Source: Patescibacteria group bacterium (lineage in GTDB: Bacteria; Patescibacteriota; Minisyncoccia; Phycocordibacterales; SBAW01). From it: a stretch of 34,991 nucleotides of DNA. Both the position numbers and the translations under genes were made by a program. This document shows, one piece after another, positions 1 to 34,991 of the stretch. Location of the stretch: the NCBI GenBank assembly GCA_016176685.1, contig JACOWS010000005.1, positions 1 through 34,991 on the forward strand, read 5' to 3'. Within the stretch, counting starts at the first letter, position 1, and each line of letters begins with the position of its first letter. The notes below the pieces were generated by a model that did no database searches, was not told where the DNA came from, and was given only the letters and a program-made list of their open reading frames with translations.

Positions 1-67
1 GAGAATATGCAAGAAAGGAGAGGAGGAGCCCGAGCGCCAACAGGCCGACTCCGATGCGTTTGGTCAT
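1..67 (-). CDS. Partial CDS (5' end only), N-terminal hydrophobic segment MTKRIGVGLLALGLLLSFLAYS
   Basis: Reverse complement gives ATG at 67 followed by an open hydrophobic reading frame running off the window edge. Confidence 0.4.
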   Translation of the reverse strand, partial: MTKRIGVGLLALGLLLSFLAYS

Positions 68-165
68 ATCAAAGATGGTGAAGTAAGCTTATAACACTGT
101 AATGGTCGCATATTTTTAGTCTACACATGCGAGCGGATGTGGATAGCCAGTGGTACAGTTAGTGT

Positions 166-984
166 ATGAGAATAATCTCTTGGAACGTTAACGGGCTCCG
201 TGCTGTGCATAAAAAGGGGCTTTTTGTGCCATTTGTTAAAAAATACCAACCCGACATTATTTGTTTGCAAGAAACAAAAGCAGAACGGGGCCAGGTCGAG
301 CTTGACCTCCCAGACTATGAGGAGTACTGGAACAGCGCCTCCAAAAAGGGCTACAGCGGCACCGCTATATTTGTAAGAACAAATATAAATTCAAAAGATA
401 CGAAACTCAAGCCGATAAGTGTCGCACTGGGCCTGCCGGAGGATATAGTCAAAAAATACCAGCTCGATGGCGACCACTACGGCAATCCCAACCAGGAGGG
501 CCGGGTTATTGCGGCCGAGTTCCCTACCCTATACGTTGTTACTGTATATACCCCCAACGCCAAGCCCGACTTAAGCCGTCTTGCTCTGCGCCACAAGCAC
601 TGGGACCCGGCTTTTTTGGCATATATAAAGCGGCTGGAAGAGCGCAAGCCGGTCGTCTTTTGCGGCGACCTTAATGTCGCCCACACGCCGCAAGACCTAG
701 CCAACCCCAAGGAAAATGAGGGCGAGCACGGCTTTACCAAAGAAGAGCGCGAGGGTGCCGACCGCATCATCGCGGCCGGGTTTATCGATACCTTTCGGCT
801 CTTTACCAAAGAGCCGGGACACTACACCTGGTGGAGCCATTGGCAAAAGGCCCGCGAGCGCAATGTGGGCTGGCGGATAGACTACTTTTTCATATCAAAA
901 GCGCTAAAAAACAGGGTACAAAAGGCGCAAATTTTGCCCCAGGTCATGGGCTCGGACCACTGCCCGATCACCCTAGAGATATAG
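166..984 (+). CDS. xth: Exodeoxyribonuclease III (AP endonuclease family)
   Basis: MRIISWNVNGLRA, LQETK, GDLNVAH, GWRIDYFFIS, GSDHCPI motifs of the EEP/ExoIII family. Confidence 0.95.
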   Translation: MRIISWNVNGLRAVHKKGLFVPFVKKYQPDIICLQETKAERGQVELDLPDYEEYWNSASKKGYSGTAIFVRTNINSKDTKLKPISVALGLPEDIVKKYQLDGDHYGNPNQEGRVIAAEFPTLYVVTVYTPNAKPDLSRLALRHKHWDPAFLAYIKRLEERKPVVFCGDLNVAHTPQDLANPKENEGEHGFTKEEREGADRIIAAGFIDTFRLFTKEPGHYTWWSHWQKARERNVGWRIDYFFISKALKNRVQKAQILPQVMGSDHCPITLEI

Positions 985-1019
985 GGCCACTGCCCTATCG
1001 TGCTCGAACTCGTCAATTA

Positions 1020-1046
1020 AAAACCCCCACAACGGAGGTTGCGGGG
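1020..1046 (-). terminator. Stem-loop CCCCC-a-CAAC/GTTG-c-GGGGG flanked by A-run (T-run on minus strand)
   Basis: Inverted repeat with AAAAA on the plus-strand 5' side; between convergent xth and cca. Confidence 0.5.
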
Positions 1047-1371
1047 GGTGCGGGTCGGAATCTTCAAACCTAATTTCTTAAATATCATCGGAGTGACGAT
1101 ACTGCTGAGCAAAATGCCGCTTAATCCACATTATTAATTAAGAGTGAGGAATTTGCGCACCGCTCAAAAGAAATATGAGTTAGAAGATAACCTGCGAACA
1201 CGTGTTTCGTCGAGCAACATCAGGGCAAATGTTTTTCGACAAGAACTGTATAAAGAACTCAATCTAGAATGTCCAGTACCCATAGTACTTTTTTAAAGGA
1301 CAGTGTAAAGGACATAAAGGACAAAATCTGTGGATAAGCTCGACAATTAGTATTGGCAAGTCAAAATAGCT

Positions 1372-2847
1372 TTAATCCACAAAGTACTTTTTGCGTATCT
1401 CTTTTATCTCTTCTTCTTGCGCTTCCTCTTTTTTCTCCTTGCCGCCCTCCCCTTTTGCCTGCAATTCTTTAGGCGGCAGAGCCGCTAGTTCAACTACTTT
1501 TTTCTCCAAATACTCCGCGGTGTTTTTTGCAGGGTCGTCTAAGACTTCCTCCAAAAGTGCATGCAAAATCCACCCAACCCTGGGGCCAGGTTTTTCACGT
1601 GTAACCTCCATCACTCTCTTACCGTCTGTTGCAAGCATCCCGACAGAGATGGGGTCTTGTAATGCTTGGGCTATCATCGACTGGTACTTGCGCAGACGAA
1701 ACGGCTGTTCTTTGGGACGACCGGTTCCTATTCGGTCGCAGATGCGCAGGTTTATAAGCTCGTCTATGTGCTCTCGTCCCACGTTGTTTATAAGCCGCCG
1801 CACTGCAGAGAGCGTAACCTTCTCCGGGTCGGAAAAGAACATATGCCACCGCACCAGCCGCTCGGCCAGGTCGATGGTTTCGCGCGGAAACTTGAGTCCT
1901 TCTAAAATTTTCTTCACCATGCGGGCCCCCACCACCTCGTGCCCGTGGAAGGTCCAATCCTTTTTTTCCTCCGACCATCGGCGGGCTTTTGGTTTGCCCA
2001 CGTCGTGGAAGAGCCCGGCAAGCCGTATTATAAGCGGCCACTCCTTGTCGGCGGCGTGCTGGAGCGTGCGCATATTATGTTCAAAAACGTCATACTTGTG
2101 GGCCTGGTTCTGCAGAACCCCCACCCCCTGCTCTAGCTCTGGCGAAATGTGGGCCAAAACCCCCATAGAGTGGGCCAAAAGCAGAGCCTTCATCGGCTTG
2201 GGAGAGTTTAAAATCCTTATGAACTCGTCCCTCACCCGCTCTTTTGAGATTTTACCTAGTTGAGAAACGGTCTGTTTCATCGCCTCTTTTGTGAGTTCCT
2301 CTATGGAAAAGTTAAGCTCGGCACTAAGGCGCACCGCCCGCAGTATCCGCAGTGCGTCTTCCTCAAACCGCTCTCTTGGCTCCCCCACTGCCCGCAACCT
2401 ATTGTCCTTTATGTCCTTTATACCATCGTAAAGGTCAACCAGCTTGTTCTGTGACGGGTCAAATGCCAGTGCATTTATGGTAAAGTCTCGCCTTTTGAGA
2501 TCTTCTTCCAGTTTATGGCTAAAAACAACAGTATCCGGGCGCCTGGCGTCGCTATACCTCCCTTCCGTGCGGTAAGGGGTGACCTCAACCACCTTTAATG
2601 TGTCATCTTCTATCCCCTCATTGACCACGCCCACTGTCCCAAACTCGTTGGTATAGAAGGTTTTTTCAAACAAACCCTGTATCTCATCCGGGTTAGCATT
2701 GGTGGTAACATCCCAGTCGTTTGGCTTTTTGCCTAGCACCAGGTCGCGCACGCACCCACCCACAACCCAGGCCTCAAACCCCGCCTTTTGGAGCTTTTCT
2801 GTAACACGCAATACTTCTGCGGGGATTTGGCTTAGAGACCGTTGCAT
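1372..2847 (-). CDS. cca: CCA tRNA nucleotidyltransferase with HD domain
   Basis: VVGGCVRDLVLGKKPNDWDVTTNA, RRDFTINALAFD, RILRAVRL, LFHDVGKP motifs. Confidence 0.95.
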   Translation of the reverse strand: MQRSLSQIPAEVLRVTEKLQKAGFEAWVVGGCVRDLVLGKKPNDWDVTTNANPDEIQGLFEKTFYTNEFGTVGVVNEGIEDDTLKVVEVTPYRTEGRYSDARRPDTVVFSHKLEEDLKRRDFTINALAFDPSQNKLVDLYDGIKDIKDNRLRAVGEPRERFEEDALRILRAVRLSAELNFSIEELTKEAMKQTVSQLGKISKERVRDEFIRILNSPKPMKALLLAHSMGVLAHISPELEQGVGVLQNQAHKYDVFEHNMRTLQHAADKEWPLIIRLAGLFHDVGKPKARRWSEEKKDWTFHGHEVVGARMVKKILEGLKFPRETIDLAERLVRWHMFFSDPEKVTLSAVRRLINNVGREHIDELINLRICDRIGTGRPKEQPFRLRKYQSMIAQALQDPISVGMLATDGKRVMEVTREKPGPRVGWILHALLEEVLDDPAKNTAEYLEKKVVELAALPPKELQAKGEGGKEKKEEAQEEEIKEIRKKYFVD

Positions 2848-2870
2848 GGCACAATTCTACACGATAAGTT

Positions 2871-2942
2871 GCGCCCGTGGTGAAATGGATATCATCACTG
2901 CCTTCGAAGCAGTTGTTGCAGGTTCGAGTCCTGCCGGGCGCA
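2871..2942 (+). tRNA. tRNA-Arg(TCG)
   Basis: GCGCCCG/CGGGCGC acceptor, ACTGC-CTTCGAA-GCAGT anticodon arm, GGTTCGAGTCC T-arm. Confidence 0.93.
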
Positions 2943-3018
2943 CAAAAGCCAAAATAGTTGACGAGCAAATTCGACTTGTGACCACAGGTACTATATATTT
3001 GTTAGGCAGATCAGGTTA

Positions 3019-3089
3019 GCGGTCATAGTTTAGTGGTAGGACGGCTCCTTGCCAAGGAGCAGGCGCGAGTTCGATTCTCGCTGACCGCA
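3019..3089 (+). tRNA. tRNA-Gly(GCC)
   Basis: GCGGTCA/TGACCGC acceptor, GCTCC-TTGCCAA-GGAGC anticodon arm, GTTCGATTC T-loop. Confidence 0.95.
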
Positions 3090-3192
3090 CATTTCTTAGG
3101 TTTTTAGGACATTATGTGGATAACATTGGGGACATGTGCATAAAGGACAAGTCTTATAGACCTTTATGTTACTTAAGAAACACTTATAGTTA

Positions 3193-3648
3193 GTGGTTCA
3201 TGTGAAATCTGTCATGGCAGTATCAAAAAAGAGGAAAATAGGCGATAATGGCGAGGAAGTTGCCTGTAAATACCTTGAAAATAAGGGTTTTTCAGTAATC
3301 GAGCGCAACTATTGGAGGCCGTGGGGAGAGATAGATATAGTGGCTAAAAAGGGCTCTATTCTTAGTTTTGTAGAGGTAAAGTCAGTTTCTGCAGACCTTT
3401 CACGTGTAACTCCTCTCGAAGGCGGTTCACGTGGAACGTCCGCCGGATTGGCCGGGCGCGGTGGCCTTAGGCCGGAGGAAAATGTGCATCCGGCAAAGAT
3501 TAAACGCCTAAGCAGAGCCATTCAGACCTATTTATTGGAGAAAAAAGTCGGAGATGAGGTGGAGTGGCGTATAGACATTGCCTGTGTCTTTTTGGATTTT
3601 GACCTTAAGAGAGCTCGGGTGGAACACTGGGAAAACGTTATTTTTTGA
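3193..3648 (+). CDS. yraN: YraN/UPF0102 family endonuclease-like protein with internal palindromic insertion
   Basis: GDNGEEVACKYLENKGFSVIERNYWRPWGEIDIVAKK, FVEVKS, RLSRAIQTYL; extra SRVTPLEGGSRGTSAGLAGRGG segment. Start may be the internal ATG of MAVSKKRK. Confidence 0.85.
   Translation: MVHVKSVMAVSKKRKIGDNGEEVACKYLENKGFSVIERNYWRPWGEIDIVAKKGSILSFVEVKSVSADLSRVTPLEGGSRGTSAGLAGRGGLRPEENVHPAKIKRLSRAIQTYLLEKKVGDEVEWRIDIACVFLDFDLKRARVEHWENVIF
3398..3436 (+). repeat. Hairpin inside yraN (TTTCACGTGTAACTCC ... GGCGGTTCACGTGGAA)
   Basis: Imperfect inverted repeat with 7-nt loop TCTCGAA; lies in the segment absent from typical YraN proteins. Confidence 0.6.
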
Positions 3649-3697
3649 TTTGTATGGTAAATTTGACAAACTCTCCTTTGCGAGCAGCGGGCTGCGC

Positions 3698-3731
3698 CCG
3701 TCGTAGCTCGCTTCGGCGAGCGAAGACGGGC
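3698..3731. repeat. 34-nt palindrome CCCGTCGTAGCTCGCTTCGGCGAGCGAAGACGGG, 3' arm overlapping tRNA-Pro 5' end
   Basis: CCCGTC/GACGGG and GCTCGC/GCGAGC nested arms; same architecture as 6147-6180. Confidence 0.75.
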
Positions 3732-3797
3732 CGTAGTATACCGGTAGTACACCTGCTTTGGGAGCAGGTAGACTGGGTTCGATTCCCAGCGGCCCGA
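3727..3797 (+). tRNA. tRNA-Pro(TGG)
   Basis: CGGGCCG/CGGCCCG acceptor, CCTGC-TTTGGGA-GCAGG anticodon arm, CTGGG-TTCGATT-CCCAG T-arm. Confidence 0.93.
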
Positions 3798-3889
3798 AAG
3801 CAAGCCGGTTCATGCTGGGTAACCCTCCCAGCGGCCCGAAAGCAAGCCGGTTCATGCTGGGTAACCCTCCCAGCGGCCCGAAAGCAAGT
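3785..3889 (+). repeat. 42-bp tandem repeat (2.5 copies) whose unit carries the tRNA-Pro 3' end
   Basis: CCCAGCGGCCCGAAAGCAAGCCGGTTCATGCTGGGTAACCCT at 3785 and 3827, partial copy at 3869. Confidence 0.95.
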
Positions 3890-4903
3890 ATGGAACGTAT
3901 AACACTTACAACCAAACCATCAGATGGTTATGCACTGCTTGACTCCGGCGGGGAAGAGAAGCTTGAGCGCTATGGCAATATGGTGCTGGCACGCCCAGAC
4001 CCGCAGGCGCTGTGGCCTAAAAACTTGCCGGAATGGAATCACCGCCAAGAGCGGGACCCCACCCTTGGCGGTGGGTGGGACACAGCAGATGCTCAATACG
4101 TTAGAGAGGGGAATAGCGGCCACTGGGTGGGGAATATACCAAAAGAATGGCCGATAGAATTTGGCGGTCTGCGCTTTTTGATTAGGCCGACTAGTTTTAA
4201 ACACACGGGCCTTTTCCCCGAACAGTTGCCCAACTGGGAGTGGCTTTCAAAGTTGGTTGTATCGGTGCTTGCGCTGAATGCCGGTGAGGAGACTGAGCCA
4301 CCCGCGAAGCGGGTAATAGGCTCCGAGGCGGCGTTCAGCGCAAGCACTTCTGCATCAGATAGGCTTGTTTCTGTGCTCAATCTCTTTGCCTACACAGGGG
4401 GAGCCACGCTTGCCGCGGCCAAGGCAGGGGCCAGTGTGGTACATGTAGACGCCTCAAAAACAGCAGTGGCCTGGGCGCGGGAAAATGCCGCCGCTTCAGG
4501 CCTGGCAAGCAAACCTATCCGCTGGCTCGTCGAGGATGTCTTGGTGTTTGTAAGGCGGGAGATAAAACGCGGTAACCGTTATGACATCATCATTATGGAC
4601 CCGCCGTCCTTTGGCCACGGGCCCAAAGATGAGTTGTGGAAGATAGAGGAACATCTTATCCCACTCGTGAAGGAGTGCGCGGAACTGCTGTCGGAAAAAC
4701 CGCTCGGTTTTTTGATAAACGGGTATGCGGCGGGATATTCACCGCTTGCATTTGCCTACAACCTGGAGCCGTTACTAAAAAAATATGGCGGTACTATCCA
4801 GTATGGCGACCTCACGATAGAAGAGCAGGCCCGTTCGACGCACTCAGGGCAGGGAAGTGAGCGGCTCTTACCTTGTGGCATTTTTGCCCGCTGGCAGGCT
4901 TGA
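3890..4903 (+). CDS. Class I SAM-dependent methyltransferase (RlmI/RlmK-like)
   Basis: VLNLFAYTGGATLAAAKAGASVVHVDASK, IIMDPPSFG motifs; ATG at 3890 follows the tandem repeat; longer ORF start lies in the tRNA. Confidence 0.85.
   Translation: MERITLTTKPSDGYALLDSGGEEKLERYGNMVLARPDPQALWPKNLPEWNHRQERDPTLGGGWDTADAQYVREGNSGHWVGNIPKEWPIEFGGLRFLIRPTSFKHTGLFPEQLPNWEWLSKLVVSVLALNAGEETEPPAKRVIGSEAAFSASTSASDRLVSVLNLFAYTGGATLAAAKAGASVVHVDASKTAVAWARENAAASGLASKPIRWLVEDVLVFVRREIKRGNRYDIIIMDPPSFGHGPKDELWKIEEHLIPLVKECAELLSEKPLGFLINGYAAGYSPLAFAYNLEPLLKKYGGTIQYGDLTIEEQARSTHSGQGSERLLPCGIFARWQA
4265..4347. repeat. In-frame palindromic insertion element, copy 1
   Basis: 45-nt core GGAGACTGAGCCACCCGCGAAGCGGGTAATAGGCTCCGAGGCGGC (4288-4332), 43/45 identical to 24224-24268; outer arms GTGCTTGCGCTGAATGCCG / CGGCGTTCAGCGCAAGCAC. 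Confidence 0.9.
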
Positions 4904-4920
4904 CCCCTGCATCAAGCACT

Positions 4921-6087
4921 CTAGCGGTGCTCTATAGCATCTTTTAGCTTTCCCAATTCTGCTTTTGCTGTGGAGCTTGCAAATGCCGCCTCCCCGTCGG
5001 AAAGGTTTTGTGATAAAAGTTCCGCGAGTCCTCCTTGGCCCTCTGCCGTCAAGCTGCGGTTTATATGCGCTATGGTAATAGCGCGCAGGTCGCGCTCGGC
5101 CGTTGAGGTGGCGGCGGTAGAGGTGACTATAATGCCGGCAAGCTTGCCGTCCTGTGCGCGCACCACCGCCCCGCCGGACGATCCCCCCTGCGAAACAACG
5201 GTTCCGCCTATGGAAAAAAGGTCTACCTGCTGTGGGTTGTCAAAGGTAAACAGTCCGCGCACGGCCGCATAGGCCGAAGTAATATACAAATTAAGCGTTA
5301 TCGTTTGTCCGTCAAGAAACCCGGCCGGGTATGCCGCCAGTAGCATACTGTCGCCCGGCGTTGGCAAGGAACCTGTCATGGCAATGAACGGGAAAGTGGT
5401 CGGGAAAGGAATACTCGGCCCTGTTGGCCCCGTAATGTGCAAAAAGGCGTAGTCGTGCTCCCCGGTGCCGGTCCCTTGCTCCTGTACTATCTGCGAAGCG
5501 TTGGCATCTACCCACGCGGGCGGCAGATACAATAATTCTGCACGGTACATAGCGCGCGCGGGGCTGCCGGTGCGCAGTACACAGTCGACATTGCCCTCTG
5601 TGGGGTAGTCTCGCAGTAAAAAGTATTGCCCAACGTGCGCGTTGGTAAGCACCACACCGCGGCTGTCGACCAAAACTCCACTGCCGGATATAGGTTTAAA
5701 AGAGCCGCCCGCTTTGGTGGTACATAAAATGTTCACTAACGCCTCGCGGGTTTGTGTGTTGAGGACGGTTGAGTCTATAGCGGGCGCGAGGGGCAGGGCA
5801 GGAGGGGTTGAGGGCGCCACTGGTGTTGCAATGGGCGCGGCGGCGGTTTTGTGCGCAGGGGTGGGCTCCTGTGGCGTTACAGGGGTACTTAGTGTGGGCG
5901 GCACCTCTGCTACAGTAGAGGTCGCTACCTCTACAGATACTTGCCACTCTCCTGCCACTGGAGTTTCTCCAGCCATTGGAGTAACTGATGTGTAAGTAGA
6001 GAGCGAGGTAAAAAACCCGCCAAGAGCTATTAAGACAGCGGTAGCAAACAGCGCAAGCTTCCCCAGTAGCGAATAAAAGAAATCCAT
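4921..6087 (-). CDS. Trypsin-like serine protease with N-terminal membrane anchor and Pro/Thr-rich linker
   Basis: GSGVLVDSRGVVLTNAHV (His), HDYAFLHI (Asp), VVSQGGSSGGAVV (Ser) catalytic motifs. Confidence 0.8.
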   Translation of the reverse strand: MDFFYSLLGKLALFATAVLIALGGFFTSLSTYTSVTPMAGETPVAGEWQVSVEVATSTVAEVPPTLSTPVTPQEPTPAHKTAAAPIATPVAPSTPPALPLAPAIDSTVLNTQTREALVNILCTTKAGGSFKPISGSGVLVDSRGVVLTNAHVGQYFLLRDYPTEGNVDCVLRTGSPARAMYRAELLYLPPAWVDANASQIVQEQGTGTGEHDYAFLHITGPTGPSIPFPTTFPFIAMTGSLPTPGDSMLLAAYPAGFLDGQTITLNLYITSAYAAVRGLFTFDNPQQVDLFSIGGTVVSQGGSSGGAVVRAQDGKLAGIIVTSTAATSTAERDLRAITIAHINRSLTAEGQGGLAELLSQNLSDGEAAFASSTAKAELGKLKDAIEHR

Positions 6088-6146
6088 AGTAGATATACTA
6101 TACACGTGGTAGAACGAATCCACCGTCGCGAATCTAAGCGGGCCTG

Positions 6147-6180
6147 CCCGCCGAAGTCCGCTGTGGCGGACAAAGGCGGG
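6147..6180. repeat. 34-nt palindrome CCCGCCGAAGTCCGCTGTGGCGGACAAAGGCGGG, 3' arm overlapping tRNA-Gly 5' end
   Basis: Nested inverted repeats CCCGCC/GGCGGG and GTCCGC/GCGGAC. Confidence 0.75.
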
Positions 6181-6246
6181 ATTAGTTTAGTGGTAAAACG
6201 ACAGTTTTCCAAACTGTAGTTACCGGTTCGATTCCGGTATCCCGCA
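6176..6246 (+). tRNA. tRNA-Gly(TCC)
   Basis: GCGGGAT/ATCCCGC acceptor, ACAGT-TTTCCAA-ACTGT anticodon arm. Confidence 0.94.
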
Positions 6247-6413
6247 CTATCGAGGAATTTGCAAGCCGGAACTCGCCGCCGCGCAGGGCACGGCGGCTCG
6301 CGCGCACTGCCATTTAGGGTTTATTTCGAATCTGCCGTTTCGCATTGGAAAAAGGCATTTTGGGGCATATAATCCTTAATCACTGGAATCTCCTTGTTTT
6401 GGCCACCGCGAGC

Positions 6414-6442
6414 TTGACGCGATTACAGGACTATGCTATAAG
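6414..6442 (+). promoter_or_regulatory. Sigma70-type promoter TTGACG-17-TATAAG
   Basis: 17-nt spacing; GACTATGCTATA string shared with promoter at 18105. Confidence 0.7.
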
Positions 6443-6451
6443 ATTTACAGC

Positions 6452-6476
6452 CTACAAAGACATCATGTCTTTGTAG
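6452..6476. repeat. 25-nt palindrome CTACAAAGACAT-c-ATGTCTTTGTAG in leader of orphan operon
   Basis: Perfect 12-bp inverted repeat with 1-nt centre. Confidence 0.85.
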
Positions 6477-6516
6477 AAAAGTCCTTTTACATCAAGCAAA
6501 AAGGAGGTAAGAACCT

Positions 6517-6777
6517 ATGCTCGAAACCATTTTGACCGCTTTGGTGTGGCTCGGAGGTGGCTATCTCTGCGGAGAGTTCATCATCCGCTGGAATCAACGC
6601 CACCTCCTCGGTGATCATGTGAGCACCAAGAAGCTCGCGGTAGCCCTTCGGCTCAATGCCGATTTGAACCTCTACCGAGGCACTAAGGTCCCGCATTGGA
6701 GACTGATTCTCACTCTCATGGGGCCGATCACGATTTCCAAGGCCGCTTTGCTGCGACTGTGCGGCGGGCCGACCTAA
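6517..6777 (+). CDS. Small hypothetical protein with N-terminal hydrophobic segment
   Basis: AAAAAGGAGG Shine-Dalgarno 8 nt upstream of ATG; follows promoter. Confidence 0.7.
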   Translation: MLETILTALVWLGGGYLCGEFIIRWNQRHLLGDHVSTKKLAVALRLNADLNLYRGTKVPHWRLILTLMGPITISKAALLRLCGGPT

Positions 6778-6807
6778 ACCCGAAACCCAAAACGAAAGGA
6801 GGATTTC

Positions 6808-7605
6808 ATGTCCTACAAGTACGAGCTCTTTGTTATCGACCGCAAGTCCGAGCTCGACGGAGAGGAGCAGAAGCGCGTGACCTATCTGCGCGACAAGCTC
6901 TCGACCGCCGAGTCCCTCGGCCTGGAAGCGCAGTCCGCCTCCATCAAGGCCGACATCGCCACCGTCGAGCGAGGTCGTCTCATCACGACCTCGCCCATGA
7001 CCGACACCGAGCTGACCATCTGGCGTGCGTGGTTGCCCACGGCGTACACCGACATCGGTGACGACAAGCGGCACCAGCTTGCCAACTACCACTTCGACCG
7101 CATCCCACAGCCTGTGCTCAAGATGTGGCAGAAGCACAAGGAGTCCGGTGCCTTCGAGCGCTTCGAGATCTGGACGCCGGAGAATCCGCGACCCGACCCC
7201 ATTTTGGTCGGCGTCAACGGCACCGCTCGGCATCTGCTGGCCCGCTGGGGCGAGTCCGATGCCAATCTCATCTCCTTCGACGACGTCAAGCGCGAGCTGA
7301 TGCGCCGGTGGGACGAGAACGAGTACGAAACAGGAGAATACTGGGATCTCCCATTCGTACCCATCTTCCCCGCCATCCTTATCGGTTCGGTACCGCTGTT
7401 TGTGTTCGCCTCGTTTGGTATCAAGGGGTTTGTTCCACCCATCTTGGCCCTTTTGATTGCCATCATTGCTTACTTCTCGGTTCGGCACGTGATGACCAGG
7501 ATGACCACCAGGGGGACAAAGGAACGTCGGGATTCGAGCACACTCATGCAGGCCATCGCCAAGGACGATTCGGTGCAGCGCGAGCTGTACCCCGCTTCGG
7601 CCTGA
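6808..7605 (+). CDS. Hypothetical protein with two C-terminal TM segments
   Basis: AAAGGAGG Shine-Dalgarno; hydrophobic FVPIFPAILIGSVPLFVFASFGI and VPPILALLIAIIAYF; terminator downstream. Confidence 0.75.
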   Translation: MSYKYELFVIDRKSELDGEEQKRVTYLRDKLSTAESLGLEAQSASIKADIATVERGRLITTSPMTDTELTIWRAWLPTAYTDIGDDKRHQLANYHFDRIPQPVLKMWQKHKESGAFERFEIWTPENPRPDPILVGVNGTARHLLARWGESDANLISFDDVKRELMRRWDENEYETGEYWDLPFVPIFPAILIGSVPLFVFASFGIKGFVPPILALLIAIIAYFSVRHVMTRMTTRGTKERRDSSTLMQAIAKDDSVQRELYPASA

Positions 7606-7628
7606 CGAACCAGCTCTGCGGCACTTCA

Positions 7629-7676
7629 GACGCTCATCTCAACCTATCGGTTGGCGTGAGCGTCTTTCTTTTTTAA
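7629..7676 (+). terminator. Rho-independent terminator
   Basis: GACGCTCA tct CAACC tatc GGTTG gcg TGAGCGTC TTTCTTTTTT. Confidence 0.9.
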
Positions 7677-7678
7677 AA

Positions 7679-7703
7679 ATCATAGAGGCGTCGCCTCTAT
7701 GAT
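7679..7703. repeat. 25-nt palindrome ATCATAGAGGCG-T-CGCCTCTATGAT
   Basis: Exact reverse complement of the sequence at 32093-32117. Confidence 0.9.
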
Positions 7704-7756
7704 AGATATTGTCAGCCTGTCCAGCCAGTTCGAGCTATTTCAAGTATTCTGCACCA

Positions 7757-7793
7757 AAAAGAAAAATCCCCGATTTGTTCGGGGATTTTTCTT
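7757..7793. terminator. Bidirectional terminator-like hairpin
   Basis: AAAGAAAAATCCCCGA tttgt TCGGGGATTTTTCTTT. Confidence 0.85.
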
Positions 7794-7800
7794 TCGAGAG

Positions 7801-7860
7801 GACGCCGTCTAGAGGACTCTGTCCGGAAGACACCGTCTAGAGGACTAGACTCTGTCCGGA
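7801..7860. repeat. Imperfect tandem duplication GACRCCGTCTAGAGGACT(AGACT)CTGTCCGGA
   Basis: Units 7801-7827 and 7829-7860. Confidence 0.85.
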
Positions 7861-7870
7861 GGATTAAACG

Positions 7871-8143
7871 CTACCTAACCGCTTCTTTAAGCGCCTTTGC
7901 GGCTTGGAACTTCGGTACCCGCATAGACGGTACCTGCACTGCAGCCCCCGTGCGAGGGTTGCGTGCGGTGCGCGCCGCGCGCATTTTTGTCTTGAAGATG
8001 CCAAGACCGGCAATAGAAACCTCCTCACCCTTCTTGAGAGAACCGACGATGGTATCTATCATCGCCTCAACCGCGCGCTCTGCGTCGGCTTTGGTGGTGC
8101 CGAGCACATTGTGCACCTTTTCTGCGATATCTTGTTTATTCAT
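7871..8143 (-). CDS. hup: HU/IHF family DNA-binding protein
   Basis: MNKQDIAEKVHNVLGTTKADAERAVEAMID, GLGIFKTKMRAARTARNPRTG. Confidence 0.95.
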   Translation of the reverse strand: MNKQDIAEKVHNVLGTTKADAERAVEAMIDTIVGSLKKGEEVSIAGLGIFKTKMRAARTARNPRTGAAVQVPSMRVPKFQAAKALKEAVR

Positions 8144-8275
8144 AAGCGATTATATTGGTTAATAATACGGCCTGCCCTGCGCCCACCAGTATAAACCCTT
8201 CAAAAAACCTTGCAATAGAGCCACAGGGATAGTGTTTACAATAATTTATCGCGCAAAAGTTGACAACTGTACAAA

Positions 8276-9805
8276 CTATCGTGCAAATTCGATAGCGCGA
8301 GTCTCCCGGATGACGTTTACCTTGACCTCTCCCGGGTATTTAAGCTCATTTTCGATGCGCATCGCGATGTTGCGAGCGAGTTCGCGGGCCGCAAAGTCGG
8401 TCATTTCGTCCGGTTTGACAAACACACGCACCTCGCGCCCGGCGGAAATGGCGTACGACTTTTCCACACCGGCAAACGAGTTGGCTATGGCCTCGATGTC
8501 GCCCAGGCGTTTGAGATAATTTTCGACACTGTCGCGCCTGGCACCCGGCCGGCCGCCTGAAATAGCATCCGCCACCTGCACGATAACCGACTCGGTCGTT
8601 TCGTATGGATACTCCTCGTGGTGAGACTGCATAGCTTTGACCACCTCTTCCGAGACGCCGAACTTCTGCAGTATTCGGCGGCCGATTTCCACATGGGTAC
8701 CCTGCACCTCATGGTCGAGGGCCTTGCCAATGTCGTGGAGCAAAGCACCCGCACGCGCCACGGCCGGGTTTGCACCCACCTCTTCGGCTATCATGCCGGC
8801 TAGGTGCGCCATTTCTATGGAATGCTGCAGAACCGACTGCCCATAGCTGGTGCGGAAGTGCAGCCGCCCCAATATCTGGGTCACCCGCGGGTCGAGGTTA
8901 AGCACCCCGGCTTCAAACGCCGCCGCCTCGCCTTTTTCTTTAATAATTTTATTTATCTCGTTCTTCGACTTTTCTACCGTCTCTTCAATTTTGGCCGGCT
9001 GTATGCGCCCGTCAATAATCAAGTTTTCAAGCGCAACGCGCGCTACGGCGCGGCGCACCGGGTCGTAGGAGGAAAGCACAATAGAGCCCGGCGTGTCATC
9101 GATAATAACCTCCACGCCGGTTGCACGCTCAAACGCTTTTATGTTGCGCCCTTCCTTGCCGATTATTTTTCCCTTAATGTCGTCGTTGGGGATAGTGATG
9201 GCGGTCGCCATCGTATCGGAGGCAACCGAGTTGCCAAGCCGGTGTATAGCGGTGGTGAGTATATCCTTGGCGCGACGCTCCAGCTTTTCCAACCCTTCGC
9301 GCTCGAGCTTTTGCGTGCGGACCATCAAGTCTTCGCTCGACTCACGCTCAAGCTCGGCATAGAGTTGCCCCAACGCGGCCTCTTTGGAAAGTCCCGCAAC
9401 CTTAGCGAGCTCGCCCGCGCGCTCGGCAAGCAATGCATCAGCTCGCTCTTTTACCGCCCTTACCTCCTCGATGCGCGCCTTAATGGCGCCCACCTCGCGG
9501 TCGAGCTCCTGCTGTTTTTTTTCGAGCGTTTCCTCACGCTTAAAAATGCGTTCTTCTTGCCGCGCAACCTTGTTCTCCTCCTCTTTTAGCTCCGCTTCCG
9601 CAGCGACCAACTTTTGCTTGCCCTCCTCTTCTGCGGCTACGGTTATTTTCTTCGCCTCTTCGCGCGCGTTAAAAAGGATCTGCCGTATTTCAACCTCGAT
9701 AGAACCTTTGCGCGACAAAACCAAAAGCCAGCGGAATACATAGCCGATAGCCGCTCCCAAGAGGCCCGAGAGGCCTAGGAGTAAAAATACTATTTTTAAT
9801 GACAT
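8276..9805 (-). CDS. rny: Ribonuclease Y
   Basis: N-terminal TM, coiled coil, KH domain GKIIGKEGRNIKAFE, HD domain LLHDIGKALDHE, C-terminal VNVIRETRAIEFAR. Confidence 0.97.
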   Translation of the reverse strand: MSLKIVFLLLGLSGLLGAAIGYVFRWLLVLSRKGSIEVEIRQILFNAREEAKKITVAAEEEGKQKLVAAEAELKEEENKVARQEERIFKREETLEKKQQELDREVGAIKARIEEVRAVKERADALLAERAGELAKVAGLSKEAALGQLYAELERESSEDLMVRTQKLEREGLEKLERRAKDILTTAIHRLGNSVASDTMATAITIPNDDIKGKIIGKEGRNIKAFERATGVEVIIDDTPGSIVLSSYDPVRRAVARVALENLIIDGRIQPAKIEETVEKSKNEINKIIKEKGEAAAFEAGVLNLDPRVTQILGRLHFRTSYGQSVLQHSIEMAHLAGMIAEEVGANPAVARAGALLHDIGKALDHEVQGTHVEIGRRILQKFGVSEEVVKAMQSHHEEYPYETTESVIVQVADAISGGRPGARRDSVENYLKRLGDIEAIANSFAGVEKSYAISAGREVRVFVKPDEMTDFAARELARNIAMRIENELKYPGEVKVNVIRETRAIEFAR

Positions 9806-10068
9806 AGGCGATTATTGCTAACCGCTTATGCCCCGAGCTCTTCCGTTTTTGCCGCGCCACAGGGGCGGGTCGCTGTGATTATTGCACGCAGAATGCTCGT
9901 GTGTTTAGTGCTTTCACAGAAATATTCGTTACGAGTGGAGCAAGAGCGGAAAACATAGATTAAAGTGTTGAATATAAACGATATGCACGCGAACAAACAT
10001 AGCAGAACACCCTTACCATACCAGAAAAGGTGGCTTTCCGCAACCTAAGAAAAACGGAAACTATATAC

Positions 10069-10341
10069 CTACTCACCCTGAACCTTAAAGTAGTAGCCTA
10101 TGATGAAGCCGAGTGGCCCCGAGAGAATACCAGAAACGGCAAGTAGCATATCCTTATAGTCTGTTACAGCAAATCCCTTGTAAGCCGCAATAGCCAGCAC
10201 TATGACAATAACCCCCAAATAACCAACAACATAATAAAGGGCTATTTTACTTCTCGTATGTTCTCGGTGTTGAGATAGTTTAAAAGCCCGTTGTGTGGGC
10301 GGCAAATATTGGTCAAGTTCTACATTGCCGTTACTAGCCAT
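10069..10341 (-). CDS. Small two-TM hypothetical protein
   Basis: IALYYVVGYLGVIVIVLAIAAYKG and LLAVSGILSGPLGFIIGYYF hydrophobic segments. Confidence 0.6.
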   Translation of the reverse strand: MASNGNVELDQYLPPTQRAFKLSQHREHTRSKIALYYVVGYLGVIVIVLAIAAYKGFAVTDYKDMLLAVSGILSGPLGFIIGYYFKVQGE

Positions 10342-10342
10342 A

Positions 10343-10558
10343 TTAAAGTTCTTTCACTTCTATAGCGTAACGCTTACCGTCAGCGTCCTCTTTGACGATT
10401 TTGTTGTCTTTGGCAATATCCAAAAGCTTCATTCCTTTTAGAAGTACATCAACAGGAGTGGTATCAAAGTTTATTGCAAGCTCATTCAACTTCTTCAAAG
10501 CCCCGTTGGTAAAATTAACAGTTAGCTTGTCTTCCTTTTTTGTAGTTTCCTCGGCCAT
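10343..10558 (-). CDS. Small hypothetical protein
   Basis: MAEETTKKEDKLTVNFTNGALKKLNELA; TATACT 6 nt upstream of ATG on minus strand. Confidence 0.55.
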   Translation of the reverse strand: MAEETTKKEDKLTVNFTNGALKKLNELAINFDTTPVDVLLKGMKLLDIAKDNKIVKEDADGKRYAIEVKEL

Positions 10559-10857
10559 GATTTTAGTATAGCAAATTGCCTTATTTCTTGCGCTCCCTAC
10601 GGGTTTTTTTCTTAGACTTACCAATAACACCAAGTGCCTCGTCAAAGCCGAGGTTGATAGGGACGTGGAGTTTGGATTTGCGCCCTCGTGGGTCTTTCTT
10701 TTTCATGAGCACTTCTTGTACTTTAACAAGATGCTACTTAGTTCCGATTCTATCGTACACACTTTCACCAAAAAGCTTCCGGTTGTAAGCCCAAAAAGGA
10801 ACCACGCCAAGACAAGCACTATAGTTAGTTTGAACCAGTTCTCTTTTAGAAAGCTTT

Positions 10858-11460
10858 TCATGCGGTCAATGCCTTGTAAGATATTTTACCACGCTTGGCG
10901 ATTTTTGCTGTAGCCAAGTCAAACTTTATATCCATGCCGTTCTGTCGGTCAGGAATAGGAAACGCTCTCATGCGACTTCCGCGTTCTGTCATGCCCATTA
11001 CCGCTGTCTTTTTAGAAAAGCCGTACTTGCGGTTATTTTTACCGCCGAGATAGGTTTCGTCTGCCTCCACCACGCCTATCAATTTGCCCCGACCTTGCTT
11101 TAGAGCCTCGCGGATACGCATATCCATAAACCAAGCGGTCTTTTGGATTACGCCGACCTGCTCCGCCAACGAGATAGAGGAGATACCCTTCTTGGAGGTT
11201 GTAAGGAGGTAGATAGCGATAAACCACTTTTGCATAGGTAACTTGCTCTCGCCAAAGAGCGTACCCGTCTTGATAGTAAAATCGCGCTTGCACTTGTCGC
11301 AACGATACCGCTTGTCGTCAGCAAAGCGCATTATCTTAGTGTGCTTACAATGCGGGCAGAAATCCCCCTTAGCAAAGCGGATAGCCTCAAAATGTTTGCG
11401 GCAAGCCGCCTCGTTATTGAAATGCCCCGCAAACTGCGCCAATGTCTTAAACTCTTTCAT
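10858..11460 (-). pseudogene. IS1595-family transposase, C-terminally truncated
   Basis: CRKHFEAIRFAKGDFCPHC zinc ribbon, KLPMQKWFIAIYLLTTSKKGISS, VVEADETYLGG; the expected second half of the DDE domain is missing. Confidence 0.75.
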
Positions 11461-11633
11461 ACTCCTATCTTATACCCGTTAGTTAGGGTAGTCAAATGCT
11501 GGAAATAGTACAAAAGTAGACAACTACTTTGTCAAATCAATGAACTGTTTATAACTTCTTGCAATATTCACCTGCCTAGTGGTAGTATGTTCGTACGTCA
11601 CCTCGCCCGGCCTTGCGCCGGGTTTTTCCGTCC

Positions 11634-12206
11634 CTACTTTGTACGCGGCTTGCGCTCAACTGCGTCCCTAATTGAGTCAAGAGATACAAACCAAGAACCT
11701 TCTCTTATTTCCCAAGCGCAATTGTTTTTATAAGCAACAAACTTGATACGTTTCTGTTGCTGTAGGATATTGTCTTTGGTACGCATGAAATCACTATCAC
11801 CGCTTGCTATATAGACCATATCTAGATCTGACAAGTCCTTCATTATTTCGTCATGCATCTCGACATCAAAGTTACATTTATTTTTGAAACCTTTTGGGTC
11901 GGACGAGTCGCGTAGTTTTTTGAGAGGTTTACCTGTCACCTCAAAACCCTCGCGCTCCCAATATTTAATCAATGCTTCGCTGATGGTCTTGGCTGGCTCA
12001 TACTTTGGAAGTCCTTTATAAATACGAGCGTGTACCACCTCATTAACTTCTGCAACCCACTTGTGGAGTTTTACATAGTCTGTCAACCACCCTGTGGCCC
12101 TACCGCGTTTGAAAAGGTTTGAGTCATCAATATAAATACCCACCTTCGGTTTAGGTGGAAGTGACGACAAGAACTCATAGGCAAACTCATGTAGAGGCCG
12201 GTACAT
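11634..12206 (-). CDS. NYN-domain (LabA/DUF88-like) protein
   Basis: VGIYIDDSNLFKRG, YIASGDSDFMRTKDNI motifs. Confidence 0.8.
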   Translation of the reverse strand: MYRPLHEFAYEFLSSLPPKPKVGIYIDDSNLFKRGRATGWLTDYVKLHKWVAEVNEVVHARIYKGLPKYEPAKTISEALIKYWEREGFEVTGKPLKKLRDSSDPKGFKNKCNFDVEMHDEIMKDLSDLDMVYIASGDSDFMRTKDNILQQQKRIKFVAYKNNCAWEIREGSWFVSLDSIRDAVERKPRTK

Positions 12207-12282
12207 AAAAACGCCCTACGGGCGCAAGGATATAATACCACACTTTTTTAACTTTCAACCTATTGTGGTGTACAATCGGGGC

Positions 12283-12462
12283 ATGGAACAAGACACTAAA
12301 CGTAAGTGGCGTTGGGGCGCAATCGTTTTATTCATTTTTGGCCTGGCTATGCTATGGGAGGCAACTCAACAGACCGAGCCAATTAGCATTGCTACGGCGC
12401 TCATTGTCGGCGGTCCGCTCGTCTTTTTCATGGGACGCGAGCTTTTCTGGAAAAAACGCTAG
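12283..12462 (+). CDS. Small two-TM hypothetical protein
   Basis: MEQDTKRKWRWGAIVLFIFGLAMLWEATQQTEPISIATALIVGGPLVFFMGRELFWKKR; TACAAT 6 nt upstream. Confidence 0.6.
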   Translation: MEQDTKRKWRWGAIVLFIFGLAMLWEATQQTEPISIATALIVGGPLVFFMGRELFWKKR

Positions 12463-12503
12463 GGTGAATAGGTATATAGTTCCCAGAAAAACCTTAGGCG
12501 GCG

Positions 12504-13118
12504 CTACTTTTTACCGCCCTTGTGGGCAAAGATGTCGTCTATCACGCCGTATTTTTTGGCTTCCTCTGCCGACATAAAGTAGTCGCGCTCAACGTCTTTT
12601 TCTATTTTATCAAGCGGCTGGCCGGTTGCTTTGGCAAGCAGTTTGTTGAGCCGCTCTCTGGTGGCAATGATGTGTTTGGCGGTTATCTCGATGTCGGTGG
12701 CCTGGCCCTGGGCACCCCCCCACGGCTGGTGGATCATCACCTCGGCATTGGGCAGTGCAAAGCGCTTGCCATGTGTCCCCCCGGCCAAGAGTATCGCCGC
12801 GCCGGATGCCGCAATGCCCACGCACACGGTGGCCACGTCGGGCTTGATGTAGTTGATGGTATCGAGCATCGCCAAGGTGGCCGTGACCGAGCCGCCGGGG
12901 GAGTTGATGTAGAGTTGAATATCTTTTTTTGCGTCTTCCGATGCCAAAAACAAAAGCTGCGCGATTATAAGGTTCGCGGTGTTGTCCTCAATGGGCCCAC
13001 CCAAAAAGATTATCCTGTCTTTGAGCAGACGCGAGTAGATGTCGAACGCCCGCTCGCCATAGGGGCTTTTCTCCACCACCATCGGCACCAGCTGTGCATA
13101 CGTTTCTTTATGTTCCAT
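12504..13118 (-). CDS. clpP: ATP-dependent Clp protease proteolytic subunit
   Basis: [70 protein letters not shown]. Confidence 0.97.
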
Positions 13119-13130
13119 AGTGTGGCTATA

Positions 13131-14201
13131 TTACGCTTTTTCCTCGGTTCCTTCAAGCAGCTGGAGGGCGCGCTCGTTGCGCATAATTGTTTCGATATGC
13201 ACCTTTAAAAGTTCCGGCCGCGCGTCGGGGAAGTGCTTGAGCGCATGCTCCATTTCCGTTTTTACCGCCTCTTCCTCGGGCTCTATCTTTGCCTCCTCGG
13301 CAATTTTGTTAAGTGCCAACTGCAGGGTGGCGCGCTTATGCGCCTGGTCGCGGAACTCTCCCCGCAACTGCTCCTCCGTTTTTCCCACTTGTTTTAGGTA
13401 GCCGTCAAAAGTTAAGCCGAATCTAGTAACATCTTCTTTGAGTTGGCCCATAATTTTTTGGAGCTCGCTTTCCACAAAAATTATGGGCACCTCTATGGAT
13501 ATCTTTTTCAAAAGCACGTTTATGATCTCGCCGCGGCGTTTGTCCTTCGCCTTCTGCTCTTTTTCTAACTTCACATTTTCTTTTATTTTTATTTTCAAAT
13601 CCTCAAGATTTTTAAAATTGCCGAGCCCTTGTGCAAATGCGTCGTCAAGCGCCGGCAGGGCCTCTTCTTTCACCTCTGCCTTGGGGTCTTGACCCGGGGC
13701 GGCCGCTTTTGCGCGTGCGCGCCTCAGCGAGGTGATGGCATTGTCTACCTCGTCGGTTATGGTGTCCGGCACGGGCTCCAACCGCACCGTTTCTCCCAAT
13801 ATGCGCCAGTTTTTGGGGAGCACTACCTCTGGGTACACCGCCGTGCGCACCAAAAGCCCCACGGGGTTGCCTTCTGCCAACTTGGTTACCTGCACGTTCG
13901 GCTGGCCGACCACGTCGGCTTTGTGCTCGGTTACCAGGGCGGGGTAGAAGTCGCGCATAAAACGCTCGACCGCCTCCTCAAGCACCGCCGACTCTCCGAT
14001 TTTTTTCAGTGCAACATCCGCCGGTACATGTCCTGCGCGAAAGCCCGGCAGCTCCAAATGGCTTGCCAAATGCCCCAGCGCTTCGGTGCGGTAGGGCTCC
14101 ACAGCGGCAAAGGGTACTTCGCCTTGGAGCTCGATTTCCGAGCCGGGGAGCCGCTTGAGCGCAAACGCATGCGCGAGAGTGATAAATTGCTCACTCGACA
14201 T
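13131..14201 (-). CDS. tig: Trigger factor-like chaperone
   Basis: LPGFRAGHVPADVALKKIGESAVLEEAVERF; C-terminal helical domain; adjacent to clpP. Confidence 0.85.
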   Translation of the reverse strand: MSSEQFITLAHAFALKRLPGSEIELQGEVPFAAVEPYRTEALGHLASHLELPGFRAGHVPADVALKKIGESAVLEEAVERFMRDFYPALVTEHKADVVGQPNVQVTKLAEGNPVGLLVRTAVYPEVVLPKNWRILGETVRLEPVPDTITDEVDNAITSLRRARAKAAAPGQDPKAEVKEEALPALDDAFAQGLGNFKNLEDLKIKIKENVKLEKEQKAKDKRRGEIINVLLKKISIEVPIIFVESELQKIMGQLKEDVTRFGLTFDGYLKQVGKTEEQLRGEFRDQAHKRATLQLALNKIAEEAKIEPEEEAVKTEMEHALKHFPDARPELLKVHIETIMRNERALQLLEGTEEKA

Positions 14202-14219
14202 TGTGCGATACTAGCACAT

Positions 14220-14423
14220 CTAGGAGGTGGCTGTCTCTTGGCCGGGGAGCGGGGAGTCAGGTGCCGGTGTGGAGTTAAACTTGCTCTTTTGCGTTATAAA
14301 AAAATAGGCGCCGCCCAGGCCAAGCATAATGACCACGATGATTATGGCAGCCAAGGGTCCCACGGGCTCGCGCTGCGGTTTTTTATCGGTGTATTGAGCG
14401 GTATCGCGACTCTCCATGCGCAA
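14220..14423 (-). CDS. Small single-TM hypothetical protein
   Basis: PLAAIIIVVIMLGLGGAYFFI; TATACT 6 nt upstream. Confidence 0.5.
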   Translation of the reverse strand: MRMESRDTAQYTDKKPQREPVGPLAAIIIVVIMLGLGGAYFFITQKSKFNSTPAPDSPLPGQETATS

Positions 14424-14431
14424 AGTATATC

Positions 14432-14971
14432 CTATTTTTTTCCAAACTTCTGGTTGTAGAGCTTGATAGACTTTTGCACCGCGGCCACGGCCTCGGCCTT
14501 ACCCTTGATGCCATGTATTTCGACTAGGGCCGGCTTACCTTTAAGCGCTTTGTAGGTTTCAAAAAAATGTTGAAACTCTTTTAGCAGGTGTGTATTAAGG
14601 TCCGCAAGGTCGTTGACGTCGTCCCAACGCTTGTCGTCAACGGGCACCGCGATAACTTTGTAGTCGGACTCGCCGCTGTCTATCATCTCCATTACCGCTA
14701 CCGGGCGCGCGGCAACCAAAATGCCCGGCAGGAGCGCGTAGGTGGTAAGCAACACCACGTCAAGCGGGTCGTCATCTTCCCACAAAGTTTGCGGCGCAAA
14801 GCCATAGTCAAAAGGGTAAGCGGCCGCCGAGTAGTTGGCGCGGTCGAGTTTTATAAGCCCGGTTTTTTTGTCCACCTCATACTTGTTGTTGGAGCCGCGG
14901 GGGATTTCTATGATGACATTAATTTCTTCAGGAACATGGTCGCCCAGCGGTACGTCGTGCCACAAATTCAT
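14432..14971 (-). CDS. ppa: Inorganic pyrophosphatase
   Basis: IEIPRGSNNKYEVDKKTGLIKLDR, YPFDYGFAPQTLWEDDDPLDVVLL. Confidence 0.96.
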   Translation of the reverse strand: MNLWHDVPLGDHVPEEINVIIEIPRGSNNKYEVDKKTGLIKLDRANYSAAAYPFDYGFAPQTLWEDDDPLDVVLLTTYALLPGILVAARPVAVMEMIDSGESDYKVIAVPVDDKRWDDVNDLADLNTHLLKEFQHFFETYKALKGKPALVEIHGIKGKAEAVAAVQKSIKLYNQKFGKK

Positions 14972-14995
14972 ACTAAATAGTATAACAAATAATTT

Positions 14996-16189
14996 TTACT
15001 CCGGTTTTTCCGCGGCCTTACCTTCCGCCTTTTCTTCGGTTTGCTCTTCGGCCTTGGCAAGCTGCTCGCCCTTGGCAGATTGTATATCGATGCGCCAGCC
15101 GGTCAGCTTTGCCGCCAGGCGCACATTTTGCCCGCCGCGGCCTATGGCAAGCGACTGTTGGTCCTCGGCTACCATAATGCTCGCTTTATGCTCTTCTTCT
15201 TCTAGCGTTACCGACAGTACTCGCGCGGGGGAGAGCGCTTCCTCTATAAACGCCTTCGGGTCTTCCGACCATTCTATGATGTCGATTTTTTCGCCGCCTA
15301 GCTCCGAGGTTACGGTTGAGACGCGCACGCCCCGCTGGCCCACCAAGGAACCCACCGGGTCTACATGTGCATCGCTCGAGGCGACAGCCACTTTGGAGCG
15401 GCTGCCCGCTTCGCGCGCGATGGCTTTAAACACCACCGTGCCGTGTGCCGCTTCTGGTACCTCCATTTCAAACAGCTTGGCCAAAAATTGCGGGTTCGCG
15501 CGGGAAAGGCGCAGGTATATCCCGCGCGGCGACTCTTCCACCTGATAGAGCAATGCGCGCAGGCGCTCGCCCTGGCGGTAGCGCTCGCCGGGTATCTGCT
15601 CTTCGTAGGGGAGTATCCCGGTGGCGCGGCCGAGGTCGACATAAATGTTGCCGCGCTCCATGCGCTGCACCGTGCCGGAGACGATTTCTCCCGCCCGCTT
15701 GCCAAACTCGGCCACGACGGAAACCTTTTCCGCCTCGCGGATTTTTTGGATAATCACCTGCTTGGCGGTTTGTGCGGCGATGCGGCCGTAGTCCTCTCTG
15801 ACCTCAAGCGGGAAGATTAGTTCGTCGCCCAGCTCGGCGTCGCGCTTAATCAGTTTTGCATCCTCGAGCACAATGTGCTGTTCGGGGTTAAAGCGGGACA
15901 AAAGCTCCTCGTCGGTCATCTCCTGCGGCGGCTTCTGCGTCGCTTCTTCATCGCCCTCTTTTACAAAACGTACGGTCGACTTGTCCACCACCACTTTTAC
16001 CTGGCTGAACTCCGTGGTGCCAAGGTCGAGGTTGATGTGCGCGCGGATAATCTGCCCCTTTTTTGCATATTCTTTTTTGTAGGCGGTAGCAAGCGCGGCC
16101 TCTATCGCCTCGATCACTTTTTGTTTCGGTATCCCGCGCTCTTCTTCAAGCTCGCTCAAGATAGATTGTATTACTTTGATGTCAAACAT
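14996..16189 (-). CDS. nusA: Transcription termination/antitermination protein NusA
   Basis: S1 domain GEIVSGTVQRMERGNIYVDLGRATGILP, KH domain VGQRGVRVSTVTSELGGEKIDIIEWSEDP; start set at MFDIKVIQS. Confidence 0.95.
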   Translation of the reverse strand: MFDIKVIQSILSELEEERGIPKQKVIEAIEAALATAYKKEYAKKGQIIRAHINLDLGTTEFSQVKVVVDKSTVRFVKEGDEEATQKPPQEMTDEELLSRFNPEQHIVLEDAKLIKRDAELGDELIFPLEVREDYGRIAAQTAKQVIIQKIREAEKVSVVAEFGKRAGEIVSGTVQRMERGNIYVDLGRATGILPYEEQIPGERYRQGERLRALLYQVEESPRGIYLRLSRANPQFLAKLFEMEVPEAAHGTVVFKAIAREAGSRSKVAVASSDAHVDPVGSLVGQRGVRVSTVTSELGGEKIDIIEWSEDPKAFIEEALSPARVLSVTLEEEEHKASIMVAEDQQSLAIGRGGQNVRLAAKLTGWRIDIQSAKGEQLAKAEEQTEEKAEGKAAEKPE

Positions 16190-16299
16190 AATTTTTTGTG
16201 TGTTTTTAAAAACTGAACCGCCCTCGTGGGCGGCTATCAGATGCACATAATCGTATATCAACAGCCCTTTTTAGTCAAGACCGATATATACTAGTAGTA

Positions 16300-17952
16300 A
16301 TGCATGTGGAAGAGCGGATGCTCGGCGACTTTCTGGTAGACCGCGGACTCTTGTCGCGCCGCAGTATAGACGATGCGCTTAAGAGGGCGGGAGGCACGCC
16401 GCTCTACGAGGCACTGCAAGGGCTGGGGTTAGTAGACGAAGATGAGCTGCGCCGCGCCGCGGCACACGCCATGGGCGTCACGTTTGTGGAGTTTGCGCGG
16501 CACGAGATAGAGCAAGAGGCGCTGTTTCTCATCCCCGAGCCGCTTGCTCGCGCACGCAACATGCTGGCCTACCGGCTTGGCGAGCAGGGGCTCGAGGTCG
16601 CACTGCTCGACCTTGCCGACCTTGCGGCGCTCGAGCCACTGCACCTCTCCCACAGGGTACTGCCGCGGCTTACCTCGCGGCACTCGCTCACGCACGGGCT
16701 CTTGCATTATCAAAAATTATTGAAGGAAAAATTTGCCGCAGTCTTGGTACATAGCGGCGATGCGGTCGAGGCGCTTTTGCACCACGCGCTCCTTTCCCGC
16801 GCGCACGGGGTCCACATCGACCTTAAAACTACCGGCGCTCTGGTGCGCTACCGCATTGGCCACGCGCTCGAAGACGCGATGGAGTTGCCCGCGCACATCG
16901 GCCAAGCCCTTGCCGACAAACTTAAACTGCTCGCAAAGCTCTTGCCCGCATCGCGCGCAATGCAAGAAGGCCGATTTAAGATTGAAAAAAATGGTGAGCG
17001 ATACGCGGTGCACGTCTTTGCCGGCCCGCGGGTAGATGGCCTGCCTGTGGGCAATGCAGGCGAGCGCATTACCTTGCGCTTGGCGCGCGAGTCCGCGGGG
17101 CACGGGGGCTTTACGCTTGAATCACTTGGTTTACGCGGCAAGGCACTCGAGGATGTGTACGCCGCGCTGTTTGGCAGGCCCGGCTTGGTGGTGGTCGCGG
17201 GCCCTAAAAAATCAGGTGTGAGTACGCTGCTCTACACGCTGCTCGACCTGCTTAACGCACCTGCACGCACCGTAGCCACCGTGGAAGAAACAATCGAGCA
17301 TCGCCTGCCGCATGTGATGCAGGTAGAGATAGATTCGGCCGGCGGTGTGGACACCGCCGCCTCTCTGCGCGCGGTACTCAAGCAAGACCCCAGCGTAGTG
17401 ATGGTCGCCAACCTTCGCGATAGCAGGGTAGCCGCACTCGCGGCTTCGGCCGCATCGTGCGGCGTCATGGTTGTTGCAGGGCTTGAGGCCAACTCTGCAT
17501 CGGAGGCAGTGGAGAGGCTGCTTGGGTTGGGGGTGCCGCCGCTTACGCTTGCATCCACACTGCGCGCGGTGGTGTCTACCCGCCTGGTGGAGAAGTTGCC
17601 AGAAGGTGCCGCGCGCACACCGCTTGCCCGCGCCGACCTTGCCGTGTTTGAACCGTATGCCGACTTCGGCCGAGTGCTCGCGGCCCTTAAAGAAGAGGGG
17701 CTGGTGGAGAAGGGGTCGCAATGGAAGGATCTGGTCTTTGGTGTGGGGGCGGGGGATGGCGTAGTGGGGCTCCAGGAGGTCATGCCCATAACCGAGCCCA
17801 TAAAAGAGCTTATATTGCGGGGCGCCGGGGCAGAGGAGATTGAGCAAGTGGCAAAGACAGAGGGGATGCTTTCTATACTAGAAGACGGGCTATGTAAGGC
17901 CGCAGAAGGAATAACCAGTATCGAGGAGGTATCTCGGCTCTTTACCGAGTAA
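16300..17952 (+). CDS. PilB/GspE-type secretion ATPase homologue with degenerate nucleotide-binding motifs
   Basis: GspE-N-like region, RFKIEKNGERYAVHV, GPKKSGVSTLLYTLLD, LRAVLKQDPSVVMVANLRDSRVA; Walker A Lys replaced by Val. Confidence 0.85.
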   Translation: MHVEERMLGDFLVDRGLLSRRSIDDALKRAGGTPLYEALQGLGLVDEDELRRAAAHAMGVTFVEFARHEIEQEALFLIPEPLARARNMLAYRLGEQGLEVALLDLADLAALEPLHLSHRVLPRLTSRHSLTHGLLHYQKLLKEKFAAVLVHSGDAVEALLHHALLSRAHGVHIDLKTTGALVRYRIGHALEDAMELPAHIGQALADKLKLLAKLLPASRAMQEGRFKIEKNGERYAVHVFAGPRVDGLPVGNAGERITLRLARESAGHGGFTLESLGLRGKALEDVYAALFGRPGLVVVAGPKKSGVSTLLYTLLDLLNAPARTVATVEETIEHRLPHVMQVEIDSAGGVDTAASLRAVLKQDPSVVMVANLRDSRVAALAASAASCGVMVVAGLEANSASEAVERLLGLGVPPLTLASTLRAVVSTRLVEKLPEGAARTPLARADLAVFEPYADFGRVLAALKEEGLVEKGSQWKDLVFGVGAGDGVVGLQEVMPITEPIKELILRGAGAEEIEQVAKTEGMLSILEDGLCKAAEGITSIEEVSRLFTE

Positions 17953-18018
17953 AAATAGCAAAAATAGGCGAAATATCCTTATTTTAAGGTGTTTTTTGTA
18001 TATTTTGTGCCTATTTGC

Positions 18019-18047
18019 TTGACAAATGTCAAGATTGGGTGTATACT
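18019..18047 (+). promoter_or_regulatory. Sigma70 promoter TTGACA-17-TATACT, -35 within palindrome TTGACAAATGTCAA
   Basis: Near-consensus -35/-10 with 17-nt spacing. Confidence 0.85.
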
Positions 18048-18104
18048 AGTAACAGATACTTCAGCATAGGGTAGGTCGCAGCTCGGGGTCCCAAAGAGAG
18101 GGGC

Positions 18105-18133
18105 TTGACAAGAAAGACCGACTATGCTATACT
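18105..18133 (+). promoter_or_regulatory. Second sigma70 promoter TTGACA-17-TATACT
   Basis: Near-consensus with 17-nt spacing; GACTATGCTATA shared with 6429-6440. Confidence 0.85.
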
Positions 18134-18139
18134 AAAAAA

Positions 18140-18290
18140 AGTTAACGTCGAGGCACCCTAAAATAGTTTGAACGGAAACAGTCTTTTAGAGGAAGGTTGT
18201 GACCTAGAGCAAGCTCTATATATAGATATAGAAAAGCGGCCGGGAAACACTCTTAACCTTAAAGAGCAGTTTCTCGGCCGCTTTTCTTGT
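18140..18290 (+). ncRNA. Candidate structured small RNA or leader
   Basis: Downstream of promoter; CTAAAA/TTTTAG, AGGT-tgtg-ACCT, TAGAGCAAGCTCTA, then 18-bp hairpin GAAAAGCGGCCGGGAAAC/GTTTCTCGGCCGCTTTTC; no obvious ORF. Confidence 0.5.
18231..18290 (+). terminator. Terminator-like hairpin followed by CTTTTCTTGTT
   Basis: 18-bp stem 18231-18248 / 18269-18286 with one G-T wobble; weak U-run. Confidence 0.6.
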
Positions 18291-18486
18291 TAAGAGAAGT
18301 GCGGGAGCGAAAACAAATTAAACAATGTCGCTCTCCCGCTTCTCTCCGCAAGAGAGAACAAATAGTTAGTACATTCGTTGGAAGCAAGCATAACCACCTT
18401 GTTTCCAAAAATGTCCTCGCTACGACAGTATGTGCAGTCGGTGAGTGGGACGGAACTTTGACAGATGAATAGCAGCAAGGAGCAAA

Positions 18487-18651
18487 GTGAAAAAACTGCT
18501 CGCAAGAGCGATCACAATGTTGTTCCTCGTTGCCGGACTGACTTCACCTAGGTCGGTACGGTACGAGGGATCGCATCCCGCGCGTGTCGATGTTCTTCGC
18601 CCCGATTGGCGGGGCACTCAATGGAGGAAAAAATGTCGAAAAAAGTTGTAA
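18487..18651 (+). CDS. Small putative secreted/membrane protein (GTG start): MKKLLARAITMLFLVAGLTSPRSVRYEGSHPARVDVLRPDWRGTQWRKKCRKKL
   Basis: AAGGAG 4 nt upstream of GTG; signal-peptide-like N-terminus; not in the ORF track. Confidence 0.5.
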   Translation: MKKLLARAITMLFLVAGLTSPRSVRYEGSHPARVDVLRPDWRGTQWRKKCRKKL

Positions 18652-18749
18652 GAGAAAATTCTTGGGCCGAGGCATTTATTGCCTTGGCCGTCGGCATCGC
18701 CATCGCCATCGCCATCGCGGCGACGTTTTACCTCTCCTTCCCCCACTAA
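18633..18749 (+). CDS. Small single-TM protein MSKKVVRENSWAEAFIALAVGIAIAIAIAATFYLSFPH
   Basis: GGAGG upstream; TM helix; overlaps end of previous ORF by 19 nt. Confidence 0.55.
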   Translation: MSKKVVRENSWAEAFIALAVGIAIAIAIAATFYLSFPH

Positions 18750-18765
18750 TAAATGTGGGGGAAGC
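18737..18765 (+). repeat. Hairpin CTTCCCCCAC-taataaat-GTGGGGGAAG straddling the small ORF stop codon
   Basis: Perfect 10-bp inverted repeat. Confidence 0.8.
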
Positions 18766-18991
18766 CGGCGAGCGTGACTTGGTTGTCGCGCTCGCCAAAA
18801 GGTTTTTGAGCGAAACCTTTTCAAAAAATTCGCTCCTTTATACCCCCAACGAGCACAGTGCTGGGAAGGGGTTTGAGTAAAAAGTTAACCCGCCCGCGCC
18901 TGGGGCAGAAAATACAGGCCAAGGCAGGTAGTAGCGCACCTGCCGAAAGGAGACTCTCACTGAAGCCAAGCGGCTGAGAGAGTTTAAAGAG

Positions 18992-19246
18992 ATGTATACA
19001 CCCAAGACAATTTTGCGCGCTGCCCTCCTGTTCGAGGGCGAGCAGGCCATGGGCCTGCTCGCGGCCGAGCACGGCTGCCAGGCCCTTGCCGCGGAGATTC
19101 TCCGCGGCGAGCGGCCGGCGCAATCGCGCCGGCCGCTCATGGCGGCCGAGCAGGCCGCCCGCGTGGCGGCCCTGCGTGCCGCCCGCGCCGCCGAGAAGGC
19201 GGCGTTCGCCGCCAATTTGGTGGCGCTCAAGGCCAAGTACAATTAG
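18992..19246 (+). CDS. Orphan Ala-rich 84-aa protein, coding sequence tiled with hairpins
   Basis: Open frame MYTPKTILRAALLFEGEQAMG...; several perfect inverted repeats within the ORF. Confidence 0.6.
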   Translation: MYTPKTILRAALLFEGEQAMGLLAAEHGCQALAAEILRGERPAQSRRPLMAAEQAARVAALRAARAAEKAAFAANLVALKAKYN

Positions 19247-19337
19247 GCCCCTTGAGCGAAGAGGTTGAAAGGTCCTCTTAAAAAACTTTCACGCTACGCA
19301 CTCCGGCGGGGGAGGAGTGCAAATAAGGAGAGACGCC

Positions 19338-19427
19338 ATGTACATGGTTCTCCCAAATGGCTTGGTGGTTCCTGTGACCACCAAGCACGAGGCGGCCAAG
19401 GTCGCCTCGACCGAACGCGCTCGTTGA
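19338..19427 (+). CDS. 29-aa orphan protein MYMVLPNGLVVPVTTKHEAAKVASTERAR
   Basis: AAGGAG 10 nt upstream; three back-to-back hairpins in 90 nt. Confidence 0.45.
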   Translation: MYMVLPNGLVVPVTTKHEAAKVASTERAR

Positions 19428-19822
19428 GCGTGTTCGGGCACCCAAGCTCTCTGTGCAAAACGGCTTGGTAGTTTGTAGGTTCTTCGGGAAGGAAGAGATA
19501 CCGAAGTATGGAGGCGACAAGTGGTTACTGTCGTCGCCTCTCTTGAGCTCATCATTAAAATTAATGACGGTTTCAAGAGGGGTTGTGTAAAAAAGCAATC
19601 CCTAAAGTTCCGATTTGCTGGCCCTAACACAAGTCGCCACCCACTGTATTCGTGGGAGGTTGCGGCAACTCCGGCAAATCGATGCTTCTGTTAGTAGTGT
19701 GTGCGTAATCTCCATGACCACTCCTGGAAAGGAGCGGCTCTTGCCTGTCGATACGGAGGCAAGTCCTACGGGAGACCCACTAGCCGTGGCATTCCCGCTG
19801 CGGCAAATTCATGGAGAGCGAG

Positions 19823-20257
19823 ATGACCACCAAGCATTTCTTTTATTCGGTGGGGGCTAACACCCCGAAGTCTGGTTTGAATTACCTCACCCACTCCGGA
19901 AGAGTGTGGTGGGACGGCAGCCGTGAGGCTACCGTCAATGCGGCGCAGGCCGCACTTGCGGCCTATGATGTGGCAGGAAACTGCCACGCACGGGCTATTG
20001 AAGTTGAGGTCTCGGAAGAGATCGGGTTGATCTCACGGATCAACGTATGTGATCTCCGCTCGATGTCTCGCGACATCGAGTCGGAAGACCGCCGCGACTG
20101 GTGGGTCGGCGGCCACGAGGTCGCCGACCCGAAATGGGCCCAGGTCGACTCAGTAAGAGTCGACCACCCACAACAGGGCTACCCGTACGAGTGGGAGCTC
20201 AGAGTGGGAGGCAGGCTCGAGCCTGAACCTCCCACCCTTATTGACGGCGAGGACTAA
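19823..20257 (+). CDS. Orphan hypothetical protein (144 aa), hairpin-tiled
   Basis: MTTKHFFYSVGANTPKSGLNYLTHSGRVWWDG...; GGAG upstream; about ten local inverted repeats. Confidence 0.65.
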   Translation: MTTKHFFYSVGANTPKSGLNYLTHSGRVWWDGSREATVNAAQAALAAYDVAGNCHARAIEVEVSEEIGLISRINVCDLRSMSRDIESEDRRDWWVGGHEVADPKWAQVDSVRVDHPQQGYPYEWELRVGGRLEPEPPTLIDGED

Positions 20258-20330
20258 ACCAACCCTCGCCGTTTCGGTGATTGGAGCACCGTAAAAACTC
20301 CAAAAGAAGTTCTTCGTTCGAATTCACTTC

Positions 20331-20516
20331 GGCGGGTGCACGAGGTCCAAACCTTCCGCACCCGCCCCCTTTCAAGCGCTTTAGGCCCTAGGCCTAGAGT
20401 ATTTGAAAGGGGAACTTATTCTCCTCTTGCATGACACTTGCACACCCAGGTGTCGTGCGGGCGCGGCGGCTGTCTAGTAACTAATACGGTAATGCGTATA
20501 GCGAACGGCAGCCGCC
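20331..20516 (+). ncRNA. Candidate structured 3' RNA of the orphan island
   Basis: GGCGGGTGC/GCACCCGCC, CCCTTTCAA/TTGAAAGGG, GGCGGCTG/CAGCCGCC stems in series; no convincing ORF. Confidence 0.4.
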
Positions 20517-20667
20517 GATGCCCTCTTTATGTTTGCTGCTGATGTAGCCCCCAGGGAGCTGTGAGTGGAATCCTCTACACTTCTATACGCTTAATGTAAA
20601 TCGCCTCGCGCGTTTTTACGCTGAGCTTGTTGAAGCGCCATTCGCAGCTCCGTGGCGACTACCCGCC

Positions 20668-20702
20668 CAAAAACCGCCTCCATTTCGGGGGCGGTTTTTA
20701 CG
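20668..20702. terminator. Bidirectional terminator-like hairpin AAAAACCGCC...GGCGGTTTTT
   Basis: 10-bp stem with A/T runs. Confidence 0.85.
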
Positions 20703-20710
20703 TTGGGAGA

Positions 20711-20977
20711 TTAGCGGTAGACCTCATGGTCGCCCACGGCAAGCAATATCACTTCGCCTTTGCTTTTGTCAGTATAGGAAAACACAATGCGGTAACGATA
20801 GTTGACCGAAAAACCACGCCGACCCGCGAGAGGCCCTTTAAGTTTGTGCACATGAAGCCACTCATGATTCATTGTGTTTTTGAAGTCCTCTATTCTTTCA
20901 AATGCTTCGTGTTGAAGCGCGAGCGGAAGTTTCTTGAATTGTCGCCTAAACTGCGGGGACAAATGGACAAGCAACAT
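20711..20977 (-). CDS. RelE/YoeB-like toxin of a type II toxin-antitoxin system
   Basis: HLSPQFRRQFKKLPLALQHEAFERIEDF, LKGPLAGRRGFSVNYRYRIVFSY, VGDHEVYR. Confidence 0.85.
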   Translation of the reverse strand: MLLVHLSPQFRRQFKKLPLALQHEAFERIEDFKNTMNHEWLHVHKLKGPLAGRRGFSVNYRYRIVFSYTDKSKGEVILLAVGDHEVYR

Positions 20978-20980
20978 GAA

Positions 20981-21196
20981 TTAAAGGTCAAGTAGTTTCC
21001 GAAGGTCTCCCTTAAGAATTTTCCCTTCGGAAACTTCGCGTTCTGCACGCAGTACTGCCTCGACTGCTTCATCTTCGGCAAGTTTGTCGAGCGCTTTGCG
21101 CATGACCGCAGCGCGTGAGGAGCCGACCCCCTGTTTTACCAATGTATCGAGGCGGTCTTCATGGTCTTTGGACAACGGGACGGATATGGTGCTCAT
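20981..21196 (-). CDS. RHH-type antitoxin
   Basis: MSTISVPLSKDHEDRLDTLVKQGVGSSRAAVMRKALDKLAEDEA; immediately upstream of toxin. Confidence 0.8.
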   Translation of the reverse strand: MSTISVPLSKDHEDRLDTLVKQGVGSSRAAVMRKALDKLAEDEAVEAVLRAEREVSEGKILKGDLRKLLDL

Positions 21197-21298
21197 AAGA
21201 GTAAAAGTATGAATAATTAATATGAATTTATAGTACTCTTGCCGGTAGTGTGCGTCAAGCGGCTTTTTCGTTTCTGCGAGGATGCTATAGTAACGAGC

Positions 21299-22054
21299 AT
21301 GGCACGCAAGCGCCTCGTGGTTGGTAATTGGAAGTCCTATATAGAGTCGCCAAGCGAGGCACACGCGCTTGCTTTGGCTCTGCGCCGCAAGGCGAGAGCA
21401 CTCCCGGGGGTTGAGGTGTGGCTCGCGCCACCCTACCCGCTTTTGCCCGCGGTTGCCGAGGTGCTAGAGAGTTCTCCCATAAAAGTGGGTGCGCAAGCGC
21501 TCTCTGCAAGCCCCGGCGGCAAGCACACCGGCGAGGTCTCTGCGAACATGCTCAAACAAGTGGGCGCACAATTTGCCTTGGTGGGCCACTCGGAACGCAG
21601 GGCACAGGGCGAGGGCGACGAGCAGGTGCGCGCGCAACTTTTGCAGGCACTCCAAGCAAAACTTACGGCGGTGTTGTGTGTGGGCGAGCACGAGCGCCTG
21701 CAGGACGGCTCGCACTTTTCTTTTATTGAGCGGCAGCTTGTTGTCGCGCTTGACGCGCTCCCTCCTAAAGCAAAAGTAATTGTTGCCTACGAGCCCGTGT
21801 GGGCAATAGGGAAGAGTGCGGAAGAGGCGATGCAGCCGCAAGACCTTGAACAGATGGCGATTTTTATACGCAAAACTTTGGTCGAAACTTTGGACCGCAG
21901 CGCGGGGCTCAAGATACCTATACTCTACGGCGGCTCGGTCGAGTCCGCCAACACACACGCGCTTTTGATTGGGGGCGGCGTCAACGGTTTTTTGGTCGGG
22001 CACGCCAGCGTGGAAGCCGAACCATTTTTGGAAATTATAAAAGCATGCAAATAG
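21299..22054 (+). CDS. tpiA: Triosephosphate isomerase
   Basis: LVVGNWKSY, VGAQALS, ALVGHSERR, VAYEPVWAIG, LYGGSVES. Confidence 0.97.
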   Translation: MARKRLVVGNWKSYIESPSEAHALALALRRKARALPGVEVWLAPPYPLLPAVAEVLESSPIKVGAQALSASPGGKHTGEVSANMLKQVGAQFALVGHSERRAQGEGDEQVRAQLLQALQAKLTAVLCVGEHERLQDGSHFSFIERQLVVALDALPPKAKVIVAYEPVWAIGKSAEEAMQPQDLEQMAIFIRKTLVETLDRSAGLKIPILYGGSVESANTHALLIGGGVNGFLVGHASVEAEPFLEIIKACK

Positions 22055-22105
22055 CGTTTCAGAAAAAACCAACCCTGCAGGAAAGAAAAAACAAGCTGGG
22101 CTTTT

Positions 22106-23185
22106 ATGAACCTGCGAAGTATTAAAGAAGCCGATATCGGCGGCAAGCGCGTGTTGATGCGCGCCGACTTTGATGTGCCCCTGGAGGGCGGGCGAGTGGT
22201 AGACGACACGCGCATCCGCGCGGTACTGCCCACGCTCGAGCTTTTGCACGCGCGTGGTGCTGCTAAGATAATTTTATTGGCCCACCTGGGCCGCCCCGGG
22301 GGCAAGGCGATAGAAGGTCTGCGTGTCGCTCCCGTGGCCATGCGCCTGCACGAACTTACCCGCGTCCCGTTTGAGTTGCGGGAGAATCTGCGCTTCGACC
22401 CGCGCGAGGAGGCAAACAATGCAGGATTTGCAAAAGAATTAGCGGGCCTGGGCGACGTGTTTGTAAACGAAGCATTCGCCGACTCGCATCGTGCACACGC
22501 CTCTATTGTTGGAATACCAACATTTTTACCAAGCTACGCGGGCCTGCGTTTACAAGAGGAGGTTACACAACTCTCTCGCGCACTTACCCCGCCCAAAGGC
22601 GCGGTGGCCATCATTGGCGGTGCCAAGTTCGAAACAAAGGTGCCCCTCCTAACGGTACTTATAGAGCATTACACCCACATACTTTTGGGGGGTGCTTTGG
22701 GTAACGACATAATCAGGGCGCGCGGGTTCCCCGTGGGCGTGTCGACCGTTTCAGCTACGCCCGCTCCTGAAGTGCTAGCCAGAAGTGACCGCTTGCAGGT
22801 GTCTGAGGACGCAGTAGTCGCAGAAGCGGGTGCCAATGCCGAGCGCACTTGTTTGGTAAACGACATACGCGCAAACGAGCGCATCATAGACATCGGGCCG
22901 CGCACTCGCGCGGTGTGGGGCGAAGTGGTCTCGCACGCACCTTTTGTATTGTGGAATGGTCCGTTGGGTGTGTATGAAGAAGGATACAGAGATGGCACCG
23001 ACGCGGTTGCCGCCGCATTGGCAGATGCAAAGGTGCGCGCCGTGGTGGGCGGTGGCGACACCATTGCCGCACTTTCTAAACACTCGTTTGACCCGGCCAA
23101 AGTCTTCCTTTCAACTGGTGGTGGAGCGATGCTCGAGTTTTTGGCACGCGGCACTTTACCAGGCCTCGAGCCGCTGAAAGTGTAG
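22106..23185 (+). CDS. pgk: Phosphoglycerate kinase
   Basis: GKRVLMRADFDVPL, LLAHLGRPGG, VNEAFADSHRAHAS, AIIGGAKFETK, GGGDTIAAL, STGGGAMLEFL. Confidence 0.97.
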   Translation: MNLRSIKEADIGGKRVLMRADFDVPLEGGRVVDDTRIRAVLPTLELLHARGAAKIILLAHLGRPGGKAIEGLRVAPVAMRLHELTRVPFELRENLRFDPREEANNAGFAKELAGLGDVFVNEAFADSHRAHASIVGIPTFLPSYAGLRLQEEVTQLSRALTPPKGAVAIIGGAKFETKVPLLTVLIEHYTHILLGGALGNDIIRARGFPVGVSTVSATPAPEVLARSDRLQVSEDAVVAEAGANAERTCLVNDIRANERIIDIGPRTRAVWGEVVSHAPFVLWNGPLGVYEEGYRDGTDAVAAALADAKVRAVVGGGDTIAALSKHSFDPAKVFLSTGGGAMLEFLARGTLPGLEPLKV

Positions 23186-23193
23186 AGGAGCGG

Positions 23194-23260
23194 ACAAACC
23201 CCTGCAAAGAGAGTAGGACTTGGCCTAGCGGCCCGGAGCGCTCTCTTTGCAGGGGTTTGT
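23194..23260. repeat. Long palindrome, family B copy 1
   Basis: Arms ACAAACCCCTGCAAAGAGAG / CTCTCTTTGCAGGGGTTTGT (20 bp perfect) around 27-nt core TAGGACTTGGCCTAGCGGCCCGGAGCG. Confidence 0.95.
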
Positions 23261-23272
23261 TCGTGTAACAGA

Positions 23273-23632
23273 CTAGAGAGCCGCTCGCAGTTTTGCCGCG
23301 TTGCCCATGAGGTCATTCTTGTCGCCCACGACTCCACTTTCGGGGAAGACCCAAATATGCGCGTGGGCGACCTCGTCGCCCACAATTTTTGAAAGTATCC
23401 ACTGCGTATTAAATGCTTTGCGCTGTGCGAGCGCGATTTTCTTTACCACTTCGAAGTACGCGCCGACATCGGGGACATCCCACACCCATTGGATGTGTTT
23501 TTTTGGGACCACTTGGGCGTGGCCTGGCGCGTGCGGGCGGTTGTCGAGGAACGCCAAAAAATTTTCGTCCTCGTACACCTTGGAGGCGGGCACCTCCCCG
23601 GAAACGATTTTGCAAAAAATACAGTTATTCAT
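23273..23632 (-). CDS. HIT family protein
   Basis: MNNCIFCKIVSGEVPASKVYEDENFLAFLD, HAPGHAQVVPKKH; C-terminal HAHIWVFP replaces the usual HxHxHxxP. Confidence 0.9.
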   Translation of the reverse strand: MNNCIFCKIVSGEVPASKVYEDENFLAFLDNRPHAPGHAQVVPKKHIQWVWDVPDVGAYFEVVKKIALAQRKAFNTQWILSKIVGDEVAHAHIWVFPESGVVGDKNDLMGNAAKLRAAL

Positions 23633-23637
23633 GTCTT

Positions 23638-23711
23638 GGCTAAGCAAAAACCCTTCGTGCAGGAGTAGGGCTCCCGTTCATCTCTCCGGAGCGAAGGGTT
23701 TTTGCTTAGCC
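23638..23711. repeat. Long palindrome, possible diverged family B copy
   Basis: Arms GGCTAAGCAAAAACCCTTCG / CGAAGGGTTTTTGCTTAGCC (20 bp perfect), loop shares GAGTAGGGCT and CCGGAGCG with 23194 element. Confidence 0.85.
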
Positions 23712-23729
23712 TAGTATATACTAGGCGGG

Positions 23730-25490
23730 ATGAAATCCTACCGCCTGCGCGAGCGGCTGCACGACGAACTGATTTTTGACCTCTTGTATTCGCGGGGTAT
23801 CGAGGGAGAGCAGGATATTAAAAATTTTCTCGAGCCGGACTTTGTCCGCGACTCCGGCGACCCGTTTTTGTTGCCCGACATGGGCGTGGCGGTGGAGCGT
23901 CTGCTGTCTGCGAAGAAAAATGGCGAGCAGGTAGCCGTGTGGAGCGACTACGACTGCGACGGCATCCCCGGCGGGGTGATGCTCACCGAGTTTTTGCGCG
24001 CGGTGGGTTTTACAGCCCGGCACTACATCCCGCATCGCCACACGGAAGGATACGGGCTTAACGAAGACGGCCTTGCTGAACTCGCACAGACCGGTGTCAA
24101 AGTTATTATCACCATAGACCTTGGCACCACCGAGCACGAGTCTATATCCTATGCAAACAAAAAAGGAATTGATGTGATAGTTACCGACCACCACCAGGTG
24201 TCCCCCACATCATATGCTACTCCGGAGACTGAGCCACCCGCGAAGCGGGTAATAGGATCCGGGGCGGCATATGATGTGGGAAATTTGCCTCCGGCGCTCG
24301 CGGTCATCAACCCCAAGCGCGCCGATTCGGCATACCCATTCAACGGCCTGTGCGGCGCCGGCGTGGCGTGGAAGCTGGTGCAGGCGATTTTGTCAAAAAT
24401 GAGAGAGGGCGGGCAACCCTTCGACTACGCAGAGGGTAAAGAAAAGTGGCTCCTAGACCTTGTGGGATTGGCAACCCTGTCCGATATGGTTCCCTTGGTG
24501 GGAGAAAATAGGATGCTCGCGCACTTTGGGCTCACGGTGATGCGTCGCAACCGCCGCCCGGGGTTTGCCGCACTCCTAAAGCTTTTGCGTATAAAATCGC
24601 ACACGCTTACCGAGGACGATATCGGGTTTATGGTGGCGCCGCGCATCAACGCCGCCTCACGCATGGACAGTCCGGAAGCGGCCGCCCGGCTTTTAGCAAC
24701 AGAAGACCCGGCAGAAGCGCGCGAGCTTGGCGAGGCGCTCGAAGCGCTCAACAACCAGCGCAAGGGCTTGGTTGCCGCGACGGTCAAAGAGGCAAATCAT
24801 CGCCTCGCGCAAACATCAGTCGAGAGTCCGGTCATTGTGATGGGCAGCCCTTCGTGGCGGCCGGGGATATTGGGGCTTGTGGCAAACTCGCTTATGGGCG
24901 CACATGGCAAGCCGGTTTTTTTGTGGGGTAGGGAAGGAGGTGAAACTCTCAAAGGGTCATGCCGCTCCGATGGCGCGCTAAACGTGGTTGACCTTATGGG
25001 CACCGCCCAAAGAGCTCTGCCCGACGGGGTGTTTGAAGATTTTGGCGGGCACCATGCGGCAGGCGGATTCTCACTCACGCAAGAGCGAGTACACGAGCTG
25101 CCAACGCGGCTCGCCGGTGCGTACGAAACTTTGCGCAAGATCTCTTCAGTAGTTGAGCCGGTTGTGCTGGAGCGCGAGGTAGACCTTGCGGAAGTAGGCC
25201 ACGCCCACACAGCGTTGGCGCGACTGGCCCCCTTTGGCGAAGGCAATCGCAAGCCGCTTTTTATCTTCCCGCGTGTTTCTCTCGAGGGAGTGCGGATGTT
25301 TGGTAAGGCGCAGGACCACTTGGAAATAAAGTTGAGCAAGAACGGAGTGCGAGTACCGGGTGTTTCATTTTTCTCTAGTCAGGATTCTTTTTCAAAAAAA
25401 GTAGAAGCAGGATTGACCGCCGACATAGTAGGGCATATAGAAAACGATTGGCGCGGCGGTCCACGCGTCCGTGTTACGGATGTTATCTAA
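23730..25490 (+). CDS. recJ: Single-stranded-DNA exonuclease RecJ
   Basis: SDYDCDGIPGGVML, VIVTDHHQV, LCGAGVAWKL, INAASRMDSP, GGHHAAGGFSL; carries an in-frame insertion. Confidence 0.95.
   Translation: MKSYRLRERLHDELIFDLLYSRGIEGEQDIKNFLEPDFVRDSGDPFLLPDMGVAVERLLSAKKNGEQVAVWSDYDCDGIPGGVMLTEFLRAVGFTARHYIPHRHTEGYGLNEDGLAELAQTGVKVIITIDLGTTEHESISYANKKGIDVIVTDHHQVSPTSYATPETEPPAKRVIGSGAAYDVGNLPPALAVINPKRADSAYPFNGLCGAGVAWKLVQAILSKMREGGQPFDYAEGKEKWLLDLVGLATLSDMVPLVGENRMLAHFGLTVMRRNRRPGFAALLKLLRIKSHTLTEDDIGFMVAPRINAASRMDSPEAAARLLATEDPAEARELGEALEALNNQRKGLVAATVKEANHRLAQTSVESPVIVMGSPSWRPGILGLVANSLMGAHGKPVFLWGREGGETLKGSCRSDGALNVVDLMGTAQRALPDGVFEDFGGHHAAGGFSLTQERVHELPTRLAGAYETLRKISSVVEPVVLEREVDLAEVGHAHTALARLAPFGEGNRKPLFIFPRVSLEGVRMFGKAQDHLEIKLSKNGVRVPGVSFFSSQDSFSKKVEAGLTADIVGHIENDWRGGPRVRVTDVI
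24204..24280. repeat. In-frame palindromic insertion element, copy 2
   Basis: Core 24224-24268 matches 4288-4332 at 43/45; arms CCCACATCATATGC / GCATATGATGTGGG. Confidence 0.92.
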
Positions 25491-25595
25491 CTCGTTATTT
25501 TAAAGGCTGCTCCTTTTCGGAAATTTCTCTGCATTGGTGTTACACAACATCTCCGACATTCACCCCGCTATTTACAATGCTCTCCCCCTACTGCA

Positions 25596-25633
25596 ACACA
25601 CTAACTCATAGCTATAGCGTATACTTAGTGTGT
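25596..25633. repeat. Palindrome C1: ACACACTAA-CTCATAGCTATAGC...-TTAGTGTGT
   Basis: 9-bp arms; TAACTCATAGCTATAGC shared with 26223 element. Confidence 0.85.
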
Positions 25634-26207
25634 GGGGAAATTAGAGGTAGAACATACCAGAAGGCAAAGACGAACCGACCTTCAAAAGGTGGTGCTTGGC
25701 ACTGTTGCAGCCGCCGGCGTATTGAGTATTGCGCTGGTGGCGCCAAATGTACTCGGGGCTCTTAGTAAGTTGGGAATGATCCCCACGAAAAGACAACCCG
25801 ACTCTATCCGTGCCGCACGCAACCGGTTGGTACATCATGGCTTTTTACAGTACGAAGGGAAGATGTTGCGCTTGACGGCAGAGGGAGAGAAAAAACTTCG
25901 TTCGCTCGAACTACACAACTATCAGATCCCTAAACAAAAACGGTGGGACAAAAAATGGCGCGTCCTTATTTTTGATATCCCTGAAAAAAGAAAATCATTG
26001 CGAGAAAAAATACGCCGTACCCTTGCGGTCATCGGTTTTGTGCGGCTGCAAGACAGTGTGTGGATCTACCCGTACCCGTGCGAAGATCTTATTACGCTGC
26101 TCAAGGCAGATTTTAAAATAGGGAAGGATGTGCTGTATATGATAGTCGACACGCTCGAATATGACGCGCCAATTAGAGAGCGGTTTGATTTAAGTGTTTT
26201 GTCCTAA
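25632..26207 (+). CDS. PaaX-like C-terminal (Cas2-fold-like) transcriptional regulator
   Basis: KRWDKKWRVLIFDIPEKRKSLREKIRRTLAVIGFVRLQDSVWIYPYPCEDLI; wHTH-like region LRLTAEGEKKL; probable GTG start. Confidence 0.75.
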   Translation: MGKLEVEHTRRQRRTDLQKVVLGTVAAAGVLSIALVAPNVLGALSKLGMIPTKRQPDSIRAARNRLVHHGFLQYEGKMLRLTAEGEKKLRSLELHNYQIPKQKRWDKKWRVLIFDIPEKRKSLREKIRRTLAVIGFVRLQDSVWIYPYPCEDLITLLKADFKIGKDVLYMIVDTLEYDAPIRERFDLSVLS

Positions 26208-26215
26208 AATAACAA

Positions 26216-26254
26216 ACGCATTAACTCATAGCTATAGCAACAAGCTAATGCGTG
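26216..26254. repeat. Palindrome C2: ACGCATTA-ACTCATAGCTATAGC...-TAATGCGT
   Basis: 8-bp arms; same core and orientation as C1 but compensated arms. Confidence 0.85.
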
Positions 26255-26344
26255 GTGTTTTTATCCTGTTGAAAAAGGTTTAAAAAACGATGTCAAAAAT
26301 AAAAAAAGAGTCGATTTTACTCTTTGTGCGCTATACTGCAACCC

Positions 26345-26782
26345 ATGGAGCGGATTGTCATACACACAGACGGCGGGGCACGAGGGAACCCCGGCCCCGC
26401 AGGTATTGGCGCGATAATCGCTGATGAAAACGGAAAAGTTCTGAAGGAAATTTCCGCATACATCGGCGAGCAGACCAACAACTACGCCGAATACGAAGCA
26501 CTCATCCGCGCACTGGGAGAAGCAAAACTGCTGTTTGGCGCCGCACTGCGCGACATGCGGGTAGAGGTGATGATGGACTCGGAGTTGGTGGTGCGCCAAC
26601 TCGCCGGCATTTATAAAGTAAAAGATGTGGGACTAAAAGAACAGTTTGCCCGCGTGGCGGCGCTACGCGCGAGCGACCTGCCCAATCTTATCTTTTCGCA
26701 TGTGCGGCGCGAGGCAAATATCCGCGCCGACGAGTTGGTAAACGCGGCACTTGATGGGCATTTGAGTAAGGCTAGGGTATAG
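26345..26782 (+). CDS. rnhA: Ribonuclease HI family protein
   Basis: IHTDGGARGNPGPAGIGAII, NNYAEYEALIRAL, MMDSELVVRQL, HVRREANIRADELVNAALD. Confidence 0.95.
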   Translation: MERIVIHTDGGARGNPGPAGIGAIIADENGKVLKEISAYIGEQTNNYAEYEALIRALGEAKLLFGAALRDMRVEVMMDSELVVRQLAGIYKVKDVGLKEQFARVAALRASDLPNLIFSHVRREANIRADELVNAALDGHLSKARV

Positions 26783-26814
26783 TCTCTGCCGCAACCCGGG
26801 GCCGGGTTGCGGCT

Positions 26815-28296
26815 ATGACTTCCGGCGGATTTTTATATGCAACAGCTGCAGGCGCGTGTGCGGGAGTCGCCGCCGGCCTCTTTGGCGCGGCGGGGAGTTT
26901 TGCGGCCGCGGCGCTTGTACTATCTGCCGTATTGTTGTTAGTTGGCCGCACGCGGCCTCTCGTGCTTTTTGCCGCCGCGGCCGCCGCGGCCGCGGCACTG
27001 GGGCTTGTCCGCACAGACTTGTTTTTGCAAGCGCGACAGCAAGACACCATAGCCGAGTTTGCGGGAAATACCTCGGTAGTTAAAGGTACGGTGGCCGCAG
27101 ACCCGGACAAGCGCGCGACCTCTTTGCGCCTTACCGTGTCGGTGGTCTCGGCTGGCGGGGAAGTGGCGCAGGGAACCCTCCTTGCAGTGGTGCCTAGAGA
27201 AACGGCCGTTTCCTACGGCGACCATGTTACTCTTTCGGGGAAGGTTACGCTACCGGAAGTATTTGAAACAGATACCGGCCGCACGTTTAACTACCCGGCG
27301 TACCTTAGCGTGCAAGGCGTTTCTGCCATGATGCAGTACGCGCAGGTTATAGATAGTGCGCGAGGGGCGCCTTCGCCGCGACGTTTTTTATTTTCAATAA
27401 AGCAGGAGTTTGAGCGCTCGCTTGAGCGCACGTTCCCCGAGCCGGATGTGTCGCTTATGGAGGGGTTGTTGCTGGGCGAGCGGCGCGGGTTGCCGCAAGA
27501 GGTAACGCAAGCGTTTGTGGCATCGGGCCTCATACACATAGTGGTACTTTCCGGCTATAACATCTCTATCGTGTCCGAGGCAATACTGCGCTCGCTTTCT
27601 TTTTTACCGCGCACCGTCGGCTACTCGTTGGGCGGGGTGGGGATGGTGCTCTTTGCACTGCTCACCGGCGGCGGCGCCACCACGGTGCGTGCGTGCATCA
27701 TGGGGCTCATTGCAATACTCGCCCGCTACCTCCATCGAGAGTCCGCCGCACTGCGCGCGCTGGCTCTCGCTGCGGCCGGCATGGCGCTGTGGAACCCGCT
27801 GGTGCTATTACACGATCCTTCTTTTATCCTTTCGGTTCTTGCGACGTTTGGGCTTGTCACGCTTTCTCCCGCAATCGAGCGGCGCGTGCCGAAATTTTTA
27901 AAAAAGATGCCACAGGTTGCCTCTATTGCCGCCTCAACCATCGCCGTGCAGCTTTATATACTTCCGGCATTGCTCTACCAAACCGGCATACTTTCTTTTT
28001 TGGCGCTGCCGGCAAACATGCTGGTGTTGCCTATGGTGCCCGCGGCGATGCTTGCGGGTTTTGCCGCGGGGATAGCAGGGTTACTGCACCCCGCCCTCGC
28101 GTTTTTTGCGGCTCTCCCCGCAGACCTTTTGCTCAAATGGATGCTGGTGGTCGCAAAAACGACTACCGCTATACCGCTTTCCGCAACTACCCTGCCCGCG
28201 CTCCCTACATGGGTTGTCGTCGCGGTGTATATACCGCTCACTTGGCTGGCTATTTTTGTGTATCGGCGAAACGCCGCTCACACACGCTCCAGTTGA
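26815..28296 (+). CDS. comEC: ComEC/Rec2 family competence membrane protein
   Basis: LLLGERRGLPQEVTQAFVASGLIHIVVLSGYNISIV, TGGGATTVRACIMG. Confidence 0.93.
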   Translation: MTSGGFLYATAAGACAGVAAGLFGAAGSFAAAALVLSAVLLLVGRTRPLVLFAAAAAAAAALGLVRTDLFLQARQQDTIAEFAGNTSVVKGTVAADPDKRATSLRLTVSVVSAGGEVAQGTLLAVVPRETAVSYGDHVTLSGKVTLPEVFETDTGRTFNYPAYLSVQGVSAMMQYAQVIDSARGAPSPRRFLFSIKQEFERSLERTFPEPDVSLMEGLLLGERRGLPQEVTQAFVASGLIHIVVLSGYNISIVSEAILRSLSFLPRTVGYSLGGVGMVLFALLTGGGATTVRACIMGLIAILARYLHRESAALRALALAAAGMALWNPLVLLHDPSFILSVLATFGLVTLSPAIERRVPKFLKKMPQVASIAASTIAVQLYILPALLYQTGILSFLALPANMLVLPMVPAAMLAGFAAGIAGLLHPALAFFAALPADLLLKWMLVVAKTTTAIPLSATTLPALPTWVVVAVYIPLTWLAIFVYRRNAAHTRSS

Positions 28297-28843
28297 GGTT
28301 TTCAAAAAACGCGTCTATATATTTTCCTTTGCCCGCGGCGCCGTAGTCGAGTACAAACGCGTGCTCCCACACATCGAGCGCCACAATAATGGGCAGTGTT
28401 GCAAAGTGCCCTATGTGCTGTTCACTGCTCCAACCGACCAAAAATTGTTTTGCTTCCTGGTCGAAGTACAACAGCGCCCAGCCTGGGCCGCGCATGCCGG
28501 CCACATGCCGCATTTCCTCTAAGCAATAGTCAGAGTCGTTGTATTGCTGTTTTAGAACTTGACCGAGCATTGAATCTCGGCTCAATGCTTTAGGTCCACC
28601 CTCAAACTGGGGGAAGTACAGCTCGTGCAAACGCATTCCGCCAAACTCAAAACTGCGGCGGCGCATCAGCTCGGCTATAGCCGGCGCATTTTTTTCACTA
28701 TCTTTCATCAACTCGCCTGCGAGCGCGGTCATCGCGTTAAAATTTTTAACGTAACCGGCATACAGCCCCAGGTGCTGCTTAATAGACTCGGCGGAAATGC
28801 CCTTAAGCTTGGGGATAGTAAACTTTTTTTCTTGGTATTGCAT
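28250..28843 (-). CDS. Fe/Mn superoxide dismutase family protein
   Basis: HLGLYAGYVKNFNAM, GGMRLHELYFPQF, GPGWALLYFD, IVALDVWEHAFVLDYG; overlaps comEC 3' end convergently. Confidence 0.88.
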   Translation of the reverse strand: MQYQEKKFTIPKLKGISAESIKQHLGLYAGYVKNFNAMTALAGELMKDSEKNAPAIAELMRRRSFEFGGMRLHELYFPQFEGGPKALSRDSMLGQVLKQQYNDSDYCLEEMRHVAGMRGPGWALLYFDQEAKQFLVGWSSEQHIGHFATLPIIVALDVWEHAFVLDYGAAGKGKYIDAFFENLNWSVCERRFADTQK

Positions 28844-28881
28844 ATATAAGCAGTATAACGCAGTCCACAGGCACTTCTGTA

Positions 28882-28918
28882 GGGGGGGGGTTGCAAAAAA
28901 ACACAGTTGTGCTATTGT
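28882..28918 (+). promoter_or_regulatory. G9 homopolymer abutting candidate promoter TTGCAA-16-TATTGT
   Basis: AGGGGGGGGGTTGCAAAAAAACACAGTTGTGCTATTGT. Confidence 0.5.
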
Positions 28919-28961
28919 TGTGTCGGACGATTTTGGGACGGAAGCGCAAAGGGAGGAAACC

Positions 28962-29207
28962 ATGCGCACTTTTATTCTCGCAGCAATGCTTTTTTTCTGT
29001 GCCAGCGCTTTGCAGGCACAGGAGGTCAATGGCGGTAAGGGGGACCAGGCCCCTCTCTACCAGCCGGCGGTGAATGCCGCCGGCAAGGCAGACCGAGCCA
29101 GCTCGGTCTTCCGCAAGAACAGCTCGGCCCCGGCCAAGGAGCTGATGCGGCCGGGGGAACGCAAATACGCTCCCATTGGGGAACACCCCAGCTTCATGCA
29201 GGCCTGA
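28962..29207 (+). CDS. Small putative secreted orphan protein (81 aa)
   Basis: GGGAGGAAACC-ATG; signal peptide MRTFILAAMLFFCASALQAQ; terminator downstream. Confidence 0.75.
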   Translation: MRTFILAAMLFFCASALQAQEVNGGKGDQAPLYQPAVNAAGKADRASSVFRKNSSAPAKELMRPGERKYAPIGEHPSFMQA

Positions 29208-29217
29208 CAAGTTTTTG

Positions 29218-29252
29218 GGCGGCGCGAGCAATCGCGCCGCCTCTCTTTTTTA
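29218..29252 (+). terminator. Rho-independent terminator GGCGGCGCGA-gcaa-TCGCGCCGCC-TCTCTTTTTT
   Basis: 10-bp GC stem and T-run. Confidence 0.93.
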
Positions 29253-29267
29253 TGTATAGTGCGCGGT

Positions 29268-30125
29268 ATGCAAAAGTTTTGGCGCTACCGCTCGTACTTT
29301 TTTGTCGGGTTCCTTGCACTTTTTACTTCAGCGCTATGGGTTGCGGTGTTTGCCGCAACCCCAAGCGGTGTACTCACCGTCGCGGTGCTCGACGTCGGGC
29401 AGGGCGACTCTATATATATAGAGTCGCCGACCGGGCAACAGCTCGTGATAGACGGTGGGCCGGGGAGCGCACTTTTGCAGGCACTCCCCGCCGTGATGCC
29501 TATGGGCGACCGTTCGCTTGACGCCATTGTCGAGACGCACCCCGATGCCGACCACATTAGCGGGTTTGTCGACCTCCTTGCCCGCTACACCGTAGATATA
29601 TTTATTAAGCCGGGGATAGCAAAAGATACTGCAACCGCCCGCGCGCTTGAGCGGGAAGTGGCGGATAAAAAAATCTCGACCTACCTTGCGCGCCGCGGCA
29701 TGTGGCTGGAGCTCGGCGGGGGAGCCGAGCTCCACATCCTTTCCCCGGAGCGCGATGTTTCGCGCATTACAAAAACAAACGACGGCGCGGTGGTCGCGCA
29801 CTTGGTCTATGGCAAGACCACTATGCTGTTTATGGCGGATGTGTCCAGTGCGGTGGAAAACCGCCTGGTGTTGCTTGATGGCACGGGGCTCAAGAGCGAC
29901 ATACTAAAAGTAGCCCATCACGGCTCAAAATATTCCAGCGCCAGCGCCTTTCTTTCCGCCGTTTCGCCTGCCGCCGCGGTTATTTCTGTCGGCAAAAACT
30001 CATACGGCCACCCCACAGACCAGGCGCTTTCTCGGCTTGCGGCGTATAGCGGCGAGATACTGCGTACCGACCAGGCCGGTACTATCGTATTTGTCTCGGA
30101 TGGGGAAAACTTTGTCCGAAAATAG
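29268..30125 (+). CDS. ComEC C-terminal-like metallo-beta-lactamase-fold hydrolase
   Basis: VLDVGQGDSIYIESPTGQQLVIDGG, ETHPDADHISGFVDLL, DILKVAHHGSKYSS, SVGKNSYGHPT. Confidence 0.93.
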   Translation: MQKFWRYRSYFFVGFLALFTSALWVAVFAATPSGVLTVAVLDVGQGDSIYIESPTGQQLVIDGGPGSALLQALPAVMPMGDRSLDAIVETHPDADHISGFVDLLARYTVDIFIKPGIAKDTATARALEREVADKKISTYLARRGMWLELGGGAELHILSPERDVSRITKTNDGAVVAHLVYGKTTMLFMADVSSAVENRLVLLDGTGLKSDILKVAHHGSKYSSASAFLSAVSPAAAVISVGKNSYGHPTDQALSRLAAYSGEILRTDQAGTIVFVSDGENFVRK

Positions 30126-30139
30126 TGACAGGCCAACTA

Positions 30140-30216
30140 CCCAAAAAGCAAACAAAAAAGAGAGCGCTCCGGGCCGCTAGGCCAAGTCTTACTCTCTTTT
30201 TTGTTTGCTTTTTGGG
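30140..30216. repeat. Long palindrome, family B copy 2 (inverted relative to copy 1)
   Basis: 25-bp perfect arms CCCAAAAAGCAAACAAAAAAGAGAG / CTCTCTTTTTTGTTTGCTTTTTGGG; core reverse complement matches copy 1 at 26/27. Confidence 0.95.
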
Positions 30217-30222
30217 GTGGTC

Positions 30223-30465
30223 CTAAATAACCCCCGCTGTTTTAAGTGTTTTGTAGGCGCCGCGTTTGGTAAGCGTTTTAAACCCTTTGGTAGAGAGGGT
30301 AACCACCACCGTGCGGTTGAGCTCCGGCACAAAAACACGCTTTTTTTGCATGTTGGGTTGTTTGCGGACAGAGCCGGTGGGGTTGTACTTGGTGGCGCGT
30401 ACGCGGTTGCTGTACCCGCCGCCTACCCGGGAGCCCTTTTTGGTGACTGGACAAATTTTCGCCAT
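30223..30465 (-). CDS. rpmB: 50S ribosomal protein L28
   Basis: MAKICPVTKKGSRVGGGYSNRVRATKYNPTG...RVFVPELNRTVVVTLSTKGFKTLTKRG. Confidence 0.92.
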   Translation of the reverse strand: MAKICPVTKKGSRVGGGYSNRVRATKYNPTGSVRKQPNMQKKRVFVPELNRTVVVTLSTKGFKTLTKRGAYKTLKTAGVI

Positions 30466-30497
30466 AGAGATACGCATGGTACCATACGAAAACACCT

Positions 30498-31133
30498 ATG
30501 CAAATAGACGTTATCTTTGGCGTTTTGGTCCTGCTGTTTTCCGTAATACTCCACGAGGTGGCGCACGGCTACATGGCCGACTACCTGGGCGACCCGACCG
30601 CGCGCCACTCGGGGCGGCTCACGCTCAACCCTATTTCGCACATAGACCCGTTTGGTTCGGTTATTCTGCCGGCGTTGTTGGCACTCACGCATTCGCCGTT
30701 TCTCATCGGCTATGCCAAGCCGGTGCCCTACAACCCCTACAACCTGCGCGGTTTTTATGGCGAGGCCCTGGTGGCTTTTGCCGGCCCGGCAACCAACATT
30801 GCTCTGGCACTGTTGTTTGGCCTCACCATACGTTTTTTTGGCGCACTCCTTAGCCCAGCATTGGTGAGCGCATTTGCGGTGGTGGTGTACATCAACATAC
30901 TCCTGGCGCTTTTTAACCTTGTCCCTCTGCCGCCCCTGGACGGCTCCAAGGTACTCTCCGCGATTTTGCCGACGCGCCTCGCGCTTGGCTACCACAACTT
31001 CCGCGCCTCCTTTGAGCGGCTCGGGATGTTTTCCGGTCTACTGCTTATTTTGGTTTTTTTGTACCTCTTTTCTCCATTCTTCTTCGCGCTCTTACGCAGT
31101 ACCTTCACGCTTTTGACAGGCGTGGGTATATAA
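30498..31133 (+). CDS. Site-2 protease family (M50) membrane metallopeptidase
   Basis: SVILHEVAHGYMADYLGDPTA (HExxH), NLVPLPPLDGSKVL. Confidence 0.93.
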   Translation: MQIDVIFGVLVLLFSVILHEVAHGYMADYLGDPTARHSGRLTLNPISHIDPFGSVILPALLALTHSPFLIGYAKPVPYNPYNLRGFYGEALVAFAGPATNIALALLFGLTIRFFGALLSPALVSAFAVVVYINILLALFNLVPLPPLDGSKVLSAILPTRLALGYHNFRASFERLGMFSGLLLILVFLYLFSPFFFALLRSTFTLLTGVGI

Positions 31134-31163
31134 AGTAGAGTACGGGCACTCCCGCTTGGGCGG

Positions 31164-31189
31164 CCTGCCTGCCGTCAGGCAGGGTTTTT
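31164..31189 (+). terminator. Hairpin CCTGCCTG-ccgt-CAGGCAGG followed by GTTTTT, upstream of rpsL
   Basis: 8-bp stem plus T-run. Confidence 0.65.
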
Positions 31190-31197
31190 AATTCCAC

Positions 31198-31608
31198 ATG
31201 GCACGCATCAACCAACTCATACGCAAAGGGCGCAAGGTCCGCCCCACCAAGTCTAAGTCGCCCGCTTTGGCGCGTGGCTTCAACGTGCTTGAAAACCGCC
31301 CGGTCTTTTACCCTTCGCCCTTTAAACGCGGCGTATGCACCAAGGTAACCACCACCACCCCGCGCAAGCCAAACTCCGCTATCAGGAAAATTGCGAGAGT
31401 TCGGCTCACCAACGGACAGGAAATAACCGCCTACATCCCCGGCGAAGGGCACAACCTCCAGGAGCATTCGGTGGTGTTGGTGCGCGCCGGCCGCGTAAAA
31501 GACATCAATGTGCGCTACCAGGTGGTGCGCGGCAAGCTCGACGCCGCCGGGGTAGAGAAGCGCGGCGTTTCCCGCAGCCGCTACGGGGTTAAGCGCGCTA
31601 AGAAATAA
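31198..31608 (+). CDS. rpsL: 30S ribosomal protein S12
   Basis: [51 protein letters not shown]. Confidence 0.98.
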
Positions 31609-31617
31609 AAGAAATTT

Positions 31618-32088
31618 ATGCGCAGACCGGTAAAAAACAGAAACATCGTCGGCCCGGACCTTACCTACCACTCGGTCAAGGTTGAGAAATTTATAAACTC
31701 CGTGATGTGGGACGGCAAAAAGTCGACCGCGCGCAAGGTAGTGTACGGCGCACTCGAGAGCATCAAAAAGCTCGCCAAGACAGAGACCCCCTTGGAGGTT
31801 TTTGAAACAGCGATACGCAACGTGGGCCCCACGATGGAGATACGCTCGCGCCGCGTGGGCGGTGCCAACTACCAGGTACCGCGCGAGGTGACCCCGGCGC
31901 GCCGCCAAGCACTGGCTTTTAAGTGGATTTTGCTCGCCGCCCGCTCGGGCAAAGGCAAGCCCATGGCGGAGAAGTTGGCGACCGAGTTAATGGCCGCCGC
32001 CAACAACGAGGGCAGCGCCATAAAAAAGAGAGACGACACGCACCGCATGGCCGAGGCCAACAAAGCATTTGCCCATTTTGCCTGGTAA
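31618..32088 (+). CDS. rpsG: 30S ribosomal protein S7
   Basis: NVGPTMEIRSRRVGGANYQVPREVTPARRQALAFKWIL. Confidence 0.98.
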   Translation: MRRPVKNRNIVGPDLTYHSVKVEKFINSVMWDGKKSTARKVVYGALESIKKLAKTETPLEVFETAIRNVGPTMEIRSRRVGGANYQVPREVTPARRQALAFKWILLAARSGKGKPMAEKLATELMAAANNEGSAIKKRDDTHRMAEANKAFAHFAW

Positions 32089-32092
32089 TGTA

Positions 32093-32117
32093 ATCATAGA
32101 GGCGACGCCTCTATGAT
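32093..32117. repeat. 25-nt palindrome ATCATAGAGGCG-A-CGCCTCTATGAT
   Basis: Exact reverse complement of 7679-7703. Confidence 0.9.
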
Positions 32118-32212
32118 GCGGTGGGATGGCAAATGACAATTTGACAGTAGACGCTGCGGTCGCTAAGGTGGCCGCAGCGTTCTTGTTAAGTGTTAGGTAA
32201 TGGAGATCGGCG

Positions 32213-32524
32213 ATGAAACATCTCACGCTCCGGTGTGCAGGACGGAATTGTTGCACATTGGAGAAGTTATTTTGCCCCAAACCTGGGGAAGTGGTGGACA
32301 CCCAGTGCGGACCGCTGGAAATCTACCGCCAAACGAAAGCGCATTATCTGCGCTTACAATATGGCAATCAGCCGCGCAAGGTGGAATGGTATCTTGCGGG
32401 GGAACTCGGCGGCGAGACAGTCGAGATTACTCTGGTGTGTGCCAGGGTCGTCCGCGCCAAGCCACCCACCCATGCAAGAATGGGCGAGGCGGGTTTCCAC
32501 CCTATCAGTACTGAAGACGACTAA
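32213..32524 (+). CDS. Orphan hypothetical protein (103 aa), four Cys/C-rich N-terminus
   Basis: GGAG upstream; MKHLTLRCAGRNCCTLEKLFCPKPGEVVDTQCGPLEIYRQ...; terminator downstream. Confidence 0.6.
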   Translation: MKHLTLRCAGRNCCTLEKLFCPKPGEVVDTQCGPLEIYRQTKAHYLRLQYGNQPRKVEWYLAGELGGETVEITLVCARVVRAKPPTHARMGEAGFHPISTEDD

Positions 32525-32566
32525 CCCGCCGCGCCGTAGTACGCGCGGCGGGCTTTGCTTTTTTCC
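32525..32566 (+). terminator. Terminator CCCGCCGCGC...GCGCGGCGGG CTTTGCTTTTTT
   Basis: 10-bp GC stem and T-run. Confidence 0.9.
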
Positions 32567-32587
32567 TGTTTTCCGCTAGTATAGGGG

Positions 32588-32611
32588 GACGCCGTAGGGC
32601 GTCTATTTTTT
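32588..32611 (+). promoter_or_regulatory. 5' leader hairpin GACGCC-gtag-GGCGTC-TATTTTTT abutting fusA ATG
   Basis: Hairpin and T-run end at the start codon; TAGTAT at 32577-32582. Confidence 0.65.
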
Positions 32612-34765
32612 ATGGCAGAGACACGAGACTACCCGCTGGAGAAGATACGTAACTTCGGCATTATCGCGCACATTGATGCGGGAAAAACCACCACGTCCGA
32701 GCGCGTGCTCTTCTACACCGGCAGCCAACACAAGATAGGCGAGGTACACGAGGGTGAGACCACCACCGACTGGATGGAGCAGGAGCGCGAGCGCGGCATC
32801 ACCATCACCGCCGCGGCCATCACCTGTTTTTGGACCAAAACGGACGAACCCGACAAAATAGACAAGAGCAAAAAGTACCGCTTTAACATCATCGACACGC
32901 CGGGGCACATCGACTTTACCGCCGAGGTAAAACGTTCGATGCGGGTATTGGACGGCGCCATTGTCGTGTTTGACGGTGTGGCCGGGGTAGAGCCGCAGAG
33001 CGAGACCAACTGGCGCTACGCCGACGAGGCGCAGGTGCCGCGCATTTGCTTTATCAACAAGCTCGACCGCATGGGCGCCTCTTTTGAAAAGTCGTTTCAA
33101 TCAATCATCGACCGTTTGAGCAAAAGCGCCGTGCGCATGCAGCTCCCTATTGGCGCTGAAGAGCACTTTGAAGGTGTTATAGACCTACTAACCATGAAGG
33201 CCTACAAGTTTGAAGGAAACATGGGCGAGCAAGTGGTTGCAATGGAGATACCGGCAGAGTATGCAAGCGATGCCGCCAAATACCGCGCACAGCTGATAGA
33301 GAAAATAGTCGAGCACGATGATGCACTCATGACCGCATACCTCGACGGCAAAGAGCCCTCGGTAGAAGACCTCAAAAAGACCCTGCGCCATACGGTCATC
33401 AACAACAAAATCTTCCCCGTCTACACGGGCTCGGCGCTCAAAAACAAGGGCGTACAGCTGGTATTGGACGCCGTGGTGGACTACCTGCCCTCGCCGCTTG
33501 ATTTAGTAGCGGTCAAAGGTATCAACCCCAAAACGGGCGAGGAGGTAGAGCGCCATGCCTCCGACGAAGAGCCTTTTTGCGCGCTCGCCTTCAAACTCCA
33601 GTCCGACCCGTTTGTGGGGCAGCTTACCTTCTTCCGCGTGTACTCCGGCACCATAGAGGCGGGCTCATATTTATATAACTCAACCACCGGCTCCCGCGAG
33701 CGCCTGGGGCGCATTGTGCGGCTCCAGGCCGACAAACGCGAGGAGGTAAAGAAAGTTTTTGCCGGCGAAATTGCCGCGGCCGTGGGGCTCAAAGACACCC
33801 GCACCTCGCATACCCTATGCGACGAGGCAAACCCAATAATACTCGAGCAAATCAAGTTCCCCGAGCCGGTTATTTCCATGCGCATCGAGCCAAAGACCAA
33901 GCAAGACCAGGAAAAGATGGGTATAGCGCTTAAAAAACTCTCCGACGAGGACCCGACCTTTAAGGTAACCACCGACCCGGAGACCATGGAAACCTTGATT
34001 GCCGGCATGGGCGAGCTCCACCTGGAAATTCTTGTCGACCGGATGAAGCGCGAGTTTAGCGTCGAGGCAAATGTGGGGCGGCCGCAGGTTGCCTACCGCG
34101 AAACTATCCAAAAGCAGTCCGAGGCGGAAGGGAAGTATATTAAGCAAACGGGCGGCCGCGGCCAGTACGGCCATGTGCGCTTGCGCCTGAAGCCCTTGGA
34201 GCCGGTAGTTGAGGGCAAAAAAATCTCCAAAAACACCACGCGCGAGGAGCACTTCGAGTTTATCAACAACATCAAGGGCGGGGTGGTGCCGCAGGAGTTT
34301 ATCCCCGCGGTGGAAAAAGGCGTGCGCGAGGCGATGGAGCGCGGCATTGTCGCGGGCTACAAAATGGTAGACATCTCTTGCGAGCTCTACGACGGCTCTT
34401 ATCACGATGTGGACTCCTCCGAAATCGCCTTCAAAATCGCGGCGTCTATGGGCTTTCAAGACGCGGCCAAGGCGGCCGGCCCGGTGTTGCTCGAACCTAT
34501 TATGAAGGTAGAGGTGGTGGTGCCGGAGAAGTTTATGGGCGACATCACGGGCTCTTTAAACGGCAAACGCGGCGCTATAGAAGGTATAGACGAGCGCGGG
34601 CTTGCACGGGCTATACGCGCCACCGTGCCGCTTTCGGAAATGTTTGGCTACACCACCCAACTGCGCTCGATGACCGAGGGTCGCGCCTCTTTTACTATGG
34701 AGTTTGACCACTACCAGGTAGTGCCGCCGCAGGTGGCGCAAACTATCATCGCCGCGAGAAAATAA
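32612..34765 (+). CDS. fusA: Elongation factor G
   Basis: [67 protein letters not shown]. Confidence 0.98.
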
Positions 34766-34814
34766 TTTTGTTGATAACGCGCCGCCTGCCGCTTTTTTGC
34801 TATATACTGGAGCC

Positions 34815-34991
34815 ATGGAGTTTGATGCTACCAAGTACGCGGCGCTTGCCTTCGCGGGGGTGCTGTTTGTGGCGGTCGGTTTTTTTGGATTTATCTTTTT
34901 ATACAACGCCCCAGCACCGGAAGAAAAACAGTCTGCTCCAACCCAAAAGGAATTTACTCCTGAAGAAAAGCAGGCGATACTCGAGGACTTA
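34815..34991 (+). CDS. Partial CDS, N-terminal TM segment hypothetical protein
   Basis: MEFDATKYAALAFAGVLFVAVGFFGFIFLYNAPAPEEKQ..., TATACT 6 nt upstream; runs off window. Confidence 0.6.
   Translation, partial: MEFDATKYAALAFAGVLFVAVGFFGFIFLYNAPAPEEKQSAPTQKEFTPEEKQAILEDL

Follow-up and report, generated by a model that had tools for sequence, protein, structure and literature searches.

Does the dense run of hairpins inside an orphan 84-aa ORF of a Patescibacteria genome reflect selection on RNA structure acting through coding sequence, as the original prediction proposed with single-stranded DNA as the alternative, or does it have another source? The window, by which we mean the whole stretch of DNA analysed (34,991 nucleotides), is an entire contig of a 550 kb genome that is 98% complete. 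The contig is chromosomal, with conserved synteny with NusA, TIM, PGK and RecJ.

Hairpins within the 84-aa ORF

Six inverted repeats had been predicted at 19038-19203, and all six were found in place (6/6; Table 1). Their description as back to back held only in part, being true of hairpins 2 and 3, with 25 nt lying between hairpins 1 and 2. The three short stems lie within a 24-nt imperfect repeat that is Ala-rich, and in the minimum-energy fold they partly take other pairing partners. The original prediction had called for comparison with dinucleotide-preserving shuffles. When this was done for the RNA from 18992 to 19260, the real fold was more stable, at -179 kcal/mol as compared with -131 +/- 5.6 for the shuffles (z -8.5, 0/200). 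With the ORF's own synonymous codons permuted and the protein unchanged, 0/300 and 0/200 permutations were as stable as the real sequence (minimum free energy, MFE, z -4.7 to -4.9). Three stems of at least 9 bp were present, against 0.2 expected under codon permutation, and eight of at least 7 bp, against 1.6 expected (0/2000 for each). An equal hairpin density in sequences with the same protein and codon usage would have refuted the original prediction, and this was not seen (0/2000). Its claim that composition cannot give three adjacent stems thus held for the number of stems. The longest stem alone is unexceptional: 13 bp was reached by 48-63 of 2000 permutations (2-3%).

The ORF had also been called an orphan, and it remained one. 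The 84-aa protein had no match in Pfam or PHROGs and no relative in IMG/VR viral contigs, and 41 family genomes gave weak matches at most, none of them credible; one family match that was inspected proved to be a methionine aminopeptidase. The ORF is 71% GC (0.74/0.52/0.87 by codon position), and chance alone leaves an ORF of this length open in 21% of shuffles. Its own translation is possible but unproven. The hairpins are real, yet they are not peculiar to this ORF.

Table 1. Features of the insertion, its leader and the 84-aa ORF, with positions in the window.
Feature	Position	Strand	Basis or remark
Insertion between T2SE/PilB-like gene (16300-17952) and TIM (21239-22054)	17953-21238		Synteny and folding z
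Promoter-like site 1, TTGACA-17-TATACT	18019-18047	+	Consensus match only; similar TTGACA/TATA at same place in relatives
Promoter-like site 2, TTGACA-17-TATACT	18105-18133	+	Consensus match only
Strong leader hairpin with U-rich tail, between promoters and boxA	18230-18287	+	Several relatives have comparable hairpins
Upstream leader domain (..GTACAT..ATGTCCTCGCTACGACAG)	18365-18427	+	By eye, no model; recurs as GGACAT..ATGTCC at other loci
boxA-like sequence TTTGACAGATGAATAG	18457-18472	+	Match to TTTGACAACTGAATAG consensus
Conserved structured leader element (models R1, R2)	18457-18597	+	Covariance models; no Rfam family
Covarying helix of leader element	18518-18575	+	24 pairs, 12 with two-sided changes
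38-aa ORF, hydrophobic segment, good RBS	18633-18749	+	Codon-permutation z -1.3
84-aa ORF	18992-19246	+	Codon-permutation z -4.9; start region open, body paired
Hairpin 1, 11 bp, loop 3	19038-19062	+	Inverted-repeat check
Hairpin 2, 9-10 bp	19088-19108	+	10 bp with 1-nt loop as written; as RNA 9 bp with 3-nt loop
Hairpin 3, 13 bp, loop 4	19109-19138	+	Inverted-repeat check
Three short stems of 84-aa ORF	19141-19159, 19165-19183, 19187-19203	+	Inverted-repeat check
29-aa ORF, good RBS	19338-19427	+	Codon-permutation z -2.3
144-aa orphan ORF (ORF list: 19811, 148 aa)	19823-20257	+	Codon-permutation z -6.05
3' motif GCGCTTTAGGCC..GGCCTAGAGTATTTGAAAGGGG	20362-20413	+	Related copies in inserts of other species
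Terminator-like hairpin AAAAACCGCCTCC..GGGGGCGGTTTTT	20669-20699	+	92% complementary; structured run stops here

The insertion and its leader RNA

The 84-aa ORF lies in a 3.3-kb insertion that splits a T2SE/PilB-like gene from TIM and then PGK, which are adjacent in most relatives (synteny was compared over seven longer and 22 shorter loci). Insertions of their own are found at the same position in G018, G012 and G001, and gene content at this one conserved position is highly variable. The ORFs of the window's insertion are orphans in profile searches. Folding z averages about -3.3 to -3.6 in the insertion, as compared with -0.6 over the remainder of the window and -0.37 across the genomic background, which consisted of 100 kb of stretches from the same genome. 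Folding sets in at about 18.2 kb and lasts up to the terminator at 20.70 kb. The terminator-like hairpin probably marks the end of a transcription unit, and the balance of evidence tips slightly towards the 84-aa ORF being part of such a unit, running from about 18019 to 20700 and made up of fast-changing small genes. In G011, the corresponding gap of 739 nt is unfolded (z -0.15), and no leader of the kind described below was found in the G011 genome.

Inserts of different species have just short segments in common, the best being 18340-18590. A covariance model of the leader element, R1, was built from nine leader copies and found matches in 17/398 genomes of the order, spread over 10 of 179 genera. 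The second model, R2, matched in 18/40 family genomes and did not find the leader in the other 22; on a class-wide sample of 388 genomes it found two with the leader, both within its own order. Public records holding the leader core are Parcubacteria/Patescibacteria genomes (Adlerbacteria, Nomurabacteria, Taylorbacteria and others). A viral origin of the leader was rejected, there being no exact match to the core pattern among IMG/VR viral contigs. No Rfam family scored above its gathering score, and a permissive threshold gave sub-threshold chance matches only.

Across 22 aligned copies, 12 of the 24 pairs of the leader helix were changed on both sides and 95% of cells were paired. Covariation of this extent was reached in 0/500 shuffles and was far above slid controls; the alignment was itself fitted to the model, so that the count leans towards the structure. 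Analysis of sequence alone shows that tandem sigma70-like promoters, a U-tailed hairpin, an rRNA-type boxA and a conserved covarying helix stand at the head of the unit, and that units of this kind in 10 genera of a single Patescibacteria order have the leader in front. Considered by itself, the leader, an undescribed RNA, would join the class of candidate structured leader RNAs as a new member.

Several further observations concern the leader and its surroundings. One locus has a second, weaker leader copy about 950 nt downstream of the first (L098:1690-1836 and L098:2638-2797), and G028 also has several copies of the element. A short conserved sequence like CTTTAGAGGAG occurs at 18180-18190, between promoter and boxA, and at the same place in several family loci; it could be an attenuator or a ribosome-binding element. 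The U-tailed hairpin at 18230-18287 is likewise a possible attenuator. A RelE-like toxin gene (20711-20977, minus strand; PHROGs, 1e-5) is located after the unit's terminator and before TIM. Elsewhere in the window, near-identical palindromes, ATCATAGAGGCG-T/A-CGCCTCTATGAT, occupy two different intergenic regions (7679-7703 and 32093-32117) and may be a repeated binding site or terminator, and an isolated, very strong fold (30121-30240, z -9.4) lies between small ORFs upstream of an M50 peptidase gene. Perfect hairpins are in general mildly over-represented in the same genome, and long perfect palindromes of 15 and 17 bp lie in or next to predicted coding sequence elsewhere in it (L051:17367-17396 and L054:3065-3099).

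Folding and cargo of leader-led operons

In the 16 loci for which both flanks were available, mean folding z fell from -0.60 upstream of the element to -2.65 over the kilobase that begins with it, and z was lower after the leader in 14 of them (p = 1.5e-4). Folding continues 4-5 kb beyond the leader in several loci; at L099 the first kilobase after the leader is barely folded. Coding sequence shares in this excess. The 23 operon ORFs of the genus (seven species) had a mean codon-permutation z of -2.3, against -0.53 in 105 pieces of neighbouring housekeeping genes (p = 1.8e-5), and leader-led ORFs from ten further genomes (eight genera) had a mean z of -4.1 (60 pieces) against -0.94 in 41 controls (p = 2e-12). 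ORFs were called by RBS and length, and test and control genes were unmatched for genus.

Over 67 pieces, z was -4.25 on the sense strand and -3.16 on the antisense strand, an excess of 6.4 kcal/mol per piece (p = 1.4e-8), and the sense-strand stabilisation was accompanied by more G-U pairs, a pattern that selection on RNA would be expected to produce. Start regions were more open than bodies in 28/32 ORFs (p = 4e-7), the 84-aa ORF being included in this pattern and housekeeping genes lying outside the test. Because the sense-strand excess is the larger and ORF starts are left open, the target appears to be RNA that is probably translated. The strand difference and the additional G-U pairs also disfavour the reading as single-stranded DNA, although the 84-aa ORF alone is equally folded on its sense and antisense strands.

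Between homologous ORFs, shared pair positions were clearly above the null in three or four pairs and near it in the rest, and one specific conserved fold of the coding RNA was rejected on this ground. Since pair positions are clearly shared in some homologue pairs and near null in others, the best reading is that general foldedness with turnover, not one particular fold, seems to be what is maintained. We conclude that the RNA behind the leader, coding sequence included, is folded far beyond the needs of protein and codon usage, a result obtained by computation on the sequence. Selection on RNA structure through coding sequence, the central claim of the original prediction, is supported in the absence of probing or expression data, but across a whole operon and several genera and not for one ORF.

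Homologous ORFs keep their protein sequence despite many changed codons. Leader-led units in other genera encode proteins that could be named, by profile only, as NDK (1e-29), a Csx3-like ATPase (3e-32), Csx20-like proteins and a DHH-like hydrolase (5e-35). The Csx20, Csx3 and DHH_CorA-like genes, which are type III CRISPR accessory-like, were located at L094:5703-6089, L099:3636-4067, L095:2471-3151 and L094:2951-3733. Such ring-nuclease-like cargo hints, speculatively, at a possible link to conditions of RNA decay.

A proposed boxA-based model, its rivals and known systems

Each of the 22 leader copies opens with a boxA-like sequence that differs from TTTGACAACTGAATAG by 1-5 mismatches, and the boxA of the window is the sole match at three or fewer mismatches in 135 kb of the same genome. 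The boxA consensus also precedes 16S rRNA in 5/9 rRNA loci, about 215-280 nt upstream, and is close to absent from the background; no boxA was seen in the 16S leader of the window's own genome with up to 4 mismatches allowed. Assembly of the rRNA antitermination complex in E. coli requires boxA, and boxA suffices for it; the complex renders polymerase processive, and a role as RNA chaperone in folding has been proposed for it (PMC10250234). Hairpin clusters are able to terminate transcription in bacteria (PMC8355165), and because of this a hairpin-saturated operon would itself need antitermination help. Profile searches placed NusB above cut-off in 12/12 genomes, while no Rho was found above the family cut-off in any of them, with weak matches of 16-51 bits present. 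Rho-blocking was rejected as an unlikely purpose of boxA because no canonical Rho was found in these 12 genomes. The presence of NusB together with the lack of Rho above cut-off suggests that the target is intrinsic termination, pausing or folding.

In the model that we propose, boxA in the nascent RNA would bring NusB/S10 and further Nus factors to RNA polymerase, much as happens in rRNA operons. So modified, the polymerase would transcribe through the hairpin clusters and aid the folding of the RNA, and the finished mRNA would consist of local duplexes in series, which would make it resistant to single-strand RNases and hence long-lived. The open start site of each ORF would permit synthesis of its small protein. 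The structure and the leader rest on the sequence analysis; antitermination, read-through and RNA stability are inferred, and no expression, probing or stability data support them. We favour a boxA/Nus-modified polymerase with a self-folding, nuclease-resistant mRNA as the whole explanation, by a narrow margin. In its favour are the codon-permutation results, the sense-strand bias, the open starts, the drop in folding z at the leader, the conservation and covariation of the leader, boxA in these and in rRNA leaders, NusB without Rho above cut-off, and the unfolded 739-nt gap of G011, which lacks the leader. Counting against it are the strand symmetry and chance openness of the 84-aa ORF, the window genome's 16S leader without boxA, the barely folded first kilobase of L099, the 22 family genomes in which the leader was not found, and controls unmatched for genus.

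A bolder reading, to which we give rather less than even credence, is that these loci form an operon class within one Patescibacteria order, in which the whole mRNA would be self-folded and nuclease-resistant, a dedicated leader would recruit the boxA/Nus-modified polymerase, and the cargo would be expressed while cellular RNA is being degraded. That the cargo is needed during RNA degradation is suggested by the resemblance of the Csx20-, Csx3- and DHH-like genes to type III CRISPR accessories. If this is true, a bacterial chromosome spends synonymous sites on message folding, as described for some RNA viruses, and couples this to an rRNA-style leader; it would also yield an undescribed RNA family and, for a large lineage that is mostly uncultured, a directly testable connection between antitermination, the folding of mRNA and the survival of RNA. 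Searches with the leader could then turn up further variable small-gene units, including some that carry ring-nuclease-like genes, in places where annotation has orphan ORFs only. No such bacterial operon is described in the open-access literature that was searched (subscription papers and preprints were outside its scope), which does not rule out that one exists.

Among the alternatives, the one that survives best, though we consider it unlikely, is that RNA is the product: the unit would be a long structured noncoding RNA like the large ornate RNAs, its ORFs incidental. In its favour, the structured leader and the 3' motif are conserved while ORFs differ between species, and the 84-aa ORF, itself an orphan, lies in GC-rich sequence and has a length that chance alone keeps open in 21% of shuffles. 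Against it, the same units hold recognisable proteins in other genera (NDK, Csx3-like and DHH-like), homologous ORFs conserve protein across many codon changes, and RBS regions and starts are open in most ORFs.

It is also improbable that the folds serve translation, slowing ribosomes for protein folding or for low expression, with the leader as an ordinary riboswitch-like regulator. Open starts with paired bodies fit this reading, and so does the leader, which in several species lies directly before the first RBS, but it leaves both the folded intergenic RNA and boxA unexplained.

A mutational process, template switching at quasi-palindromes, could perfect inverted repeats without selection on RNA. 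Supporting this are some excess of perfect hairpins in coding sequence elsewhere in the genome (a sample of 135 kb had eight of at least 11 bp against 0.2, some of the eight lying in this unit) and the strand-symmetric folding of the 84-aa ORF. This explanation is already disfavoured and seems unlikely: the folded run begins at the leader and stops near the terminator, start sites are spared, and the sense-strand bias and G-U pairs over 67 pieces are not given by perfected palindromes.

Very unlikely is a role of the hairpins as DNA, in integron-like recombination or cassette-attachment sites for the exchange of small genes; the variable gene content at one conserved position would suit it, but the strong stems lie inside ORFs and not at borders, the sense strand is favoured, and a scan confined to genes of the window revealed no integrase. 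Composition, by which GC-rich, Ala-rich repeats would yield stems by chance, is all but excluded: the GC content, the imperfect 24-nt repeat and the ordinary length of the longest stem speak for it, but it was rejected by codon permutation, both for stem number and for MFE, and the less GC-rich neighbouring 144-aa ORF is the more extreme of the two.

We also compared the locus with known systems. Integron cassette arrays have attC-like folded sites at cassette borders and an integrase; in the present locus the stems lie inside ORFs, and no integrase came up in the scan limited to window genes. OLE, GOLLD and ROOL are large ornate noncoding RNAs, structured transcripts on a kilobase scale; the folded RNA described here differs in being largely coding, in the weak conservation of its individual folds and in having no Rfam match. 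The genome-scale ordered structure (GORS) of RNA viruses is alike in its pervasive folding of coding sequence beyond composition controls (literature leads: PMC3695492, PMC7642675), and its criterion, folding beyond protein- and codon-preserving controls over long stretches, is met. Unlike GORS, the structure lies in a bacterial chromosomal operon and not in an RNA virus genome, and the leader core pattern has no viral-contig match. LoaP with its leader hairpin, a system of processive antitermination in Gram-positive operons, also pairs a leader RNA with a hairpin-containing operon downstream, in bacteria that rely on intrinsic termination (PMC12691694). Antitermination of the LoaP/RfaH type is characterised by a specialised NusG paralogue together with its recognition element. 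The EAR of eps operons is likewise a leader element upstream of a hairpin-containing operon, and it too acts in processive antitermination in Gram-positive bacteria. Our leader is a different RNA from these, and here hairpins pervade the coding sequence rather than forming a few discrete terminators. The rRNA boxA/Nus complex (rrnTAC) resembles the present system in sharing the boxA consensus found before 16S rRNA in related genomes, in the NusB encoded by these genomes and in the highly structured transcript that follows. It differs in that our leader, whose antitermination activity is inferred, heads small protein-coding genes and has a covarying helix of its own.

Follow-up and report, generated by a model that had tools for sequence, protein, structure and literature searches.

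A hairpin-rich gene island opened by a boxA-containing leader RNA in the genome of an ultrasmall Patescibacteria bacterium

Dense local RNA structure fills a stretch of about 2.55 kb in the ~550-kb genome of a Patescibacteria group bacterium (contig JACOWS010000005.1 of assembly GCA_016176685.1, of which we analysed positions 1 to 34,991, a stretch of 34,991 nucleotides hereafter called the window). This island begins with a leader RNA that carries a boxA motif and two mutually exclusive helices, and that constitutes a new covariance-model RNA family. We give about even odds (a probability near 0.5) to the reading in which RNA polymerase, modified by boxA antitermination in the manner of rRNA operons and phage nut sites, transcribes the island as a replaceable accessory operon.

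The structured island and its 144-aa ORF

The island is found in the gene order nusA (minus strand), pilB, island, a weak ParE/HigB-like match with a small ORF (minus strand), tpiA and pgk; its features are collected in Table 1. The ParE/HigB-type toxin match (20711-20977, minus strand) falls below the cut-off and, together with the small neighbouring ORF upstream, which extends to about 21197, may by its sequence form a toxin-antitoxin pair.

Table 1. Features of the island and its leader, in window coordinates
Feature	Position	Strand	Basis
Whole structured island (~2.55 kb, several small ORFs)	18151..20700	+	fold excess, stem count
Promoter P1, TTGACA-N17-TATACT	18019..18047	+	kept in L018, L019, L021, L023, L024
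Promoter-like site P2, TTGACA-N17-TATACT	18105..18133	+	consensus match only
Terminator-like (attenuator-like) hairpin, promoter-to-boxA interval	18230..18290	+	inverted repeat, comparison of loci
Leader RNA (boxA and switch), 123 nt	18453..18575	+	covariance models R1, R2
boxA motif GAACTTTGACAGATGAATAG	18453..18472	+	leader alignment; also in 23S leaders of the order
Strand a GCAGCAAGGAG, partner of strand b	18472..18482	+	permutation test
Hairpin TGCTC-GCAA-GAGCG, GNRA tetraloop	18497..18510	+	
Strand b TTCCTCGTTGCC, partner of a or c	18523..18534	+	permutation test, covariation
Strand c CGGTACGAGGGA, partner of strand b	18559..18570	+	covariation
38-aa ORF with SD, one predicted membrane helix (by eye)	18633..18749	+	
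84-aa ORF, hairpin-tiled	18992..19246	+	z -4.6 (codon shuffle) and -7.2 (re-synthesis)
29-aa ORF with SD (AAGGAG)	19338..19427	+	
144-aa ORF (hairpin-tiled orphan)	19823..20257 incl. stop	+	sequence, codon-shuffle folding
Conserved 3' hairpin element CCCCTTTCAAGCGCTTTAGGCC / GGCCTAGAGTATTTGAAAGGGG	20362..20413	+	inverted repeat, DNA comparison
Probable transcript end, hairpin AAAAACCGCCTCC/GGGGGCGGTTTTT	20669..20699	+	inverted repeat, sequence read; absent from scan list

The first-pass annotation had described the 144-aa ORF as tiled by local hairpins. All ten hairpins that it quoted (10/10) were found on reading the sequence, the tenth, GGCGAGG..CCTCGCC, overlapping the stop codon and reaching about 20270; an additional in-frame ATG is located at 19811. 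The minimum free energy of the ORF was -219.3 kcal/mol, as against -172.6 +/- 6.5 kcal/mol in 60 synonymous-codon shuffles (z -7.1), and its z was -5.5 relative to re-synthesis by the codon usage of its own genome, while control coding pieces from TPI, PGK, PilB and RecJ gave z -0.7 to -2.6. The excess over codon-preserving shuffles on which the annotation had staked its claim is thus present. The structuring is real in this ORF, yet its unit is the whole island rather than the single ORF, and the annotation, right about the tiling, had overlooked both the island and its boxA/switch leader.

At the scale of the window, the region 18.0-20.7 kb had a mean z of -5.2 versus -0.8 in the remainder (dinucleotide shuffles, 200-nt windows). 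In a scan by stretches that took in 548.8 of the 550.0 kb of the genome, 18151-20700 (+) ranked first in fold excess over shuffles, with a mean of -16.6 kcal/mol per 150 nt against a genome mean of -2.0 (SD 2.4); the 2.55-kb windows with 16S and 23S rRNA reached -12.7 and -11.7 kcal/mol per 150 nt, both below the island. By local stem counts the island supplied the top five of 2128 overlapping 2.5-kb windows, the richest with 31 stems against 15.0 on average across the genome (SD 4.1), and both of its strands fold well. Ranks 2-6 are taken by the rRNA windows and by strongly structured 2.5-kb stretches of contig C6 which have ORFs of 150-490 aa and no leader (150451-153000, 67951-70500 and 94201-96750, minus strand); a group I intron match above cut-off (RF00028; L161, 88593-88812, plus strand) lies within a stem-dense stretch of the same contig. 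The 16S (10377-11855) and 23S (22932-25747) genes, both on the minus strand of contig C4, are separated by about 11 kb and consequently do not lie within one ordinary operon.

A DNA search of relatives returned three conserved blocks in constant order, corresponding to the promoter (18018-18059), a leader block (18350-18586) and the 3' hairpin. The palindrome TTGACAAATGTCAA overlaps the -35 element of P1. Between promoter and boxA, the 19-nt arms of the terminator-like hairpin are 95% complementary and are followed by TTTTCTTGTT; a strong hairpin with a T-run occupies the equivalent place in at least 10 other loci, and this arrangement looks like an attenuator in sequence. A TCTTTAGAGGAG-like motif also recurs in the promoter-to-boxA interval, near 18186-18195 in the window and in L019, L021, L022, L024 and L025. 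The 3' hairpin element is 88-93% identical to its counterpart in L018 and to two copies in L022, which are placed 809 bp apart (5562-5606 and 6371-6422).

A leader RNA family with boxA and two mutually exclusive helices

The leader matched no Rfam family at or above the gathering cut-off in an Rfam scan. Covariance model R1, built from nine sequences, recovered about 22 genomes at or close to E <= 1e-4, several of them in other families of the order, and R2, built from 20 sequences, matched 18 of 398 genomes sampled within the order. Among 384 genomes sampled across the phylum the sole R2 match was the window's own genome (0/383 others). In all, the models place the leader in about 30 genomes of at least 10 families within one Patescibacteria order, and relatives with leader-pattern matches carry the names Candidatus Adlerbacteria, Kaiserbacteria, Nomurabacteria and Paceibacterota. 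Five matches with E above 1e-4 (L077-L081), of which L078 and L080 may be real, are doubtful and were excluded from the island counts. The core pattern was not found in viral contigs, and matches in Streptomyces and haloarchaea were taken as chance or coding matches. A coding origin of the leader, from a GTG ORF at 18487, was rejected because aligned relatives differ there by indels.

From 5' to 3' the family consists of boxA (TCTTTGACAACTGAATAG), strand a, a small hairpin, strand b (TTCCTCGTYGCC), an inner hairpin and strand c (CGGTACGAGGGA). The small hairpin is present in most leaders, and 13 of the 25 have it capped by a strict GNRA tetraloop. In the b-c helix 94.9% of alignment cells pair, compared with 39-52% when the partners are slid by 1-3 columns, in an alignment that was fitted to the model and is expected to lean somewhat towards pairing; through b-c and the inner hairpin, two-sided changes occur at 14 of 18 pairs. 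Since a-b varies in register, cognate strands were compared with permuted ones. Cognate a-b and b-c pairing each beat 20000 of 20000 permutations, and the a-c control, unlike both, stood at 6705 of 20000; relatedness among the sequences is retained in the pair counts as in the permutations. Because a-b and b-c share bases of strand b they are mutually exclusive, each with covariation (relatedness retained), and the leader was classed as working like a switch or attenuator.

Weaker leader-like matches occur 1-2 kb apart within single islands, as if the leader were repeated (L076, 2785-2905 and 763-871, minus strand; L069, 5136-5276; L075, 6029-6168). Contig C1 of genome G343 bears two leader-led islands (15706-15847 and 41037-41161), about 25 kb apart, with a gene family in common.

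Few parts of the leader are as well conserved across families as boxA. A TTTGACAACTGAAT-type motif is common to the island leaders and to the 23S rRNA leaders of the order, where it reads CCTTTGACAACTGAATTCC (G018), TCTTTGACAACTTAATTGC (G015), TTTTTTGACAACAGCAA (G219) and CACTTTGACAATATAATTCC (the window's own genome), about 150-175 nt before 23S; the motif is short. The NusA gene adjoins the island, and NusB was found in 12 of 13 genomes searched. No Rho gene was detected in the window's own genome, nor a convincing one in any of the 13 genomes of the order searched; weak Rho matches in relatives were judged, from their frames of ~460-525 aa and low scores, to be F1-ATPase. The usual role of boxA is action against Rho, and this role is therefore not applicable where no Rho gene was found. 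Nor would boxA be able to act on the terminator-like hairpin, which lies upstream of it. The rrn-type complex built on boxA is also resistant to intrinsic terminators and pausing and has been proposed to aid rRNA folding (PMC10250234), and some non-rRNA genes are likewise under boxA action (PMC5725501).

Islands in related genomes

Confident leaders open hairpin-rich islands of about 1-9 kb, with structure running through ORFs of up to 577 aa. In these loci the fold excess starts at or just before the leader and extends some 1-7 kb downstream, and the upstream genes are mostly near zero, with the exception of L074, where structure is also found upstream. The same was observed in a held-out test, in which 5 of 5 loci found only by R2 opened structured islands, with mean z of -2.2 to -4.5 from 0 to +2 kb and of -0.1 to -0.4 upstream (four loci with an upstream control). 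In 21 islands (68 kb) we counted 751 stems against 326 in shuffles.

The non-Watson-Crick positions of these stems show that the hairpins are selected in RNA across the island set. G.U outnumbers A.C by 395 to 169 in the 21 islands, versus 96:93 in shuffles, and by 81:42 in the held-out islands, versus 24:20 in upstream flanks. Since a G.U position becomes a mismatch in the opposite strand and in hairpins formed by DNA, this excess indicates selection on the leader-sense RNA. The window's own stems stand at 12:13, that is, without bias, so the argument rests on the set of islands. On the codon-shuffle excess and the G.U bias the 144-aa ORF and its kind were classed as working like the structured mRNA of RNA-phage genomes, and together the two lines of evidence support the whole-ORF RNA structuring in a bacterial chromosome that had been proposed from the window. 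The conserved pairing that had been suggested as a check was sought in homologous ORFs of sister islands: of 10 directed comparisons, 7 kept more pairing than expected, and most had an excess of compensatory double changes. The 144-aa ORF has no detectable relative, so that its own stems are not checkable by homology.

Homologous island ORFs are under protein-level selection. Of six ORF pairs compared between islands, the three with measurable dS gave dN/dS of 0.14-0.19, synonymous sites being saturated in the other three. Low dN/dS with hairpins partly kept means that protein and RNA are both constrained, with turnover of the hairpins. The unpaired fraction is 0.37 at ORF starts versus 0.21 in ORF interiors. 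Most island proteins (88/119) are singletons in this set. The recognised cargo comprises AAA-Csx3 (E 1e-44), Csx20 (6e-6), a DHH_CorA-associated hydrolase (5e-35), a DEAH-type helicase, an HD hydrolase, a MoxR-type AAA protein and a nucleoside diphosphate kinase. Some protein families recur across islands of different families in the order, which points to a shared gene pool. In the window, the 144-aa ORF has no homologue in Pfam, NCBIfam, PADLOC or relatives and an uninformative AlphaFold single-sequence model (mean pLDDT 38), and family profile searches returned no family for the 84-aa ORF.

Seven members of the genus have an island at the equivalent pilB-tpiA place, of about 1-4.4 kb and with different gene content; tpiA could be placed in 33 of the 35 genomes of the genus. 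Among the 18 genomes examined that lack a confident leader, the pilB-tpiA gap is about 20-70 bp in 15 and 226-673 bp in the others (G008, G009, G022), and the junction is likewise short in five genomes with the leader elsewhere (G005, G006, G016, G019, G028). Occupied and empty junctions together identify the island as a discrete unit subject to gain, loss or movement. Among the island proteins scanned we recognised no mobility gene and no integrase, capsid, terminase or other phage gene, and the islands were not classed as a prophage or integrative element.

A possible mode of transcription and its alternatives

In the boxA reading, the 144-aa ORF would be one gene of a replaceable accessory operon of about 18.02-20.70 kb, transcribed as a single highly structured RNA from a sigma-70-type promoter through the terminator-like hairpin into the leader. 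By analogy with the order's own 23S leaders, boxA would recruit NusB/S10 and other Nus factors to RNA polymerase, and the resulting pause- and terminator-resistant enzyme would transcribe several kilobases of message so rich in hairpins that polymerase lacking the modification would be prone to pausing or termination. The helices beside boxA probably act as a gate, a-b being able to form first and b-c displacing it once strand c is made. The ORFs would be real genes with relatively open start sites, and the most likely purpose of the hairpins is to give compactness and a long life, as in rRNA, to a message transcribed strongly and translated weakly, with processivity or concealment from RNA-guided immunity as further possible purposes. 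The cargo would turn over quickly, elsewhere including proteins of cyclic-nucleotide-type defence or counter-defence. Counted against this reading are the shortness of the motif, the hairpin upstream of it, the failure to find Rho, the orphan ORFs and even G.U:A.C ratio of the window, and the moderate structure of other regions of the genome.

The two covarying, mutually exclusive helices and the terminator-like hairpin upstream would also suit a metabolite- or protein-sensing riboswitch or attenuator, in which the boxA likeness is secondary and the ORF hairpins serve mRNA stability or translation damping. We consider this unlikely, given that boxA is among the parts best conserved between families and matches the 23S leaders, that family searches recognised no common metabolic cargo, and that a simple riboswitch leaves kilobases of hairpin tiling unexplained. 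Promoter, boxA, hairpin and variable genes do follow the order of a nut region, and AAA-Csx3, Csx20 and DHH-type proteins in some islands, as well as a single occupied site beside empty ones, would be in keeping with a decayed phage or other mobile element whose nut-led accessory region encodes counter-defence proteins, the hairpins shielding its transcript from RNA-guided nucleases (type III CRISPR, for example). The want of any recognised integrase, capsid or terminase, the absence of the leader pattern from viral contigs and the fixation of the island at one site within a clade make such an origin distinctly unlikely.

That the island is a long noncoding structured RNA of the OLE/ROOL/GOLLD kind, with incidental ORFs, might be suspected from the strongest fold excess in the genome and the orphan ORFs of the window; it is highly improbable in view of the protein-level selection, SD sites and open starts of sister-island ORFs, and of the limitation of sequence conservation to the leader and 3' hairpin, on which ground one conserved large RNA fold was rejected. 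A cause at the level of DNA, whether cruciforms or palindromes left by template-switch mutation, would account for the good folding of both strands and the 12:13 ratio of the window, but it is barely credible against the leader-sense G.U excess of the 21 islands and the held-out set, with near 1:1 ratios in shuffles and upstream flanks, and against structure that sets in at the leader and follows its orientation; it was set aside on the G.U excess.

The known parts, boxA, attenuators and ring-nuclease families, are of familiar kinds. With the rRNA operon antitermination leader (boxB-boxA-boxC; NusA/B/E/G) the island shares boxA and the kilobases of structured RNA that follow, but it has protein genes downstream, two competing helices after boxA, and no Rho found. 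With the lambdoid nut site (boxA and boxB hairpin) it shares a promoter, boxA, a small, often GNRA-capped hairpin and variable genes, whereas the stem of its leader hairpin is not fixed in sequence, a larger switch follows, and it is chromosomal and absent from viral contigs; no N-like protein was recognised among the island proteins with family matches. The processive antitermination RNAs HK022 put and Bacillus EAR are structured and leader-like, with a proposed action on RNA polymerase that prepares it for a long operon; the comparison with them is limited to the Rfam scan, in which the island leader had no match. OLE, ROOL and GOLLD are likewise long, highly structured bacterial transcripts, from which the island differs in having no single conserved fold, no Rfam match, and ORFs under protein selection. 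The RNA-phage (Leviviricetes) genomes invoked by the first-pass annotation also have coding sequence dense with local hairpins, and the likeness holds as an analogy; as kinship it fails, the island being DNA-encoded and chromosomal, with no replicase, coat, maturation or other phage gene recognised.

A limited search of Rfam and the open-access literature returned no described system of hairpin-tiled protein-coding islands behind a boxA switch, and the novelty is provisional because the literature search was limited. Tentatively, and at somewhat less than even odds, we propose a previously undescribed class of gene island in ultrasmall bacteria, in which protein-coding cargo selected for hairpin tiling of its RNA is opened by a boxA/switch leader to rRNA-mode transcription. 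Such islands would come, go or move as units and would draw on a common pool of genes, some orphan and others of defence or counter-defence type. Composition-adjusted structure above that of rRNA is not expected of bacterial mRNAs over kilobases and across unrelated genes; here it is linked to a conserved leader and recurred in all held-out loci. If the boxA mechanism is true, bacteria in which no Rho was found use rRNA-style processive antitermination for accessory protein genes, and the purpose of boxA without Rho becomes directly testable. The leader model also provides a searchable handle on a hypervariable Patescibacteria gene pool whose biology is mostly unknown.

Follow-up and report, generated by a model that had tools for sequence, protein, structure and literature searches.

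A dispersed hairpin family of Patescibacteria with a fixed 27-nt tip and locus-specific pairing stems

RESULTS AND DISCUSSION

Two Hairpins With a Common Tip and Different Arms

The short intergenic region between pgk and a HIT-domain gene of this Patescibacteria genome contains a hairpin whose tip recurs elsewhere with other arms, which raises the question of how a tip can stay fixed when the stem that pairs around it changes from site to site. We call these hairpins family B, and the window is the whole stretch of 34,991 nt that was analysed (Table 1). The 67-nt hairpin at 23194-23260 is formed by the arm ACAAACCCCTGCAAAGAGAG, the core TAGGACTTGGCCTAGCGGCCCGGAGCG and the exact complement of the arm, and if one mismatch is allowed the pairing reaches 23191-23263. 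In the second window copy (30140-30216), the core is reversed and carries one difference (TAAGAC), and the arms, CCCAAAAAGCAAACAAAAAAGAGAG, pair perfectly over 25 bp. A sequence-only reading of this DNA had described the perfect 20-bp arms at pgk/HIT exactly as we find them, letter by letter, and had matched the core at 26/27 to the reverse complement of the core at 30165-30191; the sequence bears out both claims. Perfect arms around any 27-nt spacer do not exceed 10 bp in the window except for the 20 and 25 bp of these two sites, and the core match was absent from 100 dinucleotide shuffles of the window.

Table 1. Position of the hairpins and adjoining genes in the window.
Feature	Position	Strand	Remark
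pgk, upstream convergent gene	22106..23185	+	
Left arm, family B hairpin, pgk/HIT junction	23194..23213	.	pairs with 23241-23260
Conserved 27-nt core (tip), family B	23214..23240	+	
Right arm, pgk/HIT hairpin	23241..23260	.	exact complement of 23194-23213
HIT-domain gene, downstream convergent gene	23273..23647	-	
Arm, second family B hairpin, between MBL-fold gene and rpmB (L28)	30140..30164	.	
Conserved core, reverse orientation	30165..30191	-	26/27 to first core
Arm, second family B hairpin	30192..30216	.	exact complement of 30140-30164
Family A hairpin (core GGAGACTGAGCCACCCGCGAAGCGGGTAATAGG...)	4265..4347	+	in frame in methyltransferase ORF
Family A hairpin	24204..24280	+	in frame in recJ
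Further-family hairpin (loop TGCAGGAGTAGGGCTCCCGTTCATCTCTCCGGAG)	23638..23711	.	second copy in L011

Copy Number and Host Range

The genome from which the window comes (G000, 550 kb, 98% complete) contains the core 11 times at three mismatches or fewer, every copy having its own, largely self-complementary arms. Family B is found in 26 of 198 genomes of relatives, with a maximum of 23 copies in one genome (G113), and an even sample of the phylum yielded the core (up to two mismatches) in 5 of 389 genomes. An exact scan of GTDB contigs with the core gave 95 stretches; because these were collected by exact match, part of the core conservation among them is built into the search. Wherever the record title of a match names a group, this is a lineage of the Patescibacteria/CPR, including Adler-, Kaiser-, Nomura-, Harrison-, Uhr-, Peri- and Saccharibacteria, among others. 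The distribution across the phylum is wide but patchy, and about 165 distinct copies at unrelated sites were gathered overall, each studied in the stretch surrounding the hit. A search of the window and 20 element loci against Rfam matched only tRNAs, with nothing above the gathering score at the element, and our search of the open literature found no description of it. In a saccharibacterial contig (L095:2163-2268), two copies lie in the same orientation, 81 nt apart.

Arms Pair With Themselves and Rarely With Those of Other Copies

The sequence-only reading had proposed as a rule that the core is conserved and that the arms are unrelated between copies yet self-complementary at each site, and had suggested comparing both properties over all copies. 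In 163 copies, the two arms of the same hairpin pair at 62-96% over positions 1-23, counted from the core, and no better than chance from about position 36 on, whereas a left arm set against the right arm of another copy pairs at only about 27-37% beyond position 6-8. The conserved core, the self-pairing and the locus-specific arms thus hold over the collection of about 165 copies, but the arms are not unrelated throughout. Their innermost 6 nt or so are 67-100% alike between the copies of a genome (76% in G000), likeness is moderate at positions 7-12, and beyond about 12 nt identity lies near composition level in G000 and several other genomes; some copies also have imperfect arms. Moreover, arms of about 30 nt are shared in two genomes: in nzgw465, about 80 nt, inner arms included, are common to four copies, among which one AT-rich stem segment of about 13 bp varies with compensation, and in G023 arms of about 31 nt are common to 3 of 5 copies. 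These shared hairpins stand at different sites, demonstrating that arms can travel with the unit.

The arms of a resident copy appear to change slowly, since at the ftsZ/trxB junction of two species a run of 92 nt that includes the arms is identical while the flanks differ by about 11%. For this reason, renewal at or near insertion accounts better than drift does for the unrelated arms seen within one genome.

Mismatches Suggest That the Core Strand Folds Single-Stranded

When the mismatches within arms are read on the core strand, G.T outnumbers A.C by 66 to 10 and G.A outnumbers C.T by 92 to 6, part of the G.A excess being due to lineage-typical tandem G.A internal loops in the alignments. 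Simple decay of the arms predicts equal numbers of G.T and A.C, and the core strand therefore seems to function folded and single-stranded. Copies that are antisense to their gene show the same asymmetry (22 to 3). With the core replaced, the core strand gives the better fold of the arms in 139 of 161 copies and the opposite strand in 22, an advantage that must come from the mismatches alone because perfect arms fold alike on both strands. The tip stem itself covaries, being GGCC/GGCC in 133 copies and GGGC/GCCC in 30, and neither of the two possible crossed combinations occurs among these 163 copies. We read this as selection or filtering that acts on the folding of one single strand and not on the mRNA of the gene. 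The core strand coincides with the C-rich strand at 85 of 133 loci, a weak bias (p = 0.002) obtained from copies that are partly non-independent; gene direction shows no bias, and such a pattern would fit a replication-linked DNA process.

Copies Between and Within Genes

Convergent genes surround both window copies and the copy at locus L001, and in these three the inner stem is preceded by an A run and followed by a T run. The ORF caller labelled the surroundings of the window copies as tandem, and the assignment used here follows Pfam, which gives pgk/HIT and MBL/L28. Both window copies have a T run behind the stem at gene 3' ends, an arrangement that is absent from in-gene and divergent copies. 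In G000, copies flanked by convergent genes and bearing A/T runs at the inner stem are probably also bidirectional terminators. This use is, however, secondary, because other copies are located within genes, between divergent genes (14 copies) or antisense in tandem contexts (25 copies), and these contexts rule out a function as terminator only.

About 40 copies lie in frame inside long housekeeping ORFs, 22 in sense and 18 in antisense. From sequence recognition, we take the host genes to encode, for example, ArgS, ValS, IleS, cysteine desulfurase, RarA, MnmA, MiaA, UvrB, UvrC, IF-2, TsaD, PrmC, KsgA and Mpg, and the names of KsgA, MnmA, MiaA, TsaD, PrmC, TlyA and UvrC are further backed by comparison. 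The peptides encoded by the core are KTWPSGPER, xLGLAARSA, ALRAARPSx and RSGPLGQVx. The frame that the TAG of the core would close is used in two copies, both of which have GAG at that place. Translational bypass or splicing is unlikely, since the in-gene copies leave their reading frame open and unshifted, and the TAG is lost in both copies whose frame it would otherwise close.

The question arises whether family B could be an immobile RNA element that serves the host, i.e., a terminator or a protein-binding hairpin maintained by selection while its stems covary freely. The covariation of stem and tip, the tolerance of G.T pairs, the A/T runs and convergent neighbours of the window copies and the existence of one orthologous copy better conserved than its flanks are what such an element would show. 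We nevertheless consider it highly improbable, given the occurrence of sense and antisense copies within genes, the divergent and antisense tandem contexts, the presence of the core in so few genomes across the phylum and the lack of any Rfam match at the element.

Certain protein loops and gene junctions recur as sites in several species, at ftsZ/trxB and MBL/L28 even in opposite orientations in different species, and some of these repeatedly occupied places hold other hairpin families instead. Repeated occupation could also mean that old copies have since been inverted or have decayed. A second loop of the G000 cysteine desulfurase (L166) contains ALRAAKDPSLT, which resembles a decayed family B copy, and several relatives have an intact element at that site.

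Empty Sites and the Origin of the Arms

Comparison with relatives shows what was added at the pgk/HIT junction. In 17 relatives the two genes abut or overlap, with a stop-to-stop gap of -54 to 0 nt, as against a gap of +87 nt in G000 that accommodates the 67-nt hairpin. The whole hairpin, core and both arms, is therefore extra, and the 17 relatives leave no room for a prior hairpin. Nine other relatives have gaps of at least 208 nt with a different sequence in between, and thus the history of this junction may be more complex. Relatives also lack the element at the same site in the cysteine desulfurase loop, in the RarA loop and at atpD/atpC. A clean target-site duplication was found at none of the sites, the most similar feature being a 4-nt TGAA repeat at one of them.

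The sequence-only reading had offered two explanations for the self-complementary arms. One of them, that the core was inserted into the loop of a pre-existing hairpin or terminator, fails at pgk/HIT for want of space in the 17 relatives, but could hold at the L28 junction: the place taken by the element in G000 and G012 is held in several relatives by a plain bidirectional terminator. The net insertions in MiaA and TsaD, which are smaller than the core plus one arm, and the core-less palindromes in Mpg of G008 and in the cysteine desulfurase of G001 can also be understood in this way. However, perfect 20-bp hairpins would not be expected inside genes beforehand, and shuffled windows contained none of the size searched. 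As a general explanation, this seems to us very unlikely.

The other explanation was an inverted duplication of one flank. It amounts to a snap-back process: what arrives is only the core with a short inner stem, and native DNA at the site is copied by foldback into the second arm, so that the net insertion should equal the core plus one arm. This part of the proposal finds agreement in copies of RarA (51-54 nt net, 54 expected, and 60-63, 61 expected), ArgS (48, 50 expected, and 39, 43 expected), MnmA (48-51, 51 expected) and TlyA (57-60, 54 expected). In MnmA, the right arm encodes conserved residues that align with E. coli MnmA, and in the cysteine desulfurase of G000 the native edge CGGATTG forms part of the arm. 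The proposal does not account for pgk/HIT, where both arms are extra, nor for the tight loop of cysteine desulfurase, where G000 has gained about 69 nt net (hairpin of 80) and G011 about 78 nt (hairpin of 84) versus 56 expected, nor for the unrelated sites that share arms in nzgw465 and G023. In two other ArgS copies the net insertion is above the core plus one arm, and in PrmC two flanking pieces aligned to a solved structure suggest a net gain of about 21 residues. Alignments of KsgA and UvrC to solved structures did not reach across the insert. Long loops also differ in length among relatives that are free of the element, which weakens the agreement seen in such loops. On balance, we regard a snap-back origin of the second arm as a rather doubtful, though not negligible, possibility. 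The same tentative standing is given to the broader idea that only the sequence of the tip is recognised and that self-primed (snap-back) synthesis builds the stems anew wherever the hairpin inserts, each insertion thereby becoming a new perfect hairpin.

Comparison With Known Hairpin Repeats

The closest likeness is to the RPEs, repeats of 105-146 nt with terminal inverted repeats that were reported to be Rickettsia-specific (PMC2229807). Like them, family B consists of small dispersed hairpin repeats found at intergenic sites and in frame within conserved genes of a reduced genome, without a transposase of their own. All named family B hosts are, however, Patescibacteria, and family B is set apart from the RPE descriptions by a 27-nt tip that is fixed across a phylum and by arms that differ yet pair. 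For RPEs, a work cited in PMC6649704 is quoted as finding that repeat identity is lost over time.

A terminal GTAG or CGTC tag and family-specific stems of 6-13 bp characterise REPs, which are extragenic and depend on a RAYT (PMC3733652). Family B shares with the REP/RAYT system a small palindrome that seems to act as a folded single strand, with G.T pairs in the stem. In contrast, its stems are 20-40 bp long and locus-specific, and the flanks outside its arms show no constant tag of the GTAG/CGTC type at the foot. The sequence-only reading had also suggested looking for an associated transposase or RAYT; none was found, and Y1/RAYT-type transposases do not track the element. In fact, Y1 (PF01797) has no match in G113, which has 23 copies and is 93% complete, or in several other carriers, and a Y1 transposase as driver was discarded because its presence is uncorrelated with the element. 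Family B is not a member of the REP/RAYT class. Traits of MITEs are likewise missing, as there are no constant terminal inverted repeats and only one possible 4-nt target-site repeat.

The repetitive hairpin-forming elements of sponge mitochondria, whose stems are conserved and whose loops vary (PMC2800124), are also dispersed hairpins that have invaded several genomes, but in family B it is the tip that is conserved and the stems that are free. The coding palindromes of Nematomorpha mitochondria, for which template switching has been proposed (PMC6649704), resemble family B in being perfect inverted repeats within protein genes with arms that change in concert; unlike family B, they have no dispersed conserved core, and no repeat family was reported (PMC6649704).

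A Proposed Mobile Hairpin With Renewed Arms

Taken with moderate confidence, the reading that we prefer is that family B is a non-autonomous, RPE-like mobile hairpin of Patescibacteria with a fixed tip and with arms that are renewed by hairpin copying. The fixed part would be the 27-nt core, folded as GGSC-NAGC-GSCC with G.A-rich internal loops, together with a short lineage-typical inner stem, and in the outer stem pairing would be required and the sequence free. The strand bearing the core would act folded and single-stranded, as the mismatch pattern indirectly suggests. A putative trans-acting enzyme would recognise the tip and insert the hairpin, insertion itself being evident from the comparison with relatives, and the targets would be intergenic DNA or tolerant protein loops, in frame and in either orientation. 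The arms would then be renewed in concert, one side of the hairpin being copied from the other, either at insertion or by later template switching, and sometimes with inclusion of the native flank. The mixed net insertion sizes across loci, the want of a clean target-site duplication, the absence of a Y1 transposase from G113 and the possibility that repeatedly occupied sites hold old inverted or decayed copies speak against this reading.

These results reveal palindromic mobile DNA lying in frame in a second group of bacteria with reduced genomes, very distant from the first, and provide a natural case that separates tip from stem: the tip is retained throughout a phylum, and the stems, though free in sequence, have to pair. 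Should the arms be made at insertion, DNA would here move by a route that the textbook classes do not cover, an idea that the many in-gene copies make testable by strain comparison.

Other Hairpin Families and Repeats

Family A has the same design as family B with a different tip. Hairpins related to the 23638-23711 family occur in Mpg of G012, G022 and G025, and in other species (L260, L261, L271) a hairpin of that family fills the same Mpg loop; in Mpg of G000 (L258), family B is seemingly nested in a decayed hairpin of this kind. The ArgS loop occupied by family B contains hairpins of other families in G017 (L140) and G011 (L155), with loops TGTGCGCCAGCCGGGGGGC and TCCAGCTGCAGGGAGGAAAGGGGACGCTTCC, respectively, and is empty in the sister genome G020. 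The core-less perfect palindromes of G001 (cysteine desulfurase, L168) and G008 (Mpg, L265) lie in loops that carry cored hairpins in other species, and they may be remnants after core loss or a separate class.

Another pair with a conserved core and variable arms is present in the window at 25595-25635 and 26215-26255, where two copies of ACTCATAGCTATAGC stand in the compensated arms ACACACTA/TAGTGTGT and ACGCATTA/TAATGCGT. Two near-identical 26-nt palindromes, AATCATAGAGGCGWCGCCTCTATGAT, are located far apart at 7678-7703 and 32092-32117. Finally, a tRNA gene (3727-3797) carries at its tail, at 3773-3898, tandem 42-nt units that repeat its own 3' end.

Follow-up and report, generated by a model that had tools for sequence, protein, structure and literature searches.

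MITEs such as RUP and the terminator-like SPRITE are non-coding, dispersed, hairpin-forming sequences that may act as terminators. Both were named as MITEs in pneumococcus (PMC10969869). Rickettsia palindromic elements (RPEs) are short sequences dispersed in a reduced genome, and many of them lie in frame in genes (PMC10969869). REP and REPIN elements, which go with RAYT transposases, carry GTAG or CGTC tags (PMC3733652). Palindromic sequence can also be shaped by template switching, which is reported to homogenise the arms of inverted repeats and invert their spacers (PMC8604942) and to create and maintain hairpins (PMC8794818).

Here, we describe a palindromic element with two copies in a 34,991-nt stretch of DNA (the whole stretch analysed, hereafter the window) from a parasitic-type Patescibacteria group bacterium. 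The source genome (G000) comprises 550 kb and is 98% complete. On balance, we favour the view that the element belongs to a mobile palindromic family of CPR bacteria that has an invariant 29-nt heart, whose arms are rewritten and whose heart is flipped by template switching, and one copy of which has a terminator role at rpmB. No account of such an element in CPR bacteria was found in the open-access literature that was searched.

The copy between a metallo-beta-lactamase-fold gene and rpmB

The features of the locus and of the sister copy are collected in Table 1. Perfect 25-bp arms had been claimed for the element in the first-pass annotation, and this was borne out: the arms are complementary at 25 of 25 positions, with 27 nt between them. 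The core is indeed identical, in inverted orientation, to that at 23214-23240 at 26 of 27 positions, and positions 30157-30199 and 23206-23248 (43 nt) are 98% identical when one is inverted. The placement between convergent genes, a metallo-beta-lactamase-fold gene on the plus strand and rpmB on the minus strand, was likewise confirmed. A 24-nt core occurs at exactly two places in the window, the expectation from 100 shuffles being 0. As RNA, the element folds with -45.7 kcal/mol on the plus strand (z -9.8) and -47.4 kcal/mol on the minus strand (z -9.0), and no shuffle equals either value. The inner unit, AAAAAAGAGAG-heart-CTCTCTTTTTT, recurs in further copies of the source genome and, slightly shorter, at the rpmB site of one relative (G012).

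Table 1. Coordinates of the two family copies in the window and of the genes beside them
Feature	Position	Strand	Basis
Whole element, palindromic hairpin with invariant heart	30140..30216	- (core orientation)	arms, core search, fold
Left arm, 25 nt, fully complementary to right arm	30140..30164	.	inverted-repeat comparison
Right arm, 25 nt	30192..30216	.	inverted-repeat comparison
Conserved heart, 29 nt, GTAAGACTTGGCCTAGCGGCCCGGAGCGC, zero mismatches to GTWRGACTYGGSCTAGCGSCCCGGAGYGC	30164..30192	-	
Inner terminator-like unit, AAAAAAGAGAG-heart-CTCTCTTTTTT	30154..30202	.	
Metallo-beta-lactamase-fold gene, PF00753, 3' end at element	29259..30125	+	
rpmB, ribosomal protein L28, PF00830, convergent, 3' end at element	30223..30495	-	
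Second family copy (arms 23191-23213 and 23241-23263; core 23214-23240)	23191..23263	+	
pgk, phosphoglycerate kinase, upstream of second copy	22106..23185	+	
HIT-family gene, convergent with pgk	23273..23647	-	

The element has the form of an intrinsic terminator, with an A6GAGAG...CTCTCT6 hairpin at convergent gene ends and a fold of -46 to -47 kcal/mol; its loop exceeds the 8-nt limit of the terminator scan, which therefore does not list it. When the region downstream of rpmB was compared in 29 relatives, the site proved to vary, as the first-pass annotation had advised checking. The core is missing there from 28 of the 29, of which most carry an ordinary intrinsic terminator whose loop is short and unrelated; in the remaining relative, G012, the element is present, its inner arms similar (AAAAGAGAG), its outer arms different and its heart inverted. 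Since most relatives have terminators at this site, the copy most likely occupies the position in which they keep a terminator, and it probably acts as a two-way terminator for both genes. Earlier, it had been proposed that the conserved core points to mobility or to a function beyond termination, and that this would be contradicted by a core absent elsewhere together with unrelated loops in the terminators of relatives. Such loops are what the relatives have, but the core is present elsewhere. The proposal itself is well supported, the core being dispersed, in frame in genes, in an rRNA gene and patchy in CPR bacteria.

Distribution and anatomy of the family

The recommended genome-wide search for the core, in which up to three mismatches were allowed, returned 11 copies in the source genome, whereas a control with the reversed pattern gave 0 matches; complementary arms flank 11 of the 11. 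Within the genus, the core is found in 19 of 35 genomes, with 1-11 copies in each. In an exact scan of one genome per species, at least 105 stretches with the core were detected. Among the matches listed, every named carrier is a CPR bacterium (Saccharibacteria, Kaiser-, Adler-, Nomura-, Jorgensen-, Harrison-, Uhr- and Peregrinibacteria); some records carry no more than the title 'bacterium'. Of 378 further genomes drawn evenly from the phylum, only 2 held the core, and the distribution is therefore patchy. The core was absent from the phage, plasmid and viral-contig collections searched. So far as seen, the family is confined to CPR/Patescibacteria.

The conserved unit of 29 nt (GTWRGACTYGGSCTAGCGSCCCGGAGYGC) contains a small hairpin of its own, which covaries (GGCC/GGCC to GGGC/GCCC). 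The consensus of 144 distinct copies reads GTWR-GACTYGGSCTAGCGSCCCGGAG-YGC. Because a 22-mer pattern served to find the copies, conservation of the 22-mer itself is overstated; at the seven flanking positions outside this pattern, conservation reaches 93-98% for GT and YGC, and W and R are mostly A, the first two flanking positions on the right side having been fixed by the 24-mer scan. The arms present a different picture from the heart. In the 144 copies, arm positions 2-29 are paired in 42-93% of cases with all four pair types, and pairing is well above random re-pairing at most positions, reaching the background level by position 30, yet arm sequence is little conserved past the first few bases. 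In the source genome, the inner approx. 10 bp often read AAAAAAGAGRG/CYCTCTTTTTT, and the outer arms differ. In most copies, the arm adjoins the heart directly, with no residual loop bases, and copies within genes have arms of 23-33 bp. Polymerase template switching would be the simplest source of arms that are paired yet unconserved. Tandem half-elements, consisting of an arm and a core broken at or before the loop, adjoin a complete hairpin in two contig regions (L249:3820-4232; L194, minus strand, 2620-2450). In Rfam, nothing above the gathering score was found for the element, the matches in the window being tRNAs only, and the arms gave weak, sub-threshold matches to miRNA hairpins. At 3773-3898 of the window, the 3' part of a tRNA-Pro gene and its tail form three tandem repeats with a 42-nt period.

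A simple ORF call places 43 of 145 copies (approx. 30%) deep within ORFs of 150 aa or more, and 11 copies lie between divergent genes, so that termination cannot explain the family. Sorted by class, 57 copies are in ORFs, 50 between tandem, 17 between convergent and 11 between divergent genes and 10 at an edge, counts that are rough because the gene calls are approximate. The four stop-free frames of the heart (KTWPSGPE, RLGLAARS, LRAARPSL and SGPLGQVL) are all used in ORFs, and ORF copies occur on both strands. In the source genome, the core is in frame in argS and mpg, where it forms extra loops, and in a nifS-like cysteine desulfurase ORF. One Saccharibacteria copy sits at a native helix tip in what reads as a 23S rRNA gene; a related contig has a short native tip and no insert.

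Other palindromes were noted in the same genomes. Within the window, one with a common centre, GACTGAGCCACCCGCGAAGCGGGTAATAGG, and different complementary arms is found at 4288-4332 and 24224-24268; a methyltransferase-like ORF and recJ both read through it in frame (ETEPPAKRVIGS), and just these two copies exist among the 35 genus genomes. Two more, at 25595-25635 and 26215-26255, share a loop (CTCATAGCTATAGC), differ in their arms and flank a PaaX-type gene with a Cas2-like domain (25632-26207). In other species, the recJ and mpg loops (L113-L117, L136-L148) contain other, unrelated insertions or hairpins; unrelated insertions or hairpins are also seen in the atpD-atpC spacers (L277, L280), where G001 and G018 share a different core.

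Dispersal, arm rewriting and alternative explanations

One genome of the genus, G023, has three copies with common 35-nt arms (GAATTTCCAGGACATTTTGGAC...) and unrelated flanks, which shows that whole palindromes were copied to new sites. Two copies of the source genome (L006 and L010) also have arm sequence in common. Copies were gained in single lineages: that at the pgk junction, for example, is found in the source genome only among the relatives examined. Visual inspection of the three G023 copies revealed no target-site duplication; the ends differ between most copies, with no conserved terminal inverted repeats. These comparisons within the genus are between species, mostly at approx. 65-70% protein identity, and include no within-species pair of occupied and empty sites; in an empty-site comparison at atpD-atpC (G006/G021), the spacers are not homologous.

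Orthologous loci, defined by a flank match on both sides, gave 23 mutually non-independent pairs, in 10 of which the core is inverted. In one such pair, L169/L247, whose flanks are 94-97% identical, inversion of the core is accompanied by a difference in the inner arms, and the outermost AGRAAAAC/GTTTTYCT is common to both. In a trio that is about 87-97% identical, the arms of L216 are unpaired; on the right it has the arm of L218 and on the left one similar to that of L246, and L218 and L246 are each a palindrome built on the arm side matched in L216. L216 could represent either the ancestral state or a product of later decay. At the locus L001/L015, which its ORF suggests to be efp, the heart is the same although the outer arms and the spacer have wholly changed. 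An invariant heart at orthologous sites with diverged surroundings requires selection or repeated correction, and plain template switching is insufficient for it; it could result from selection acting on each site, from repeated re-insertion or from conversion between copies.

According to the mechanism that we favour, whole palindromes, arms included, are dispersed to new sites, as the comparisons of copies show. After insertion, one arm is probably overwritten with a copy of the other by template switching between the arms during replication, which would also lengthen the palindrome into the neighbouring DNA and invert the heart, a step deduced from the orthologous loci and from published inverted-repeat behaviour (PMC8604942, PMC8794818). 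Insertions would persist at sites that tolerate a longer hairpin or a peptide added in frame, that is, at gene 3' ends, in variable protein loops or at an rRNA helix tip. Between the metallo-beta-lactamase-fold gene and rpmB, the copy probably replaced an ordinary terminator, and its A-run and T-run would permit termination from both sides.

The factor that moves the element was sought among two gene families. A reverse transcriptase (PF00078) is encoded in 9 of 19 core-bearing and 2 of 16 core-free genomes (p = 0.035, for two families tested and uncorrected, including for phylogeny), and no PF00078 gene was found in the source genome, the richest in copies; the association is weak and constitutes a lead only. 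A bolder and rather doubtful idea is that the heart is a self-propagating palindrome seed. It would be a 29-nt hairpin signal for a putative CPR factor (possibly a reverse transcriptase, or an activity of replication/repair). The seed would spread from one CPR lineage to distant others and build arms from host DNA by fold-back copying, making insertions tolerable in RNA and in reading frames. The lengths at argS fit one native arm, recJ (another family) fits both arms being new, and the G023 copies carry their own arms; fold-back copying of the target flank was therefore not retained as the main model for a general source of arms.

The convergent junction, the A-run and T-run, the terminators of most relatives at the same place and the higher frequency of A+T runs in intergenic copies than in ORF copies (40/83 versus 12/43, p = 0.036) would all suit a plain bidirectional intrinsic terminator, with a loop that is incidental or bound by a termination or mRNA-decay factor. 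We nevertheless consider this unlikely, given that the same loop of 27-29 nt occurs in frame in many genes, between divergent genes and in 23S rRNA, in both orientations, and that the rpmB-site terminators of relatives have short loops unrelated to it. Alternatively, the core may have entered pre-existing hairpins such as terminators and rRNA helix tips, in which case both arms would be host sequence. Terminator hairpins are indeed present at the rpmB site of most relatives, the 23S copy is at a native helix tip, and the inner arms resemble terminator stems; however, the general lack of leftover loop bases between arm and heart, the length of the in-gene arms and the arms that travelled with the core in G023 make this origin improbable.

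An equally improbable explanation is a conserved structured RNA (a cis-regulator, ribozyme or small RNA) whose loop is conserved and whose stems are free. It would account for the near-invariant heart, the compensatory change within it and its deep conservation over CPR lineages, but the inversions at orthologous loci would place the complement of the heart in the transcript, ORF copies are found on both strands, the distribution is very patchy, and no Rfam family was recognised. Finally, the element might be a REP sequence, i.e., a GTAG-tagged palindrome moved by a RAYT transposase, a reading suggested by a heart that starts with GTWR beside an imperfect hairpin and by the three RAYT-like genes of the source genome. 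Against this very improbable alternative stand the arrangement of single hearts in long arms, which are not REP dimers, and the different short palindrome upstream of most RAYT genes; the tag itself is ambiguous, GTAA being commoner than GTAG at the heart edge. Moreover, over the 35 genus genomes, Y1/RAYT genes are not associated with the core (15/19 versus 11/16 genomes, p = 0.70), and no core was found near them at the eight loci examined; since they do not track the element and have no core at their loci, they were rejected as its mobiliser. The palindromes just upstream of the RAYT-like genes of the genus (L304-L311) are mostly short and tight, e.g., CTAGAGGTGACACCTCTAG, and similar ones (ATAGAGGCGNCGCCTCTAT) are located at 7678-7703 and 32092-32117 of the window.

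Significance and relation to known systems

If the mobile, template-switched family that we favour is real, it would represent a phylum-spanning family of tiny mobile palindromes in bacteria known mostly from sequence. It would account for some odd in-frame peptide insertions in core proteins and for at least one insert in an rRNA gene. It would also provide a natural record of template switching, in which the fixed centre and the rewritten, flipped arms could be read as an event clock. Finally, it would caution against taking every conserved hairpin loop in CPR bacteria for a functional RNA.

TIGR arrays (PMC12045711) were dropped from the comparison because their architecture differs. The family resembles MITEs in being non-coding, dispersed and hairpin-forming and in that its copies may serve as terminators. 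Unlike in MITEs, it is the centre of the element that is conserved and not terminal inverted repeats, and neither a target-site duplication nor a parent transposon was found. With REP and REPIN elements the family has in common small hairpins, a possible GT-tag at the edge of an imperfect hairpin and both gene-end and intragenic copies; however, REP stems are 5-13 bp long and family-specific, whereas the arms of the CPR element extend to approx. 30 bp and are mostly unique to the site, no RAYT gene link was found, and the likeness is one of behaviour. The homogenised arms and inverted spacers of the orthologous loci are as described for template-switch inverted repeats (PMC8604942, PMC8794818), but these have been described as a mutational process, while the CPR family is dispersed and has an invariant centre. 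Like RPEs, the family consists of a dispersed palindrome at many unrelated loci of one genome (11 in the source genome) and has in-frame insertions in genes, among them argS and mpg of the source genome and, overall, 43 of the 145 copies. The host lineage is another one, and the likeness, drawn from descriptions, is one of behaviour, with no sequence relation claimed. RPEs are approx. 150 bp long, whereas the CPR family combines a 29-nt invariant, flipping heart with rewritten arms that are specific to each copy.
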